DNA of 64,000 bases, from contig CAUJFI010000018.1 in the NCBI GenBank assembly GCA_963170125.1, positions 1-64,000 on the forward strand, written 5' to 3'. This document shows, in pieces, positions 1 to 64,000 of this stretch. The position numbers and the translations under genes are program-made. The notes under the pieces were generated by a model, which ran no database searches, was not told where the DNA came from, and saw only the letters and a program-made list of their open reading frames with translations. Position 1 is the first letter of the stretch. The number at the start of each line of letters is the position of its first letter. The stretch comes from Deinococcota bacterium. Its GTDB lineage: Bacteria; Deinococcota; Deinococci; Deinococcales; Trueperaceae.

Positions 1-72
1 GCCGGCGAGCAGCTGGGAGCGGCGGGGCGAGCCGCTCGCGAGCACGATGCTGGGGATGCCGGCCGGTGACAC
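1..72 (-). CDS. maf: Maf-like nucleotide pyrophosphatase, 5' end only
   Basis: The first 24 codons of a minus-strand gene that runs off the left edge. After a GTG start the reading frame gives the IVLASGSPRRSQLLAG stretch, the N-terminal signature of Maf/YhdE house-cleaning nucleoside triphosphate pyrophosphatases, which hydrolyse non-canonical or modified NTPs. The GTG start at 72 is supported by a TATCCT box (80-85 on the plus strand as AGGATA) seven bases upstream, the same leaderless arrangement seen at many genes here. It is divergent from rpiA. The family call rests on this short N-terminal motif, but the motif is distinctive. Confidence 0.82.
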   Translation of the reverse strand, partial: MSPAGIPSIVLASGSPRRSQLLAG

Positions 73-79
73 GCGGTAC

Positions 80-85
80 AGGATA
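80..85 (-). promoter_or_regulatory. -10 box of maf (TATCCT)
   Basis: TATCCT on the minus strand, seven bases before the GTG start of maf. This spacing puts transcription start at or next to the start codon, so the mRNA is probably leaderless. Confidence 0.55.
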
Positions 86-195
86 ACGGCTAGGCGGGCG
101 ACCGCGCGGCCCCACCCGGCCGGTCGCGCCGGTGCGACCGCGCGCTGGAACGTTCCCACGCACCGAAGCGCCGCCGACCCGCCGGCACCTGACGG

Positions 196-201
196 TATGC
201 T
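196..201 (+). promoter_or_regulatory. -10 box of rpiA (TATGCT)
   Basis: TATGCT, then seven bases, then the ATG of rpiA. Predicts a leaderless transcript for the rpiA-acpS-rnhA cluster. Confidence 0.55.
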
Positions 202-208
202 CCGGAGC

Positions 209-904
209 ATGAGCGAAGCGATCACCGGCCCCGAGGCCATGAAACGGGCGGCGGCGCTGCGCGCCCTAGCCCTCGTCGACAGCGGCATGCTCCTCGGCCT
301 CGGCACGGGCAGCACCGCCCGCTGGCTCGTCGAGGAGCTGGGGCGAGCCCTCGCGCGCGGGGAGCTGACGGACGTGCGCGGTGTCGCGACCTCGAGGCAG
401 ACGGAGACGCAAGCCGCCGGGCTCGGGATCCCCCTCGTCGACCTGCCGCCCGAGGGCGTCGACCTCGCCATAGACGGCATGGACGAGCTCACGGTGGGCC
501 TTGACGCCGTCAAGGGCCTCGGCGGGGCGCTGACCAGGGAGAAGATCGTGGCTACCGCGGCCAAGCGGTTCGTGCTGATCGGCGACGCCACCAAGCTGGT
601 CGCCCACCTCGGTGAGAAGGCGCCGCTGCCGGTCGAGGTCGTCCGCTTCGGGCGGCTGCGCACCGAACGCCTGCTTACGGAGTTCGGCGGGGAGGTCAGG
701 CAGCGGCTGGCGGGTACGGAACCGTTCGTGACGGACAACGGCAACCTCGTCTACGACATCCACTTCCAGGCCCCGTTCGACGCGCGCTCGCTGGCCGCGC
801 GCCTGGCCGACACCCCCGGCGTCGTGGAGCACGGGCTCTTCCTAGGCATGGCCGAGCGCGCCTTCGTGGCCACGGCCACGGGCGTCGACGAGGTCGCCGG
901 TTGA
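209..904 (+). CDS. rpiA: Ribose-5-phosphate isomerase A
   Basis: Interconverts ribose 5-phosphate and ribulose 5-phosphate in the non-oxidative pentose phosphate pathway, in the cytoplasm. The 231-residue product has the normal family length and its motifs: LGTGSTA at 31-37 (phosphate binding), DGMDE at 89-93 and KGLGGALTREK at 102-112, which carries the catalytic Glu. The reading frame is open further upstream to 47, but the ATG at 209 matches the family N-terminus and lies seven bases after a TATGCT box. The stop overlaps the TTG start of acpS by four bases, so the two are probably translationally coupled. Confidence 0.95.
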   Translation: MSEAITGPEAMKRAAALRALALVDSGMLLGLGTGSTARWLVEELGRALARGELTDVRGVATSRQTETQAAGLGIPLVDLPPEGVDLAIDGMDELTVGLDAVKGLGGALTREKIVATAAKRFVLIGDATKLVAHLGEKAPLPVEVVRFGRLRTERLLTEFGGEVRQRLAGTEPFVTDNGNLVYDIHFQAPFDARSLAARLADTPGVVEHGLFLGMAERAFVATATGVDEVAG

Positions 905-1299
905 TCGTCGCCGTCGGGCTCGACATGGTCGAGCTCTCCCGCATCCGGAGGGCGCTCGAGCGCTTCCCCGACCGGTTCGTCGGGCGCGTCTTCCACCCCG
1001 AGGAGCTCGCGGCGCTGGCGGACCGCACGGACAAGGTGCCGGGGCTGGCGGCGCGGTTCGCCGCCAAGGAGGCCTTCCAGAAGTGCTGGCCGACGTCGTT
1101 CGGCTGGCGCGACGTCTGGGTCGTGAAGGACGGCAGCCGCCCCGTGCTGCGCATGGCGCCCCCGTTGCGGGAAGCATGCGAGCGCGAGGGCCTCAGCGCC
1201 CACGTGTCGCTGACGCACGCGCGCGAGACGGCCGCCGCCGTGGTGGTGCTCGAGCTGCGGGTTACAGTGGCGCCTCATGTGCCCGAAGAACGACCCTGA
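901..1299 (+). CDS. acpS: Holo-[acyl-carrier-protein] synthase
   Basis: Transfers 4'-phosphopantetheine from CoA to the serine of acyl carrier protein, activating fatty acid synthesis. The 132-residue protein shows the family signatures GLDMVE at 6-11 (metal-binding Asp8) and RFAAKEAFQK at 52-61 (Glu57). The start is a TTG overlapping the rpiA stop (TTGA). Its last 23 bases overlap the start of rnhA, so the three genes form a tight operon. The C-terminal dozen residues after VVVLEL look unconserved. Confidence 0.93.
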   Translation: MIVAVGLDMVELSRIRRALERFPDRFVGRVFHPEELAALADRTDKVPGLAARFAAKEAFQKCWPTSFGWRDVWVVKDGSRPVLRMAPPLREACEREGLSAHVSLTHARETAAAVVVLELRVTVAPHVPEERP

Positions 1300-1810
1300 C
1301 TCGCAGGCGAGCCTCTTCGCCGCCTCCCCCGGCGCCGCGACCGACCGACCCGCGCCCCTAGCCCCCTTGCGCAACGTGACGGCCTACACGGACGGCTCGT
1401 GCGACACGGCGAGCGGCCACGGCGGGTGGGCGTACATGCTCGTCGCGGACGGCCAGGAGCGGACGGAAGCCGGTTACGCCCCTGACACCACCAACAACCG
1501 CATGGAGCTGACGGCGGCCGTGCGCGCCCTCGCGGCCCTCGAGCAGGCGTCGGACGTGACCGTCGTGACGGACAGCGAGTACCTGAAGAAGGCCTTCACG
1601 GACGGCTGGCTCAAGAACTGGCTACGCAACGGCTGGCGCACCGCCGCGCGGCAGCCGGTCAAGAACCGCGACCTGTGGGAAGAGCTGCTCGAGTTGGAGA
1701 AGCGGCACCGCGTACGGTGGTCGTGGACCAAGGGCCATGCGGGCCACGCGGAGAACGAGGCCGTCGACGCGCTGGCGCTGGCGGCGCGGCGCTCGCGCGG
1801 GCGGCGCTGA
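1277..1810 (+). CDS. rnhA: Ribonuclease HI
   Basis: Degrades the RNA strand of RNA-DNA hybrids. The 177-residue protein has about 30 extra N-terminal residues before the YTDGS motif. All four catalytic carboxylates are visible: Asp39 (YTDGS), Glu77 (NRMEL), Asp99 (TDSEY) and Asp164 (AVDALA), and the KGHAGHAEN loop at 152-160 carries the conserved His. The start codon lies inside the end of acpS, which implies coupling. It converges on the M20 peptidase gene across a 109-base gap in which I see no clear terminator. Confidence 0.95.
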   Translation: MCPKNDPDSQASLFAASPGAATDRPAPLAPLRNVTAYTDGSCDTASGHGGWAYMLVADGQERTEAGYAPDTTNNRMELTAAVRALAALEQASDVTVVTDSEYLKKAFTDGWLKNWLRNGWRTAARQPVKNRDLWEELLELEKRHRVRWSWTKGHAGHAENEAVDALALAARRSRGRR

Positions 1811-1919
1811 GCGGTCGGGGACGGGCGATCGGCTCCAGGCGCCGGGAGGTGGCCACCGCCGATAGGTTCCGCGGGACCGCTACCGGCGAGACGACCCGTT
1901 CACGCGCGTCGCGCGGCCT

Positions 1920-3110
1920 TCAGGCCAGCCGCGCCAACAAGCTGCTGAGGGCCGCCAGGCCGGCGCTCAACGACGCCGGCTCGAGCCATTCGTCGAGGCG
2001 GTGGGCGTTGCCCCCGCGGTAGCCGCCGAAGGCGATGGCCGGGATGCCCGCGGCCATGGCCGGGTTGGCGTCGGTGCTGGCCGCGGAGGTCTTGTGCGTC
2101 ACGCCGACCTCGGCGTACGCCGCCCTGGCCGCGGCCACGAGCCGCTCGTTGTCCGAGCGCCCGGCCTGGCGCGCGCCGACCTGCACGAGCTCGACGCCGG
2201 CCCCGGCCGCCTTCGCCGCCGCGCGCACGGCGGCGAGAGCCGCCGCCTCCAGGGCGGCCAGCGTGGCCGCGTCGAGGCTTCTCAGGTCGAGGTTGAACCC
2301 CGCGCGCTCCGCGATGGCGTTGACGCTCGTGCCGCCCCACACCTGGCCGACGTTGAGGCTCGAGCGTGGCGCGGTCGGCACCCTCACGCGCCGCAAGGCG
2401 GCGATCGCCTCGCCGGCGGCGTGCACGGCGCTGGCGGCGCCGTAGTCGCCCCACGAGTGGCCGCCCGGCGCCGTGAAGCGCGCCTCGTAGCGCGCGGAGC
2501 CGACGGCCGTGTCCGTGATGGAGCCGAGCCCGCCGTCGAACGCCACGAACGCGTCGGCTCCGCGCCCGAGCTCGGCTACCAGGTGCTTGGCGCCGCGGAG
2601 GTCGCCGAGGCCCTCCTCACCGACCGTCGCGGCGACCACTAGGTGCGGCCTGTCGGAGCGCCCCGGCAGGTCGCGGGTCTGGAGATACCTGGTCAGTACG
2701 GCGAGCGACGCGGCGTTGTCGCCGATGCCCGGGCCGCTCCAGCGCTCGTGGCCCTGGATGACGCTCACGTCCACGTCAGGACCGAACACGCTGTCGAGGT
2801 GGGCGGCCACCGCCACTGTCGGCACGCGCGCGGCGCCCTGGCCCTCGGCGCGGCCGCCTGGTCGAGAGGGCGGGACGTGCGCGACGACGTTACCTACGGC
2901 GTCCAGACGCGCGTCGAGGCCGGCCTCGCGCCATAACCGCATGACGAGCGCCGCCCGGTCGCCTTCCGAGCCCGTCGGGGCCGGGGTCTGAGCGATGGTG
3001 AGGAGGAGGGTCCGTAAGGCGGCTGCGTCCGCCGCGGGGTCGGCCGCGACCCGGGCGCCGACGTCAGCGGCCCCGTCGGCGCGGTGGCCGACCTCGGCGT
3101 GTGGCGGCAT
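1920..3110 (-). CDS. M20-family zinc peptidase
   Basis: A metallopeptidase or amidohydrolase of clan MH, probably cytosolic. Visible metal-site elements are H104-x-D106 (AAHLDS), Asp131 in GIGDNAA, the Glu165-Glu166 pair in VGEEGLGD, and a late His in GNAHRLDEW; the dimerisation domain contains GGHSWGDYG. Substrate is unknown; it is closest in style to the tripeptidase/DapE-like branch. The ATG at 3110 gives 396 residues. A GTG at 3134 overlaps the response-regulator stop (GTGA) and would add eight residues, so the true start is not settled. The open frame continues to 3887, but that part is an antisense-frame shadow of the upstream gene. Confidence 0.85.
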   Translation of the reverse strand: MPPHAEVGHRADGAADVGARVAADPAADAAALRTLLLTIAQTPAPTGSEGDRAALVMRLWREAGLDARLDAVGNVVAHVPPSRPGGRAEGQGAARVPTVAVAAHLDSVFGPDVDVSVIQGHERWSGPGIGDNAASLAVLTRYLQTRDLPGRSDRPHLVVAATVGEEGLGDLRGAKHLVAELGRGADAFVAFDGGLGSITDTAVGSARYEARFTAPGGHSWGDYGAASAVHAAGEAIAALRRVRVPTAPRSSLNVGQVWGGTSVNAIAERAGFNLDLRSLDAATLAALEAAALAAVRAAAKAAGAGVELVQVGARQAGRSDNERLVAAARAAYAEVGVTHKTSAASTDANPAMAAGIPAIAFGGYRGGNAHRLDEWLEPASLSAGLAALSSLLARLA

Positions 3111-3130
3111 GGACGCCGCCCGCTTGCCCG

Positions 3131-3796
<666 letters not shown>

Positions 3797-3803
3797 GGGC
3801 CCA

Positions 3804-3809
3804 ATCGTA
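3804..3809 (-). promoter_or_regulatory. -10 box of response regulator (TACGAT)
   Basis: TACGAT on the minus strand, seven bases before the ATG at 3796; predicts a leaderless mRNA. Confidence 0.55.
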
Positions 3810-4035
3810 GCGTATGCGCCCGGCCCGGCGCGGTCCGACTCGCCACCCCCGAAAGCGTGCTACCCTTCCCGGGCAGCTGCCGGGCACGCGGCGTCACCGC
3901 TACTCGCGTCCTCACCGCCGTACATGGCATGGAGGCGGTCCGGCGACGGCGGGCGTCCGGCAGCTGCATGCTAAGGGCGCGGTCGGCACCGACCCGGGCC
4001 TTGATGAGACCGCATGAACCAAGGATGGAGTGAAC

Positions 4036-4860
4036 ATGGCGCACCCCAAGGGGTTGCTGATCGAACGCGCCCAACGGCTCGGCCTGCCACGGCCGGAGTT
4101 CGACACGGCGCGCACGGGACCCGAGCACGAGCCGTCGTTCCTGAGCGATGTCACGATCGACGGCGAGCTGCTCGGCACGGGCCAGGGCGGCTCCAAGCGC
4201 GAGGCGGAGCGGCAAGCGGCCGAAGAGGCGCTTAGCACCCTCGACAAGCGCGAGGCGGCAGGCGGCTCGATCGGCGTGCAAACGAAGGCCGGCGCGAAGG
4301 CCTCGAGTACCAAGGCGACGAGCGCCGCCCGGCCGCCGGCCGACGATGAGGAGGCAGTTCCGGCCCCCGGTGGCAAGCGTGCCGCCAAGGGCGGGAAGGC
4401 TGCCGACACTGCCAAGGCGGCCAAGGGCACGCAAGTGGCCAAGGGCGCGCGCGTGACCAAGGAAGCCGCCAAGGGACAGGCGAAGGGGGCCGCCAAGACC
4501 GCGCAGAAGGAAGGCCGGCCTCCAGCGGGCGGCCGGCAGACCACCGTCGGTCCGGACGCGGCGACGTCCAGGGGCGGGGCCGCCGACGCAAGCGGCGCCA
4601 AGGCGACCGCGACGCCGGCCCAGCCCGCGACGACCGCCGCCCCCGAGCGAGAAGACGCCGAACCGTTCAGCGGTCCGTGGCCCATGATCGACGACGTCCT
4701 CGCGAGCGTCATCACCGTCGCCGAGAGGCGCGTGAGCGCCGACCTGCGCGGCGAGACGGCGCTCGTCGCCATCCGCGACTTCGCTCTGCGGCTCTACAAG
4801 GACATGCTCGCCGACCTGGGCGAGGTCGTCGAGGAGGACGAGGAAGAAGAGCAGGAGTAA
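4036..4860 (+). CDS. Stand-alone dsRNA-binding-domain protein
   Basis: A 274-residue protein not attached to an RNase III catalytic domain. Residues about 3-70 match the double-stranded RNA-binding motif: HPKGLLIERAQRLGLPRPEF, then GPEHEPSFLSDVTIDG and the basic second helix GSKREAERQAAEEALS. A long Ala/Lys/Gly-rich low-complexity linker follows (about 75-205), then a helical domain (about 215-262) and an acidic tail (VVEEDEEEEQE). The ATG at 4036 has GGAG five bases upstream and is preferred to the GTG at 4030. It may bind structured RNA; the target is unknown. No operon partner is evident. Confidence 0.8.
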   Translation: MAHPKGLLIERAQRLGLPRPEFDTARTGPEHEPSFLSDVTIDGELLGTGQGGSKREAERQAAEEALSTLDKREAAGGSIGVQTKAGAKASSTKATSAARPPADDEEAVPAPGGKRAAKGGKAADTAKAAKGTQVAKGARVTKEAAKGQAKGAAKTAQKEGRPPAGGRQTTVGPDAATSRGGAADASGAKATATPAQPATTAAPEREDAEPFSGPWPMIDDVLASVITVAERRVSADLRGETALVAIRDFALRLYKDMLADLGEVVEEDEEEEQE

Positions 4861-4933
4861 ACGGTCGCAGGCCGGAGCGGGGCCTCGTCCCGGCCTGCGG
4901 TCGCGGGGCCCGGCTCCGGTCGGCGCTCCGCGT

Positions 4934-5272
4934 TCAGTCCGGCGCGGCGGCAGCCTTCGCGAACCTCTCGATCCGCTTGAGGTCCTGGGTCGCCTTCTCG
5001 CGCATGAGCATGTCGCGCAGACCAGGGCTCACGTCTACGTCCGAGATGCCCTGGATCTCGATGATGTCAAGCATCTTGGCGCCGAAGGCGCGCAAGGGTG
5101 TCGCCAGCTCGATGCCGGCGGTCGTCGTCGGCGTGGCGGCCTCGAGGGCGAGCAGGTCGGCGTCGAGGCCGCCCGCAGCGGGGTTGACGCTCACGACGAC
5201 GTCCCCATGGTCGGTCGTCACCAGGTAGCGCCTGTCCGCCCGCCTCCCCGCTCCGTCCGGTGTCCGACTCAT
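4934..5272 (-). CDS. Hypothetical protein, 112 residues
   Basis: I do not recognise this family. The frame from the ATG at 5272 has a strand-rich start (YLVTTDHGDVVVSVNP), a middle segment LLALEAATPTTTAGIELATPL and a helical end rich in charged residues (REKATQDLKRIERF). No signal peptide or membrane segment. The frame is open to 5404, but that extension overlaps the leader of the antiporter gene and looks non-coding. Convergent with the dsRBD gene and divergent from the antiporter. Confidence 0.5.
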   Translation of the reverse strand: MSRTPDGAGRRADRRYLVTTDHGDVVVSVNPAAGGLDADLLALEAATPTTTAGIELATPLRAFGAKMLDIIEIQGISDVDVSPGLRDMLMREKATQDLKRIERFAKAAAAPD

Positions 5273-5433
5273 CTCCGCGACGCTAGCACGCCCGAGCCGC
5301 CGAGCGCCTCTCACGGCTACCTGGTCTTCACGCCGCTCGTCGGTTATGGTCGGGGCCGCCATAGGCCGCGACCTCGCGGGAGGATAAGGAGACGACCACG
5401 GCACCGTTCACAGCCGCCCCACACGGAGACGTC

Positions 5434-7551
5434 TTGCACCTGCTCGTGCAGGTCGCGCTGCTCCTGTTCGCAGCTCGCGCCCTCGGCGAGCTGGCGCGAC
5501 GCTTCAACCAGCCCTCGGTCGTCGGCGAGCTCCTCGCCGGCATCCTGTTGGGACCGTCGCTCGCCTCGAGCCTGATCCCCGCGTTCGGCCACTGGATGCT
5601 GCCGCAGAACGCGACGCAGGGCTATCTACTCGAGCTCGTCAGCCTGTTGGGGGCCATGTTCCTGCTCCTCATGACGGGGCTGGAGACCGACCTGCAGCTC
5701 GTCAGGCGGCACATCCGCACTGCCGTCGGCGTGTCGTTAGGTGGCATCATCGTCACGTTCTCCACTGGCTTCGCGCTCGGTCAGCTGCTGCCGGAGTCGC
5801 TGATAGGCCAGGGGCAAGGACGCCTCGTCTTCGCGCTCTTCGTCGCCACGTCCCTGGCGATCTCCTCGATCCCGGTCATCGCCAAGGTGCTCATCGACCT
5901 TAGGCTCATGCGTCGGGATATCGGCCAGACGATCCTCGCGGCCAGCATGAGCGATGACACCATCGGCTGGATCCTCCTATCGCTCGTGGCCGGCTTGGCG
6001 ACCGGCGATGCCGTGACGACCGGCACTGTTCTCAGCACCGTTGGCAGCGTATTCGCGTTCATGGTGGTGTCGTTCACGTTGGGGCGGTGGTTGGTTCGTC
6101 AGGCCCTCGCCTTCGTGCAGGACCGGGTGGTCAGCCCGAATCGCCTCCTCACGCTGGTGATGGTGCTCACCCTTGCATGGGCAGCGGTGAGCCAGGCGCT
6201 GCACATCGAGGCGGTGCTCGGAGCGTTCGTCATGGGCGTGCTGTTCGGACAGATGCGCCGTCTGCCCGACGAAGTCCATAGCCATATCGAGGGCATGTCC
6301 GTAGGGATCTTCTCGCCCATCTTCCTGGCCGTGGCGGGTCTCAAGGTGGACCTGCGCAGTCTGCTGGAACCGAGGCTACTCATGGTGGTCCTCGGCGTCA
6401 TCGCCATCGCTACCCTCGGCAAGGTCGCCGGCACTTATCTGGGCGCCCGCCTGGTCGGCCGTCACGGGCACTGGACGGCGCTCGCCTACGGCGCTGGGCT
6501 GAACGCCCGTGGGGCCATGGGCATCATCATGGCCGCGATCGGGCTCCAGCTGGGCATAATCGGCCAGGACATGTACTCGATCATCGTGGTCATGGCGATG
6601 ACGACGTCCATCATGGCGCCGACGGCCCTACGCTTCGTGCTCGCCCGCGTGAAGCCGGACGAGGAAGAGGCACGCCGGCTACGCCAGGAGGAGCTGGCGG
6701 AGGACAGCCTGATCGCCAACGTCCACCGCGTGCTGTTTCCCGTGCGTGGTCCCCGAACCGGCCAGAGCAGGCCTGCTCCGAGAACCATCGAGGCCTTCGT
6801 GCTCGACAAGCTGGGCAAGGACCTGTCCGTCACGTTGCTCAACGTCACCAGTCCGGGCCAGAAGGCGGCCGCTCAGGGCTTCCTCGGCGACCTCGCGAGC
6901 GGCTTCGACAACGGCGAGGTGACGCGCAGGGTCGTCGAATCCGAAGCGACCGTCGACGCGATCCTCGACGAGGCGGCCAAGGATTACGACCTCATCGTTC
7001 TCGGCGCCTCCGAGCAGGCAGGCACGAACGAGGTCGTCTTCAACCGCGTCGTCGATCAGGTGGTGCGCATGGCGCCCTGCCCCACCATGGTCGTGAAGGG
7101 CGCGGGGGAGCCAGCCTCCTGGCCGCCGCGACGCATCCTCGTGCCGAGCGACGGCTCTGCCGCAGGCCGCCACGCCGCCGAGCTCGCCTTCGCGCTGGCG
7201 GCGGACACGGCGGTGCACGTAGCCCTGCTCAACGTAGCCGTGCAGCAGCCCGGACCGTACCGCCTGGACGCCAGCGGCGCCGCCGAGAAGCGCCAACTCG
7301 CGGCGGCCAACCAGATCGTCGACAACCTGCGCCAGCTCGGCGAAGCGCGCGGCGTGAGACCGAGCACCGAGGTGCGCGTGGCGGCGGACCCCGTCTCCGC
7401 CATCCTCAGCGTGGCGACCCAGCTCGAGTACGACCTGATAGTGCTCGGCACGGACGTGCGCCCAGGCTCGGAGCGGCTCTACCTCGGACCGCGCGTCGAG
7501 CGCATCCTGGCCGCGGCCGAGGTTCCCGTCATCGTCATCAACGGCTCCTGA
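5434..7551 (+). CDS. CPA2-type cation/proton antiporter with two UspA domains
   Basis: A 705-residue inner-membrane protein. Residues about 1-400 form a Na+/H+ exchanger domain with a dozen hydrophobic segments; the N-terminal FNQPSVVGELLAGILLGP is typical of KefB/NapA-like CPA2 transporters. The C-terminal 280 residues hold two universal-stress-protein folds, one ending PCPTMVVKGA and one starting RRILVPSDGSAAGRHA and ending VPVIVINGS. The start is TTG 5434 with GGAG five bases upstream; no ATG or GTG is in frame nearby. It probably exchanges Na+ or K+ for protons under nucleotide control through the Usp domains; ion choice cannot be read from sequence. Confidence 0.88.
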   Translation: MHLLVQVALLLFAARALGELARRFNQPSVVGELLAGILLGPSLASSLIPAFGHWMLPQNATQGYLLELVSLLGAMFLLLMTGLETDLQLVRRHIRTAVGVSLGGIIVTFSTGFALGQLLPESLIGQGQGRLVFALFVATSLAISSIPVIAKVLIDLRLMRRDIGQTILAASMSDDTIGWILLSLVAGLATGDAVTTGTVLSTVGSVFAFMVVSFTLGRWLVRQALAFVQDRVVSPNRLLTLVMVLTLAWAAVSQALHIEAVLGAFVMGVLFGQMRRLPDEVHSHIEGMSVGIFSPIFLAVAGLKVDLRSLLEPRLLMVVLGVIAIATLGKVAGTYLGARLVGRHGHWTALAYGAGLNARGAMGIIMAAIGLQLGIIGQDMYSIIVVMAMTTSIMAPTALRFVLARVKPDEEEARRLRQEELAEDSLIANVHRVLFPVRGPRTGQSRPAPRTIEAFVLDKLGKDLSVTLLNVTSPGQKAAAQGFLGDLASGFDNGEVTRRVVESEATVDAILDEAAKDYDLIVLGASEQAGTNEVVFNRVVDQVVRMAPCPTMVVKGAGEPASWPPRRILVPSDGSAAGRHAAELAFALAADTAVHVALLNVAVQQPGPYRLDASGAAEKRQLAAANQIVDNLRQLGEARGVRPSTEVRVAADPVSAILSVATQLEYDLIVLGTDVRPGSERLYLGPRVERILAAAEVPVIVINGS

Positions 7552-7648
7552 GCCGAGCGCCACGGCAGCGCGCCGCCGCGAGCGCTCCGGGCTCCGGGAG
7601 CGTAAGCGTGCTCCATGGCGCCACGACGACGGCACCAGGACGACGGAA

Positions 7649-7674
7649 GGGGCCGGTCCCGTAAGGCCGGCCCC
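7649..7674. terminator. Bidirectional terminator hairpin
   Basis: A perfect 8-bp stem (GGGGCCGG / CCGGCCCC) with a 10-base loop between the converging antiporter and Crp-family genes. There is no long T run, as is common at high GC. Confidence 0.6.
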
Positions 7675-7707
7675 TCGCACAACGCTTGGTCTAGCTCAGT
7701 AGCGGCT

Positions 7708-8418
7708 CTAGGTGCTCGCCTCGTCGAGGAACGCCTGCAACCGCTCCGTGTTGACGGTGATGGGCGCGCGCCTGCGGCGCACGGCCCCGTACTCGAGGAG
7801 CCGCGCCAGGCAGTGGCTGACGGTCTCACGCGTCGCGCCGATCATCTTCGCGAGGTCTTGCTGCGTGAGCGTCAGGTCGATGACCGTCCCGCGCTCGGAG
7901 ACCGTGCCGAAGTCCTTGGCGAGCCTGAGGAGCAGGTTGGCCAGGCGCCCCGGCGCATCGAAGGCGCCGACCTCGGCTTGCCACTGCTGCGCCTGCCACA
8001 GACGCGTGCTCATGACCTGGATGAACTTCATGGCGATGCGCGGCTGCTGCTGCAGTAGACGCTGGAACTCCATCTCGGGCATGACGATGAGCGTCGTGTC
8101 CATGACCGCCTCGGCCTGGTTCGGGCGCCTCTCGCTCTGCAGGAGGAGGAGCTCTCCGAAGATGTCGTACTTGCCGAGCAGCCCCAGGATCATCTCCTTG
8201 CCGTTCGGGAAGTACATGGAGATCTTCACCATGCCGTCGCGGATGAAGTAGAGGGCGTCCGCCGGGTCTTCCATGTGGTAGATGATCTCGCCCGCCGCGA
8301 AGCGCTTGTAGGGCGTGATCTTCGCCATCTGCTCGATCTCGTCCGGAGTGAGGTCCTCGAACAGCTCCGTGTTCTTGAGGTGCCAAACCAGACTCGGGTA
8401 CTGGCTCGCTTCCGTCAT
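7708..8418 (-). CDS. Crp/Fnr-family transcriptional regulator
   Basis: A 236-residue cytosolic regulator. Residues about 15-135 form a cyclic-nucleotide-binding beta barrel (FAAGEIIYHMEDPADALYFI, then FGELLLLQSERRPNQAEAVMD); about 150-225 form a Crp-type winged helix with LTQQDLAKMIGATRETVSHCLARLLEYG. There is no N-terminal Cys cluster, so it is not an Fe-S Fnr. The ligand is unknown; the binding loop lacks a clear RxS cAMP signature. The ATG has a GGGGAAG element just upstream. Not linked in an operon with its neighbours. Confidence 0.92.
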   Translation of the reverse strand: MTEASQYPSLVWHLKNTELFEDLTPDEIEQMAKITPYKRFAAGEIIYHMEDPADALYFIRDGMVKISMYFPNGKEMILGLLGKYDIFGELLLLQSERRPNQAEAVMDTTLIVMPEMEFQRLLQQQPRIAMKFIQVMSTRLWQAQQWQAEVGAFDAPGRLANLLLRLAKDFGTVSERGTVIDLTLTQQDLAKMIGATRETVSHCLARLLEYGAVRRRRAPITVNTERLQAFLDEAST

Positions 8419-8533
8419 CTTCTTCCCCTTCGAGCGTGACCGCGTAGCCCGGCACCAAAGCCTTGTGCCCCGCCACGCTCCTCACACGTCGTCGTTCCGG
8501 TTCTCACTATCGCACATGAGAAGCGCCGAACGC

Positions 8534-9670
8534 TCACGGTTGCACAGGCTGCGCCTCGCCGGCCATGGCGCTACTCAGCCGCATGAGGCGCAAGTAATCG
8601 GCCACGTCCCGGTAGTCGCCGACCTTGAGGCCGTCGACGAAGACGGTAGGGGTGCCCGTCAGGCGCAGGTCCTGGGCGGCCACGCGGTAGGACTCCTCCA
8701 CCAGCGCGCCGTAGCGACCGCTGCGCACGCACTCCGCCAGCCCGTCGGCAGAGAGCCCGGCGTCCTCGGCGATGGTGACGAACAGGGGCAGCGGATCCGG
8801 TCGGCCCGCCCATTCGTCCTGGCGCGTGAAGAGCGCGCTCTGGAAGGTCCAGAACGCGTCCTCGCCGGCAGCGAAGTCGACGAGCTCGGCCGTGGTCGCC
8901 GCCAGGCACTCGCTCGCCTCCGCCGCGACGGTGGCGTTCGGATGGATGCTCTTGAGCGGGAAGTGGTAGAGCTCGAGGCGCACGTCGCCGCGCGGGAGGA
9001 GCTCGCTCCTCACCACGGGCATCCCCAGCGCCTCGAACTGCGCGCAGTACGGGCACTGCAGGTCGGTGAACAGGCGCACGACGTGCGGGGCGCCCAGGGG
9101 CCCGAGGACGTGCGCCGGCGGGCCGAAGCGGTCCGCGTCCACGTGCTGCGGCGCGAAGCGCACGCTGACCTCGGGGGTGGGGCCGGCAACGACGTCGACG
9201 AACATGAGGTACTCCATGACCTCGACGGCCACCTCGCCGACCCCGGTCAGCTCGGAGGCGCGCGTGCGGAAGAAGTCGGCGACCGGCGCGGCGATGCCGT
9301 CGCCGTAGCCGCTCGCGACTCCGACCAGCGCTCCGAGGAAGCGCACGTTCGCATCGCTCAGCGCCCCGGCCCCGTTGACCTCGACGGCCACCCCTTCGGA
9401 GGCGAGCACGCCGAACGCGAAGCCGCTGGAAGTGACGAAGCCCGTCCCGTCATCGGTCGGCGTGGGCTGGTAGTCGGAGAGCGCCGCCAGGATCGTCGCG
9501 GGAGGTTCGCCGATCTGGGCCCGCGCCACCCCCGGCAGCAAGGCAGTCAGGAGGGCCAGCGGGAGCGCGGCCGACCGCAGCGTCGCCAGGAGCGGCCGCG
9601 CGCCGCGGGTGCGAGCGAAGGCGCGCGCGGTGGGCGCGCTCACCGCGGTGCGCAGCTGACGCGCATTCAT
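8534..9670 (-). CDS. DsbA-family exported thiol oxidoreductase-like protein
   Basis: A 378-residue exported protein. A signal sequence with an unusually long n-region ends near residue 51 (LALLTALLPGVARA). Residues about 60-185 are an unassigned N-terminal domain. The thioredoxin-like domain has VVRLFTDLQCPYCAQFE, with the CPYC active site at 206-209, and the cis-Pro loop LTGTPTVFVDG near 345. It probably makes or isomerises disulfides outside the cytoplasmic membrane. Its ATG overlaps the stop of the M32 peptidase gene (ATGA), so the pair is co-transcribed. Confidence 0.85.
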   Translation of the reverse strand: MNARQLRTAVSAPTARAFARTRGARPLLATLRSAALPLALLTALLPGVARAQIGEPPATILAALSDYQPTPTDDGTGFVTSSGFAFGVLASEGVAVEVNGAGALSDANVRFLGALVGVASGYGDGIAAPVADFFRTRASELTGVGEVAVEVMEYLMFVDVVAGPTPEVSVRFAPQHVDADRFGPPAHVLGPLGAPHVVRLFTDLQCPYCAQFEALGMPVVRSELLPRGDVRLELYHFPLKSIHPNATVAAEASECLAATTAELVDFAAGEDAFWTFQSALFTRQDEWAGRPDPLPLFVTIAEDAGLSADGLAECVRSGRYGALVEESYRVAAQDLRLTGTPTVFVDGLKVGDYRDVADYLRLMRLSSAMAGEAQPVQP

Positions 9671-11178
9671 GCGAGCCCGTAAAGGGCGCCGTACTTGCCC
9701 TTGAGGTAGTCGACGTAGTGGCGGGAGTCGAGCTCAGAGCCGGTGGCTCGCCTGATCAGTTCGGCGGGCAGGTAGCGCGACCCGTGTCGGTGCACGTTCG
9801 AGCGCAGCCAGCCGAGGAGGGTCGCGAAGTCGCCCGAGCGCACGTCGGCGTCCAGCTCGGGCAGGGCGCCCCTGGCCGCCGCGAAGAGCTGCGCGCTCAC
9901 CAGGTTGCCGAGGGCGTAGGTCGGGAAGTAGCCGACGAGCCCTACGGCCCAATGGATGTCCTGCAGGCACCCGAGCGCGTCGGAAGGCGGCGTGATGCCG
10001 AGGTAGGAGCGGTACAGGTCGTTCCACGCCGCCGGCAGGTCCTTGACGGCGAGGTCGCCGTTCAGCAACGCCAGTTCGAGCTCGAAGCGCACGAGGATGT
10101 GCAGGTTGTAGCTCACCTCGTCCGCCTCGACGCGGATGAGGCTGCTCTCGACGCGGTTGACGGCGGCGTAGAGGCTCTCCACGTCCTCGCCGCCGAGGGC
10201 CTCGGGGAAAGCCGCCCGCAGGGCGGGGAACGCGCCTTCCCAGTACGGGAGCGAGCGCCCGATCAGGTTCTCCCAGAGCCGCGACTGCGACTCGTGGATG
10301 CCGAGGCTGGCACCGTGAGCGAGGGGGGTGCGGTGGAACTCGGGCGCGAACCCTTGCTCGTACATGGCGTGGCCCGCCTCGTGCATCGTGCCGAAGAGGG
10401 CGGGGTTGAGGAACCGCTCGTCGTAACGCGTGGTGATCCTCACGTCGTCGGCACCGATGCCGATCGCGAAGGGGTGGGCCGTGACGTCGAGCCGGCCGCG
10501 CCGGAAGTCGTAACCGAACGAGGCCGCGGTGGCCTCGCAGACCCGGCGTTGCGCGTCGACCGGGTAGGCCCTACGCAACATCTCGTCGGAGAGCTGCACG
10601 CCGCTCCCGGCGATGGCCGCGAGCAAGGCTACCTGCTCCTCCTTCAGCGGTTCGAAGACCGCTGCGAGAGAGGCGGCCGTGGCCCCGGGCTCGTACTCGT
10701 CGAGGAGCGCGTCGTAACGTTGCCCGCCGCCACCGACGGCGTCGGCCTCCTCACGCTTGAGCTCCAGCACGGCCGCCAGCTCGGGCGCGAACAGGTCGAA
10801 GCGGTCCTCGCTGCGGGCCTTGGCCCAAGCGACGCGGGCGCTCGCCGTGCGGCGCGCCAACTCCTCGACGAGCCGCCGCGGCATCCGCCCCGCCCTGCTC
10901 GCGGTGCGGCGCGCGACGCGCACCATGGCGTGATCGCTGCCTGCGGGGTCTAGGCCGCTCGCCTCGAGCTCGTCGAGAAGACCCGTGTAGGCGGGGTCCG
11001 TCAGCCGCCCGTGCCGCAGGGCGTGGAGCGTGGCCTCCTGCTCGCCGCGGCCGGCCGCGGCGCCGGGCGGCATGTAGGTGTCCTGGTCCCAGGACAGTAG
11101 GTCGGCCGCGGCGGCCAGGTCGCTCAGGATGGCGGCCTCCGCGCGGAAGGCGCGTAGAGCTTCGGAGACGTCTCGCAT
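9667..11178 (-). CDS. M32 carboxypeptidase (Taq type)
   Basis: A 503-residue zinc carboxypeptidase releasing C-terminal residues in the cytoplasm; close to the usual family length of about 500. The zinc motif HEAGH is in GTMHEAGHAMYEQG and the family-specific HESQSRLWENLIGRS follows about 30 residues later. The N-terminus (LSWDQDTYMPPGA) is also typical. The ATG at 11178 is the family start; the much longer open frame to 12294 is the antisense shadow of the dynamin gene. The stop overlaps the DsbA-like start by four bases. Confidence 0.95.
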   Translation of the reverse strand: MRDVSEALRAFRAEAAILSDLAAAADLLSWDQDTYMPPGAAAGRGEQEATLHALRHGRLTDPAYTGLLDELEASGLDPAGSDHAMVRVARRTASRAGRMPRRLVEELARRTASARVAWAKARSEDRFDLFAPELAAVLELKREEADAVGGGGQRYDALLDEYEPGATAASLAAVFEPLKEEQVALLAAIAGSGVQLSDEMLRRAYPVDAQRRVCEATAASFGYDFRRGRLDVTAHPFAIGIGADDVRITTRYDERFLNPALFGTMHEAGHAMYEQGFAPEFHRTPLAHGASLGIHESQSRLWENLIGRSLPYWEGAFPALRAAFPEALGGEDVESLYAAVNRVESSLIRVEADEVSYNLHILVRFELELALLNGDLAVKDLPAAWNDLYRSYLGITPPSDALGCLQDIHWAVGLVGYFPTYALGNLVSAQLFAAARGALPELDADVRSGDFATLLGWLRSNVHRHGSRYLPAELIRRATGSELDSRHYVDYLKGKYGALYGLA

Positions 11179-11228
11179 GCCAGACAATATCAGCGCCCGG
11201 GGGGACGGGAACGCCGATGCCAGCGTGG

Positions 11229-11234
11229 TATCTT
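11229..11234 (+). promoter_or_regulatory. -10 box of dynamin gene (TATCTT)
   Basis: TATCTT, then seven bases, then the ATG at 11242: leaderless arrangement. The divergent M32 gene has a weaker GATATT at the same distance from its own ATG. Confidence 0.55.
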
Positions 11235-11241
11235 CGCCTCG

Positions 11242-12969
11242 ATGCTCGAGTTGCCCACCAGGACGCGTGACCTGATAACCAAGGAGCGGGGCGCCATCAC
11301 GGACCTCCTCGTCCTGCTCGCCAAGCTCGAGGCCGAGCCCGGTCACGTCGCCGACGTCCGCACGGCCGCCGACGACCTCGACGGCATCTTCCTGCTCGTG
11401 GTGGCGGGCGAGTTCAACGCCGGCAAGTCGAGCTTGGTGAACGCGCTCCTCGGCGAGCGCGTCATGCCGGAAGGCGTGACGCCCACGACCGACCGCGTCA
11501 CGGTGATAACGCACGGCGAGGAGATCGGCGAGGCGGTCGACGGCCGCGACGTCGTCCGGCGCACCTATCCGAGCGACCTCCTCGACACGGTCGCCTTCGT
11601 CGACACCCCGGGCACGAACGCCATCGTGGCCTCCCACCAGGCGTTGACGGAGCGGTTCGTGCCCCGCGCCGACCTCGTGCTCTTCGTCACGAGCGCCGAC
11701 CGGCCCTTCACGCAGAGCGAACGGGAGTTCCTCGAGCTCATCGCGTCCTGGGGCAAGAAGGTCGTGATGGTCGTCAACAAGGTGGACATCCTCGCCTCGG
11801 ACGCCGAGAGAGAGACCGTCCTCGAGTACGTGGCGCGCCATGCGCGCGACACGCTCGGCTCCACCCCCGAGGTGTTCGGGGTCAGCGCCCGCCAGGCGTT
11901 CCAGGCGCGGCAGTCGGGCGACCAGTCCGGGCTGGAAGCGAGCGGCCTGCCGGCGCTGGAGACGGCCATCCGGGCGCGCCTCGGTGCCGACCGGCTCAAG
12001 CTGAAGCTGCTCACGCCCCTCGGCGTTGCCAAGCGGACCTCCGAGCATTACAAGGGCGTGCTCGACAACCGCCTGGGGCTCCTGACCGACGACAGCACCA
12101 CCCTCGAGGTGATCGACAGGCAACGCAAGCGCTTCGAGTCCGAGATGCGGCGCGACCTCGGCCTGCACGTCGGGGCGGTGGCCCGCGTGCTCGAGGACGT
12201 GGCCAGGCGCGGCGAGGAGTTCTTCGACGACACCATCAGGTGGCGCCGCTTCGCCAAGCTCATGAACACCGAGCGCGTCAAGGATGAGTTCCAAGCCAAG
12301 GTCATCAAGGACGCCGAGGCCGAGATCGACGGCCGCCTCGGCGAGCTCGTCGACTGGTTCATCCAGCGCAACCTCCAGTTCTGGGAGGACGTGATGCGTT
12401 TCCTCAACGAGAAGCGCGCGGCCGAGCAGGAGCGCGTGATCGGCGAGGTCGGCGGACGCTTCCAGTACGACCGCCAGGCGCTGCTCAGGGGCCTGCGCGA
12501 GCGCGCCGAGGGCGCCCTGGAGGAGTACGACGCGCCGGCCGAGGCCAAGGCGATAGCCGATCGGCTACAGGCCTCCGTCGTCCGTACGGGGCTCTTCGAG
12601 GTAGGCGGCATCGGGTTGAGCGCAGCGATGCTCGCCCTCCTGACGGGCGCGGCCTTCGACATCACGGGCATCGCCATCGGCCTCACCGCCATCGGCCTCG
12701 GGCTGCTCGTGTTCCCGCGCCAGCGCGCCCGCTCCAAGCGCGAGCTCCGCGGCAAGCTGGACGAGCTCAGGACCGCCCTCGAGGCGGGTATCGGCAAGCA
12801 GGCCGCGCTCGAGCTCGCGCGCTCGCAGGAGAAGCTGTCCGGCGCCATCAGCCCGTACACGCGCTTCGTGGGCGCCGAGCTGGAGCGGCTGCACGAGCTG
12901 CAGGCCGAGCTCGGCGACCTGACGGGGCGGTTGGCGACGTTGAAGCACGAGGTGGAGACGACCGCCTGA
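11242..12969 (+). CDS. Bacterial dynamin-like GTPase
   Basis: A 575-residue GTPase probably acting at the cytoplasmic membrane. GTPase motifs: G1 GEFNAGKSS at 56-64, a G2-type Thr in the GVTPTTD loop, G3 DTPG at 121-124 and G4 NKVD at 179-182. A long helical region follows, then two hydrophobic segments in tandem (from GGIGLSAAMLALLTG to TAIGLGLLVF, about 455-493) forming a membrane hairpin or paddle, and a C-terminal coiled coil. Bacterial dynamins remodel or repair membranes; the role here is unknown. Single gene, leaderless promoter. Confidence 0.9.
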   Translation: MLELPTRTRDLITKERGAITDLLVLLAKLEAEPGHVADVRTAADDLDGIFLLVVAGEFNAGKSSLVNALLGERVMPEGVTPTTDRVTVITHGEEIGEAVDGRDVVRRTYPSDLLDTVAFVDTPGTNAIVASHQALTERFVPRADLVLFVTSADRPFTQSEREFLELIASWGKKVVMVVNKVDILASDAERETVLEYVARHARDTLGSTPEVFGVSARQAFQARQSGDQSGLEASGLPALETAIRARLGADRLKLKLLTPLGVAKRTSEHYKGVLDNRLGLLTDDSTTLEVIDRQRKRFESEMRRDLGLHVGAVARVLEDVARRGEEFFDDTIRWRRFAKLMNTERVKDEFQAKVIKDAEAEIDGRLGELVDWFIQRNLQFWEDVMRFLNEKRAAEQERVIGEVGGRFQYDRQALLRGLRERAEGALEEYDAPAEAKAIADRLQASVVRTGLFEVGGIGLSAAMLALLTGAAFDITGIAIGLTAIGLGLLVFPRQRARSKRELRGKLDELRTALEAGIGKQAALELARSQEKLSGAISPYTRFVGAELERLHELQAELGDLTGRLATLKHEVETTA

Positions 12970-13016
12970 GCCTCGGGCGAGCGCCGACGGTGCGGCCGGG
13001 CGCCTCCGGCTAGGGT

Positions 13017-13022
13017 TACACT
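13017..13022 (+). promoter_or_regulatory. -10 box of pheA (TACACT)
   Basis: TACACT ends seven bases before the pheA ATG; predicts a leaderless mRNA. Confidence 0.55.
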
Positions 13023-13029
13023 CCTCGCC

Positions 13030-13893
13030 ATGAGCGCAAAAGGATCCGTTCGCATCGCTTACCAAGGAGTCCCGGGAGCTTTCAGCGAGGAAGCCTCCCT
13101 AGGGTTCGCCCCGGGCGGCACGGCCGTCGGGTTCCCCTCCTTCGAGGAAGCGTTCGCGGCGGCCGCGGACGGCACGTGCGACTACGCGTGCCTGCCCGTC
13201 GAGAACAGCCTCGCGGGCTCCATCAACCAGACCTACGACCTCCTCACCGACTCGGCCCTGAACGTCGTCGGTGAGAGGATCGTGCGTGTGCACCACAACC
13301 TGCTCGCCAAGCCGGGCGTGAAACTCTCCGACATCAAGCGCGTCTACAGCCATCCGCAGGCGCTGGCACAGTGCGCCGGCTTCATCCGGCGCCACAAGTT
13401 CGAGGCCGTCACCGACTTCGACACGGCCGGGGCCGCGATGCTCCTGGCGCAGAACGGTGGGGAGGGCAAGGCGGCGATCGCCAGCGTGCGTGCCGCGCAG
13501 GAGTACGGTCTGGACGTGCTGGCGGAGAAGATCGAGGACCTCCCATTCAACTTCACGCGCTTCTTCGTGCTCGCCTACGGCGAGGGCAGGGGGCCCAAGT
13601 CGGACGGGGGCGGGGCCGTGCGCTTCAAGTCGAGCATGGTGCTGGCCACGCGCCACCGTCCGGGCGACCTCGTCACGTGCCTCGAGGTGTTCCCGAAGCA
13701 CGACATCAACATGACCAAGCTGGAGTCGCGGCCCAGGCGCGACAAGCCGTGGAGCTACCTCTTCTACATCGACATCGACGGTCACATCGAGGAGCCGCAC
13801 GTGGCCGCCGCGATGACCGATCTCATGCGCAGGGCGGCGTTCGTGAAGTTCCTGGGCAGCTACCCTGCCGCCGAGCCGATCGAGGTCAGCTGA
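13030..13893 (+). CDS. pheA: Prephenate dehydratase
   Basis: Converts prephenate to phenylpyruvate in phenylalanine synthesis. The 287-residue monofunctional enzyme has the catalytic domain (about 7-185) with NFTRFF carrying the Thr-Arg-Phe motif at 176-178, and an ACT domain (about 198-280) with the ESRP motif at 232-235, which senses phenylalanine for feedback control. No chorismate mutase domain. It is followed two bases later by the S4-domain gene. Confidence 0.96.
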   Translation: MSAKGSVRIAYQGVPGAFSEEASLGFAPGGTAVGFPSFEEAFAAAADGTCDYACLPVENSLAGSINQTYDLLTDSALNVVGERIVRVHHNLLAKPGVKLSDIKRVYSHPQALAQCAGFIRRHKFEAVTDFDTAGAAMLLAQNGGEGKAAIASVRAAQEYGLDVLAEKIEDLPFNFTRFFVLAYGEGRGPKSDGGGAVRFKSSMVLATRHRPGDLVTCLEVFPKHDINMTKLESRPRRDKPWSYLFYIDIDGHIEEPHVAAAMTDLMRRAAFVKFLGSYPAAEPIEVS

Positions 13894-13895
13894 CC

Positions 13896-14117
13896 GTGGA
13901 CGAGGCCCCCGCCATGCGCCTCGACGACGTGCTCAAGTTCTTCGGGGTGGCCGGCACGGGCGGCCACGCCAAGCAGCTGATCCAGTCGGGCGCCGTGCGC
14001 GTCAACGGCGTGACGGAGACGCGGCGTAAGCACCTCATCCAGGCGGGCGACAGCATCGCCGTCGGGGACGAAGCGTTCGTGGTCGAGTTCGAGGGGGCGC
14101 CGGAGCCCGGGGCCTGA
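13896..14117 (+). CDS. Small S4-domain RNA-binding protein
   Basis: A 73-residue protein made almost entirely of one S4 RNA-binding fold: RLDDVLKFFGVAGTGGHAKQ, then LIQSGAVRVNGVTETRRK and DSIAVGDEAFVVEFEG. It resembles the stand-alone S4 proteins of the YbcJ/YaaA type, often linked to ribosome or tRNA metabolism. The GTG at 13896 has GAGGT nine bases upstream; the ATG at 13914 (67 residues) is an alternative, also with a GAGG before it. Co-transcribed with pheA. Confidence 0.82.
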   Translation: MDEAPAMRLDDVLKFFGVAGTGGHAKQLIQSGAVRVNGVTETRRKHLIQAGDSIAVGDEAFVVEFEGAPEPGA

Positions 14118-14175
14118 CCGGCGCCGCTCCGAGGAACGGCCCCGGCGGCGTGCCGGCCCACCGCGAGCCGAGCCC

Positions 14176-15072
14176 CTAGCCGCCGAGTGCGCTGCCCTCC
14201 CATGGGGGCTCGGCTCCCAGGGTCTCGACGGCCACGTCAGTCAGCCCGGTGACGGGCACCGCCTCGCCCGGGTACCAGAGCGTCCGCGAGCGGTAGGCGC
14301 CACCCCACGGCGAGCGGTACGCCTCCGTCCAGCCGCGCCGCACGTCCACCGACCACACCTCACGCACCCCTGCTGCGGCGTAGGCGGCGAGCCGCGCCTC
14401 CGTCGACCAGGCGGTCTGCGTGCCACGCTGCGCCGGCGATCGCCCCGACGACCGCGACTCGGCGCTCTGCCGGACCCCAGCGTCGGCGGTGGCCAGCTCG
14501 ACCGCCAGCACGACGGCCTCGGCCTCCACTCCACCCCCGGCCCGTATCAGGTCGCTCGGCGGCGGGCCGGGACCCCACCTGCGGGGGCGGGCCAACAGCG
14601 CCAGGTCGGGGCGGAGCACCGACTCGGGCCCCAGCCGGACCAGGGCGAGCGTCATCACCTCGACCGGTGCCGCGTACGCCGTCCCGATCGCCGCCCCAGC
14701 GGCGGTCCCGGCCACGCCACCAGGCGCCGCGCTGACCAGCGCGACCTCGCCCGGTGCCGCGCCGCGCGCAGCGGCGCGCAGCGCGCCTTCCAAGCTCCCC
14801 CGCACCGACGCGAGGAGGGAGGCCTCGGCGGCGCGGCGCACGGTCTTCGCGGCCACGCGCCCGTCCAGCAGCTCCGCCCGGGCGGCGTCGGCCACCCCGC
14901 CTTCCCTCAGCGAGGCGAGGAACCCGGCAGCGGCCAGCCTCGGTTGCGGCAGCGACCGGCTCCATAGGCCCCTGCCGGCCCTGCCGAGCCGAGCACCCCC
15001 GTCGCCCTCGTCTCGTCCTCGCGTCATGCCGTCAAGCGTCGCAGCGGACGCAACTTCATGCAGCGTGGACAT
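14176..15072 (-). CDS. Uma2-like (DUF820) nuclease-fold protein
   Basis: A 298-residue protein whose C-terminal half resembles Uma2-family PD-(D/E)XK proteins: RPDLALLARP, then VVLAVELAT (E in place of the usual VEV), and LAAYAAAGVREVWSVDVRRGWTEAYR in the position of the family's YxxxGVxEYWLVD segment. The N-terminal 150 residues are Ala/Arg/Gly rich and not recognisable. Start ATG 15072 or the in-frame ATG at 15027. Uma2 proteins are common but their function is not settled. Divergent from carB. Confidence 0.55.
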   Translation of the reverse strand: MSTLHEVASAATLDGMTRGRDEGDGGARLGRAGRGLWSRSLPQPRLAAAGFLASLREGGVADAARAELLDGRVAAKTVRRAAEASLLASVRGSLEGALRAAARGAAPGEVALVSAAPGGVAGTAAGAAIGTAYAAPVEVMTLALVRLGPESVLRPDLALLARPRRWGPGPPPSDLIRAGGGVEAEAVVLAVELATADAGVRQSAESRSSGRSPAQRGTQTAWSTEARLAAYAAAGVREVWSVDVRRGWTEAYRSPWGGAYRSRTLWYPGEAVPVTGLTDVAVETLGAEPPWEGSALGG

Positions 15073-15139
15073 GGGTGGGCGCCGACCGGCGCTAGGCGCG
15101 TGCAGGAGCGGGGTATGCGCCGCGCCGCCGGCTGGGTGG

Positions 15140-15145
15140 TACACT
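15140..15145 (+). promoter_or_regulatory. Likely -10 box of carB (TACACT)
   Basis: TACACT 31 bases before the carB ATG. Here, unlike many neighbours, a short 5' leader with GCGAGG near the start is expected. Confidence 0.45.
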
Positions 15146-15176
15146 CCTCCTTTGGTGATTGCGAGGCCCCTAATAC

Positions 15177-18260
<3,084 letters not shown>

Positions 18261-18267
18261 GCGAGAG

Positions 18268-18281
18268 GCCCCGAAGGGGGC
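18268..18281. terminator. Short terminator-like hairpin
   Basis: GCCCC-GAAG-GGGGC between the convergent carB and the 544-residue gene. Only 5 bp and without a T run. Confidence 0.4.
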
Positions 18282-18284
18282 GGC

Positions 18285-19919
18285 TCAGGCCTGCAGGCCC
18301 CTGCCCTCGCCCAGGTCCGCGCCGGTCAGCTCGTCGGCTTCCGGCGCGACCCCCGCCTCGTCCTCGTCGTCCAGGCCGATGACGCGCTCGCGCCCCCGGA
18401 CGGGCAGGCGCTCGCGCAACGAATCGGCGTAGGACGACAGGCTGCTGAGAGCGTTGCCAACGGGCAGGCGCAGGAGGAACTCGCCCTGCTCCACGCGCGC
18501 AACCAGCTGGAACGGGGCCTCGGAGAGGCGCTCGAGGATGCGCAGCACGGCCTCCCTGCCGATACCGACGTCGGTGGCCAGCTCCTCGAGCAGGAAGACG
18601 CTCGGGGCCTTGAGCTGCGCGAGGCGCGTGAGGACCTGGGACGTGGCGCCGCGCTCGGCGACGCGCTCGGTGACGCCGCGCTCGAACCGCTGCAAGCCGG
18701 ACTCGAAGAGCCCGTCGCGCTCGAAGTGGGACTCGAGGTCGATCGGCGTGAGCGGAACGGTGCCGTGCAACACCCGCAGGCGTTCGAGGGCGGCCCAGCT
18801 CCAGAGCGTGGCGCGCGCCAGCTCGGCGGGGCTGGTAAGGCGCACGAGGTCGCGATGGTCGCCGATGACGGCGAGGTAGCGGGCGCCGAGCGACCGGCGC
18901 CGCGAGAGGAGCGCGGCCCAGTCGAGGCGCTCGCCGTCGGGTAGCAGCATGGCGTGCACCTGGTAGTTGCGGCGCCCCATGTCGGTCGCGATCGTGAGTT
19001 GGCCGCCGCCCAGGGGCGTCAGCTTGAAGCCGAGCGGCTCGAGCACGCCACGCAGGCGCCTCGACAGGTCGAGGGCCGTGAGGTCCGTGTCGTCGACCTC
19101 GCGCGGCCCGACCGGCTCCGCGGGGCCTTCAGGGACCCGCCGCTCGTGAACGTGGCGCACGCGGGTGTCGGGGCGCGCCTGAGGAGGGCCGCCTGCCGCC
19201 GCACGGGCGTCGCCGCCCCAGAGACCCGGCTGCGCGGCGTCGGCCGCCTCGGGCACGAAGCCGGCCGGGGCCTCCGCGAACCGCGGGGTCGGCTGCTGGT
19301 GACCGGCGCCGGTCGCGTGAGCCAGAGGCGCGGACGGCGCGGCCTCGACGAGTTCGGCGACGTCCTCGCTCACCGCCGCACCCATGCGGGGGACTTCCTG
19401 CAGAGGGGCCTCCGCCGGGTCAGGCTGTTGCTCCTCCTCCGCGAGCTCGACCGTGGCGCTCTGCCAACGGCCGTTGCGGAGCTCGAAGCGCGGGTCCGCC
19501 GCGAGGTACGGGGTGAGGTCGAACCCTTCCGGAAGGCTCGGGTAGAGGGCGTGCAGCTCGGCTTCCGTGGCCGCAACGCCCGCCTCGGCCACCTCGTCGA
19601 GGACGGCGGTGAGGGCGGTGGTGGCGTCCTGGGCGGCCCGCCTGGTCCTGTTGACGGCCTCGAAGCTGAAGCGGCCCTCGCCGACGGGTGTCACGTGCAG
19701 CTCGTCGTTCACGTCGAGGCCGTGCTCGCGGTAGAGGGGCCCGAGCCCGGCGAGCTGCCGCCGCGACACGAGCTCGAGGGGGTACTCCTTGCCGGTCTCC
19801 TCGTCCACCGCGACGATGGGGCCGCTCCCGGGGAAGAGCTCCAGCATGGCGAGCGGCAGGGTCATGGTGCCACCGCGGAGGCAGACGCGGGTGAGCGGGT
19901 AGCGATATGCCTGTGCCAT
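18285..19919 (-). CDS. Conserved unknown protein, 544 residues
   Basis: I do not recognise the family. The N-terminus (MAQAYRYPLTRVCLRGG) leads into a small beta domain to about 90 (VAVDEETGKEYPLELVSRRQ), then a helical segment, a low-complexity linker (about 180-270), and a C-terminal region of about 250 residues with a strand-rich part (LGFKLTPLGGGQLTIATD), LGARYLAVIGDHRDLVRL and a likely winged-helix segment (APSVFLLEELATDVGIGREAVLRILERL). No membrane segment. ATG 19919 has AGGAG seven bases upstream. Separated by 177 bases from RNase R, with a TAGACT box at 20028-20033 as a possible promoter. Confidence 0.72.
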   Translation of the reverse strand: MAQAYRYPLTRVCLRGGTMTLPLAMLELFPGSGPIVAVDEETGKEYPLELVSRRQLAGLGPLYREHGLDVNDELHVTPVGEGRFSFEAVNRTRRAAQDATTALTAVLDEVAEAGVAATEAELHALYPSLPEGFDLTPYLAADPRFELRNGRWQSATVELAEEEQQPDPAEAPLQEVPRMGAAVSEDVAELVEAAPSAPLAHATGAGHQQPTPRFAEAPAGFVPEAADAAQPGLWGGDARAAAGGPPQARPDTRVRHVHERRVPEGPAEPVGPREVDDTDLTALDLSRRLRGVLEPLGFKLTPLGGGQLTIATDMGRRNYQVHAMLLPDGERLDWAALLSRRRSLGARYLAVIGDHRDLVRLTSPAELARATLWSWAALERLRVLHGTVPLTPIDLESHFERDGLFESGLQRFERGVTERVAERGATSQVLTRLAQLKAPSVFLLEELATDVGIGREAVLRILERLSEAPFQLVARVEQGEFLLRLPVGNALSSLSSYADSLRERLPVRGRERVIGLDDEDEAGVAPEADELTGADLGEGRGLQA

Positions 19920-20027
19920 GTCGTGTCTCCTAAGCCGTTCGGCTCGAGCGGGCTCCGAGTGGAACCGACGCCGGGCGGCCGCCCTCTCGGACCCGCAGGT
20001 CCCGCGCGCCACCCGGTCAGTTGGCGA

Positions 20028-20033
20028 AGTCTA
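20028..20033 (-). promoter_or_regulatory. Possible -10 box (TAGACT) with about 100-base leader
   Basis: TAGACT on the minus strand 108 bases before the 544-residue gene. The implied leader contains a GGACC-TGCG-GGTCC hairpin near 19985-19999 and an AGGAG ribosome site. Confidence 0.35.
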
Positions 20034-20096
20034 CCAGACGGAGTGAAGGAGCTCACTCCACGCGTCCACCCGGCCGTTCCGGACGGGGTCCGCGGG

Positions 20097-22733
20097 TCAG
20101 CCGAAGCGCAGCACCTTGCGCTTCTTGGGCTTCCGCTGCTCGGCGGCCACCGCGGCCGCCGGTTCCGGGTCCGCGGCGACAGCGCCGCGCGCCGCGCGGT
20201 CGACCTCCGAGACCGCGCCCGCGCGTTCCGTCGCGCGAGCTCCCGCCCTAGCCTGCGGCTTCGCCGCGGCCGCAGCCCCTTCGCCGGCGCGCCCGTCGGC
20301 GCCCTTCCCGGCGGAACGACCGCGGCCGCCACGGCCACCCTTACCCGAACCGCCCTTGCTCGGCGCGCCCTTGTCGGATGCGTCCTTGTCGGACCCGTTC
20401 CTGGCGCCCCCGCCCGTGCCCGCCGCGGTTCCGGCGGACGCCTCCTTCGAGGCCCCGCCTCGCGCCTGTCCGCCCTTGGCAGCGGCGCCCTTGGCAGCCC
20501 CACCCTTGCCAGAACCGCCCTTGGCTACCACGCCTTCCGCCACGCCTTGCTGCGGCGTCTTCAGCTTGCCGGGCGGGCGCGTGTCGGCCTGCTTCTCCTC
20601 GGCCTCGACGTCGGGCATCGGCATGTCGGCCGGGATGAGGTCGATCTGGCGCTGCGTCGGGTTCGCGGCGAGGATCCTGACCTCCACCCTGTCACCCATG
20701 CGGTACCGCTTGCGCGTGTGCTTGCCCATGAGCATGAGCTGATCCTCGATGTAGAGGTAGTAGTCGTCGACCAGGTGGCTGACGTGCATGAGCCCCTCGA
20801 CGGCGTTGGGGAGCTCGACGAAGACCCCGAAGTTCGTGACCCCGACGACGAAGCCCGAGAACTTCTCCCCGACGTGCTCCTTCGCCCACCGGGAGTGGAA
20901 GTAGCGGGTGAGGTCGCGCTCGGCCTCCTCCGCCACGCGCTCGCGGTCGCTCGCGTGCTCGGCGAGCGCGGGGAAGTCGGTCTTCATCCGCTCCTTCAGC
21001 GTCGGCGAGAGCCGGTGCTGCAGGAGGGCGCGCACGACGCGGTGCACCACGAGGTCGGGGTAGCGGCGGATGGGGCTGGTGAAGTGCAGGTAACTCTCGA
21101 ACGCCAGCCCGAAGTGCCCGAGGTCCTCGCTCGAGTAGCGCGCCTGCTTCAGGCTGCGCAGGAGGAGGGTGTTGACGAGCTGGGCCTCCGGCTTGCCCGC
21201 CGCCTGGCGGAGGATGGCCTGCAGGTCCTGCGGCTCGGCGTGGTGCAGGTCGAGGACGTAGCCGAGCTTGGCGAGCGCCTTCTGCAGCCCCTGGATCTTC
21301 TCCGTGCTCGGGTCCTCGTGCACCCTGAAGAGCGCCGGGACGTCGCGGCGGCTCAGCTCACCCGCGACGAGGCGGTTCGCGAGCAGCATCAGCTCCTCGA
21401 CGAGCTGCCTGGCCGAGTTGCTGCGCACCGGCGTGACGTGCAGGGCGCCCTGGTCGTCGACCTCGACGCGCGCCTCGGTGAAGTTGAAGTCCAGCGCACC
21501 GGCGCCGATGCGGGCCTTGCGGAGCTCCTGGGTCAGGTTCAGGAGGACCTTCAGGTCGCGTTCCAACCTGCGCCGGCCGGCCGGCATGCGCCCGCCGTCC
21601 GAGAACTCCTGGACCTGCTTGTACGTCAGACGCGCGTCGGAGCGGATGACCGTCTCCTTGAACTCGAAGGCCGCCACCTCGCCCGTCCTGGACAGCTCGA
21701 CGAACAGCGAGAGGGCCAGGCGCGCCTTGCCCTCGTCTAGCGAGCAGATGCCGTTGGAGAGCTCCTCCGGCAGCATGGGGAGCACGCGGCCGGGCAGGTA
21801 GACGGACGTGGCGCGCTCCTTGGCCTCCTTGTCGAGGCTGGTGCCCTCCGCGACGTAGTAGCTCACGTCGGCGATATGGATGCCGACGCGCAGGTTCCCG
21901 TCCTTCCCCGTGCCCACGCGCTCGATGCTGATGGCGTCGTCGTAGTCCTTGGCGTCCTCGCCGTCGATCGTGACGGTGGTGACGCCCCGGCAGTCCGTCC
22001 GCCCGGCCATCATCTCGTCCGTCACCTCATCGGGGACGGCGACGGCCTCCTTCATGGTGTCGCCGTCGAACTCGGCCTTGAGGTCGTACTTGACGATCAC
22101 GGCGCGGGTCTCGACATCGGGGTCGTCCTCCGCGCCGAGGAACTCGACTACCTCACCGAAGGGCTCGCGCTCGCCCGACTCCTCGGGCCACACCATCCGC
22201 GCCACGATGCGCGAGCCGCCCTCGAGCTTCCCGACGGACTCGGGCGTGAGGAGCACGCGCTGCTGCAGGCGGACGGAGTCGGGACGCAAGATGGCGTAGC
22301 CGCGCGCGTACTCGAGGGTGCCCACGACGCGCTGGTAGCCGCGCTCGATGACCCTGACGACCTCGCCGGACGGCCGGCCGTCGTCGCTCTTCATGGGGTT
22401 CGGACGCGCCATCACGCGGTCCGTGTCCCAGGCGCCTCCGAGCCGGTCGGCCGGCACGTAGAGGTCCTTGCCGCCCGCGTCGGGGATGACGAAACCGTAC
22501 CCGCCGGAGGCGACCTGGAGACGGCCGAGCACCATGTTCATCTCTTGCGGTAGGCCGTAGGTCCTGCGCCTAGTGCGGATCAGGCGACCGCCGTCGGCGA
22601 GCTCGGCGAGGAGGTGGCGCAAGGCGGCGCGGTCCTCGACCTTGAAGCGCCGCTGGATGTCCTGCACGTGCCAGGGGCGCTCCGGATGGTCCAAGAAGAA
22701 GCGCATCACCTGGTCGGTATCTAGTTCTGCCAT
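20097..22733 (-). CDS. rnr: Ribonuclease R
   Basis: A processive 3'-5' exoribonuclease of the RNB family that degrades structured RNA. The 878-residue protein has an N-terminal winged helix (VMRFFLDHPERPWHVQDI), cold-shock-like domains, the RNB core with metal-site motif DGEDAKDYDDAISIE and SNGICSLDEGKARLALS, and an S1 domain (EKFSGFVVGVTNFGVFVEL). The last 190 residues are a Lys/Gly/Ala-rich disordered tail ending KPKKRKVLRFG, longer than usual. Start ATG 22733, eight bases after a TAGACT box. Confidence 0.95.
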   Translation of the reverse strand: MAELDTDQVMRFFLDHPERPWHVQDIQRRFKVEDRAALRHLLAELADGGRLIRTRRRTYGLPQEMNMVLGRLQVASGGYGFVIPDAGGKDLYVPADRLGGAWDTDRVMARPNPMKSDDGRPSGEVVRVIERGYQRVVGTLEYARGYAILRPDSVRLQQRVLLTPESVGKLEGGSRIVARMVWPEESGEREPFGEVVEFLGAEDDPDVETRAVIVKYDLKAEFDGDTMKEAVAVPDEVTDEMMAGRTDCRGVTTVTIDGEDAKDYDDAISIERVGTGKDGNLRVGIHIADVSYYVAEGTSLDKEAKERATSVYLPGRVLPMLPEELSNGICSLDEGKARLALSLFVELSRTGEVAAFEFKETVIRSDARLTYKQVQEFSDGGRMPAGRRRLERDLKVLLNLTQELRKARIGAGALDFNFTEARVEVDDQGALHVTPVRSNSARQLVEELMLLANRLVAGELSRRDVPALFRVHEDPSTEKIQGLQKALAKLGYVLDLHHAEPQDLQAILRQAAGKPEAQLVNTLLLRSLKQARYSSEDLGHFGLAFESYLHFTSPIRRYPDLVVHRVVRALLQHRLSPTLKERMKTDFPALAEHASDRERVAEEAERDLTRYFHSRWAKEHVGEKFSGFVVGVTNFGVFVELPNAVEGLMHVSHLVDDYYLYIEDQLMLMGKHTRKRYRMGDRVEVRILAANPTQRQIDLIPADMPMPDVEAEEKQADTRPPGKLKTPQQGVAEGVVAKGGSGKGGAAKGAAAKGGQARGGASKEASAGTAAGTGGGARNGSDKDASDKGAPSKGGSGKGGRGGRGRSAGKGADGRAGEGAAAAAKPQARAGARATERAGAVSEVDRAARGAVAADPEPAAAVAAEQRKPKKRKVLRFG

Positions 22734-22741
22734 ATCCTGGC

Positions 22742-22747
22742 AGTCTA
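22742..22747 (-). promoter_or_regulatory. -10 box of rnr (TAGACT)
   Basis: TAGACT ends eight bases before the rnr ATG at 22733; near-leaderless arrangement. Confidence 0.5.
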
Positions 22748-22819
22748 GCGCGCGAGCGTCCACCGACCTGGGCACGACCCGCTCCGCCTTCGCAGAGCCG
22801 GGCGCGCGCGGCACCCGCT

Positions 22820-23770
22820 TCAGTTGGCTCGCGCCCCCTCGCGCCCGACGAGCTCGGCAAGAGCGGCGCGCTCGGGCGAGGGCGGGAACGCCTCGAGGGC
22901 CGAGCGCGCCTCGGCCACCAACTTCCCGATCTCGCGCTTCGTCGCCTCGCTGGCGCCGGACTGCACCGCCAGCCCGGCCATGCGCTCGACGTCGCCCTCG
23001 CGCGCCGCGCGGCGCGCGAGGATGGCGCGCGCCTCCTCCGAGGCGTGCGTGAGCAGGAGCTCGAGCACCGTGTGCGTGGCCTTGCCCTCCCGCAGGTCGC
23101 CTCCGACGGGCTTGCCGAGCTTGGCGGCGTCGCCGAGGAGGTCGAGGTAGTCATCCCTGAGCTGGAAGGCTCGGCCGTAGGCCATGCCGAAGCGCTCGAG
23201 GGCCGCGAGTCGCGGCGCGTCTAGGCCGGCGAGGAGCCCGACGCCGCGGGCCGCGGCGGCGAGCAGCACGGCCGTCTTGCCGTCGATGATGCGGCCGTAC
23301 TCCTCCCACGAGTACTCCTGGAGGGTCGCGACCTGGAACTGCAGGACCTCCGCCTCGCAGATCGCGGCGGCAGTGTTTGCCATGAGGTCGGTGAAGGCGG
23401 CGCTGCCGGTGGCGGCAAGGAGCCGCAACACGCGGGCGAGCATGAAGTCGCCGGACATCACGCTCACGACGTTGCCGTAGCGCCTGAAGGCCGCCTCGTT
23501 GCCGCGGCGGGTGTCGGCGTCGTCGATGAGGTCGTCGTGCAACAAGGACGCGGAGTGGAGGAGCTCGACGGCGAGCGCGACCTGCATGGCCGCTTCCGGC
23601 TCGGCACGGAGCAGTCGTCCGGTCAAGAACGCGACGGCCGGTCTCAGGCGCTTGCCGCCCGCCGCCACGAGGTCGGCTCCGATCGCCTCTATGAAGGCGA
23701 CCGACGACCGCAGCTCCTCGGCCAGGCGCAGCTCGAAGCGTTCCAGGTCGCCTGAGACGAGGTCGAGCAC
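22820..23770 (-). CDS. Trans-polyprenyl diphosphate synthase
   Basis: Elongates allylic diphosphates with isopentenyl diphosphate, probably for menaquinone side chains. The 316-residue enzyme shows GGKRLRP at 38-44, the first Asp-rich motif DDLID at 79-83 and the second in FQLRDDYLDLLGD near 215. The start is set by a TATACT box six bases before the GTG at 23770; the longer frame to the GTG at 23806 would begin upstream of this promoter. Product chain length cannot be read. Confidence 0.93.
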   Translation of the reverse strand: MLDLVSGDLERFELRLAEELRSSVAFIEAIGADLVAAGGKRLRPAVAFLTGRLLRAEPEAAMQVALAVELLHSASLLHDDLIDDADTRRGNEAAFRRYGNVVSVMSGDFMLARVLRLLAATGSAAFTDLMANTAAAICEAEVLQFQVATLQEYSWEEYGRIIDGKTAVLLAAAARGVGLLAGLDAPRLAALERFGMAYGRAFQLRDDYLDLLGDAAKLGKPVGGDLREGKATHTVLELLLTHASEEARAILARRAAREGDVERMAGLAVQSGASEATKREIGKLVAEARSALEAFPPSPERAALAELVGREGARAN

Positions 23771-23776
23771 AGGGTC

Positions 23777-23782
23777 AGTATA
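23777..23782 (-). promoter_or_regulatory. -10 box of polyprenyl synthase (TATACT)
   Basis: TATACT, six bases before GTG 23770. It lies inside the longer open frame and so argues for the downstream start. Confidence 0.6.
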
Positions 23783-23822
23783 TGCGGCCCTAGTGCCAAA
23801 CGTCACAAGGGGTTCGCTTCGT

Positions 23823-24470
23823 TCAGCTCGCCGCCGCCACGGCGGCGTGGGGCTGCAGGTAGAAGGCGAGGCGCTTGAGGCCGGCGAGGAAGTCGACAGG
23901 CTCGACGCGCACCGCCTCCGGCACTGTGAGGACGGTCGGCACGAAGTTGAGGATGCCGCGGATGCCGGCCGCCACGATCAGGTCTGTGGCCGCCTGGGCG
24001 CTCGCGACCGGCACCGTGAGGAACGCGATGTCGAGCGCCTGCTCGCGCGCCCGGTCGGCGAGTTCCCGCGTATCGAACACGGGGAGGGTACCGAGCGTCT
24101 TGCCCACCTTGCTTGCGTCCCTGTCGAAACCGCAGATGAGGCTGAAGTTGAAGCCGCTGAAGTCGGGGTAGTCGGCGAGCGCCTGGCCGAGGCGTCCCAT
24201 GCCGACGATGGCGACCCGCCACGAGCGCGTGAGCCCCAGCGTGCTGCTCAGTTCGCGCCTGAGGATCGCGACGGTGTAGCCGCGGCCCCGCGTGCCCGAC
24301 GTGACGCGCGTGAGAAGCAGGTCCTTGCGGACCTGGTGGGCGGACACTTGTGACGCGCCGCCCAGACGCTCGGACGTGACGTAGGCGACGCCTTCGGCCT
24401 CCATGTCGGCCAGGACCCGCAGGTAGCTGACGAGACGGCTGACCGTCACCGACGGCAGGTCGTGTTGCAT
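23823..24470 (-). CDS. rex: Redox-sensing repressor Rex
   Basis: A 215-residue NADH/NAD+-responsive repressor. The N-terminal winged helix (about 5-80) has VSAHQVRKDLLLTRVTSGTRGRGY, the counterpart of the RKDL-GxxGxRGxGY segment; the Rossmann domain has GMGRLG at 90-95; the C-terminus PVDFLAGLKRLAFYL matches the domain-swapped helix of Rex. It normally controls fermentation and respiration genes. Its ATG overlaps the stop of the SPOR gene (TGATG), so it is co-transcribed and probably translationally coupled. Confidence 0.9.
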   Translation of the reverse strand: MQHDLPSVTVSRLVSYLRVLADMEAEGVAYVTSERLGGASQVSAHQVRKDLLLTRVTSGTRGRGYTVAILRRELSSTLGLTRSWRVAIVGMGRLGQALADYPDFSGFNFSLICGFDRDASKVGKTLGTLPVFDTRELADRAREQALDIAFLTVPVASAQAATDLIVAAGIRGILNFVPTVLTVPEAVRVEPVDFLAGLKRLAFYLQPHAAVAAAS

Positions 24471-25621
24471 CAACGAGCGAAGCTCTCGATGCCGGCGGAG
24501 TCGAGGCGCGCCTTGGCCTCGGTAAGGGCAGCCCCTTCGTACGGGCCGACGAGGAGCTTGAGGAGCGTGCCCTCGGTACGCTCGGTGACCTGGAAGCCGA
24601 GTCCCTGCAGGCGTTCGATCTGCGGCAGGGCGCTCTCCCGACTGCCGTACGCCCCGACCTGGAGGTACCTGGCCGCCGCGGCGGTCGTCGTAGCCGGGGT
24701 CGGCGTCGTGGCAGCAGGCGGCGGCGTGGTCGGGGCGACGGGCGCAGTAGTGGTCGGGGTCGACGCCTGCCCGGTCGTCGTGCTGCTCGCGTCCGGCTCG
24801 TAGCGGTACACGGTGGCGTCGGTCACGCCGAAGTTGCCGGCCTTCACCCGGTCGGCCACCGACCGGGCCTGCGCCTCCGTGTCGTACGGGCCGACGAGGA
24901 CGATGGTGAGGTTGCCCTGGGTTCCGAGCAGCACCGGGTAACCGGCCGCCTGGAACGTGCCAGCGAGGCGCTGGGCGTTGTCGGGGTTACCGAAAGCGCC
25001 GACTGCGACGCGGTAGGAGCTCTCCCCGGCAGCGGCCGTCGCCGCGGTGTTGGTTGGGGCCGCGCCCTGGGCGCTCTGACCGGCGCTCGTGGTCGTAGCC
25101 GGCGCCTGGGTGGCGGGCGCCTGGGTGGCCGGCGCCTGGGTGGCCGCTGTCGTGGCCTGCGACGGTGCCGTCGCGGGCGTGGTGGCGGTGGCCGACGCGC
25201 CCTGCCCGCCCGGTGGGAGGACCGCGATGGGCGCGCCGCCCTGGCCAGCCGTCGCCGGCGGCGTAGTGGCGCCCTGAGTGGTGGCCGGCGTGTCGGTACC
25301 GCTCACCGGCATGGCTTCGGGGGTGGCGTCCGGGGTGGTCGCCGCGCCTTCCGTGCCCGCGCCGGCGGCTTCGGTCCCGGCCTGGGTTCCCTCCGCCTGA
25401 CCCGCCGTGCCTACCGGAGCCGTGGGCGTGATGGCGTTGCCCGTCGTCCCGGGCGTGGTGCCGGAGTTCTGCGTCGTGGTGGCTCCGCCCGCGTTACGGT
25501 TGCCCGGGCCGATCGGGAAGAACGAGCCTCCCGAGATCAACGTGGCGATGATGCCGGCGATGACGGCCACCAGGGCCACGCCTATCAGGAGATCGGGCCA
25601 GTTGCGTCGAAGCCAATCCAT
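24470..25621 (-). CDS. Membrane-anchored protein with two SPOR domains
   Basis: A 383-residue protein with one N-terminal membrane segment (about 12-32, LIGVALVAVIAGIIATLISG), a long Thr/Ala/Pro/Gly-rich linker, a first SPOR domain (SYRVAVGAFGNPDNAQRLA to about 275) and a second at the C-terminus (RYLQVGAYGSRESALPQIE). SPOR domains bind denuded peptidoglycan at division sites. The linker holds a three-fold 15-base repeat (ATQAP units). TACAAT lies six bases before the ATG. Upstream partner of rex. Confidence 0.88.
   Translation of the reverse strand: MDWLRRNWPDLLIGVALVAVIAGIIATLISGGSFFPIGPGNRNAGGATTTQNSGTTPGTTGNAITPTAPVGTAGQAEGTQAGTEAAGAGTEGAATTPDATPEAMPVSGTDTPATTQGATTPPATAGQGGAPIAVLPPGGQGASATATTPATAPSQATTAATQAPATQAPATQAPATTTSAGQSAQGAAPTNTAATAAAGESSYRVAVGAFGNPDNAQRLAGTFQAAGYPVLLGTQGNLTIVLVGPYDTEAQARSVADRVKAGNFGVTDATVYRYEPDASSTTTGQASTPTTTAPVAPTTPPPAATTPTPATTTAAAARYLQVGAYGSRESALPQIERLQGLGFQVTERTEGTLLKLLVGPYEGAALTEAKARLDSAGIESFAR
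25101..25145 (+). repeat. 3 x 15-base tandem repeat in SPOR gene
   Basis: Three copies of GGCGCCTGGGTGGCC (first with one change) encoding the five-residue unit of the extracytoplasmic linker on the minus strand. Confidence 0.8.
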
Positions 25622-25627
25622 AGCGTG

Positions 25628-25633
25628 ATTGTA
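25628..25633 (-). promoter_or_regulatory. -10 box of SPOR-rex operon (TACAAT)
   Basis: TACAAT six bases before the ATG at 25621; leaderless arrangement. Confidence 0.6.
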
Positions 25634-25735
25634 CCCTCGCGATTCAGCGCGGTGGCGCTGACTAGAGTTCCCTTGGGTCGCTGGCGCGAGCGTCTCGCGG
25701 CCCGCCGACGGATCGCCTCACCGATGGCACCACCC

Positions 25736-27265
25736 TCACAGGTAGCTGCTGATCGCGCTGCAAGCGGGCTGGTAGCCCTGCTGGCAGGACGAGACCCAGG
25801 CGTCACGGGCGGAACCGCGCCGGTCTTGCGAGTAGAGCGCCCAACCGAGGTTGTAGAGGCTCTCGCTGTCGTTCGGGTTCTGCCCGACGAGGAGCTGGTA
25901 GACCTTCTCGGCGTCCTCGTAACGGCGGGCGGCGAGGTAGCCGGCGCCGAGGTTGACGCGCGCCACGAGGCTGCTCGGGTCGAGCTGGACGGCCCGCTCG
26001 AAGTTGCGCACGGCCTGGGTGTAGTCGGCGAGCTGGTAGGCGGCGAGCCCGTACCAGAGCTGTACCTGCGCGTCGTTGGGACGCTCATCGAGCACAGCCT
26101 GCAGCTCCACCTGCGCCCCCTGGTAGTCGCCGAGGCGGTACATCGCCCGCCCGGCGATGAGCCGCGCGTCGAGCACGAGCTTCGGGTCGGAGAGGCGAGC
26201 GATGGCCTCGCGGGCGTTGCTCAGGGCCTCGGAGCTGTTGGAGAGCTGGTCGTGGGCCGTCGCGAGGGCGAGGTAGACCTCAGCGCGGTTGCCGTCGAGG
26301 CGTTGAGCGTCCTGGAGGGCGCGCACCGCGTCCCGGGTCTGGCCGGCCTCGAGGTTGGCGATGCCAAGGTTGTACTGGGCTTCCCAGGACGCCGGGTAGA
26401 TGAGGGCGGCGCGCTCGAACGAGTCGTGGGCCTGCTCGTCGCGACCGAGTCCTCGCTGCAAGGTGCCCAGTTTGACCAGCGTGCTCGCCTGGGCCGGCTT
26501 GTCCTCCGCCCGCTCCGCCTTCTGCAGGGCGCGCTCCAACGACCACAGAGCGTAGTCGATCTGGCCCTGGGCGACGTAGATGTCCGAGATCAGCGCGCTG
26601 ACGCGGTAGTCGCTGCTCTGGGCCTCCAGCGCCGTCAGCTCTGGCAGCGCCTCGAGGCCGCGCCCGGCGCGGTACAGGGCCTGGCCGCGCCTGAGGACGT
26701 ACGCGGCGGTGCCGGGCTGCAGCTCGAGGGCGGCGGCGTAGGCCGCGGCGGCGCCCGACCAGTCCTCGCTGAGCTCGAGCTGGGCCGCCAGGCCGAGCTG
26801 GGCCTGCACGCGGTCGTCGAGGCTCGCCTCCGGGTCGGCTTCGGCGATGGCCGCGCGGAACGCCGTGGCCGCGTCGGCGGGGCGCCGCAAGCGCGCGAGC
26901 GTGACGGCGCGGTTGAACTGCCCGTCGAAACGTTCGGGGTAGAGACGCGTGACCTCGGTGAACTCGAAGAGCGCGGCCTGGAAGTCGCCGCGCGAGAACT
27001 CCGCCAGGCCGAGGCCGTAGTGGGCGTCGCCCGACGTGTAGTCGAGGGCGATGGCCTCGAGGTAGCTCTCCTTAGCCAAGTCGAACTCCCCTTGGCCGTA
27101 GTAGGCGTTGCCGAGGGCGACCCAAGCGCTCACGCTCCCGGGCTCGGAGTTCACCTCCGCACGCAGCTCGGAGACGGACTGCGCCCACGCCGGCGAGAGC
27201 AGGAGCAACGCGGCCACTGCGACCAGAGCCGCGCGGCCGCTCCACCTGCGGGTTCCTCTTTCCAT
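25736..27265 (-). CDS. Secreted TPR-repeat protein
   Basis: A 509-residue exported protein: signal peptide about 1-29 (ALVAVAALLLLSPAWAQS) followed by about a dozen tetratricopeptide repeats, for example AWVALGNAYYGQGEFDLAKES, VRNFERAVQLDPSSLVARVN and SLYNLGWALYSQDRRGSA. TPRs are protein-interaction scaffolds, so the specific role is open. ATG 27265 is chosen because GGGAGG lies five bases upstream; the frame opens further to 27298 without a better start. Confidence 0.88.
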   Translation of the reverse strand: MERGTRRWSGRAALVAVAALLLLSPAWAQSVSELRAEVNSEPGSVSAWVALGNAYYGQGEFDLAKESYLEAIALDYTSGDAHYGLGLAEFSRGDFQAALFEFTEVTRLYPERFDGQFNRAVTLARLRRPADAATAFRAAIAEADPEASLDDRVQAQLGLAAQLELSEDWSGAAAAYAAALELQPGTAAYVLRRGQALYRAGRGLEALPELTALEAQSSDYRVSALISDIYVAQGQIDYALWSLERALQKAERAEDKPAQASTLVKLGTLQRGLGRDEQAHDSFERAALIYPASWEAQYNLGIANLEAGQTRDAVRALQDAQRLDGNRAEVYLALATAHDQLSNSSEALSNAREAIARLSDPKLVLDARLIAGRAMYRLGDYQGAQVELQAVLDERPNDAQVQLWYGLAAYQLADYTQAVRNFERAVQLDPSSLVARVNLGAGYLAARRYEDAEKVYQLLVGQNPNDSESLYNLGWALYSQDRRGSARDAWVSSCQQGYQPACSAISSYL

Positions 27266-27429
27266 CCCAGCCTCCCAGGTCGCTAACGTGCGTGCCACGC
27301 GTTAGTCAGGGCCAAGCTTATACGGTGCCCCCTTGCGCGCTTGTGAAATCGTCCACCTGCTCGGTGCGCGAGTAGCGTCCTGCTCGCCAAACGCGTGGTG
27401 TCGTGCACGGTCTCGCGCACGCCAGCCGG

Positions 27430-28503
27430 TCAGGCCCCGGTCATCACCACGCCGGAGTCGGCCACGCTCGCGGCCTCGGCGCCCTGAAGGGCGAGCTGGC
27501 CGCAGGCCGCGCCGGCGTCGCGGCCGCGGCTGAAGCGCACCGACACGCTGACGCCCCGCGCCTCGAGGCGCCGTTGGAACTCGGTGAGCCGCGGTCGCTG
27601 CGTGCCGCTGAAACCCGAGCCGGTCCACGGGTTGAACGGGATGAGGTTCACGTGGCTGGTGAGCCCGGTCAGAAGGGCGGCGAGCCTGTCCGCCTGCCAC
27701 GGATGGTCGTTGACGCCCTCGAGCATGGTGTACTCAACGGTCACGCGGCGCCCAATGGCCGCCTGCCAGTCGCGCATGGCGGCGACGATGTCGTCGACCG
27801 AGTTGGCCAGCGCCGTCGGGATGATCCGTTGCCGCGTCTCCTGGTCCGGCGCGTGCAGGCTGACGGCGAGGACGAGCGGCAGCCCTTCGGCCGCGAGCTT
27901 CCGCATGCGGCTCGGCAGGCCCACCGTCGACACCGTGATGCGCCGCGCCGACATGTCGAGACCGCCGGGGTCGATGAACGTGCGGATCGCGCCGACGGCG
28001 TTGTCGTAGTTGAGCAGCGCCTCGCCCATGCCCATGAGGACGACGTTGCGGATGTCCGGCGGCTCGAGCCCCTCCTGGCGCGCCACCTCGACGAGCTGGC
28101 CGACGATCTCGCCACGCGTGAGGTTGCGCCCGAAGCCGAGCGCCCCGGTGGCGCAGAACGCGCACCCGGCCGGGCAGCCGACCATCGAGCTGAGGCACAC
28201 GGTCCGCCGGCCGGCGTACGGCATGTACACGGCCTCCGTCTGCTTACCGTCGCGCAGGGTGAAGAGGTAACGCACCGAGCCGTCGTCGGACGGGAAGCGC
28301 CGGGAGGCGACGAACGGCTTGGCCGCGTGCTCGGTCGCCAACCATGCGCGCAGGCTCGTGGGCAGGTCGGTCATCCGCTCGGCGTCGGTCACCCCGCGAC
28401 GGTAGAGCCAGTGCGCCACCTGCTTGCGCCGGAAAGCGGGCTCGCCCTCCGGCAAGGGCAGCGAGGTGAGTTCGTGGTCGAACAGGGTCGGGGCCAGCGC
28501 CAT
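27430..28503 (-). CDS. rlmN: Radical SAM rRNA/tRNA methyltransferase RlmN
   Basis: Methylates C2 of A2503 in 23S rRNA and A37 of some tRNAs using two SAM molecules and a 4Fe-4S cluster. The 357-residue protein has the CxxxCxxC cluster motif (Cys110, 114, 117 in VGCPAGCAFCATG), the family phrase VVLMGMGEALLNYDN and the C-terminal end expected to carry the second catalytic Cys (DAGAACGQL). TAGCGT lies six bases before the ATG. Confidence 0.95.
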   Translation of the reverse strand: MALAPTLFDHELTSLPLPEGEPAFRRKQVAHWLYRRGVTDAERMTDLPTSLRAWLATEHAAKPFVASRRFPSDDGSVRYLFTLRDGKQTEAVYMPYAGRRTVCLSSMVGCPAGCAFCATGALGFGRNLTRGEIVGQLVEVARQEGLEPPDIRNVVLMGMGEALLNYDNAVGAIRTFIDPGGLDMSARRITVSTVGLPSRMRKLAAEGLPLVLAVSLHAPDQETRQRIIPTALANSVDDIVAAMRDWQAAIGRRVTVEYTMLEGVNDHPWQADRLAALLTGLTSHVNLIPFNPWTGSGFSGTQRPRLTEFQRRLEARGVSVSVRFSRGRDAGAACGQLALQGAEAASVADSGVVMTGA

Positions 28504-28509
28504 GAGGCC

Positions 28510-28515
28510 ACGCTA
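28510..28515 (-). promoter_or_regulatory. -10 box of rlmN (TAGCGT)
   Basis: TAGCGT six bases before the ATG at 28503; leaderless arrangement. The divergent glgC promoter starts about 20 bases away. Confidence 0.5.
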
Positions 28516-28533
28516 CCGCGTCCGCCGGGGCGC

Positions 28534-28575
28534 TATCATGCTCACTACATACACGGGCGATCGGCGAAGCCGATC
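28534..28575 (+). promoter_or_regulatory. glgC promoter and 5' leader hairpin
   Basis: TATCAT at 28534-28539 would place transcription start near 28546. The leader then contains a perfect 7-bp hairpin at 28559-28575 (GATCGGC-GAA-GCCGATC), before GGAGGG at 28611 and the glgC ATG. It may protect or regulate the mRNA. Confidence 0.4.
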
Positions 28576-28619
28576 AGGGCACGATAGCCGTGGCCAGGTC
28601 TTTCTCTCATGGAGGGCGC

Positions 28620-29873
28620 ATGCTTACCCGCAACGTCAAGGTCATAGGCATGGTGTTGGCTGGCGGCAAGGGTTCACGCCTCCACCCGCTCACGCTGCAA
28701 CGCACGAAGCCTGCCGTGCCGTTCGGCTCCAAGTACCGGATCATCGACTTCGCCCTCAACAACATGATCAACTCGGGCGTCTACGGCATGTACATCCTCA
28801 CGCAGTTCAAGGCCCAGTCCCTGACGGAGCACATCCAGCGGCACTGGCGCTTCGGCACCTTCCTCGACGATCACTTCATCACCCTCGCCCCCGCGCAGAT
28901 GTACCTCTACGAGGAACTCGGTGCGGAGTGGTACCGGGGCACGGCCGACGCCATCTACCAGAACCTCCACCTCGTCGGCAACAACCGGGCCGACCTCGTG
29001 GCCATCTTCTCCGGCGATCACATCTACAAGATGGACCTCAGCCACATGATCGAGTACCACCTCGACAACCAGGCCGACGTGACCATCGCCGCCTACCCGA
29101 CGCCTATCGAGGACGGCAAGCGCTTCGGCGTGCTGCAGGTCGACGCCGACTGGCGCATCACCGAGTTCCAGGAGAAGCCGGACGCGCCGAAGGCCATCCC
29201 CGGGCGCCCGACACACTGCCTCGCCAGCATGGGCAACTACGTCTTCACGGTCTCGACGCTCGTCGAGATGCTCAAGGACGACGTCGGCCGCCGCGACTCC
29301 GAGCACGATTTCGGCAAAGACGTGCTGCCCCGCGCCCTGCATGAAGGCAAGCGCATGTTCGCGTACGACTTCGCCCGCAACCCGATCCCTGGCCAGAGCG
29401 GACCCAACACCTACTGGCGCGACGTGGGCACGCTCGACAGTTACTGGGAGGCCAACATGGACCTCGTGGCCGTCAAGCCCGAGTTCGACCTCTACAACGA
29501 GGAGTGGCCCCTGCGCACGTCCGCCGAGTACTCGGCGCCGGCCAAGTTCGTCCACGAGGAGGCGGGGCGGCGGGGCCAGGCGTTCAACTCGCTGGTCGGC
29601 GGGGGCGTGATCATCTCGGGGGCCACCGTGCGGCATAGCGTGGTCTTCCGCCGCGTGCGCGTCAACTCCTACGCCACCGTCGAGAACTCCGTGCTCTTCG
29701 ACAACGTGACCGTCGGCCGCCACGCGCGCGTCGTCAACGCCATCCTCGACAAGAACGTGACCGTGCCTGACGGCGTGACCGTCGGCGTCGACCCCGAGGA
29801 GGACAGGGCGCGGGGTCTGGTCGTGACCGACACCGGCCTCGTGTGCGTGCCCAAGGGGTACTCGTTCCGCTGA
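28620..29873 (+). CDS. glgC: Glucose-1-phosphate adenylyltransferase
   Basis: Makes ADP-glucose from ATP and glucose 1-phosphate, the committed step of bacterial glycogen synthesis. The 417-residue protein has the N-terminal nucleotidyltransferase domain ([43 protein letters not shown]) and a C-terminal left-handed beta-helix ([20 protein letters not shown] and following hexapeptides) for allosteric control. ATG 28620 follows GGAGGG at only three to four bases; an in-frame GTG at 28590 is less likely. No other glycogen gene lies nearby. Confidence 0.95.
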
Positions 29874-29888
29874 CCCGTGATGACCAGC

Positions 29889-29926
29889 GCGCTCCCTGGA
29901 GCGCCCGTCGACTGGAACGTTAAGGT
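29889..29926 (+). terminator. Possible glgC terminator region (two small hairpins)
   Basis: A GCGCTC/GAGCGC stem at 29889-29904 and a GGAAC/GTTCC stem around 29911-29926 follow the glgC stop. Neither has a T tract; either could mark transcript ends. Confidence 0.3.
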
Positions 29927-29950
29927 TCCCCTTAGCTAACGACTCCCCAG

Positions 29951-29956
29951 TACAGT
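29951..29956 (+). promoter_or_regulatory. -10 box of ftsH leader (TACAGT)
   Basis: TACAGT, then eight bases, then an ATG at 29965 that opens a 36-codon ORF running into the ftsH start. The box is 115 bases before ftsH itself. Confidence 0.5.
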
Positions 29957-29964
29957 GCCGGCTC

Positions 29965-30075
29965 ATGGTGCGGTGCTACGCTTTGCGTATCGGTTCGCGG
30001 CACCCCACGACCGCCGCTTGCCAGACTCACAGCGTGTGGCCGGAGCGGAGCCCGGGCCCTGGAGGAATCAGTTGA
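29965..30075 (+). CDS. Putative 36-residue upstream ORF of ftsH
   Basis: ATG 29965 opens 36 codons (begins MVRCYALRIGSRHP, ends PGPGGIS) and stops with TGA at 30073-30075, overlapping the TTG start of ftsH as TTGA. It lies eight bases after TACAGT, matching the leaderless gene starts seen throughout the window, and its 3' end contains the ribosome site of ftsH. No homology is recognised. It could be a leader peptide coupling ftsH translation; it could also be a chance ORF. Confidence 0.4.
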   Translation: MVRCYALRIGSRHPTTAACQTHSVWPERSPGPGGIS

Positions 30076-32081
30076 GACGCTCGTTCAACCCCTGGCTGGT
30101 CGTGATGCTGTTGATACTCGGCATCTTCGTCTTCAACCAGCTCAACTCCGGCTCCGGTAGCCGGGAGATCAACTACTCCACCTTCACCGGCCTCGTCGAC
30201 CAGGGCAAGGTGGCTTCCGTCGTCATCGATCGCAACAGCGGCGTCATAAGCGGCGAGCTCGTCAGCGAGTCGCAGGTGCTCGTCAACGGCGAACCGCAGA
30301 CCATCCGCAGCTTCCGCACCACGACGATCCTCACGGACAGCCTCCTCACGGAGCTCCGCGCCGACGTCCAGAGCGTCACGATCCGCAACCCACCCCAGTG
30401 GCTCGGCTTGCTCCTCGGCTCCTTCCTGCCGGTCGTGCTGCTCCTGGTCTTCTTCTGGTTCATCTTCATGCGCGCCCAGGGCGGGCCGAACCAGGTCATG
30501 CAGTTCGGCCAGTCGCGCGCCAAGACGTTCGGGCGCGAGAACAAGGTCACGACGACCTTCAGCGACGTGGCGGGCCACAAGGAAGCCAAGCAGGAGCTCA
30601 TCGAGGTCGTCGACTTCCTCAAGACCCCCCAGAAGTACCTGCGCATCGGCGCCGAGATCCCCAAGGGCGTGCTCCTCGTCGGCCCTCCCGGCACGGGCAA
30701 GACCTTGCTGGCGCGCGCAGTGGCCGGCGAGGCCGGCGTACCGTTCCTCACCGTCTCCGCCTCCGAGTTCATGGAGATGTTCGTGGGCGTCGGCGCCAGC
30801 CGCGTGCGCAGCCTCTTCGAGGAAGCGCGCAAGTCGGCCCCGTCCATCATCTTCATCGACGAGCTGGACTCCATCGGTCGGCGCCGCGGCGCGGGCATCG
30901 GCGGCGGGCACGACGAGCGCGAGCAGACGCTCAACCAGATCCTGAGCGAGATGGACGGCTTCGAGAAGGACACGTCCGTCATCATCATCGCGGCGACGAA
31001 CAGACCCGACATCCTCGACCCGGCCCTGCTCCGCCCCGGCCGCTTTGACCGGCAGGTGACCATCGGTCTCCCCACGATGACCGAGCGCGAGGAGATCCTG
31101 AAGGTCCACGTGCGCAACAAGCCGGTCACCGACGACGTAAGCCTCCGGCGCCTCGCGGAGGCCACGCCGGCGTTCTCCGGCGCCGACCTCGAGAACCTCA
31201 CGAACGAGGCCGCCCTCATCGCGGCCCGCAACAACAAGCAGATCATCACGTGGACGGACTTCAACGAGGCCCTCGACCGCATCACCCTTGGCCTCAGGCG
31301 CGGCAGCCTCGTGCCGACTGAGGAGGAGCGGCGCATGCTCGCCTTCCACGAGTCCGGCCACGCCGTCGCGCACGCCGCGCACCCCGAACTCGGCGACATC
31401 CGCAAGGTGACGATCATGCCCCGCGGTGGAGCGGGCGGCTTCATGGCGCCCCTCGCCAAGGAGGAGATGTTCTACAACGTCGAGCGCTTCAAGGCCCAGC
31501 TCGTCGTCGCGTTCGCTGGCCGGCAGGCCGAGAAGCGCGTCACCGGCACCATCTCGTCGGGTGCGAGCAACGACCTCAAGCAGGCCACCGAGATGGCCAA
31601 GCAGATGGTCCTCGACCTCGGCATGGGCTCGCAGGAGTACGTCGCCTGGGGCTCGGACCAGGGGCCCATCTTCCTCGGCGGCGAGATCAGCCGGCGCAAG
31701 GACTTCTCCGAGGAGACGGCGCGCCAGCTGGAGGAGGAGGTCAGCAGCATCCTCGAGTCCGCCTACCGGGAGAGCGAGGCGGTCATCGCAGCCAACTGGG
31801 TCGCGGTCGAGGCCGTCGCCACCGCGCTACTCAGGCGCGAGACGCTCGACGGCAAGCTGATCCACCGGGCCTTCGCGCTCGCGCAGGAAGGCAAGACGGT
31901 CGCCGAGATCGTCGACTGGGTCGTCGACACGGCGGCGGAGAACGACCGCCGCGCGCAGGCGGCCGAGGAGCGCGAGCGCAGGGCGGCCGAGGAGGAGCAC
32001 CGCCGCAAGGCGGTCGAGAGCGGCCGGGCCCCGCTGGAACCGCGTCCTGAGGCACGACCGGCCAGCGAGTCCGGGACCTGA
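30072..32081 (+). CDS. ftsH: ATP-dependent zinc metalloprotease FtsH
   Basis: A membrane-anchored AAA+ protease that degrades misfolded membrane proteins and regulatory proteins. From TTG 30072 (GGAGG six bases upstream) it has 669 residues: membrane segments at about 8-24 and 110-133, Walker A GPPGTGKT at 204-211, Walker [10 protein letters not shown] near 261-269, the second-region-of-homology [19 protein letters not shown], and zinc motif HESGH at 426-430. The C-terminal 60 residues are charged and low-complexity. Earlier in-frame extension to 29955 is rejected because it has no promoter or ribosome site and adds a non-family N-terminus. Confidence 0.96.
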
Positions 32082-32142
32082 CCGGCGCACCGTAGGCGCC
32101 GTGCCGACGGGCGGTAGGACGACGAGGGCGGCGGGGGTTTGA

Positions 32143-33939
32143 ATGTCGTTGCTCGACGGCAGGTACGAGGTCATAGCGCAGCGCGCCCTCGACGCGGGGC
32201 GCACGGAGTTCGAGGCGACGGCGCCCGACGGCGCGCCGCTGCGCATCGAATGGTTCGACCTCAAGCCGGAACGCGAGCCTGAGTTCGAGGCGTACCGGCG
32301 CCTCCTTCGGCGCCTCAAGGTGGCGGGGCTCGCGGCGGTCCATGACGTGATCGCCCGTCCCGGTGCCCATTACGTGGCCTGGGAGCGCCCGCCGGTCGAC
32401 TCCGTCGCCGCGTCCCCCACCTCCGGCAACGGCACGGCGTCCGAACTGCGCGAGCTTCTCGAGCGCGCCGGCTACTCGCTCGAGGTCGCGGACCTGCGCA
32501 GGCAACACGCGCGCCAACCGCGCGTCCTCCTTTACGGGCTCGCGTTCGGCGGGGCGCGGAGGGCGCAACCCCCCTCCCACCCCCAACACGGCCACCGCGG
32601 CGCCCCCGGGCAACCCGACCCGGCCGGGTCCGACGGCGCGAGCAGCGCTGCCCAGCTCGACCGAACGTCCTTGGCGCGGCCGCTTCGCCACCAGCAGTCC
32701 CTCGGTCGGCGCGCGGCGGAGCTGCTCGAGCGGCTGTCAGACCGCGCGCTCGCGTGGGGCATCGCCGGCGCGTTCCTGCTCATGGCCGTCGCAGCGACCC
32801 TCGTCGCCCTCAGGGTAGCGGCCGTCGATACGTTCGTGACCGTGCCGGAAGTCGTCGGCGCCGATGCGGCCCTCGCGTCCCAACAGCTCGCGCAGCTCGG
32901 GCTGCTCGTTGACGCGACCCCGCTCACCTCCGCCGAGCAGCCCGGCACCGTCCTCGCCGTCGAACCACCCGCCGGCTCGGCCCTCAGGCCCGGCCGCACC
33001 GTGCTCATGCGCTACGCCCTCCCCCCAGGGGAGCTGGCGCCCACGGAGGCGCCCTCGCTCCTGGGGCTGAGCTACCCGCAGGAGGCGCGCGCCGCGCTCG
33101 AAGCCGCCGGGCTGCGGCTCGGCGAGGCGGCGCGCATCCACGCCCCGAACCCGGTCGGGACGGTCCTGGCTCAGGACGTCGACGCCGGCAGCCAGGTAGC
33201 GAGCGACACGGCGGTGGCTGTCCTTGTGAGCCTCGGCCCGCAAGCCGCGCAGACGTTCCTCCCCAACCTCGTGGGCCTCGACCTGGCGGAGGCCAAGGCG
33301 CTGGCGAAGGTCGCCGGCATCGGCGAGGACCGCATCGTAGTCGACGAGCTGCTCGGTACGGCCGGTGCCCGCGGCCAGGTGCTCGAGCAGTCGCTGGCGC
33401 CTTACGTCCCGGTCGTGCGCGACACGGCCGTGCTGCGCCTCGTCGTCCAGGCCGGAGAGCCGGTCTCGGCGACGCAGGGCGGCGGGGCGCCCGACGTGGT
33501 CGGCCTGGGGCTGGCGAGCGCCCGCACCGCGGCGAGCGGCTGGAACCTCGACGTGCGGGTGATAGGCAACCCGGGGTTGCCGGAGGGGGTCGTCGCGCAA
33601 GACCCGGGGCCGGGAGAGCAGCCGGACGCGACGCGGACCCTGGTGCTCACGGTGAACGCGCATCCGGTGGCGCTCTCGACGAGCGGCATCTACGCCGTCG
33701 TGCGGGGGCCGGAGCCGCGCAGCGTCGAGTACGCGTGGGCCATCCAGCCGGGCATCGGCCTGCAACAGGCCGAGGTATGGGCGTCGGACCTGAGCGGGAA
33801 CCGCGTGCTCGTGAGCCGCGCCTCCGTGCGTGGCGGCGAGATCCTCCGCGGCCAGTGGCGCACGACCGTGGTCGGCCCGGTCCGCTTCGAGCTCCTGCTC
33901 GGCGGGGTTCCCTACGGCGAGTCGTTACTGGTACCATGA
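32143..33939 (+). CDS. PASTA-repeat membrane protein without kinase core
   Basis: A 598-residue protein. Residues 1-85 (LDGRYEVIAQRALDAGRTEF... HYVAWERP) look like the start of an eukaryote-like Ser/Thr kinase N-lobe, but no VAIK lysine, HRD or DFG motif follows. A disordered linker leads to one membrane segment (about 205-228, ALAWGIAGAFLLMAVAATLVAL), then four PASTA-type repeats (FVTVPEVVGADAALASQQLA; PSLLGLSYPQEARAALEAAG; LPNLVGLDLAEAKALAKVAG; PDVVGLGLASARTAASGW) and a C-terminal beta domain. PASTA repeats bind peptidoglycan fragments. Probably a cell-wall sensor or scaffold, not a kinase. Confidence 0.82.
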   Translation: MSLLDGRYEVIAQRALDAGRTEFEATAPDGAPLRIEWFDLKPEREPEFEAYRRLLRRLKVAGLAAVHDVIARPGAHYVAWERPPVDSVAASPTSGNGTASELRELLERAGYSLEVADLRRQHARQPRVLLYGLAFGGARRAQPPSHPQHGHRGAPGQPDPAGSDGASSAAQLDRTSLARPLRHQQSLGRRAAELLERLSDRALAWGIAGAFLLMAVAATLVALRVAAVDTFVTVPEVVGADAALASQQLAQLGLLVDATPLTSAEQPGTVLAVEPPAGSALRPGRTVLMRYALPPGELAPTEAPSLLGLSYPQEARAALEAAGLRLGEAARIHAPNPVGTVLAQDVDAGSQVASDTAVAVLVSLGPQAAQTFLPNLVGLDLAEAKALAKVAGIGEDRIVVDELLGTAGARGQVLEQSLAPYVPVVRDTAVLRLVVQAGEPVSATQGGGAPDVVGLGLASARTAASGWNLDVRVIGNPGLPEGVVAQDPGPGEQPDATRTLVLTVNAHPVALSTSGIYAVVRGPEPRSVEYAWAIQPGIGLQQAEVWASDLSGNRVLVSRASVRGGEILRGQWRTTVVGPVRFELLLGGVPYGESLLVP

Positions 33940-34115
33940 CCGTTCTACCTGGCGGTTATAGTCGCCGCCAGAAATTTCGGCGCCCGCCTATGAACGAGAG
34001 CCCAAACGGGGGCCGAAGACGAATCACCTCCCTGACGACCCGTCTCCATGCGCCAACGGAGGCGGTCGTCGGCCGCGTGTCAGGGGACCGAGGAGTCGTG
34101 TGCTCAAGACCGTAA
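33936..34115 (+). CDS. Possible small bridging ORF, 59 residues
   Basis: The ATG at 33936 overlaps the stop of the PASTA gene (ATGA) and the frame ends at 34115, 16 bases inside the first ABC transporter gene. The product is basic (MTVLPGGYSRRQKFRRPP at its start) with no recognisable domain. The position suggests translational bridging, but the same stretch also contains a hairpin and a TATAGT box, so it may simply be leader sequence. Confidence 0.25.
   Translation: MTVLPGGYSRRQKFRRPPMNESPNGGRRRITSLTTRLHAPTEAVVGRVSGDRGVVCSRP
33950..33970 (+). promoter_or_regulatory. Hairpin and TATAGT box before the ABC operon
   Basis: TGGCGG/CCGCCA stem with a nine-base loop holding TATAGT (33957-33962). 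It could end the PASTA transcript or be the -10 box of the ABC exporter operon with a leader of about 130 bases. Confidence 0.35.
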
Positions 34116-35863
34116 GAGACCTGCTGCCGTACGTGAGGAGGCACCGCCTCAAGCTCCTACTGGGCACGGGGTTGATCGTCGTCAACGGCTTCTTCTCGAC
34201 GTTGACGCCGATCATCCCCGGCCGGGCCATCGACGAGTTCAGGAACCGGACCATGACCATGGACCGGCTGTGGCTCTACGCCCTCGCCCTCCTGGGTGTG
34301 GCCGTTGTGGCCGGCATCGCCATGGTGCTGGTCAGACGCATATTCATGTATACGAGCTGGGAGGTCCAGTTCGACATCCGGCACGCTATCTTCAAGCACT
34401 TCACCAAGTTGGACGGCGGCTACTTCGACCGCACGCGCGTCGGCGACCTCATGGCCCGCCTGACCGCCGACCTGGGCGCCGTCCGCATGCTGGCCGGCGT
34501 GGCCGTCTTCCAGGGCTTGAACACTCTCTTCCTGTTCACGTTCACGTTCTACCGGATGTTCGACCTGAGCGTGCAGCTCTCGCTCATCACGCTCGCCACC
34601 GCGCCGCTGACGTCGCTGGCCTTCTACCTGATTCTGCGGGTCGTCCACCGGAGATACCAGTACGTCCAAGAGCAGTTCTCCGACGTCTCTGCGATGGCCC
34701 AGGAGAACTTCTCCGGCATCCGCGTGGTCAAGGGCTTCGGCATCGAGGAGCGCGAGATCGGCACCTTCGGCCGGCTCAACGACGAGTTCGTCAAACGCAA
34801 CATGGCCCTCGTCCGCGTGGACGGGCCGCTCTTCCCGATGATGGAGTTCCTCTTCGGGCTCACCATGGCGCTCCTGGTGCTCGTGGGCGGCAGGCTCGTG
34901 CTGGGCATCGGGGGCAACCTCACCGTCGGTGAGTTCTCCAGCTTCGTCTTCCTTTACGAGGGCATCCAATGGCCCATGATCTCGCTCGGGTGGATCGGCA
35001 GCCTCATGCAGCGCGGCACCACTTCGTGGGGCCGCCTCAAGGAGATCCTCACGCAGGTGCCGGAGGTCACCGACGGCCCCGAGACCGACTACGACCTCCG
35101 CACGGTCAGGGGTCGCATCGAGTTCAAGGGCGTCAGCGTCACGTACAACGGCGTCAAGGCGCTTGACGGCGTCAGCTTCGTCGTGGCGGAGGGCGAGGCC
35201 GTGGGCATCACGGGTCGTACCGGCTCCGGGAAGACGTTGATCGTCAACCTCATCGCCCGCGTCATCGACCCGGACGCGGGGCAGATCCTCATCGACGGCA
35301 TCGATAACAAGCGCTTCCCCGTCGAGGTGCTCCGGCGCTTCATCGGCCTCGTGCCCCAGGAGCCGTTCCTCTTCTCCGACACCATCGCCGAGAACATCGC
35401 CTACGGCCTGCCAGAGGCGCCCGCCGCGGTCCTGGCGCCGCGGGTCTTGCGCGCGGCGGAGGTCGCGCAGTTGGCCGGCGACGTCCAGGAGTTCCCGGAC
35501 GGCTTCGACACGCGCCTGGGCGAGCGCGGCGTCACGCTCTCGGGCGGCCAGCGGCAACGCACCGCTATCGCGCGAGCTCTCGTGCGTGAGCCGTCCATCC
35601 TGATCTTCGACGACGCGCTCTCGGCCGTGGACACGCAGACGGAGGCCCGCATCCTCGACGGCCTCGCCGACGCCCAGCGGGGCCGTACGACCGTCATCGT
35701 CGCCCACCGCATCAGCGCCTTCCAGAACGCTCATCGCGTGCTCGTGCTCGAGAACGGCCGAGTGGTCGAAGAGGGCACCCACGAGGAGCTGATCGCGCAA
35801 GGTGGCTGGTACGCGGACATGGACCGTAGGCAGCAGCTCGAATCCGACCTGGAGGTGGCGTGA
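34100..35863 (+). CDS. ABC exporter subunit with degenerate ATP site
   Basis: A 587-residue half-transporter: six membrane segments (about 15-300), then an ATPase domain. Walker A GRTGSGKT is at 372-379, the Q-loop is in GLVPQEPFLFS, the signature LSGGQ is intact at 480-484, but the Walker B region reads ILIFDD (500-505) with Asp505 where the catalytic Glu should be. That is the mark of the non-catalytic half of a heterodimeric exporter. GTG 34100 has AGGAG four bases upstream. Its stop overlaps the partner's ATG (TGATG). Confidence 0.93.
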   Translation: MLKTVRDLLPYVRRHRLKLLLGTGLIVVNGFFSTLTPIIPGRAIDEFRNRTMTMDRLWLYALALLGVAVVAGIAMVLVRRIFMYTSWEVQFDIRHAIFKHFTKLDGGYFDRTRVGDLMARLTADLGAVRMLAGVAVFQGLNTLFLFTFTFYRMFDLSVQLSLITLATAPLTSLAFYLILRVVHRRYQYVQEQFSDVSAMAQENFSGIRVVKGFGIEEREIGTFGRLNDEFVKRNMALVRVDGPLFPMMEFLFGLTMALLVLVGGRLVLGIGGNLTVGEFSSFVFLYEGIQWPMISLGWIGSLMQRGTTSWGRLKEILTQVPEVTDGPETDYDLRTVRGRIEFKGVSVTYNGVKALDGVSFVVAEGEAVGITGRTGSGKTLIVNLIARVIDPDAGQILIDGIDNKRFPVEVLRRFIGLVPQEPFLFSDTIAENIAYGLPEAPAAVLAPRVLRAAEVAQLAGDVQEFPDGFDTRLGERGVTLSGGQRQRTAIARALVREPSILIFDDALSAVDTQTEARILDGLADAQRGRTTVIVAHRISAFQNAHRVLVLENGRVVEEGTHEELIAQGGWYADMDRRQQLESDLEVA

Positions 35864-37824
35864 TGGCCCGCGGCACCGAGCGCCGCCCCGTCGGCCTGCT
35901 CGACACTGACCTTCCGGACTACTCCGTCGAGGCGGCGAAGGCGGCCTACCGCACGCGGGACCGCGACCGGCGCCGCGCCATGCGCGCGGAGAGCGTCCGG
36001 GACGAGGACGGCGAGGAGTTCGAGAAGGCATACGACCAGGGCATCATGCTGCGGCTCCTCGGCTACCTCAGGCCGTACCGCCTCCAGCTTTCGCTCGGCG
36101 TCGGACTCCTCCTCCTGAGCAGCGCCCTGACCCCCGTCTTCCCCACCCTGCTGGCGCGCGCACTCGACGACTACATCATCGCGGCGGCCGAGCCGTTCGC
36201 CAGCCTGGACATGGACGGGCGCCTGCGCGGCCTCACTGTGATCGTGGTCGTCTACCTGGCGTTGCGGCTCCTCAGCTTCGGCCTCCGGTTCGGCTACACC
36301 TACCTCGTGTCGTGGCTGGGGCAGCGCATCATCTACGACATGCGGCGCGAGATGTTCGCCAAGATCCAGCGCCTGCACATGGGCTTCTTCGACCGCACAC
36401 CCGTCGGGCGCCTCATCACGCGCATAACGAGCGACGTCGACGCCATCCAACAGATGATGACGGACGGCGTGGTGGGGCTCATCGCCGACGTCGGACTCAT
36501 GGCCGGCCTGCTCTTCTACATGTTCTCCATCAACTGGCGCATGGCCCTCATCACGCTCGTCGTCATGCCGCCGCTCTTCCTCATCCTCAACCTGCTCAGG
36601 CGCCGCATCCGCACCGCGTACCGGTCCGTGCGCCTCAGGACCTCGCGCTCGAACGCTTACCTCGCCGAGAACGTCAGCGGCATGAAGACGGTCCAGCTCT
36701 TCAACCGCGAGGCTCGCAACGCCAGGCGCTTCGACGAGCTCAACCTGCAACTGCTCGAGGCCAACAACGAGCAGGTGCGGTGGTTCAGCCTCTTCTTCCC
36801 GACCATCGGCATCACGAGCGCCATCTCGACCGCGCTCATCCTGTACTACGCCGGCACGCAGCTAGTGCCGGACGTGGCGTCGTTCGTGACCATCGGCACG
36901 CTCGTGGCGTACATCCAGTACTCCGGCATGTTCTTCCGGCCCCTGCAGGACCTCTCGGACAAGTTCAACATCATCCAGGCGGCCATGGCCTCCAGCGAGC
37001 GCATCTTCGGTCTGCTGGACACGCCGGAGCAGATCGCGGACCTGCCGGACGCCGTGGGCTTCGCCGGCTCGTTCCGGGGCGAGGTCGCGTTCGAGGACGT
37101 CTGGTTCGCCTACGACGACGAGGAGTGGGTGCTGCGCGGCGTGGACTTCACGATCGCGCCGGGGGAATCGGTGGCGTTCGTCGGGCATACGGGGGCGGGC
37201 AAGACGACGATCATCAGCCTCGTGAGCCGCTTCTACGACGTTCAGAAGGGCCGCGTGACGATCGACGGCAAGGACGTCCGCGATTACGACCAGGTGCAGT
37301 TGCGCAAGCACGTCGGCATCGTGCTGCAAGACCCGTTCCTGTTCTCGGGCACCGTGCGCAGCAACATCACCCTGGGCGACGACAGCGTGCCGCAGGAGCG
37401 CGTCGAGGAGGCGGCCCGGTTCGTCAACGCCCACGAGTTCATCTCGCGCCTGCCGGACGGCTACGACACGCCCGTCCTGGAGCGCGGGGCGGGCTTCTCG
37501 ACGGGCCAGAAGCAGCTCATCGCCTTCGCCAGGGCCCTCGTGCAGAACCCCGACATCCTCCTCGTACTCGACGAGGCCACCGCCAACGTCGACACCGAGA
37601 CGGAGGAACTCATCCAGGACGCCCTCCAGAAGCTCATGCAGGGACGCACGAGCATCATCATCGCCCACCGCCTCTCGACCATCCAGGACGTCGACCGGAT
37701 CCTAGTGATGCGTAAGGGCAAGCTGATCGAGCAGGGCAACCACTTCGACCTGCTCAAGGTGGAGGGCTACTACCGCAAGCTGTACGAGCTCCAGTACCGG
37801 GAGCGCGCTTCGCGCTCAGGCTGA
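35863..37824 (+). CDS. ABC exporter subunit with catalytic ATP site
   Basis: A 653-residue half-transporter and partner of the preceding gene. About 55 N-terminal residues precede six membrane segments; the ATPase domain has Walker A GHTGAGKTT, Q-loop VLQDPFLFSGTV, Walker B LLVLDEATANVD with the catalytic Glu, but a non-canonical signature FSTGQ. Thus its Walker motifs pair with the intact LSGGQ of the partner to form the working site. GGAGG lies seven bases before the ATG at 35863. Likely exports lipids, peptides or drugs; substrate unknown. Confidence 0.93.
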   Translation: MARGTERRPVGLLDTDLPDYSVEAAKAAYRTRDRDRRRAMRAESVRDEDGEEFEKAYDQGIMLRLLGYLRPYRLQLSLGVGLLLLSSALTPVFPTLLARALDDYIIAAAEPFASLDMDGRLRGLTVIVVVYLALRLLSFGLRFGYTYLVSWLGQRIIYDMRREMFAKIQRLHMGFFDRTPVGRLITRITSDVDAIQQMMTDGVVGLIADVGLMAGLLFYMFSINWRMALITLVVMPPLFLILNLLRRRIRTAYRSVRLRTSRSNAYLAENVSGMKTVQLFNREARNARRFDELNLQLLEANNEQVRWFSLFFPTIGITSAISTALILYYAGTQLVPDVASFVTIGTLVAYIQYSGMFFRPLQDLSDKFNIIQAAMASSERIFGLLDTPEQIADLPDAVGFAGSFRGEVAFEDVWFAYDDEEWVLRGVDFTIAPGESVAFVGHTGAGKTTIISLVSRFYDVQKGRVTIDGKDVRDYDQVQLRKHVGIVLQDPFLFSGTVRSNITLGDDSVPQERVEEAARFVNAHEFISRLPDGYDTPVLERGAGFSTGQKQLIAFARALVQNPDILLVLDEATANVDTETEELIQDALQKLMQGRTSIIIAHRLSTIQDVDRILVMRKGKLIEQGNHFDLLKVEGYYRKLYELQYRERASRSG

Positions 37825-37870
37825 CGTCACGGCCGGGCACGCTGCGACCGAGCGCGGCCTGAAACGCGGA

Positions 37871-37896
37871 CGCCGGCCGACGGCTGCCGGCCGGCG
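37871..37896. terminator. Bidirectional terminator hairpin
   Basis: CGCCGGCC / GGCCGGCG, an 8-bp stem with a 10-base loop between the ABC operon and the convergent DUF11-like gene. Confidence 0.6.
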
Positions 37897-37918
37897 GACG
37901 CCACACGCGGTGGCGCGC

Positions 37919-38419
37919 TCAGTTGACGAGCGTGGCCCGGTAGTAGAACGGCTCCTCCTGCCCCGGTTCCATGGGGACGAGGAGGGTCCAGCGGATCGTC
38001 GTGTACTCGGTGGGTTCGGCGACCTTGCGCTCCCCCGCCACCACCACGATGACCGGCGGGGCCGAGAATGTCTGGCCGTCGACCGAGAACTCCGTTATGA
38101 CCCGGTCGGAGGTGGGGGTCGCCGAGTTGGCGACGTACTGGAGGTGGGCTTGCACCGGCACGGTGATCTGGACGGCGCCCTGTGGCAACGTCGTCTCACC
38201 GGCGTTGATCGCGAAGATGCGGTACTCGACGACCTGACCGGGGATGGCCTCGGTCGCCGCCGTGAAGCGCTCTTCCTTGGTGCCGTCCTGCAGCGTCACT
38301 TGACTGACCACGTAGATCTCGCTGCGGAACTGGATGGCGTTGTTCTGGGCGAAGCCGGTGCCAAGCAGGAGCGCTAGCACCACCGACGCCAGGAGGGTGA
38401 CCACATGACGATCTCTCAT
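37919..38419 (-). CDS. Secreted DUF11-like protein
   Basis: A 166-residue exported protein. Signal peptide about 1-24 (VVTLLASVVLALLLGTGFA). The rest is a beta-sandwich of the DUF11 kind: VVEYRIFAINAGETTLPQGAV then ITVPVQAHLQYVANSATP, the pattern in which a V-x-Y-x-I-x-x-x-N-x-G strand is followed by P..L.YV. Such domains occur in cell-surface proteins. ATG 38419 has TATCTT eight bases upstream. Confidence 0.78.
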   Translation of the reverse strand: MRDRHVVTLLASVVLALLLGTGFAQNNAIQFRSEIYVVSQVTLQDGTKEERFTAATEAIPGQVVEYRIFAINAGETTLPQGAVQITVPVQAHLQYVANSATPTSDRVITEFSVDGQTFSAPPVIVVVAGERKVAEPTEYTTIRWTLLVPMEPGQEEPFYYRATLVN

Positions 38420-38427
38420 CGGGTCCC

Positions 38428-38433
38428 AAGATA
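38428..38433 (-). promoter_or_regulatory. -10 box of DUF11-like gene (TATCTT)
   Basis: TATCTT eight bases before the ATG at 38419. Confidence 0.5.
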
Positions 38434-38501
38434 GCAACTTCAGATGACGGGTCTTTGAGGGGCATGAAGGCGACGCTTAGTGTGCGCGCTGCCGCGGTCC
38501 G

Positions 38502-40235
38502 CTAATCGGCGTCTTCGCGCAACGCTTCCATGGCGAACGCCACGTAGTCGGCCGCCGGCGTCAGGCCCGTCGCCGCGGCCGCGCGGAACTGCGCCAACGC
38601 CGCGACCGGGTTGCGGACGACGCCCGTGCCGTGCAGGAGGAGTTTCCCGTACTCGTACTGCCCTTGTGGGTTGCCGAGGGCCGCCGCCCGGGCGTACCAG
38701 GAGGCGCCGATCACGTCGTCGCGCTCCACGCCCATCCCCCGCAGGTAGAGGTCGCCGAGGGCCAGCTGCGCTTCGGCGACACCCCCCTCGGCGGCGCGCC
38801 GGTAGTAGGTGGCGGCCTTGGCATTACTCCACGGCTGCCCGAGACCGTTCTGGGCCATATACCCCAGGTAGTACTGGGCGAGGTGGTTGCCGGCCTCGGC
38901 CTCGGGCTCCAGTGCACGCCTGGCGCCGCCGAAATCCCCGCCACGGTATGCGGCCATGCCGGTCTCGAACGAACTGGGCGCCGGCGCGCCCGCCATGCGG
39001 CCCGCCATGACGTATTGCAACAGCAGGAAGACAGCGATGGACGCGACGAGGCTCCAGAGTAGGTACGGGCGCAGGCGCGGCCCGCCCGCCCTGGCAGGCG
39101 GCTCCATCCAGGAGGCGCCGCCGTAGGCGGCGCTTGGCACCGTGGCTCCGCCCGTACCCGTACCCCGGCCGGCCGACTGCGGCGCCCCCTCGCCCCAACC
39201 GCGGTCGCCGTGGACCGCAGCGTCCGACTCGCCGCGACCGGGCGCCGCGGTGCGGTCGTCGGGAACGTAGCCGTCGTGGGGCGACGGCACCCACCGCGTC
39301 GAGGTCGTGAACACGGCGATGTCGTCCGTCCTACGCCGCGGGCCGAGGCGGTCGGCCACCTCCTCCAGCTCGTCCTGGTGCTCCTCTGCGACCGGCTCGT
39401 CGTCTTCCGTTTCGTCGACCGCCGTCCACGCGACGCCGGGCCGATCGGCGCCCGCCCAACGTGGCCCCCCCTCGTCCTCCTCGCCAGTACCGTGCGCGGC
39501 TCGTTCGTACCCGATTCGGTCGTGCTCAGCTCGGTCGTGCTCGGCTCGGTCGTGGTCGGCTCGGTCGTGGTCGGTGGCGATTGGGCGCAAGGCGCTCCAA
39601 CTGCCCGTGTCCTCGACGGCCCAAGCCGAGGAGGTGTCCCAACCGGCTCGCGTGGGCTGCGACTCCAGGCCGGCCCCGGGAGCGTCATCGTCATGGTGAT
39701 CGTAGGGAGGATCGTAGGTCTCGTCGGGGGCGGCGTCGGCGCGGTCGATCCGCCCGGCGACTCCCCGCTCGGGTGCGGCCGGCCGCCCAGGCTCGTGATA
39801 CCGCTCGACCGGCTCCGCCCACGGCGCCTCCGAGTAGTGCTCGGAATCGAGCTCCAAGTCGGGCTCGGGCCCGAAGTCGGGTTCGTCGTCAAGCTCATCG
39901 GCCGGCGCGTCGTAGGGTCCGGGACCCGGCACGACCGCCGAGCCGACGCCGTGCTCAGTCCGAGCGTCCGGCTCGCCCCCCGAGAGGATTGACACGACCG
40001 AATCGGGCGCGGGCACTACCGCGACCTCGACGCCCGCCTCCATGAACACCTCGGCGATGGCCGCGGCCTTGTCCGGCAAGACCGGCTTGGTGACCGGGCC
40101 CTTGCGGCCATTCAGTAGCGTGTGGATGCGTTGCGGGTCCATCTCCAGGCGTTCGGCGATACGCGTGGAGACCCCCCCGACCGCGGCGGCGGGTACCGGG
40201 CGAGTGACTTCAACAACGAAGCGCCGTTCGCTCAA
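38502..40235 (-). CDS. Sel1-repeat membrane protein
   Basis: A 577-residue protein. Residues 1-80 form a small alpha/beta domain (RRFVVEVTRPVPAAAVGGV to EVAVVPA) that recalls L7/L12-C-terminal-like folds. A long acidic, Asp/Glu/His/Arg-rich linker follows with a five-residue repeat (DHDRA/EHDRA), one membrane segment (about 402-424, LLWSLVASIAVFLLLQYVMAG) and four Sel1 repeats (ARRALEPEAEAGNHLAQYYLG; AATYYRRAAEGGVAEAQLALG; ASWYARAAALGNPQGQYEYG). Start TTG 40235 has GGAAGG upstream and a TACAAT box at 40261. Sel1 repeats are interaction modules; function unknown. Confidence 0.8.
   Translation of the reverse strand: MSERRFVVEVTRPVPAAAVGGVSTRIAERLEMDPQRIHTLLNGRKGPVTKPVLPDKAAAIAEVFMEAGVEVAVVPAPDSVVSILSGGEPDARTEHGVGSAVVPGPGPYDAPADELDDEPDFGPEPDLELDSEHYSEAPWAEPVERYHEPGRPAAPERGVAGRIDRADAAPDETYDPPYDHHDDDAPGAGLESQPTRAGWDTSSAWAVEDTGSWSALRPIATDHDRADHDRAEHDRAEHDRIGYERAAHGTGEEDEGGPRWAGADRPGVAWTAVDETEDDEPVAEEHQDELEEVADRLGPRRRTDDIAVFTTSTRWVPSPHDGYVPDDRTAAPGRGESDAAVHGDRGWGEGAPQSAGRGTGTGGATVPSAAYGGASWMEPPARAGGPRLRPYLLWSLVASIAVFLLLQYVMAGRMAGAPAPSSFETGMAAYRGGDFGGARRALEPEAEAGNHLAQYYLGYMAQNGLGQPWSNAKAATYYRRAAEGGVAEAQLALGDLYLRGMGVERDDVIGASWYARAAALGNPQGQYEYGKLLLHGTGVVRNPVAALAQFRAAAATGLTPAADYVAFAMEALREDAD
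39516..39575 (+). repeat. 4 x 15-base tandem repeat in Sel1 gene
   Basis: Four diverged copies of TCGGTCGTGCTCGGC. On the minus strand they encode DHDRA/EHDRA units in the cytoplasmic linker. Recent slippage expansion is likely. Confidence 0.85.
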
Positions 40236-40291
40236 ACCGCACCTTCCCGTCCTGCGTCATTGTACTCTCACCAACTCGGGGGCCTGTCTGC

Positions 40292-40297
40292 TAGCAT
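40292..40297 (+). promoter_or_regulatory. -10 box of DarA gene (TAGCAT)
   Basis: TAGCAT nine bases before the ATG at 40307; no ribosome-binding site is present in the short gap. Confidence 0.45.
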
Positions 40298-40306
40298 GTT
40301 CACACC

Positions 40307-40636
40307 ATGAAGTTGATCCTCGCCATCGTGCAGGACGCAGACTCCGCGCGTCTCCAGGAAGCCTTGGGGGAGAACGGCTTCCAGACCACCAAACTCGCGT
40401 CGACCGGGGGCTTCTTGCGGGAGGGCAACACGACCGTGCTCATCGGCGTCCAGGACCACAAGGTGCCCGAGGTGAAGGAGATCATCCACGCCACGTGCCG
40501 CGAGCGCACGAAGGTCGTCACGGCGGGTTCCCCCATCCACGCGCTCGAAGGCGTCTTCGCCAGCCAGCCCATGGAGGTGCCCGTCGGCGGCGCCATCGTG
40601 TTCGTGCTCTCGACGGACGAGTTCGTCAGGCTGTAA
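40307..40636 (+). CDS. Cyclic-di-AMP receptor (DarA/PstA, PII-like)
   Basis: A 109-residue trimeric PII-like signal protein. The N-terminus MKLILAIVQDADS, TKL at 28-30 and TGGFLREGNTT at 33-43 match the c-di-AMP-binding DarA/PstA family closely and differ from nitrogen PII (no T-loop Tyr, longer B-loop). It binds c-di-AMP in the cytoplasm; its partners are not known. The ATG follows a TAGCAT box without a ribosome site. No c-di-AMP cyclase gene is in the window. Confidence 0.92.
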   Translation: MKLILAIVQDADSARLQEALGENGFQTTKLASTGGFLREGNTTVLIGVQDHKVPEVKEIIHATCRERTKVVTAGSPIHALEGVFASQPMEVPVGGAIVFVLSTDEFVRL

Positions 40637-40714
40637 CCGCCGCTCGACACGCGCGCTCATCACGGGGGCGTTCGCGTCACTCCGCCACCTCCCGCCCGGG
40701 AGGCGGTTGACGTT

Positions 40715-41998
40715 CTAGAGCTCGGCTTCCCCGCCCGATGTGGCGGCCGAGAGCGCCCGCTTGTCGGCCGCGCGTAGCGCCCCGAACCTGAACGAGAACG
40801 AGGCCGTGACAGCCGCCATGACCACGGCCAGGCCGAAGAGCACCGGCATACCCACGAAGGGGATGAGGATGCCGGCCGCGACGGGCGCGAGGCTGGGCAG
40901 CGCCAGCACCGTGTTCGAGAGGCCGATGTAGAGCGACCGGTCGTGCACGGGCGCGATGGCGTACAGGAGGTTCCACGCGGCGATCCCGACACCGGCGTTG
41001 CCGACGGACGAGAGGACGAACACGACCGAGTAGACGCGCCAGTCGTGGATCAGGAGCGCCGCGAGCGGAGCGGCGAGTAGCGAGAAGTACCCGACCTGCA
41101 TCACGAAGACGTTGCGGCCCCGGTCGGCCGGCAGCCTGAAGGCGTAGTTGCCGACGATGGTGGCCGCCGTCGCGGCCATCACGTAGAAGCCGATGGCGCT
41201 CTCGGGGGCGCCGAGCTTCGTGATGGCATACACGGCGTAGAACGGCTCTGCGAGGAGCGCCGCGAGCCCGAGGAAGCGCACGCGCAGGAACCGCCGCAAC
41301 CCGACGTCGACGCGCAGCAGCGTCGGTATCTCGCGCAACATGCCGACCAACGGGCGCTTCAGCCCCGGCACGCCGCGGGGCTCCTTGACGAGCGAGAAGC
41401 TGGCGTAAGCGAGCCCGGAGAGGATCGTCCCCAGCAGGAAGATCAGGCCGAAGTTGTTGGGGAAGCGGATGTCCGACTCAAGGACGGCGCGCAGCACGAA
41501 GCCGGCCCCGAGGGCCAGGATGCCGCCAATCGAGTTGCGTAGCGCCCAGAAGGTGCCCAGCCGCGCGTGTGGCACGATCTTGGCGGTGACGTCCGCGAAC
41601 GGGACCCCGCCGATCCCGCCCGCCATGGCATTGATGGTGATCATGACCAGGAGGATCGTCGTCATGAGCGCCGGTCGATCGCCGATGAGGAACACGGACG
41701 CCGTCATGGTGAGGAGCGCGAGCGTGCGCACCGTGGACGTGAAGTGGTAGAAGCGCAGCTTGAGCGGCTCCGGCGAGATGCGGTTGGCGACGAGGAGCTG
41801 CGGCAGGAACCAGGTCCCGACCCGCAGTGCAGGCACGAGGCCGATCACGACGGCCGGCGCCCCGATCGAGGCCAGGAACGGCGCCATGACGAGGCCGGAA
41901 TGCAAGAAGGCCTCGCCACCGTTGACGAGGATCCCGTTGATCACGCCCAAGAAGAAGTTCCGCCGCTTGACGCGCTCAGGCACCATGTCTCGAGACAT
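40715..41998 (-). CDS. Major facilitator superfamily transporter
   Basis: A 427-residue membrane protein with about 12 hydrophobic segments (for example GLVMAPFLASIGAPAVVIGL, GIGVAAWNLLYAIAP-type loops and SAIGFYVMAATAATIVGNYA). Substrate unknown. Two ATGs compete: 41998 (MSRDMVPE) and 41986 (MVPE); a TATACGAT stretch overlaps the first, which makes the second the better candidate if the transcript is leaderless. Upstream frame to 42052 is rejected. Confidence 0.87.
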   Translation of the reverse strand: MSRDMVPERVKRRNFFLGVINGILVNGGEAFLHSGLVMAPFLASIGAPAVVIGLVPALRVGTWFLPQLLVANRISPEPLKLRFYHFTSTVRTLALLTMTASVFLIGDRPALMTTILLVMITINAMAGGIGGVPFADVTAKIVPHARLGTFWALRNSIGGILALGAGFVLRAVLESDIRFPNNFGLIFLLGTILSGLAYASFSLVKEPRGVPGLKRPLVGMLREIPTLLRVDVGLRRFLRVRFLGLAALLAEPFYAVYAITKLGAPESAIGFYVMAATAATIVGNYAFRLPADRGRNVFVMQVGYFSLLAAPLAALLIHDWRVYSVVFVLSSVGNAGVGIAAWNLLYAIAPVHDRSLYIGLSNTVLALPSLAPVAAGILIPFVGMPVLFGLAVVMAAVTASFSFRFGALRAADKRALSAATSGGEAEL

Positions 41999-42115
41999 CG
42001 TATAGCGCCCTGACCGCCGTGGACCGCCGGACCGCGTGCCTTCGGTCGCCACGTCGCTACGGCCTTGGGTGCCGGCGCGTCGAACCCCGCGCGGGAGCCG
42101 GACGCGTACAGGCGT

Positions 42116-42145
42116 TTGACACCCTCACGGCGCAACACTTACACT
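42116..42145 (+). promoter_or_regulatory. Promoter of tRNA-Ala
   Basis: TTGACA at 42116-42121 and TACACT at 42140-42145 with an 18-base spacer. A 7-bp hairpin (CGGTCCG / CGGACCG, 42156-42176) sits in the 5' leader before the tRNA. Confidence 0.65.
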
Positions 42146-42185
42146 TCCCGTTGCACGGTCCGCTTCGCACGGACCGCCGGCTCCT

Positions 42186-42262
<77 letters not shown>

Positions 42263-42279
42263 GGAAAGCACGTCAGGGA

Positions 42280-42302
42280 CGGCATCCGGAAACCGGGTGC
42301 CG
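42280..42302 (+). terminator. Terminator of tRNA-Ala
   Basis: A 10-bp stem with one G-U pair (CGGCATCCGG / CCGGGTGCCG) and loop AAA, followed by TTCTC. Confidence 0.7.
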
Positions 42303-42355
42303 TTCTCAGTTGAGAGCTTCGGGGCAGGTCCGGGGCAGAAGGCACCTCAATCGGG

Positions 42356-42676
42356 TCACGGCAGTACGTCCCGCAGCTTGACGCGGAGCCCCTCCTGGCC
42401 CTCCTGAACCTCGAGGATCCGGAACCCTCCGCCAAGTTTGAACCCCCGGAAGACCTTGGGCGCCGGAATCACAATCTGTGTGCCGGCAGCCTCGGTGACG
42501 ACCTTGGTCACGCGCTCGACATCCGACGCGCCCGTCGACGCCCATGGGCGCACCGTCACCTCGGGCCCCTGAGCTTGGGTGATTTCCCAGTGGATGTCCA
42601 GCCAGGCGATGAACTGTCCGATCCGCTTCTGGTCGTACTCGGTCTGTTCCTTCTTGGATAGTGGGCGCAAGCTCAT
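42356..42676 (-). CDS. Hypothetical protein beside tRNA, 106 residues
   Basis: I do not recognise the family. The product begins MSLRPLSKKEQTEYDQKR, has a helical N-terminal third, a strand-rich middle (PEVTVRPWASTG, TQIVIPAPKVFRGF) and ends EGLRVKLRDVLP. TAGAGT lies six bases before the ATG, so it should be a leaderless transcript. It is divergent from the 66-residue gene and lies just inside the putative prophage edge. Could be a regulator of the divergent pair, but no helix-turn-helix is evident. Confidence 0.7.
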   Translation of the reverse strand: MSLRPLSKKEQTEYDQKRIGQFIAWLDIHWEITQAQGPEVTVRPWASTGASDVERVTKVVTEAAGTQIVIPAPKVFRGFKLGGGFRILEVQEGQEGLRVKLRDVLP

Positions 42677-42682
42677 GGCCAG

Positions 42683-42688
42683 ACTCTA
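42683..42688 (-). promoter_or_regulatory. -10 box of 106-residue gene (TAGAGT)
   Basis: TAGAGT six bases before the ATG at 42676. It lies four bases from the -35 box of the divergent gene, so the two promoters overlap. Confidence 0.55.
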
Positions 42689-42691
42689 GCA

Positions 42692-42720
42692 TTGACACCC
42701 TGGATTACTACGGGTATCTT
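42692..42720 (+). promoter_or_regulatory. Strong promoter of 66-residue gene
   Basis: Consensus TTGACA (42692-42697), exactly 17 bases, then TATCTT (42715-42720), then seven bases to the ATG. The best-formed promoter in the window. Confidence 0.75.
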
Positions 42721-42727
42721 TTCGGGC

Positions 42728-42928
42728 ATGACCAAGCCGCGTCAGCCCCCGGAGATCGCCCCAGAGGATGCCCCGTCGACCACCCTCCCCCGCCGCCCGG
42801 GTGAGCAGCCGACCGCCAGGGGCGTGCCGCCGCGACGCGAACGGTCAACGGTCGCACGCTGGGTGTCGTGGCGGACGCCGGAGGACGCCTACGATGATCG
42901 CGTGATGCCCATGGACGAGATGCCGTGA
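42728..42928 (+). CDS. Small charged protein, 66 residues
   Basis: No family recognised. The product begins MTKPRQPPEIAPEDAP, is rich in Pro, Arg, Glu and Asp, and ends DAYDDRVMPMDEMP; it is probably disordered, with one short helical stretch (STVARWVSWRTPEDAYDD). A near-perfect promoter seven bases before the ATG supports real expression. It converges on the methyltransferase gene with a six-base gap. Possible phage regulatory or anti-host factor, by position only. Confidence 0.6.
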   Translation: MTKPRQPPEIAPEDAPSTTLPRRPGEQPTARGVPPRRERSTVARWVSWRTPEDAYDDRVMPMDEMP

Positions 42929-42934
42929 AGGGGC

Positions 42935-44635
42935 CTATCGCGCGGCGGGTGCGTCGATGAGGCGCTGCTGATCGTTGACCTTCGCCGCCTTGGGAAGTCG
43001 CTTTGCTGGACGCGCATCCATGCTTACGTTCACGGAGCCCGCGGGAATCCACGGCCGCCCGCCACCCAACAGCTCTGCAACCGTCAACAGTTGAACGCGC
43101 GGAATGCAGTCACGGCCATACTCGTAGAACCCGAACCTGGCCGCCTCCTGCCGCATGCCGCTCGTGACCTCGTGCAGGCTCACGAAGACCCCCATGGCCG
43201 CACCCTCCCGACGAACCACGCTTTCGAGTTCACGAACCATGCCGGGGTTCAACTGCTGACCGCCCTTCACGCTCACGATCACCGTCTCGACCGACTCACC
43301 CCCGGGAGTCCGGAAGTAAATGCGCCCGTCAATGCCCGAGTCGCTGCCCTTCTTCCCCTTGCCCGTCGCTCCGGCGCCGTACGACTGTGCACCAATCAAG
43401 CCGTTCACCCAGAACTGGAACTGGTACGGGCCGTCCGGCTGCTCGTTGAACAACGCCTGCGCGGACGCTTTATCCACGGGTGTGCCAATCACCTCGAAGT
43501 CATTACCGCGCTCGAGACCATGGTCTACCAGGAGCCTGTTGCTTATCAGCCAGACTGCGAGGTGCGTGATGTCTATGCCGACCCAGCTGCGCCCGAGTTT
43601 CTCGGCTGCCGCTATGGCCGTACCGCAACCGCAGAACGGATCGAGCACCACATCGCCAAGATCTGAGCTTGCCTTGATGATTCGCTCCAGTAGGGCCACC
43701 GGCTTCTGCGTTGGGTAGCCTAGACGCTCGCGAGCTTGTGGACCAACTGGGTGAATGTCGTCCCACAAGTTGGTTACGGGCTTACCTTCGTTCTCGTCCA
43801 GAAAGCGCTTCAACGCAAGGCGCTTATTCTTGTCTTTGGGATAATGGATCCTGCCCTCTTCATGCAGGCGTTGCATCGTTTCGGCGGAGAACCTCCACCC
43901 CCTCGCTGGCGGCTGATACCCTTTCCACTCGTATGACCCATTAGGCCGGCCCGTCTTTGCGTTGATTGCCGACATGCCTCCTCCTTCCGGAGCGGACATG
44001 TCGCTTAGGCGGTACCGCCGACCCTTCTCGTCGACGTGACGATAGAACTTAGCGACGTAATCAGGATCTAGTGCCTGCCTTACCACATTGAACTTGCTGT
44101 TATAGCTCTTGGCATAAAACAGAATCGAGTCCGTAACGACGCCGAACTGCCTCCGCGCGTCGTTATGAGCACTCTGGCGTTTCCACGTAATCTCGCCCCT
44201 AAAGTGAACCGCGCCAAACAAGAGGTCTAACATCACCTTCAAGTAGTGGCCGGCGGTCGGGTCGCAGTGGAGGTACAAGGAGCCGGTGGCCTTGAGAACC
44301 CGGTGGAGCTGCACGAGGCGCGGCGCCATCATCACCAGGTAAGCGCTCATGCTGTTGTGCCCGAGTCGTCTGACGGTGAAATGCAGATACTCAGCGAGTT
44401 CACCATGCACGGTCACGAGATCCGCGAGGGCAGCAGCGGCCTCAAAGCCCCACGTCCATGTGTCGTTAAAGGCACGAATCTGCGCGCCGGGCCCGTCGCC
44501 GCTCTGCTCCCGAAAGATGACGTTGTAATCGGCGTTGCTGTTGAATGGTGGGTCGAGATAAATCAGGTCCACCGACTCGCTTGGCATCTCCCTAAGGACG
44601 GTGAGGTTATCACCGTAATACAGCGTTCTGGACAT
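42935..44635 (-). CDS. DNA methyltransferase fused to nuclease-like domain
   Basis: A 566-residue protein. The N-terminal part (1-390) is a beta-class amino-methyltransferase: motif IV LDPPF at 27-31 comes before motif [10 protein letters not shown] at 332-340, and the DPPF form suggests N6-adenine. The region [15 protein letters not shown] precedes motif I as usual. Residues about 400-525 look like a PD-(D/E)XK fold: SGIDGRIYF (Asp436) followed by [10 protein letters not shown] (Lys457), as in Mrr-like nucleases. So it may methylate and cut DNA in one chain, or guard phage DNA. GGGAGG precedes the ATG. GC falls locally around 43,950-44,200, which suggests transfer. Confidence 0.85.
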
Positions 44636-44733
44636 GAGTCCTCCCCTGCTCTCGCGTTGTGGTGCCGCATGATGAGGAGAGGTGTCTTACGAGGCTGTCA
44701 CGAACCCAAATGTGTGCGAAGTTCCACGAACAG

Positions 44734-45021
44734 TCATGGCAGCCCCGCCGCCAATCGCCTGAGCGTCTCTAGGATGGCCAGGCCGAGCCCGCCACCGAGG
44801 GCCGACAGGATGATGCCGACCGCGATCAGCGTGAGGCGCACGCCACGAAGCTGAGCCTTGGTCTGCTCCCACTCTCTCAGCATCTTGACTACCTCCTGGT
44901 CCCTGAGCTCGAGCTGGCGGAGGCGGGCGGCCAGTCCCGGGCGGCCGTTGCCGTCTCCCCTGACCATCTCGTCGATCTCGTCCACGTCACGACGCAGGGT
45001 CGTGAGCATCACCTGGTCCAT
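44734..45021 (-). CDS. Small coiled-coil membrane protein (XhlA/holin-like)
   Basis: A 95-residue protein with an N-terminal charged coiled coil (about 5-60, RQLELRDQEVVKMLREWEQ) and one membrane segment (about 64-85, LTLIAVGIILSALGGGLGLAI). This layout is that of XhlA/haemolysin-type phage lysis accessory proteins. It lies at the end of the lysis cluster. Assignment rests on layout and context. Confidence 0.65.
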   Translation of the reverse strand: MDQVMLTTLRRDVDEIDEMVRGDGNGRPGLAARLRQLELRDQEVVKMLREWEQTKAQLRGVRLTLIAVGIILSALGGGLGLAILETLRRLAAGLP

Positions 45022-45119
45022 CTCCCCTCCTGGGTGGGGGTGCCCGATAGATGGGCGGTAGCGTCAGATAGCGTCGCCGGCCGGGTCGTCGACGGCCGGC
45101 GACAGGTTGTGGGTCCGCG

Positions 45120-45203
45120 TTAGTCGCGGGGTCGGATGCGCCCGGCGATGCCCATCAGGAGCACGCCAGCAGCGAAGCCGATCACTAGACTCAAGACGTC
45201 CAT
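45120..45203 (-). CDS. 27-residue single-pass membrane peptide
   Basis: Begins MDVLSLVIGFAAGVLLMGIA and ends with the basic tail GRIRPRD. An AGGAGG four bases before the ATG supports translation. One membrane segment with the basic end outside or inside. It lies between two lysis-region genes; possibly a holin partner or antiholin. Confidence 0.6.
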   Translation of the reverse strand: MDVLSLVIGFAAGVLLMGIAGRIRPRD

Positions 45204-45214
45204 GGAACCTCCTC

Positions 45215-45595
45215 TCAGAACCTGGTGGTGAACCCAACGCGTAACCAGTCGCTTACGCCGATGGGCGGGATGATCTCGGGCATGCGCACGTCGAGCCACA
45301 CGCCGCCCCACGCCTCCCACCAGGCGAGCGTGAGGTACCCGGCAACGCTCGCGTTGGGGTCGGGACTGAGTGCGGCGCGGGCCTCAAGGCCGATGAGCAC
45401 CTCCACGGGTCCGAGCGTGGCGATGGTCGTCTCGATGTAGCAGAGGCCCGCCCAGGCCGGAGCTGCTACTTGGCAGGTGAGCGTGCGCGTCGGAGGTGCC
45501 ACGGGATCTAGGACGGCCCCGGGCTCGTCACCTGGTTGGGCGAGAGCGGACCCTAGCAGCATCGCTGCGAGGATCCCGATCAGGATGCGGCGCAC
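45215..45595 (-). CDS. Exported phage protein, 126 residues
   Basis: Signal peptide about 1-20 (ILIGILAAMLLGSALAQ), two Cys (in LTCQVAAPAWAGLCYIE) that could pair, and a strand-rich C-terminal part (VAGYLTLAWWEAWGGVWLDV). The GTG start directly follows the stop of the holin candidate (TGA-GTG). By position in the lysis cluster it might act in the envelope, but it does not match spanins known to me. Confidence 0.65.
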   Translation of the reverse strand: MRRILIGILAAMLLGSALAQPGDEPGAVLDPVAPPTRTLTCQVAAPAWAGLCYIETTIATLGPVEVLIGLEARAALSPDPNASVAGYLTLAWWEAWGGVWLDVRMPEIIPPIGVSDWLRVGFTTRF

Positions 45596-45958
45596 TCACC
45601 CCTCCAAGCGCGCCGCCCCCGACTTTGGGAGGGCCTTCGCCCCCTGATCAATCAGGGTCGCGCCGAAGCCGGCCGAGATGCCGAACGCCAGCCACTCGAC
45701 GAGGCTCGACCCGAGACCCTCGTACCCACCAACGCCGAGCGCCACGGCGAGACCAGCGCCAACACCGATGCTGGCGAAGATGACGGCGACACCGTCGAGC
45801 TGCTTGAGGATGTTCACGCGCAAGAACTTCACGGTGGCCCACACGACCGCGGCGAGAGCGCCGGTGCTAAGCACCCAGGCGGCGGGGTCGCGCAGGTCTT
45901 CGGACAAGCCGATGACGTTGGCCAGAAGCGCGAGCAAGAGGGGGATGAGCTTGGACAC
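45596..45958 (-). CDS. Holin-like membrane protein
   Basis: A 120-residue protein with four hydrophobic stretches (LIPLLLALLANVIGL; AAWVLSTGALAAVVWATV; VAVIFASIGVGAGLAVALG; LVEWLAFGISAGFGATL). GTG 45958 is chosen because GGAGGT lies about four bases upstream; an ATG at 45985 has none. It follows the endolysin gene across a gap with two hairpins. A holin role is inferred from topology and position. Confidence 0.68.
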   Translation of the reverse strand: MSKLIPLLLALLANVIGLSEDLRDPAAWVLSTGALAAVVWATVKFLRVNILKQLDGVAVIFASIGVGAGLAVALGVGGYEGLGSSLVEWLAFGISAGFGATLIDQGAKALPKSGAARLEG

Positions 45959-45975
45959 GATTACCTCCACGGGAA

Positions 45976-45996
45976 AGGCCCGCACGTGGCGGGCCT
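45976..45996 (-). terminator. Terminator-like hairpin before holin gene
   Basis: AGGCCCGC / GCGGGCCT, an 8-bp stem with a five-base loop; on the minus strand it is followed by TTCCC. Confidence 0.6.
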
Positions 45997-46015
45997 AGGA
46001 TGGGTGGATTGGATT

Positions 46016-46042
46016 GGCCCCCGGCGCGATGAACCGGGGGCC
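46016..46042 (-). terminator. Second hairpin between endolysin and holin
   Basis: A perfect 9-bp stem (GGCCCCCGG / CCGGGGGCC) with a nine-base loop. With the hairpin 20 bases downstream, it fills much of the 295-base gap 45,959-46,253, which has no convincing gene. Confidence 0.55.
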
Positions 46043-46253
46043 CGCGCTGCTTGTATCTGAAGCTTGCTCGGGCGTCGCCGAGCCGGCACCACCTCCTCTC
46101 GTCGGGCGTCGGTGAACGACAAGCCGACCGGGTTGGCTTTGCGGGTCTTTGGGGATGCTGCAACTAGCGCGCGCCCTTTGGGGACGGCGGTCGATCAGGA
46201 CCGCACACACCGCCGCATCAGGCGCCGCCGAAGCCAGGCCGTCCAGCGCCCAC

Positions 46254-46691
46254 TCACGAATGAACGAGCTGCAAGGATGCAGCCGAGGCGATCGCCTGGT
46301 CTGAGAACAGGTACTCGACATGCAGCCACTCGAGCGGCCCCAGGTGCCGTAGCCCGAACGGTTCGAGCGGCACGGTGCGGTACAGCCACTGCCAACTGCT
46401 GACTTCCCAGATGGGCTGGCCGGTGGCGCGGCGGATCATGGCCAGGTCGGCCGCGAGACCCCAGCGGTGACGCGAGTCGAGTGTCCACGTGACCTGCGGA
46501 GCGTTCAGGTGCGGCTCCTCGCGGCCCTGCGCGTACAGCCACTGCTGGCGAGCTAGGGTGCGGCGTGTCTCGGTGATGCGGAACTCGACGTGCGGCACTG
46601 TAGTCTCGGCGGCAGCGAGCCAGGCGACGAACGGCACTCGGAAGATGGCTGATAGGTCGTTGATCTCCCGGCCGACGGGGGGTGTAGGCAC
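46254..46691 (-). CDS. M15-family endolysin peptidase
   Basis: A 145-residue zinc peptidase expected to cut peptidoglycan peptide bridges for phage release. Zinc ligands: His75 and Asp82 in SRHRWGLAADL, and His124 in LEWLHVEY, the pattern of L-alanyl-D-glutamate peptidases such as T5 endolysin. No signal peptide, so it needs the holin. GTG 46691 has GGAGG eight bases upstream. Confidence 0.9.
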   Translation of the reverse strand: MPTPPVGREINDLSAIFRVPFVAWLAAAETTVPHVEFRITETRRTLARQQWLYAQGREEPHLNAPQVTWTLDSRHRWGLAADLAMIRRATGQPIWEVSSWQWLYRTVPLEPFGLRHLGPLEWLHVEYLFSDQAIASAASLQLVHS

Positions 46692-46750
46692 CGTAATCGC
46701 CTCCGATCTAGGGGTTAGCCGGGGCCAGCCCCGAAGGAGTGATGAGGGGG

Positions 46751-48046
46751 TTAGCTGTCACCGGGCAGGCCGGTGCCGCCGGGGCCGGTGCCGCGACCAG
46801 GAATGTAGATCCTGCTGTGATCACGCCACTTCAGGAACAGGCCGATCGCCGTAACCGAAGCCCCAGTAGGTTGCTCCAGCGCGCTAGCGCCGCGGTAGGG
46901 GCTACTCGCTGCGTTGAGGCTGAAATCCGCCTCGAACAGGGGGTTCTCGTCACCAAGGTTCCAGGAGTTCCGACTCCCAGAGGGTGTGTACCTCTGCGTG
47001 CTGGTGTTGCCGTACGAGATGTTGTCGGTGCACGCGTCCACGCCGTTCTGGAACCCGTGCTGGTTGTATGCCCCGGTGCAGAACAAGACGCTGTTACCGA
47101 CGACGGAGTTGTTGTCGTCGAAGCCGGCGGCCTTGCAGTACAGGGCCAGGCAGCCTTGGAACGTGTTGTTCCCGCCGCTGCCGCCGGCACCTCCGGAGGG
47201 GTTGCCGCCCTCCTTGAAGCCGTTGCCGTCCCCTCCGGCATTGCCGTTGTAGTAACGCCCCGATGCCACAACTACGCAGTCCACGACCTCAGTGCCGCGC
47301 GCCCGGTAGTGGTCGAAACCGTCGTCGGGACTGTTGAATGCCAGGCAGCGGATTAGCTTGTTGCCGGACGTCCAAACCGAGCTGGAGGAGTGGGTTAGAG
47401 CCATGGCGTCTGGGACGTTCGTATCTTGGGTGCTTCCGTCACCGAGCGCGAAACACACGATGTCCTGGTACAGGTTGTTCCCGCCACCGAACTGGTGGAT
47501 TCCCGTGCCCAGTCCATCGTGAATGACGAGATCCTCAAGGATGTGATCTTGCCCTTCGACCTCGATTGAACTGTCCTTGGCGTTGCGAAGCTCGAAGCCC
47601 TTCACATGTAGGCGGCGGGAGGAACTCTGGAGGTAGATGATGCGGCCGGAACTCCCACTGCCTAAGCTGCCACCGTCAATGATGGGTCGCTCATCGCCGT
47701 AACCCCATAACCGAACGGTGCTCGCCCACGCCGTGTTGATGGCCAGGCGCGTTGACAGCGTGTAGGTTCCGGCTCTGACGAGGATGGTCTTGCCGGCCGT
47801 AGCGACGGCGAGCGCCTTGCCTATCGTGGCGAAGGCGGCCCCAAGGCTCGTGCCGGAGTTGCCGTCCGAGCCGGACGTGCTCACGTAGTAGTCGCCCACA
47901 GTCGTGGGCTCACTCGCCGGGTAGTCCGTGAGGCTCGTGCTCGCGGAGGCGACGCCGAGTAGGCCGGGGTCGGGTTCGCCGCCTCCCCCGCCGGCCACAA
48001 CCAGCGGACGTCCACGGCGTCGGTACGCCAACAGCAGGCGGCTCAC
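46751..48046 (-). CDS. Parallel beta-helix tail protein, possible depolymerase
   Basis: A 431-residue protein. After a basic start and glycine stretch, YYVSTSGSDGNSGTSLGAAF (DUF1565-like) leads into a right-handed parallel beta-helix typical of pectate-lyase folds (ILVRAGTYTLS, GFELRNAKDSSIEVEG, LEDLVIHDGLGTGIHQFG, CLAFNSPDDGFDHYRARG). Such phage proteins bind and often cleave surface polysaccharide. The start GTG overlaps the previous stop (GTGA). Enzymatic activity cannot be told from sequence. Confidence 0.82.
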   Translation of the reverse strand: MSRLLLAYRRRGRPLVVAGGGGGEPDPGLLGVASASTSLTDYPASEPTTVGDYYVSTSGSDGNSGTSLGAAFATIGKALAVATAGKTILVRAGTYTLSTRLAINTAWASTVRLWGYGDERPIIDGGSLGSGSSGRIIYLQSSSRRLHVKGFELRNAKDSSIEVEGQDHILEDLVIHDGLGTGIHQFGGGNNLYQDIVCFALGDGSTQDTNVPDAMALTHSSSSVWTSGNKLIRCLAFNSPDDGFDHYRARGTEVVDCVVVASGRYYNGNAGGDGNGFKEGGNPSGGAGGSGGNNTFQGCLALYCKAAGFDDNNSVVGNSVLFCTGAYNQHGFQNGVDACTDNISYGNTSTQRYTPSGSRNSWNLGDENPLFEADFSLNAASSPYRGASALEQPTGASVTAIGLFLKWRDHSRIYIPGRGTGPGGTGLPGDS

Positions 48047-48630
48047 GACAGGAACTCCACTACCAGGCGAGGTATCCGACTGGGCGTGCCGCTGCTGGAC
48101 GGTCCACTGTAAGCCTGCGCGCCTACGCTCGCGTACCCGTCTTTCGTGCGCGTCAACGCGACAAGGCTGTTGCCGCTAACCCAGCCGCTGCGGTCTACTA
48201 AGTCCTGAACTTGCGACACGAGGCTAGGGCTGCTCGCTGCGCTGTTCGCCACCCACGCCGAGGCTGACCATTCTACGGTGGCAGGCAAGGCGGCGAATCG
48301 CGACTTGATATCCGCGTAGCCGGTTGTCGCGGCGGCATCGTCGGCCTGCTCGACGCCTACGCGGATAGCGTCGGAGCCGGAAGGTGAGCCGGAGAACCAG
48401 CGAGGTGTCACCTCGATGTGAGCGGAGGTGATGGTCGCACCCTTGGGGATGTTGACGCCGGAGAAGCGCGAGAACGTCCAAACGTGCTCGCCGGTCTCGA
48501 GGATGTACAGGTGATCGTCTTCTGACCACCAGGAGGCGGTACAGCTTGAGCTTTGGTACTTGTTCACGCCGACTCTCAGGTCCACACTGCCGGGCGTCAG
48601 CGGCACTCCTAGGCCTAGGATGACCGGCAT
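48043..48630 (-). CDS. Phage tail or fibre protein, 195 residues
   Basis: Contains a domain like those in carbohydrate-facing structural proteins (SRFSGVNIPKGATITSAHIE, then GVEQADDAAATTGYADIKSR) and ends RIPRLVVEFLS, a pattern common in jelly-roll modules appended to phage and cell-surface proteins. ATG 48630 abuts the stop of the fibre gene upstream. Likely part of the receptor-binding device. Confidence 0.7.
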   Translation of the reverse strand: MPVILGLGVPLTPGSVDLRVGVNKYQSSSCTASWWSEDDHLYILETGEHVWTFSRFSGVNIPKGATITSAHIEVTPRWFSGSPSGSDAIRVGVEQADDAAATTGYADIKSRFAALPATVEWSASAWVANSAASSPSLVSQVQDLVDRSGWVSGNSLVALTRTKDGYASVGAQAYSGPSSSGTPSRIPRLVVEFLS

Positions 48631-49334
48631 TAGGCGGACTCCCGTGGTACGTCCAGAGTCAGCCAGTCACTGAAGCTGGTGACGGTAACCTTGAGGGTGT
48701 CACCGTTAGCGAACGCTGTCGTTCCGCTCACGCTCGAAAACGATGTGGGCGTGGCGCTGAGGCTCTTAGCGTAAGCGATGGTGCCCGTGCCGCGTTTCGT
48801 GACGTCCCCGAGCCGAATGTTCTCCGAGCCTGTTATGACGACGTAGTAGCTGCCGTTCCCGGCCGGGTTGAACTTGTAGGAGTCAAGCTGCGTTGGGCGG
48901 GCGTCAGTTACCGCCGCGAGCCAGTGGGAGCCTCCGTCTGTGGTGATGAGCGTGATGACGCTTACGCTGCCCGCCACCGGATTGACGCTACCGTTCCCGC
49001 CGTTCAGATGCGTTGTGTTGGCCAGCCAGGTGATGGTTCGACCGCCGGTGCCGTCCTGCTTGAGGATTAGGGTGTAGGCGCACGGGATGCCTGAGGCCGG
49101 CAGGTTCGCGGTGTCTAGCGCGATGTTGCCGCCCAGGGTCGCCATGATGATTCCGTTGCGAGCCTGAAGCGCGTCGATGGTGAGACTACTTGTGACGGTA
49201 GCTAGGTTATTGCCGGGGCCGGTGCGTGCCGCGAGATCGAGGATGCTGCCGTTGATCTTCACGAAGGCATCTCGCAGCTGGTCTCCGGTACCGTCGTTGG
49301 GTGCGGCACCAACGTTCACATAGGTGATGGGCAT
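48630..49334 (-). CDS. Tail fibre protein, 234 residues
   Basis: Begins ITYVNVGAAPNDGTGDQLRD, a motif seen at the start of fibritin-like and tail fibre proteins, then a beta-rich body with Ser/Thr/Gly repeats and SSVSGTTAFANGDTLKVTV near the end. Shares its last base with the next gene. A structural part of the tail tip. Confidence 0.75.
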   Translation of the reverse strand: MPITYVNVGAAPNDGTGDQLRDAFVKINGSILDLAARTGPGNNLATVTSSLTIDALQARNGIIMATLGGNIALDTANLPASGIPCAYTLILKQDGTGGRTITWLANTTHLNGGNGSVNPVAGSVSVITLITTDGGSHWLAAVTDARPTQLDSYKFNPAGNGSYYVVITGSENIRLGDVTKRGTGTIAYAKSLSATPTSFSSVSGTTAFANGDTLKVTVTSFSDWLTLDVPRESA

Positions 49335-49348
49335 ATGTCTCCTCCCTG

Positions 49349-49537
49349 TCAGGCGGCCAAGTCGGCACGCAGGTGAGTGGTGTCCGCCAGGTAGTGGACC
49401 GTATCGGCGGTAACGGTGATTGGTGATGGCCGTGAGGTCGCGAACGTGGTAGCTGTTCGCTCACTCACGTCGATGCCGACGTGAGTGTTGATCAGACGCG
49501 CGGTCGCGGAACGTGTCGTAACGACGACCGTCATCAT
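49349..49537 (-). CDS. Small phage protein, 62 residues
   Basis: Beta-rich, Thr-rich product (MMTVVVTTRSATARLINT at its start). The ATG overlaps the previous stop by four bases. Function unknown; by position a small tail-tip component. Confidence 0.6.
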   Translation of the reverse strand: MMTVVVTTRSATARLINTHVGIDVSERTATTFATSRPSPITVTADTVHYLADTTHLRADLAA

Positions 49538-49887
49538 GCGGGCGTGAGCTCCGGTTGAACGGTGAGCAGCCCGGCGGCAACTGCAAGCACGGTCTCGTCA
49601 GCGAAGGTCACCTTGAGCATCCACTCCCAGCGGAGGTTTCGACTGCGGAACAGGTGTGTTTCTGATGGCGGGATGCTGACCGTGATTACGCCGGTGGCTG
49701 GTGCTGGGATGGTTACGTACGGCGCGCCTGTCCACGCCACTCCGGTCGACTGGACGGGAGCGATCTCGAATCGTGCCGTTGCACCCGTTAGGTCGACGGG
49801 GTTTCCATCCTCGGTCAAGGCGAAGGTTGCCTCGAAGGTGGTGCCGGCAACGACGTGCAGGGTCACGGGCGGAGCGGGTAGCATCAT
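49534..49887 (-). CDS. Baseplate-like beta-sandwich protein, 117 residues
   Basis: PVTLHVVAGTTFEATFALTE, then NPVDLTGATARFEIAP resembles the N-terminal domain of BppU-type upper baseplate proteins and related phage immunoglobulin-like folds. Preceded by a hairpin in the 132-base gap after the next upstream gene. Confidence 0.68.
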   Translation of the reverse strand: MMLPAPPVTLHVVAGTTFEATFALTEDGNPVDLTGATARFEIAPVQSTGVAWTGAPYVTIPAPATGVITVSIPPSETHLFRSRNLRWEWMLKVTFADETVLAVAAGLLTVQPELTPA

Positions 49888-49916
49888 GCACCTCTTTCGT
49901 TCTGCTGAACGAAGAA

Positions 49917-49935
49917 GCCCCGCGCGAGGCGGGGC
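49917..49935 (-). terminator. Terminator-like hairpin between tail genes
   Basis: GCCCCGC / GCGGGGC with a five-base loop, followed on the minus strand by TTCTTC, then a second small stem (TTCGTT/AACGAA). It may lower transcription into the fibre genes. Confidence 0.6.
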
Positions 49936-50019
49936 CGTAGCGACCTAGGAGAACCTAGGCTAGGACGGGATAGTGGGTGACAGGAAGGGTTGGGCCCTCC
50001 TAGCATAGGCAACGAGTCG

Positions 50020-50460
50020 CTACCACCGTCCAATGGCGATCGGGTAAGGGTTCTCCGCTTGGTCGAACGTGGCCAAGCACATGAGTCGGATGTTGACCAT
50101 GTTGGTGGTAGCACCTGAGGTGTAGCTGCTGTTCAAGTGAGTCGTGCGCGTCGTGCCTGCCTGCAGGAGACGGGGGTTCCCAGGCGGGGCGTTGGGGATT
50201 GTCGCGAACGCTTTCGGGAAGGTCCAGGCGAGGGTGGCGGCGTAGATGCTCAGGCCTTGGACCGTGGTTGCGGTCGCGGTGAGCCCGGTGACGGTGCCGA
50301 TTGGACCCCAGCAGAGTTGAGTGCCATCCGAGAGCCTAATCCAGCGGCCGTTGCTGTTACTGCCGGACTCGACGATGACAGCGGTCGGATCGATGTTGAG
50401 TTCGACGCCGCCAGCCGCAGGTGACGGCTTGACGTTGCCGGTGTCCAACAGTTCGGGCAT
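50020..50460 (-). CDS. Phage tail-tip protein, 146 residues
   Basis: Begins MPELLDTGNVKPSPAAGG; the middle contains GRWIRLSDGTQLCWGPIG, a motif of short fibre or pellicle-binding phage modules in which a conserved DGTQ/CWG segment precedes a beta-sandwich. ATG 50460 has GGAGG five bases upstream. Frame opening to 50646 is antisense-like and rejected. Confidence 0.72.
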   Translation of the reverse strand: MPELLDTGNVKPSPAAGGVELNIDPTAVIVESGSNSNGRWIRLSDGTQLCWGPIGTVTGLTATATTVQGLSIYAATLAWTFPKAFATIPNAPPGNPRLLQAGTTRTTHLNSSYTSGATTNMVNIRLMCLATFDQAENPYPIAIGRW

Positions 50461-50486
50461 GAGAACCTCCAGTCGTAGGGTCTTCC

Positions 50487-51806
50487 CTACGAGCGTTTGC
50501 GCAGGATGAAGTAGGTGGCCCACAGGACGTGGCTCTTGTCGCCGCCGGTGATGGCCTCCACCAATACACTGAAACTCAAGCGCAGGTAGTTGTAGGCCCT
50601 GGCCTCCAGGGTGAACGTGGAGTAGGTGCTGGGGCTGCTGGTCCATTGTGCCGTCGACGCAACGCCCGCTTGGATCAGGCGCGTTGTGTCGTCCGGCAGT
50701 ACGGACTTCAACGCCGTGTACACGTACCAGGTTTCTCCCGCAGGGACGGTGAAGGAGCCCATGACGTTGTAGGTGATACCGACTTGGCCGCGTCGTTCGC
50801 CTGCGGTCATGCTGGTCATGGTGTAGGAGCCGTTGCCTTCGCCGATCTCGACCAGCTCGAGAACGCCGCGGATGAACACGCCCGTGCCCTGGTCACCCCA
50901 CAGCCCGTACTGCGTGCCGCTGGGCACCCCAGCCTTGCCCGTGATGTTCCCGAGGCGCAGGACTTCCGCCCCGCCGCTGGCCTTGACGCTTAGGGCGGCC
51001 TCGGGTCGTTCGGCGTTGGTGATGTCGATCTGACCGACAACAAGCTCGGCCGTACCAACGCCGCGCGCGGCCGTGCTGATCTGGTCGGTGTAGGGACTGA
51101 AGTTGCCGCGGTCGTCGAACGCGCGGACGCGCACAAACTGCCGAACGGCGGTTGGTAGGCCCTCGATAGCGAAGCGAACGCCAGGCCCCCTCGCTGCGAG
51201 GGTGCTCACGTCCGGCATGAAGCCGTTGACCGGCGAGACGTGAACCTCGACCCCGATGGCGCGACTGTTCGCCCCCAGCGTGACCAGCACGGTCATGCCC
51301 GTGGGTGTAGGCACGAGCTGCACGGAGATGGGCGCGGGCAGACCGAGGGCGATGTCGCGCTTCTCCTCGGCCTCCTTGGCGTTGATGACATCCAGGAGGC
51401 TAGCAGGCGCGTCGCCCAGGGCGAGGGTGCTGCCGTCCTCGTCAGTGTCGATACCCACGATCTTGGCGGTGGTCGTGAAGCCGAGCTCGCCGTCGCTCAC
51501 CCGCACGCGCTGCCCAAGCCTGAACGGCTCCGTGTGCCCAGCGACGCGCACGGTGAGCTGCTGAAACTTGGCCGGGTCACTAACCTCGGCCAGCCTGACT
51601 TGCGCCTTGGCTAGGAGGTCGGCAGTGTTCACGGCGTCCGGGAAGTCCTCGATGGCCTCGCGGGCACCGTACTTCGTGATGGCCGTCTCGTTGCGCAGCG
51701 TGACCTGCATGCGGTTGATGCCGGTACCGGGCCCCCGGGCGATGAGGATAGTGGCGAAGCCCTCGCTCGTATCCGTGAGCGTCACCAACTCGGCGATCAG
51801 GCTCAT
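50487..51806 (-). CDS. Tail-tip/host-interaction protein, 439 residues
   Basis: N-terminal part (about 1-150) contains DPAKFQQLTVRVAGHTEPFRLGQRVRVSD, typical of the end of tail-associated baseplate proteins; the centre has a fibronectin-like domain (SVQLVPTPTGMTVLVTL, VRVRAFDDRGNFSPYTDQIS) and the C-terminus is a beta-rich binding domain. ATG overlaps the previous stop by four bases. It reads as the continuation of the preceding tail protein. Confidence 0.78.
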   Translation of the reverse strand: MSLIAELVTLTDTSEGFATILIARGPGTGINRMQVTLRNETAITKYGAREAIEDFPDAVNTADLLAKAQVRLAEVSDPAKFQQLTVRVAGHTEPFRLGQRVRVSDGELGFTTTAKIVGIDTDEDGSTLALGDAPASLLDVINAKEAEEKRDIALGLPAPISVQLVPTPTGMTVLVTLGANSRAIGVEVHVSPVNGFMPDVSTLAARGPGVRFAIEGLPTAVRQFVRVRAFDDRGNFSPYTDQISTAARGVGTAELVVGQIDITNAERPEAALSVKASGGAEVLRLGNITGKAGVPSGTQYGLWGDQGTGVFIRGVLELVEIGEGNGSYTMTSMTAGERRGQVGITYNVMGSFTVPAGETWYVYTALKSVLPDDTTRLIQAGVASTAQWTSSPSTYSTFTLEARAYNYLRLSFSVLVEAITGGDKSHVLWATYFILRKRS

Positions 51807-52972
51807 GTGGGTACCTCCACCGTGACGAACTCCCCACCGAACGACACCGGTTCGCCTCCGTAGGTGAGCACCTCAATGGTGCTAGGTTCGTCAAGGGCGG
51901 CGCGGCCCTCGCTCGTCACGAGGTTCACGACGTTCACGAGGGACGGCCCGAACGCCTCAGCCGCGGATAGCTGCCCCTGCAGGACTTGGAAGTCGAGCTT
52001 GGCCTGCTCGCAAGCGTCCCGTATGACGTCGAAGGCGGTGGTGGCGTCAGCGTTGACCGCTTGCATGGTCACGCCGGTTGAGGCGGGGATGCTGCCGACA
52101 GTGACGAGGCCTGTGGTGCGGGCGACGACCTCTAGCGCGTAGAAGCGCGGGCTCGTGCCGCTCGTGCCGGTCTCGCCTTCCTCTTGACTGTCCTGGTCGT
52201 CGCTGTAGAGGTTGCAGCGCACCTCGAGGATGGAGTTCGTGGCGCCGCCGAGACTCAAACCTTGCTCGTCGGGCAGTACGCCGCGTTCGCCGGTGAGCGT
52301 CTGGGAGGGGTCGCCGTCGCTAGGCCACGTTACGTTGGGTAGCCACGTGCCGCTGGTGCCGAAGCGGTACTGGATGGTGGTGTACACGAGGCCGTCCGCG
52401 GGGTAGTCCGAGGCCCATCGAATCCTGTCCCAACTCTTGAAGTTGGGGATGCTGGCGGCCGTGAAGCGGTAGTAGGCGTACCCGTTCCGCTCGTACTTGC
52501 CGTCCCCATCACGGGCCAGCCAGAGGGTACCGCCACCAGCGTCTACCGCGGTGGTCTTGCTGGTGCCGGTCGTGTCCGCCCACTCGCTTGCGCTCTTGAT
52601 GCGCGCCACGGCCCAACCGTCCAGGCAGGCGCGGATGACGTCCGCGGCGTCCATGCCGCTGAACACCGCCCCGTAAGCGGCCGGTAGGCGGGAGTCCTTG
52701 AGGAGGATCTCTTCCGTGTACGCGGTGAGGGTGATGATGCCGCCGCTGACATCGCGGAGCTCCAAGCGACCGGAGGCTTCGATCGTCGGGCCGCGCCACA
52801 CCTCGAGGAGGTTGCCCCTGACCGCATGCTCGAGGCCAGGCGAGTCACGGGGGACGCTGACACTGACCTCCGTGGCGGAGAGCGGGCGGCGGGTGTACCG
52901 GGCGTCGAACGCTCCAGGCAGCACGGCGAGCACGGCGCGGTCGCGGTCGAGGATGCGGGCGCTCAGTACCAT
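51803..52972 (-). CDS. Siphovirus baseplate hub-like protein, 389 residues
   Basis: Begins MVLSARILDRDRAVLAVLPG and contains LLEVWRGPTIEASGRLELRD, TYTEEILL-type segments and CEQAKLDFQVLQGQLSAAE, the pattern of Gp37-like/Tal N-terminal hub proteins of long-tailed phages. Overlaps the previous gene by ten bases. Forms part of the tail tip below the distal tail ring. Confidence 0.76.
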   Translation of the reverse strand: MVLSARILDRDRAVLAVLPGAFDARYTRRPLSATEVSVSVPRDSPGLEHAVRGNLLEVWRGPTIEASGRLELRDVSGGIITLTAYTEEILLKDSRLPAAYGAVFSGMDAADVIRACLDGWAVARIKSASEWADTTGTSKTTAVDAGGGTLWLARDGDGKYERNGYAYYRFTAASIPNFKSWDRIRWASDYPADGLVYTTIQYRFGTSGTWLPNVTWPSDGDPSQTLTGERGVLPDEQGLSLGGATNSILEVRCNLYSDDQDSQEEGETGTSGTSPRFYALEVVARTTGLVTVGSIPASTGVTMQAVNADATTAFDVIRDACEQAKLDFQVLQGQLSAAEAFGPSLVNVVNLVTSEGRAALDEPSTIEVLTYGGEPVSFGGEFVTVEVPT

Positions 52973-53703
52973 CGCGTCACCCAGTCCAGCGTGAGGCTGT
53001 ACGACCCGGCTTGGCGAGATGCCCGCAGCTCGTTCACCCCCGGCGCTAGGTGGAAGCCGCCGACGAGGAAGGCGTTACCGGCCGCGTCATTCGCGGCGTT
53101 CCCGTTGTGAGCTGCCGTGTGCAACCCGCCGTCCATCACCCACGTGTTGCCGGTGGTGACGCTCAAGAGCAACTCAGCCTCCTGGCCCGTGGTTAGGTTC
53201 TCGACCTTGGGGCGGTTAGCGCTGGTAGCGGCGATCGTGAGGCGCACCGGCGCGGGCGCGGTACCAGGGTTCAGGATGGCGAACGTGCTGGTGCCCGTGA
53301 CGGAGCGCGGACCGTCGGTCACCTCGATGCCGGTCCATAGCGGGTCCGGAGCGACGAGCGGCACGCGGAAGCGCACTAGGCGCGCGATGCTCGTGTCAAC
53401 ATCCGAACTGCCCTCCGTGAAAGCGAGCAAGTGCCGGTCACCGGCAGCCGAGTAGACCTTGAGCGGCTGCGCATGCAGGAACTCAAGCAACTCGTCGAGT
53501 GCCGCCTGCGCCTCGACGAACGACGCACGCTTGAAGCTCCCGGCCAGGGTGGCATTGACGGGTTCGAGGCGCCGGCGAGTGAGCACCGTTCCGAGTCCGC
53601 CGTTCACGAGCGTGAGCGCTTGTGGGCGGTCGAAGCCGGTGATGAACACGCCTCGCGGCAGCGGGTATGGCGTGCCGTTAGCGTTCTCGATGACCTGCGG
53701 CAC
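52963..53703 (-). CDS. Distal tail protein (Dit-like)
   Basis: A 246-residue protein with the Dit layout: an N-terminal tube-like domain (GVFITGFDRPQALTLVNGG, FVEAQAALDELLEFLHAQP) and a C-terminal galectin-like part (NPGTAPAPVRLTIAATS, LHTAAHNGNAANDAAGN, FHLAPGVNELRASRQAG). Lies directly after the tape measure gene, as expected. Connects the tail tube to the tip. Confidence 0.82.
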   Translation of the reverse strand: MPQVIENANGTPYPLPRGVFITGFDRPQALTLVNGGLGTVLTRRRLEPVNATLAGSFKRASFVEAQAALDELLEFLHAQPLKVYSAAGDRHLLAFTEGSSDVDTSIARLVRFRVPLVAPDPLWTGIEVTDGPRSVTGTSTFAILNPGTAPAPVRLTIAATSANRPKVENLTTGQEAELLLSVTTGNTWVMDGGLHTAAHNGNAANDAAGNAFLVGGFHLAPGVNELRASRQAGSYSLTLDWVTRWY

Positions 53704-53706
53704 GGC

Positions 53707-56700
53707 TTACCGTCCCCTCTTGATGCGTTCGGCGACGCGTGAGAGTTCGTCGAACAGGCTGCGGGCGTCCTTCACGCTCGAGCCTTCGATGACGACCTTG
53801 TCGATGGTGATGTTCCCGCCCCCGTTGGTGGAGGCAGCGCTACTCCCCCAACTGCCCTTCGGCAGCCGGTCCTGGAGCAGCCCTCTGATTCCTTGGAGTT
53901 CGGTGAGCTGCGCCCCCAAGTGCCGGAGTGGCGCCAGGAGGTCGCTGAAGTGATCCCTGGCGGGGCCGGTGAGGTCGGTGATGCGAGCACCACCCGTGCG
54001 CGCCTTTTTCGTCTCCTCGTCCTCGAGCAGGCCGAGTTCCTTGAGTTGCTCCCGCGTGACACGGCCGGATTCGATGAGGCCCTGCTTGAGCGCCTCCCAG
54101 CGCTTACGTTCGGCGTCCGTCAGGTTGCCGTCTTCCCACGCCTCCTTCCAGAAGTCGACCATGGCCTTGATCTGCGCCTGCACCTCCGGGGAGAGGATGA
54201 ACGCCTCGATGAGCTGGTCACGGATGAGGTTCTTGAAGCCCAGATCGGCGCTCTTGGCGTAATCGGCGGCGGCCAATGCGGTGGCCATGGTGTTGGCGAA
54301 GGTGCCGGCGAGGTTCACGGCTGCGTCGAACGCTTCCTCGTCCAGCTCGGCTTTCGTGGCGCCGAAGCTTCCGGCGATACCGCCTCGACTGACGCGACGC
54401 GTGTACTCGTGCGCGAACGCATCCAGCGTCTCACGCGCCAAGAGCGGCGTGCTCTTCACGGTCTCGTCGACTTGGTCCTGAATCTCCTGAAGACCATTGC
54501 CCAGGTCGCCCACCACGGCCGTGACCAGCTGGAAGGCCGCCGCCACGACCTTGCCAAGGCCGGGGATGCCCGTGAGGGCGCCGATAGCTTCGCCGGCCAC
54601 GCTGGCGATGCCACCGATGAGTTCCAGCACCTGCTTGCCGTCCAGGCCGCCATCCTCGGCGGCCGCGGCGATGCCCTCGATGGCGGTGGCGACGCCACTG
54701 ATGACCAGGGCGGTGCCTTCGAGCTTGTCGTCCGTCTCCGCGATCTTGTGCAGGCCCTCGGCGACATCCGCAGAGGCGCGCGCGAACACACCACCGAGGC
54801 CAGGGACGACGCTTGAGAGAGTGCGCAGGTCACCCGCGAACTTCCGCAGGCCGCTATCCTCGATGCCCTTCATCTTGAGGAGACCGGCGATGAGGCGGTC
54901 CAGTGCGGCTGCGAGTTCTTCTGCGCCGTCGGCACTCATGTCCATGTCATCGCGGTAGTTCTGTAGGATCTCGATGTTCTGCTCAAGCGGCCCGGGCATC
55001 TCACCGAGCGCATCCCGAGCGAACGCCATGGCGCCCTCGAACGCCTGCAGGCGCTCCGCGGCGTTCTTCTCGTTCTCATCCGCCCCAGCCAAGGCATGCC
55101 CAAGGTTCCGGAAGTCCTCCGCGAGCAACTGCACTGTGGGGTTGGAGAAGTCGACCTTGCCTTCCTCCACGAGCTTCTCGATGGCACCTTGCATGAGACG
55201 GAGTTGCTCGCGGGGGAGGTCGTAGGCGTCGCCGAGCAGCGCGGCCTTCTGCGCAGCGAAGTCCATGGCGGCGGCCAGCTCGCCGCGCACCTTGTTCACG
55301 AACGCGGTCTGCTCCTTGTCAATCTGCGCGAACGGACTCGGCATGGCCAGCTGGCGCGCCTCGGGGAGTACGGCGTAGGGGGTGACTGCCAGTTGCCTAG
55401 CTTGGGGCAAAGCGGCGACGGGCGTGGCTCCAGGTAGCTTTCGAGGCGTGAAGGGGCGCTCCAACTCTACCTTCATGGCATCCCAATGCTCGGCTTCTTG
55501 CCTGAAACGCCTGCGGTCCTCCTCGCTGTTCGCTGTCCAATATCGCTCCCATGCGGCGGACGAGAGCCGTTCAACGTCCCGGATACTCAGGTCGAACTCA
55601 GCAACGAGCGCCTGTGCTACTGCCGGGGGGAGTCCCACGGAGTCCCGGACGACCGCAGACACCGCGGCCTCGGGGATAGGTCGGGCGTTGACGGATACTC
55701 CAGCCGTTGGGGTGACGCTGAGGTCTCTTCGGCTGAAGTTCTCCCAATACTCGACTTCGGCGCGCTTCTGGGCAATCTGCTGGTCATAGCCGAGGATGTC
55801 CTCGGCGCTGGTTGCCTGCATGCGTTTCCGTTGCAGCTCTGTGATGTCGGCGTTCAGGTTGTTGAGGATGCCGATTACTTGCTCGGCTTGTTCCTCTACG
55901 ACCGGCGGCGACGGCACACCGGGCACTCCATCCTCGTCCGCGTTGGGCTTGTCTCCGATCGGGTCGAGCGGCACGTTGACCTTCGCCCAGAGCTCATTGA
56001 GTTCCCTGGCCGCCTGGTCCACGTCGGCTTGCTCGGCTGATACGGCGGTCGTCACGTCGGTAACAGCCACGGTTAACGCTTCGAGGCGAGCGTTGTGCGC
56101 CTCGATCAGGTCATGGACCATGCTCGGCATCAGCGCCAGGTCGTCAACGGAGGCGCCACCCGCCAGGCTTGCTATGCCCGTCGTGTTATTGAACCGCAGG
56201 GCCTTCACGACCTCCGACTCGCCCATGTTGAGAAGCTTCTCTGCTAACGCGCGTTCCTCGCGTTCGGTGTCGAAGACCACCTCGCCGCTAGGGGTGACTG
56301 CCTTGCCGGTAGCGGTGAACGTCTGAGCGAGAGTCTGCGCTTCTGCCAGGCGCGCCTGGGCTTCCGTGAGTCGCTGCTGGGCCTGCACGATTTCCTGCGC
56401 GTACTTGAAGGCGCGAGCGATGCGCAACGCTTGCGCCGCACCCACGTCGCCGGTCTTCTCCAGGTCGTCGCGCAGGTCCTTGAAGACGGTGCGTACGTCG
56501 CCGTCGACCTTGTCAATGACCTCATCTAAGGCGCTCTTAAGGCTCTTGGAGTCACCGCCGGCCAAGGCGGCGCTCGCCTTCTCGAGGCTCTTGTCGAGGC
56601 TGTCGGGCTTGCCGCTGAACGCATACGCGAGGCCGGCAACAACGCCGACCCCGAGCACGATCCACCCGGCCGGTCCCATGGCGAGGAGACCGGCAGCACG

Positions 56701-57891
56701 CAAGGCAACGAACGCCGTCCGCAACTGACCGGCCACGCGCACTGCCTGACCGAGGCCAACCAGCAGCGGCCCCAGGGCAGCAGCGAAGAGACCCGTGTTG
56801 ATGACGAGCTTCTGCGTGTCCTCATCCAAGTCCACGAACCACTGCACGGCCTTGCGGGCGCGGTCAACGAGGCCGTCCAGCGTCGGAAGCAGCGCTTCAC
56901 CGATCTGGTCGGTGACTTGCTCGAACTCCTTGCGCAACGCCATGACTCGGCCTTGCGTGGTGTCCGTCTGGCTCTCCATCATCTTGAAGAACCGACCGCC
57001 CTCGTTGGTCATGGTGGCGAACGCCAGCTCGATGTCTGCAAAGCCGACCTTGCCCTCGCTGACGAGGCCGCGGACCTGGTCCTCGGTGACGCCGAACTGC
57101 TTAGCGAGTTCCTGAATGATGGGAATCCCGCGGCCGCTCAACTGGTTGATGTCCTCCATGAACAAGCGGCCCTGGACCTTGGCCTTGCCGTAAATCTCGG
57201 CCAGTTCGTCAATGTTCATGTTCACGGCCGCCGAGATATCTCCGAGGCGCCCGAGGGTGGGAATGAGGTCTTGCGATTCCACGTTGAAGGCGGCTAGCAG
57301 CGTCGTGGCTTTCGTGAGGGATGGCCAACTGAAGGTCGTCTTCGTGTCGAACTCGTACAGCTCCTCGAACACCTGCTTGGCGTCGCCGGCGTCACCGATG
57401 AGGGTCTCTAGGCTCTTCTGGAAGACCTCCAACTGCATGGCGCTCTTCACGCCGGTGCCGCCGAGGATGGCCAGCGGCGCGGTGACGCCGGCGGACAGGA
57501 TGCCGCCGAAGGTCGTGAGGCGCCCCCCGAGCTTATCGAACCGCGTCTCGTGCGACGCCAGCTCGCCGTTCACGCTGACGAGTTCACGCTTGACATTCGT
57601 CAACTGCTCGACGGTCTGGCGGTACTCGCCGCTGTTCTTGTCCTGAGCGTCGGCGACGCGCCTCAACTCGGCTTCTTGCTTCTTCAGCTCGTCGCGGTAA
57701 TCAGATAGGGGCCGCAGCCCGGCTCGCGCTTCAGCTGCGACTCGGGAGAGGCCGGTCTCGAACGGCTTGAGGGCCTTCTCGCCTTCGCCGCCGGCCTTGC
57801 GGGCTTGGTCGATGATCTTGGCTAGCTCGGCCTTCAAGTTGCCGTCCTCGACGCGGAGGGCGATGAGGAGTTCCTCTAGGACTGTTGCCAT
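53707..57891 (-). CDS. Tail tape measure protein
   Basis: A 1,394-residue protein that sets tail length. The N-terminal coiled coil is followed by the tape-measure domain (about 130-350: LEVFQKSLETLIGDAGDAKQ, NVESQDLIPTLGRLGDISAA, GRGIPIIQELAKQFGV), hydrophobic segments near 380-425, Ala-rich helices and a C-terminal helical domain. At the rough rule of 0.15 nm per residue the tail would be about 200 nm. GGGAGGG six bases before the ATG. No lytic transglycosylase domain is seen. Confidence 0.95.
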   Translation of the reverse strand: MATVLEELLIALRVEDGNLKAELAKIIDQARKAGGEGEKALKPFETGLSRVAAEARAGLRPLSDYRDELKKQEAELRRVADAQDKNSGEYRQTVEQLTNVKRELVSVNGELASHETRFDKLGGRLTTFGGILSAGVTAPLAILGGTGVKSAMQLEVFQKSLETLIGDAGDAKQVFEELYEFDTKTTFSWPSLTKATTLLAAFNVESQDLIPTLGRLGDISAAVNMNIDELAEIYGKAKVQGRLFMEDINQLSGRGIPIIQELAKQFGVTEDQVRGLVSEGKVGFADIELAFATMTNEGGRFFKMMESQTDTTQGRVMALRKEFEQVTDQIGEALLPTLDGLVDRARKAVQWFVDLDEDTQKLVINTGLFAAALGPLLVGLGQAVRVAGQLRTAFVALRAAGLLAMGPAGWIVLGVGVVAGLAYAFSGKPDSLDKSLEKASAALAGGDSKSLKSALDEVIDKVDGDVRTVFKDLRDDLEKTGDVGAAQALRIARAFKYAQEIVQAQQRLTEAQARLAEAQTLAQTFTATGKAVTPSGEVVFDTEREERALAEKLLNMGESEVVKALRFNNTTGIASLAGGASVDDLALMPSMVHDLIEAHNARLEALTVAVTDVTTAVSAEQADVDQAARELNELWAKVNVPLDPIGDKPNADEDGVPGVPSPPVVEEQAEQVIGILNNLNADITELQRKRMQATSAEDILGYDQQIAQKRAEVEYWENFSRRDLSVTPTAGVSVNARPIPEAAVSAVVRDSVGLPPAVAQALVAEFDLSIRDVERLSSAAWERYWTANSEEDRRRFRQEAEHWDAMKVELERPFTPRKLPGATPVAALPQARQLAVTPYAVLPEARQLAMPSPFAQIDKEQTAFVNKVRGELAAAMDFAAQKAALLGDAYDLPREQLRLMQGAIEKLVEEGKVDFSNPTVQLLAEDFRNLGHALAGADENEKNAAERLQAFEGAMAFARDALGEMPGPLEQNIEILQNYRDDMDMSADGAEELAAALDRLIAGLLKMKGIEDSGLRKFAGDLRTLSSVVPGLGGVFARASADVAEGLHKIAETDDKLEGTALVISGVATAIEGIAAAAEDGGLDGKQVLELIGGIASVAGEAIGALTGIPGLGKVVAAAFQLVTAVVGDLGNGLQEIQDQVDETVKSTPLLARETLDAFAHEYTRRVSRGGIAGSFGATKAELDEEAFDAAVNLAGTFANTMATALAAADYAKSADLGFKNLIRDQLIEAFILSPEVQAQIKAMVDFWKEAWEDGNLTDAERKRWEALKQGLIESGRVTREQLKELGLLEDEETKKARTGGARITDLTGPARDHFSDLLAPLRHLGAQLTELQGIRGLLQDRLPKGSWGSSAASTNGGGNITIDKVVIEGSSVKDARSLFDELSRVAERIKRGR

Positions 57892-57934
57892 GGTCTGCCC
57901 TCCCTCGCGTGAGGTTCTCGTGAGACCGAGCGGC

Positions 57935-57940
57935 TATGCT
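57935..57940 (+). promoter_or_regulatory. -10 box of putative moron (TATGCT)
   Basis: TATGCT six bases before the ATG at 57947, on the strand opposite to the phage tail operon; same leaderless pattern as host genes. Confidence 0.6.
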
Positions 57941-57946
57941 CGGCGC

Positions 57947-58348
57947 ATGAAGAGACTGATGGGGGTACTTCTCGTGGCGGTGGCCGGATCGTGCAGCCTC
58001 GCGCAGACGATGTTGGTTCCAGCTACGGCCCTGGAATTCGCCCTAGATATTCCGTTGCCGCCCGACTCATACCGGGCGTTCTTGCCGTTCTGCGACGGTA
58101 GTGAGGACGCGCCGAGTCCATCCGACCGCTGCTACTACCTAGGTGCAAGCCTCGCCGACTCGCTCACCCTCACTAGCGGATGGTTTCGGGTCAACGGCTA
58201 CACCCTGGCGTTGGAGGAACCGAGCAGCGACGGTAGCGTTACACAGGCATGGCGGCGGGACCGCGCAGACGGCACGCCGGAAACTCGCCTACGGTTGCTG
58301 TACACCCACGTGAACGGTGAAGTGCTGCTGATCGTCAAGGTGTTCTAA
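57947..58348 (+). CDS. Putative moron: secreted protein on opposite strand
   Basis: A 133-residue product with a signal sequence (KRLMGVLLVAVAGSCSLAQT), possibly lipidated at Cys16 though the lipobox (AGSC) is imperfect. The mature part has a Cys pair (in FLPFCDGSEDAPSPSDRCYY) and a beta-rich fold (LRLLYTHVNGEVLLIVKVF). It sits alone on the plus strand between the tail chaperone and tape measure genes, ending four bases inside the chaperone extension, with its own leaderless promoter. Such genes often alter the lysogen's surface or block superinfection. Function unknown. Confidence 0.75.
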   Translation: MKRLMGVLLVAVAGSCSLAQTMLVPATALEFALDIPLPPDSYRAFLPFCDGSEDAPSPSDRCYYLGASLADSLTLTSGWFRVNGYTLALEEPSSDGSVTQAWRRDRADGTPETRLRLLYTHVNGEVLLIVKVF

Positions 58349-58785
58349 GCTTCGAATCCTGCGAGTGTGAGTTCGTCGAGCATGTCCTGACTGACGAGTC
58401 CAAGAGTTAGTGCGGCCCTGACGCTCGCGTCCACTGCGCGGTTCATGAACACGCGCGGCTTACCTGCGTCCAGCTGCGCCCAGGTGGGGATGAATGCCTC
58501 GATGCCGCCCTCGTAACCACCCATGGTCTTGGCAATCATGAACGCCGTCTGCGCGTGCGGCCAGACGCGTTGGAACTCGATGCGGGAGCGTTCTCGCAGG
58601 AGGCTCCAGACGGTCCGAACACTCGTTCGAGCGAACACTTCTGGCGTGAATCCCGGGTAGGTGCTCAGGACGGTTGCTTGGATGGCGCCCCAGTCAACCG
58701 GCTCTCGATCCCCGCCACCGCTACCTTCGCTGCCATCAACATCCGTTCCCGCCTCGCCACCGTCGCCGTCAGGAACGCCTTCGTG
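58345..58785 (-). CDS. Tail assembly chaperone GT extension (-1 frame)
   Basis: An open -1 frame with no good start of its own, read by frameshift from the G gene at the slippery site 58785-58791. The 146 codons begin with a Gly/Asp/Glu-rich linker and then VDWGAIQATVLSTYPGFTPE, the DW...YPG pattern typical of the T part of gpGT-like chaperones. The fused product would have 238 residues. It helps the tape measure assemble with tail tube subunits. A GTG at 58638 could start only a fragment. Confidence 0.8.
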   Translation of the reverse strand, partial: HEGVPDGDGGEAGTDVDGSEGSGGGDREPVDWGAIQATVLSTYPGFTPEVFARTSVRTVWSLLRERSRIEFQRVWPHAQTAFMIAKTMGGYEGGIEAFIPTWAQLDAGKPRVFMNRAVDASVRAALTLGLVSQDMLDELTLAGFEA

Positions 58786-59060
58786 AAAGGGGCCAGCAGG
58801 GTGTTCACGCCCTCCTCAAACGCCGTCATGTCGCCCAGCGGCTCACTCAGCAGGGCATCGGCAGTGACCGCCTCGCCGAGCCGGTGCCGGATGAGGATGG
58901 CCAGCGCCTCAAGGTTCTGCCGTAAGCCGCTGGCGGGCGGGTTCATGGTGAGGGCCTCGAGTTCGATGGTCTCACCGACCGTGCCGAAGTCGTAGACGGG
59001 GATGGTCCTGCCGAGGAGTTCAACGGTGCCCGTGGCGGGCAATTGAACGGGGGTCTTCAC
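58665..59060 (-). CDS. Tail assembly chaperone G
   Basis: A 131-residue, mostly helical protein (LRQNLEALAILIRHRL, TAFEEGVNTLLAPFTKAFL) in the gpG position between the tail tube and tape measure genes. The codons for Pro91-Phe92 form the slippery heptamer C CCT TTC, where ribosomes can slip into the -1 frame to make the longer GT product. ATG overlaps the previous stop by four bases. Confidence 0.82.
   Translation of the reverse strand: MKTPVQLPATGTVELLGRTIPVYDFGTVGETIELEALTMNPPASGLRQNLEALAILIRHRLGEAVTADALLSEPLGDMTAFEEGVNTLLAPFTKAFLTATVARRERMLMAAKVAVAGIESRLTGAPSKQPS
58785..58791 (-). promoter_or_regulatory. -1 ribosomal frameshift site (CCCTTTC)
   Basis: On the minus strand, C CCT TTC lies in the X XXY YYZ register of the G frame. 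After slippage the next codon is CAC at 58785, and the -1 frame stays open for 146 codons. Confidence 0.75.
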
Positions 59061-59314
59061 GAAAGCACCTCCAGGGTGGTGTCAGGGTGAGCGCCGACCG
59101 CCAGGGCCGGCCAGGAGAACGTCACGGGTGTCTTGCTGCCGTCGCGATCGACGAGCACGCCGCGCAGACGCCGCGCGCGCGTGGCGCGCGTAACGACGAG
59201 GAGGGGAACTCGTAGGCTCCCCTCCTCCAGCGTGACGGCGAACCCGAGGATGTCGGGCTTGCGGCTGCGTGGCCGCAGGCGACTGCCGCGCAACGTCACC
59301 GCCAAGATCAGCAT
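59057..59314 (-). CDS. Small tail-region protein, 85 residues
   Basis: Begins MLILAVTLRGSRLRPRSRKP and is beta-rich (RVPLLVVTRATRARRLRGVL, TPVTFSWPALAVG). Lies five bases after the tail tube gene and overlaps the chaperone by four. Unknown; perhaps a small tail component. The frame is open upstream, but that part is inside the tail tube gene. Confidence 0.65.
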   Translation of the reverse strand: MLILAVTLRGSRLRPRSRKPDILGFAVTLEEGSLRVPLLVVTRATRARRLRGVLVDRDGSKTPVTFSWPALAVGAHPDTTLEVLS

Positions 59315-59319
59315 GGGCT

Positions 59320-60003
59320 TCAGGCCCAGGTGTAGAGCTCGGTGGCGGCGAACGTGAAGCTGCCTTCCGCCACGCCCGACTCGTTCAGGGTGACGTTCAA
59401 TTGGTTGATGAACCCCAAGTACCCCCAGGTCTTCTTGGTAACGCCGTCGATGGCGGTGGCTTCGATCTTGAGCCACACGAGCTCGTCGGCGTTGTACGCC
59501 TCCTCGATGGCCTCGAAGCCGTCGTCGTCCGTGACAAGGTTACTCGTCCAGGAGATGCTGACGGTTCGACCTTCGGTGATCTGGTCGGCGATGGCGCTCG
59601 CGACCGTGTCGAAGTCGGTGATGGTCTGCGTGCCGCGGCTGTCGTTGATGTTGATCGCCTGCTTGGGCCTACCCACCGACACGGGCGTGCCGGGCGTGCT
59701 GCCCGTCGCTGTGTACGAGTAACTGACCGTGATGGCGTCACTGGCAGCGAGCACCGACGAGCCGGACAACGCGACGACGTGCCGGTATGCGTCGACGATG
59801 GCGATGACGTAGTCCGTGTCCAGCACGGCGGGGGTGACGCCCTTCTTGACGACGATAGAGGTTGCGCCAGGGTGCTGCAGGCGCGCTGTGCCGTTGGCAT
59901 CGAGGGTGTGCGCCTCGTCGTTGATGTTGACCGTGCCGCCGGCTGCGGCGTTGGCGATGCTGAGCTTCACGCCGCTGCGGCGAATGAGCTTCTGAACGGA
60001 CAT
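59320..60003 (-). CDS. Major tail tube protein
   Basis: A 227-residue beta-rich protein. N-terminal tube fold (LIRRSGVKLSIANAAAGGTV) with an inserted domain, and a C-terminal part matching siphovirus tail proteins (RTVSISWTSNLVTDDDGFE, WGYLGFINQLNVTLNESGVA). GGAGG precedes the ATG, and a hairpin lies just upstream. Its place before the G/GT genes supports the call. Confidence 0.85.
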   Translation of the reverse strand: MSVQKLIRRSGVKLSIANAAAGGTVNINDEAHTLDANGTARLQHPGATSIVVKKGVTPAVLDTDYVIAIVDAYRHVVALSGSSVLAASDAITVSYSYTATGSTPGTPVSVGRPKQAININDSRGTQTITDFDTVASAIADQITEGRTVSISWTSNLVTDDDGFEAIEEAYNADELVWLKIEATAIDGVTKKTWGYLGFINQLNVTLNESGVAEGSFTFAATELYTWA

Positions 60004-60024
60004 GCTGGTTCCTCCAATAGAGAT

Positions 60025-60040
60025 CGCCCCGCACGGGGCG
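60025..60040 (-). terminator. Hairpin before tail tube gene
   Basis: CGCCCC-GTGC-GGGGCG on the minus strand in the 66-base gap between the tail terminator and tail tube genes. It may be a weak terminator or a processing site that sets tail tube mRNA level. Confidence 0.5.
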
Positions 60041-60069
60041 AGGCTTAGGTGGCTTGGTTGTGGCTGGGC

Positions 60070-60423
60070 TTAGTAGATGGTGGTGAAGTCCGCGGTGGCT
60101 CCGCGGTACTGCTGGTCGGTTTGGGTGCCGTTGACGCGCACCATGTCCCAACCGTCGGCTTCGAGCGCCGCTCGGGCGGCCTCGAGATCGGTGAGGGACT
60201 GAGCGACGCTGGATGACCAGCACCCGACCTGCACAAGAACGCTTGAGTAGACGGTCGTGAAGTCCCTGACCTTCGTGTCGATAATGAGGTCGATGATGAT
60301 GCACCGCTCCGGCAACTGCGGGACGCCATCTGCGTTGCGGGGGACGGCGTCGCGGATGAACACCGCGGCGTGCACCGTGAGGAGCTTCGTCCTCACGCCA
60401 GCCAAGACCTCGAGGAGCGTCAT
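60070..60423 (-). CDS. Tail terminator / tail completion protein
   Basis: A 117-residue protein with the small alpha/beta layout of lambda gpU-like or DUF3168 proteins (LLEVLAGVRTKLLTVHAAVF, CIIIDLIIDTKVRDF, VLVQVGCWSSSVAQSLTDLE). Lies between the HK97 gp10-like gene and the tail tube gene, the usual place. Confidence 0.76.
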   Translation of the reverse strand: MTLLEVLAGVRTKLLTVHAAVFIRDAVPRNADGVPQLPERCIIIDLIIDTKVRDFTTVYSSVLVQVGCWSSSVAQSLTDLEAARAALEADGWDMVRVNGTQTDQQYRGATADFTTIY

Positions 60424-60917
60424 GCTGGTCTGCCGGTGCCGCTGGCGATGGCCTGCTTGAAGCGCTCGAGTGCGGGCCGCATGAACGACCTGGGCGCTAC
60501 GGCCCTAGTGCCGAACTCCAGGTAGGCCGGGTAGTACGCCCGACCTTGGAAGGCGGCCGGGTCGGGCCCGACCAGCGCCAACAGGTTCGTCTCGTCCAGG
60601 GAGACTACCTTGACGCTCTCCATGAGTCTGCCTGTATCCCTGGCGGGCGGGTCGCCGGGCGCACTCGCGAAGTGCGGCTTGCTGCGCCGCTTGACCGGGA
60701 AGAGGTGCCCTAGTGGGCTGATGGCCATGGAGTCGGTAGTCGGGTCGAACGTCTCGCCCGGCTGCAGGCCGCGCATGATGTACGCCTGCCCCCTCCCTAT
60801 GCGGGCTTCTTCGAGGACGCCGTAGATCTCGCTGCGCAGCCCTTCGCTGCGGACGCGTAGGACGCGCCTGCCTTGCGCCTTCAGCTTGTCGAGGACCGGT
60901 TGTGGAACGTCAGCCAT
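60420..60917 (-). CDS. HK97 gp10-like neck protein
   Basis: A 165-residue protein: N-terminal helix (VLDKLKAQGRRVLRVRSEGL), DTGRLMESVKVVSL in the centre and YYPAYLEFGTRAVAPRSFMR near the end, the conserved YA.YLEFGT....P..F..PA signature of HK97 gp10-family head-tail proteins. Confidence 0.9.
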   Translation of the reverse strand: MADVPQPVLDKLKAQGRRVLRVRSEGLRSEIYGVLEEARIGRGQAYIMRGLQPGETFDPTTDSMAISPLGHLFPVKRRSKPHFASAPGDPPARDTGRLMESVKVVSLDETNLLALVGPDPAAFQGRAYYPAYLEFGTRAVAPRSFMRPALERFKQAIASGTGRPA

Positions 60918-61221
60918 GGCTTGCCTCGACTTCCATGATGACCCCAGCCGGTGTCGTGGTCACACCGTGTAGACGGTACGTGAGCCTGCCGCCGGTCAGG
61001 CGCGTGTCGAGGGGGTCCGCCTGGAACCCGGCGGGAGCTAGGAGCGTGTGCGTGACGCTGACGCCGCGCAAGGCGGCCTGAGAGCGCACCGTCGCGGAGG
61101 CCGGCGCGAGCGTAACAGTCACGTTGCCGTCGACCGCCCACGCCTGCACGGTCTCCCCCAAGGCGTTCTCGGTGGTCGTGGCGCGCTCCACCGTCAAGGT
61201 GAGACGCGACTCCCGAACCAT
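60910..61221 (-). CDS. Phage head closure protein
   Basis: A 103-residue beta-barrel-like protein (TENALGETVQAWAVDGNVTV, VSVTHTLLAPAGFQADPLDT, LTYRLHGVTTTPAGVIMEV) in the pattern of SPP1 gp16/HK97 head-closure proteins. Overlaps both neighbours by one to eight bases. Confidence 0.78.
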   Translation of the reverse strand: MVRESRLTLTVERATTTENALGETVQAWAVDGNVTVTLAPASATVRSQAALRGVSVTHTLLAPAGFQADPLDTRLTGGRLTYRLHGVTTTPAGVIMEVEASHG

Positions 61222-61643
61222 CAGAACACCGTCCTGCGCAGCACACTGCGACCGGGCACGACGGGCGGGGTGCCGCCCGCAGCCTCGATCAGCGCCTCGA
61301 TGCCAGTCCCGGACTTGCGGATGGCCGCAGCCACCTGCTTCGCATCCGGTAGCGTCTCGCTGAGGCCGCCGACGGCGAAGGAGAGCACTCGGCGGGGGTC
61401 GCCCTCTACCAGCTGCGCGGCGACCACGTGCGGGGCGTACAGGACCGCTGGCGGGTCGCCTGCGCCCTGGACGCCCGCGAGCTGCAAGGCGCCGTCGATC
61501 TCCTCATCCAGCAAGCTATCTGGCGGGTAGGCACCTGCCTCGTTCGGCGTGTCCCTAAGGGCGGCCCGCACCCAAGCACGTGCCCACGCGAGGCTCGACA
61601 CGCTCGGGGCCGCCAGGAAGCTCGGGTCGTACGTGCGCGCCAC
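61221..61643 (-). CDS. Head-tail connector (adaptor) protein
   Basis: A 140-residue, helix-rich protein (SSLAWARAWVRAALRDTPNE, LLDEEIDGALQLAGVQ) followed by a helix packed with Leu/Ala. Length, helical content and place after the capsid genes fit gp6/gp15-like connectors. Ends one base inside the closure gene. Confidence 0.72.
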   Translation of the reverse strand: MARTYDPSFLAAPSVSSLAWARAWVRAALRDTPNEAGAYPPDSLLDEEIDGALQLAGVQGAGDPPAVLYAPHVVAAQLVEGDPRRVLSFAVGGLSETLPDAKQVAAAIRKSGTGIEALIEAAGGTPPVVPGRSVLRRTVF

Positions 61644-61651
61644 GGTTCACC

Positions 61652-61822
61652 TCACTTCTTCTTGCCCATCGGTTTGGGTTCTGGGGTCGGTTCCGGCTTC
61701 GCCTCGGGCGGTGACGACGTTACCACCGTCACCTCCTCGAACTCCGAGCTGCTGAGCGCCCAGTGCCCTTCGGGGACGTCGACCACATTCCCGGTCGCTA
61801 GGCACCTGACGGTGCGGCTCAT
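61652..61822 (-). CDS. Small phage protein, 56 residues
   Basis: Begins MSRTVRCLATGNVVDVPEGH, then WALSSSEFEEVTVV and a Pro/Glu/Lys tail ending PMGKKK. The ATG shares a base with the previous TAA (TAATG). Small proteins of this kind often sit between capsid and connector genes; function unknown. Confidence 0.65.
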   Translation of the reverse strand: MSRTVRCLATGNVVDVPEGHWALSSSEFEEVTVVTSSPPEAKPEPTPEPKPMGKKK

Positions 61823-62172
61823 TACGAGCCGGGCGGCAGGCGGAGGGCGCGGACGGTGCCGGCGCCTTCCATCGTCACGCGGACGGTGCCGTCCGCTTGC
61901 GCGAACCGCGCGCTTTCGATGCTGATGTGACGCCGTTCCGTCGCGCCGAACGTCTGGACGAGGTCGCCGAGGGCGGCGCGCGGCCCGACACCCGCCTCGA
62001 CAGTCACGGTCTTGCCCGTGGTCGTGTTCACGACCTCGATGAGGAGTTTGTCCGTGCGGCCGATGGCCGCAACGACCGCCGTGTCACCCGCACTGATGGC
62101 GGTAGCCGCGCCGATGATTCCCGTGAAGGCGTCCATCGGCGTGGTCGTAAGTGCAACTGCTGTGTCTGCCAT
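61822..62172 (-). CDS. Head-region protein, possible decoration protein
   Basis: A 116-residue, Thr/Ala-rich beta protein (ISAGDTAVVAAIGRTDKLLI, ISIESARFAQADGTVRVTME). Directly downstream of the major capsid gene, where capsid decoration or fibre-like head proteins are often found. No specific match. Confidence 0.68.
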   Translation of the reverse strand: MADTAVALTTTPMDAFTGIIGAATAISAGDTAVVAAIGRTDKLLIEVVNTTTGKTVTVEAGVGPRAALGDLVQTFGATERRHISIESARFAQADGTVRVTMEGAGTVRALRLPPGS

Positions 62173-62199
62173 GATTCACACTCCCTTGTCTCTCGTTGG

Positions 62200-63048
62200 T
62201 TACGAGGTGCTGACTTCGTCGATCTTGATGGTTCCGAGCGCCGCGGGCCGCACGACTTTCGTGCCGTACAGAAGCAGGCCGCGGACGCCGTCCGCGAACG
62301 CGTCCTCAAGGCGCATGGCTTCGGTCTTGACGAGTTGGTCGGCGACCGTGATTGCGGCGGTGCTGCCGTACATGAACCACACGGCGGTGCGGCTGCCGCT
62401 TGAGGAGTCCACGAGGTTGTTGCTGACGTACACGGTGAAGCCGCTGATGGACCCGACCTCACCCGTGCGGATGAGTTGGTCGGCGACGGCGGTGGCGTGC
62501 ACGAACGCCGCATCCCGCAGCATGGCCGCGTAACCCGCCGGGGATACGACCATCCAACGGCCGCTGCGTGGGACGTTCTTCTCGTCCAGGTTCTGCCCGG
62601 CCTTCACGGCGATGCCGTACATGCTGTCTGGGCTGCTGCTCTTGTTGATCTTCGACGCGGTGCTCTCGGTCGTGCCGGCGCTCGCGTACAGGCTCGCGAG
62701 GTGCTTATCCACGTCATCCGCTAGCGCATACGCGGCCTCAGCCATGTACGCCTGCATGGTGTTGACGTTCGCTTGCGCCTGGTCGACGTCTTCGAGTTGG
62801 AACGCCCAGTAACGCTTCTGGTCAATCAATAGAGCCTGGCTGGTGCTGGTCGGCACCTCGTAGTTCACGGTGCCGCTGTAAGCCTGAACGCTTATGGCGC
62901 TCGGGCTGGTGATGTGCACCGTATCCCCGGCGTTGCGGATGGTGCCTTCGTAATCGCGGTTGATGACGTTCCCGAACACGAGGTTCTTCCTGAAGTTCGT
63001 GAGGAGCTGCTGCTCCCAGAGTTCGGGGATGAAGTTGTGAACGGACAT
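62200..63048 (-). CDS. Major capsid protein
   Basis: A 282-residue HK97-fold coat protein of the P22/phi-Syn-like group: FIPELWEQQLLTNFRKNLVF, NAGDTVHITSPSAISVQAYS, YWAFQLEDVDQAQANVN, WMVVSPAGYAAMLRDAAFV and GLLLYGTKVVRPAALGTIKI are the typical segments. AGGAG lies six bases before the ATG. No N-terminal cleaved delta domain; the separate scaffold gene comes first. Confidence 0.92.
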   Translation of the reverse strand: MSVHNFIPELWEQQLLTNFRKNLVFGNVINRDYEGTIRNAGDTVHITSPSAISVQAYSGTVNYEVPTSTSQALLIDQKRYWAFQLEDVDQAQANVNTMQAYMAEAAYALADDVDKHLASLYASAGTTESTASKINKSSSPDSMYGIAVKAGQNLDEKNVPRSGRWMVVSPAGYAAMLRDAAFVHATAVADQLIRTGEVGSISGFTVYVSNNLVDSSSGSRTAVWFMYGSTAAITVADQLVKTEAMRLEDAFADGVRGLLLYGTKVVRPAALGTIKIDEVSTS

Positions 63049-63057
63049 GCTGGTCTC

Positions 63058-63636
63058 CTATCGGTGTTGCGTTGGGGGTTTGAGTCGGTGCAGGTTCTCC
63101 CGCACCCACTCGGGGCTCTTACCGCGGAAGTCCTCGCTGGTGAGGTCGCCGGTGCGGGCGATGGTGCCGCCAGCGCCCGGCGTGACCGGCACGCCGGCCT
63201 TGGGGGCGAGGAACGGGTAGTCGGCGAGGAGCGCGTCAGTGTTCACGGCGCCGTCGTCCGTCAGGTGCTTGGCGTCGTCCAGGAGCTTCAGGGCCGCGAC
63301 GGGGTCGACGACCTTGCCGGTGAGGGACGCTCGGCGTTCGGCGGCGGTTGCCTTGGCCACGGCGTCGGCTTGAGACTTCTCGAGTTCGGCGACCTTCGCG
63401 GTGAGCAACTCGGCCTTCTTGACCGCATCGGCTTCGGCTAGAGTCTTCTCCTCGGCTGCCTTCTGAGCTGCCGCGACCTCATCCGCGCGGGTCCTGAACT
63501 TGAGGAGGTCGGCTTGGGCGCGAGAATATTTCGCCTTGAGGGCCTCCAGCTCGGCGGCCGGATCTACCGGCGGTTGGTTCTCGGGCGCAGTCGGGGCAGG
63601 GTTGGTGGCCTCCGGGGCCGGGGTCGGGTCGGGCAT
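63058..63636 (-). CDS. Phage scaffold protein (GP20-like)
   Basis: A 192-residue protein with a Pro/Ala-rich start (MPDPTPAPEATNPAPTAPEN), a long central coiled coil (AELEALKAKYSRAQADLLKF, ADAVKKAELLTAKVAELEKS) and a C-terminal part with a KLLDDAKHLTDDG motif. This is the usual scaffold/GP20 layout just before the capsid gene. ATG 63636 has AGGAGG eight bases upstream; the open frame to 63693 has no better start. Confidence 0.85.
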   Translation of the reverse strand: MPDPTPAPEATNPAPTAPENQPPVDPAAELEALKAKYSRAQADLLKFRTRADEVAAAQKAAEEKTLAEADAVKKAELLTAKVAELEKSQADAVAKATAAERRASLTGKVVDPVAALKLLDDAKHLTDDGAVNTDALLADYPFLAPKAGVPVTPGAGGTIARTGDLTSEDFRGKSPEWVRENLHRLKPPTQHR

Positions 63637-64000
63637 GGTCTCAACCTCCTGGGTCGGCAGATGGGCTTGGGTCAAGGGTCTTACCCGCCTCACCTGGAGG
63701 CGGTGCCCGCGGACTTGTCGCGTCGCGAATGACGCGGTTAATGGGGTTGGGTGCTACTATCTAGGCGAGTCGCTGCAGACACGGTAAATCTTGCAGCCGT
63801 AGCCATTGAGCGTTGGAGGGGAATGCAAGTCCCTCGGCGGCGACTCACGTTTTCCTTCTCACGACAAGCTTGTCAGCGGTTGCTCCTAGTGACGACTTTC
63901 TCCGGCTCGTCACGTAATGCAGCGACACAAGGAACACTTCGTTGCGCGCGTGACTCGCCCTGAGTGTTATTAGGACCGGTTGCGAACCCCAAGACGTATA
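63637..64000. other. Right-edge stretch without an assigned gene
   Basis: This 364-base stretch has lower GC than the rest, mostly from about 63,740 on. Two minus-strand frames are open from the right edge to about 63,845-63,880 and could hold the 3' end of an upstream phage gene, but codon bias does not choose between them and neither shows a known motif. The plus strand has only short frames. I see no terminator or att-like sequence. Confidence 0.45.

Follow-up and report, generated by a model that had tools for sequence, protein, structure and literature searches.

Between the tail chaperone and tape measure genes of a Deinococcota prophage lies a single gene on the plus strand, an ORF running from 57947 to 58348 (134 codons including the stop, giving a product of 133 aa), in the 64,000 nt stretch of DNA analysed here (the window), which corresponds to bases 1-64000 of a contig of 106,846 bases in a genome of 3.1 Mb. 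The initial annotation had placed a plus-strand gene at 57892-58348; the gene is real, with the span first given to it also taking in the 55 bp that separate its ATG from the ATG of the tape measure gene (53707-57891, minus strand), a gap that holds the ribosome site of the tape measure gene (GGGAGGG, 57898-57904). At its other end the stop codon of the gene overlaps the stop codon of a minus-strand ORF (58345-58638) by 4 bp, and the 453 bp between chaperone and tape measure genes are thus occupied by it. All other called genes from approximately 45 to 63.7 kb are on the minus strand, this being the sole plus-strand gene called in that range.

The neighbouring genes have matches to families of major tail (59320-60003, minus strand), tail terminator, neck, distal tail, capsid and tape measure proteins, the last of these being strong. 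The two ORFs in the chaperone position, 58665-59060 (the first, G-like) and 58345-58638 (the second), both on the minus strand, have no family match and have been given their role by position. The second is open in the -1 frame across the end of the first, and because the frames of the two overlap in this way it is suggested that 58345-59060 encodes a frameshifted G/GT chaperone pair, with the second ORF probably read by a -1 frameshift; a slippery site was not identified in this region. The position originally claimed for the plus-strand gene, between chaperone and tape measure, is confirmed.

That the operon belongs to a prophage is confirmed by a perfect 50-bp repeat, of which attL (42215-42264) overlaps a tRNA-Ala gene (42186-42261) and contains its 3' part whilst attR lies outside the window at 77184-77233 of the contig, by an integrase gene just inside the right end (75817-77163) and by an S24-type repressor gene that adjoins the integrase gene. 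From the placement of these elements the prophage is approximately 35 kb long, and it looks intact. Known phages are only distantly related to it (major capsid protein identity of about 40% or less, terminase about 51%) and in IMG/VR neither the capsid nor the tape measure pattern brought up a close relative. Close to the left end a minus-strand gene (42935-44635) encodes a DNA methyltransferase that ends in an Mrr-like nuclease domain, possibly a single-chain restriction-modification system or a cargo gene. Beyond the window, between the repressor and integrase genes, there is a second gene with a signal peptide (75233-75769 of the contig, plus strand, 178 aa), for the product of which no relative was found among 111 genomes of the phylum and no family is known; it is a candidate for a second moron expressed in lysogeny.

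Upstream of the plus-strand ORF a -10 element, TATGCT (57935-57940), ends exactly 6 nt before the ATG, and there is no Shine-Dalgarno sequence; the promoter is of leaderless type. A TANNNT motif about 12 bp upstream has been described as the mark of leaderless genes, the share of which is highest in Deinococcus-Thermus (PMC3160421). In the prophage TAnnnT is found at exactly 6 nt from only 2 of 808 ATGs, and the only called prophage genes with a spacing of 6-7 nt are the gene itself and two small ORFs by attL (42356-42676, minus strand, and 42728-42928, plus strand, at 6 and 7 nt respectively). Among 125 of the host's own ORFs the motif peaks at 6 and 7 nt before the start (9 and 13 cases, against about 3 at other distances), and of 21 relatives of the gene 16 show a distance of exactly 6 nt and one a distance of 7 nt. 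The leaderless host-type promoter of the initial annotation is supported by its -10 element, and as the spacing is common to relatives and host ORFs alike the gene has carried a host-lineage expression signal along with it; the presence of this spacing in 16 of the 21 relatives supports expression that is independent of the tail operon. No good -35 match was found upstream, nor was an intrinsic terminator found after the gene, where there is no terminator-like site and no excess folding at the 3' end. A terminator of its own is a usual, not a universal, trait of a moron. An imperfect 23-bp inverted repeat at 74397-74459 of the contig, between divergent early genes and beside the repressor gene, is likely to be an operator; it contains CTATGCT, which resembles the -10 element described above, and binding of the repressor at the promoter of the plus-strand gene is conceivable.

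The initial annotation recognised no relatives of the mature protein, a statement that can no longer be maintained, as chromosomes of the same phylum encode proteins that are clearly related to it, and the host's own chromosome probably has a distant paralogue. When 101 related genomes were searched with this one protein as the query, homologues that are colinear with it and 156-160 aa long came up in the chromosomes of a different family within the order of the host (E about 1e-5 per genome, 34-35% identity); two of these genomes are GenBank entries labelled Thermaceae MAGs. When a profile was built from 12 relatives, leaving out the window sequence, and run against the 1734 six-frame segments of the contig, the ORF was the sole significant match (E 7.8e-9, the next being 1.9), which rules out a chance ORF. 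Since a profile that had not seen the window picks out this ORF alone, we regard it as coding. Scans of Pfam, NCBIfam, PHROGs and PADLOC gave no match for the protein or its family, tblastn of the protein against 50,697 phage records gave no match, a core-family protein gave only non-significant matches to the phage records, and IMG/VR, scanned with the protein, the A2 alignment, the tape measure protein and the major capsid protein, had no match either.

The product belongs by profile similarity, by both of its cysteines and by its signal peptide to a two-cysteine family of secreted Deinococcota proteins. This branch is found in most genomes of three genera of one family (g19, g23 and g28 of f3) and otherwise only in G021, the prophage of the window and G087; the two-cysteine form is vertically conserved in one family of the phylum, and the distribution as a whole fits occasional transfer by phages. 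A wider profile (A3), made from the two-cysteine relatives and five further cysteine-free sequences, has matches in 85 of 111 genomes of the phylum, with one copy or two in each; these include all five genomes of the host genus, and there is a copy in the host chromosome (contig C159, 38005-38433). The cysteine-free members constitute a secreted family of about 140 aa that is present in most Deinococcota genomes, mostly with a leaderless -10 element, and has no name in Pfam or NCBIfam. The two-cysteine subfamily is probably a branch of this wider family: hhalign of the two-cysteine against the core branch gave a probability of 95.7%, over 36 columns only, and a profile of the core branch alone matches the ORF at E 4e-4, mostly through the first motif and the signal peptide; the confidence of an AF2 model of the product also rose when core-family sequences were added, as given below. 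A tree places the prophage copy inside the two-cysteine clade (99/98) and apart from the host's chromosomal copy, which rejects a recent capture of the latter; its end branch is 1.23 long and its exact place among the long branches is unsure. What the prophage carries is its own version of a family of secreted proteins that is native to the phylum. The neighbours of the chromosomal members, which include genes for a P-type ATPase, hemC, a CLC channel and an enoyl-CoA hydratase, give no consistent functional clue. One two-cysteine member, that of G087 (C218, 31250-31669; L045), is situated about 0.4 kb from a phage integrase gene in a stretch of lower GC with a tRNA-Lys.

The signal peptide that had been proposed is evident in the sequence (57947-58003, MKRLMGVLLVAVAGSCSLA); read by eye and with the alignments of the relatives it is probably of type I, with the likely cut between A19 and Q20. 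It contains VAGSC, ending at C16, which fits a loose lipobox, but a lipoprotein was set aside as the relatives are without a lipobox and have type I sites. Following the signal peptide, itself conserved, the invariant or near-invariant positions of the alignment are VPVTALxL, a proline, a glycine, C49, C62-Y63, D71, E90, Q100 and W102. Both Cys49 and Cys62 are present in every member of the two-cysteine subfamily, that of G021 included, and probably form a disulfide in the prophage product. An AF2 model was poor at first (pLDDT 66.7) and rose to 85.9 when core-family sequences were added; the best Foldseek match to it has an E value of 4.7e-3 and a TM score of 0.41, with none below 1e-3, and a sequence search of the PDB gave no match.

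One refuting condition attached to the original proposal of a moron was that the gene should prove a fixed part of the tail module in all related phages; in the related phages and prophages examined it is absent at this junction, a result in favour of the moron. In the nearest prophage found (G023), which has a major capsid protein of 43% identity and scaffold and neck genes in common with the one described here, the chaperone ORF and the tape measure ORF share 4 bp, with no gene between; in phiSASD1 and Jace the two genes abut; and such a gene is likewise missing from the junction in three further tail modules (L038, L042 and L043). In the contractile-tailed AP45 and D6E the late genes around the tape measure gene all lie on one strand. 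It is therefore well supported that the gene is a moron and not a tail part, given its own leaderless -10 element, its opposite strand, its absence at the junction in relatives and its secreted product.

What the moron does is far less certain, and we consider the most likely role, with a probability of roughly 0.45, to be that of an envelope protein made in lysogens for superinfection exclusion. The gene would have been inserted in reverse orientation at the chaperone/tape measure junction of the prophage, from where host RNA polymerase would read it from the leaderless-type -10 element apart from the silent tail operon; the product would be exported, lose its signal peptide and reside in the cell envelope, folded into a small domain that is rich in beta structure and probably has a C49-C62 disulfide, and there it may hinder the DNA entry of related siphophages, perhaps through competition with the host's own family member. 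Exclusion is favoured because of the analogy with the moron of HK97 and because it is from such a function that a repressed prophage gains most. There are, however, several points against it: no known exclusion protein and no PADLOC model is homologous in sequence to the product, most members of its family are ordinary chromosomal genes so that exclusion cannot be the business of the whole family, it is of a secreted soluble type whereas the HK97 protein is predicted to be in the inner membrane, the fold matches are weak (none with E below 1e-3, TM about 0.4), and the gene shows neither a -35 match nor a terminator. A bolder version, which we think improbable, is that the chromosomal family is an envelope factor used by Deinococcota phages for the passage of their DNA and that the prophage copy is a diverged, disulfide-locked decoy, in which case, if true, the prophage would exclude superinfecting phages through molecular mimicry of a host factor that lets them in. 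DcrB, with which the model has some similarity of fold, is linked to the DNA entry of coliphages; as the match is not significant it was rejected as functional evidence and serves this speculation only.

The same secreted product could instead serve the host in lysogenic conversion, as a second or variant copy that does what the chromosomal members may do in the envelope or under stress. We hold this to be the main rival, though less likely than exclusion: a family that is native to the phylum, in the 85 genomes counted above, and a two-cysteine form kept vertically in one family both speak for a benefit to the host, but the chromosomal members lack consistent gene neighbours and the strong divergence of the prophage copy, with its end branch of 1.23, agrees no less well with a role specific to the phage. 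The presence of the moron in one genome only and its patchy distribution might also be expected of a mere passenger, an inserted gene of the host lineage with weak expression or none, and without a role under selection in the prophage; this is unlikely, however, as the ORF is intact and its cysteines, core motif and -10 spacing have been kept at about 30% identity to relatives, and features kept at such a distance imply long selection somewhere. Finally, adjoining the tape measure gene as it does, the gene might encode a virion or assembly part from the other strand, or its plus-strand transcript, which with no terminator to end it would extend in antisense into the genes for chaperone and tail proteins, might regulate the tail operon and outweigh the protein. 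Both are very improbable in view of the signal peptide, the homology to secreted chromosomal proteins and the absence of the gene from related tail modules.

The initial interpretation of the gene is supported in part. The element is ordinary in kind, a moron; its interesting cargo is a branch, carried by a phage, of a secreted family that is specific to the phylum and has no name, and it comes with the leaderless promoter of that family. It provides a handle on a secreted family that is widespread in Deinococcus-Thermus and has no Pfam or NCBIfam entry, and it indicates that temperate phages of the phylum move at least one branch of this family. Prophage-encoded exclusion in the phylum appears to have been little studied, and a direct test of exclusion now becomes possible.

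Among the closest known likenesses are the chromosomal two-cysteine proteins (for example those of G061, G044, G040 and G055), with which the moron product has in common the signal peptide, Cys49 and Cys62, a leaderless -10 element at 6 nt and the pattern VPVTALxL...P...Y/T.R..G..C, C-Y, G-Y, Q.W; it differs from them in being phage-borne, 20-31% identical, shorter in the loop between the cysteines, and encoded on the opposite strand inside a tail operon. Proteins of Mog1p/PsbP-like fold (EagT6, DcrB, LpqN, MTC28, PsbP and the N-domain of BamC), several of them envelope proteins, recur as weak matches to the model (E 4.7e-3 to 0.13, TM about 0.34-0.41) and have no sequence relation to the product; the resemblance to PsbP, DcrB, EagT6 and LpqN is compatible with an envelope binding protein and establishes nothing. 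Exclusion proteins that are expressed from prophages and located in the envelope are known from TP-J34 (Ltp), Tuc2009 (Sie2009) and P22 (SieA) (PMC10883804, PMC3952083), these being membrane-anchored or lipoproteins with no sequence relation to the moron product found.

In HK97 a "moron product", gp15, is encoded between the frameshifted tail protein (ending at 8145) and the tape measure gene (starting at 8435), and there is also a "reverse moron" elsewhere in the genome. This gp15 blocks DNA injection by related phages, which escape by exchange of tail tube or tape measure (PMC10883804). Its gene shares the strand of the tail genes, is followed by an annotated terminator and encodes a predicted inner-membrane protein, whereas the moron described here is on the opposite strand, has no terminator that was found and encodes a secreted protein, and no sequence relation between the two products was seen, there being no match in the phage database. 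They are nevertheless alike in lying at the same junction of chaperone and tape measure genes, in having a product directed to the envelope and in being carried by a temperate siphophage, so that a moron with a host-type leaderless expression signal occupies the same site in the tail operon as the exclusion gene of HK97.
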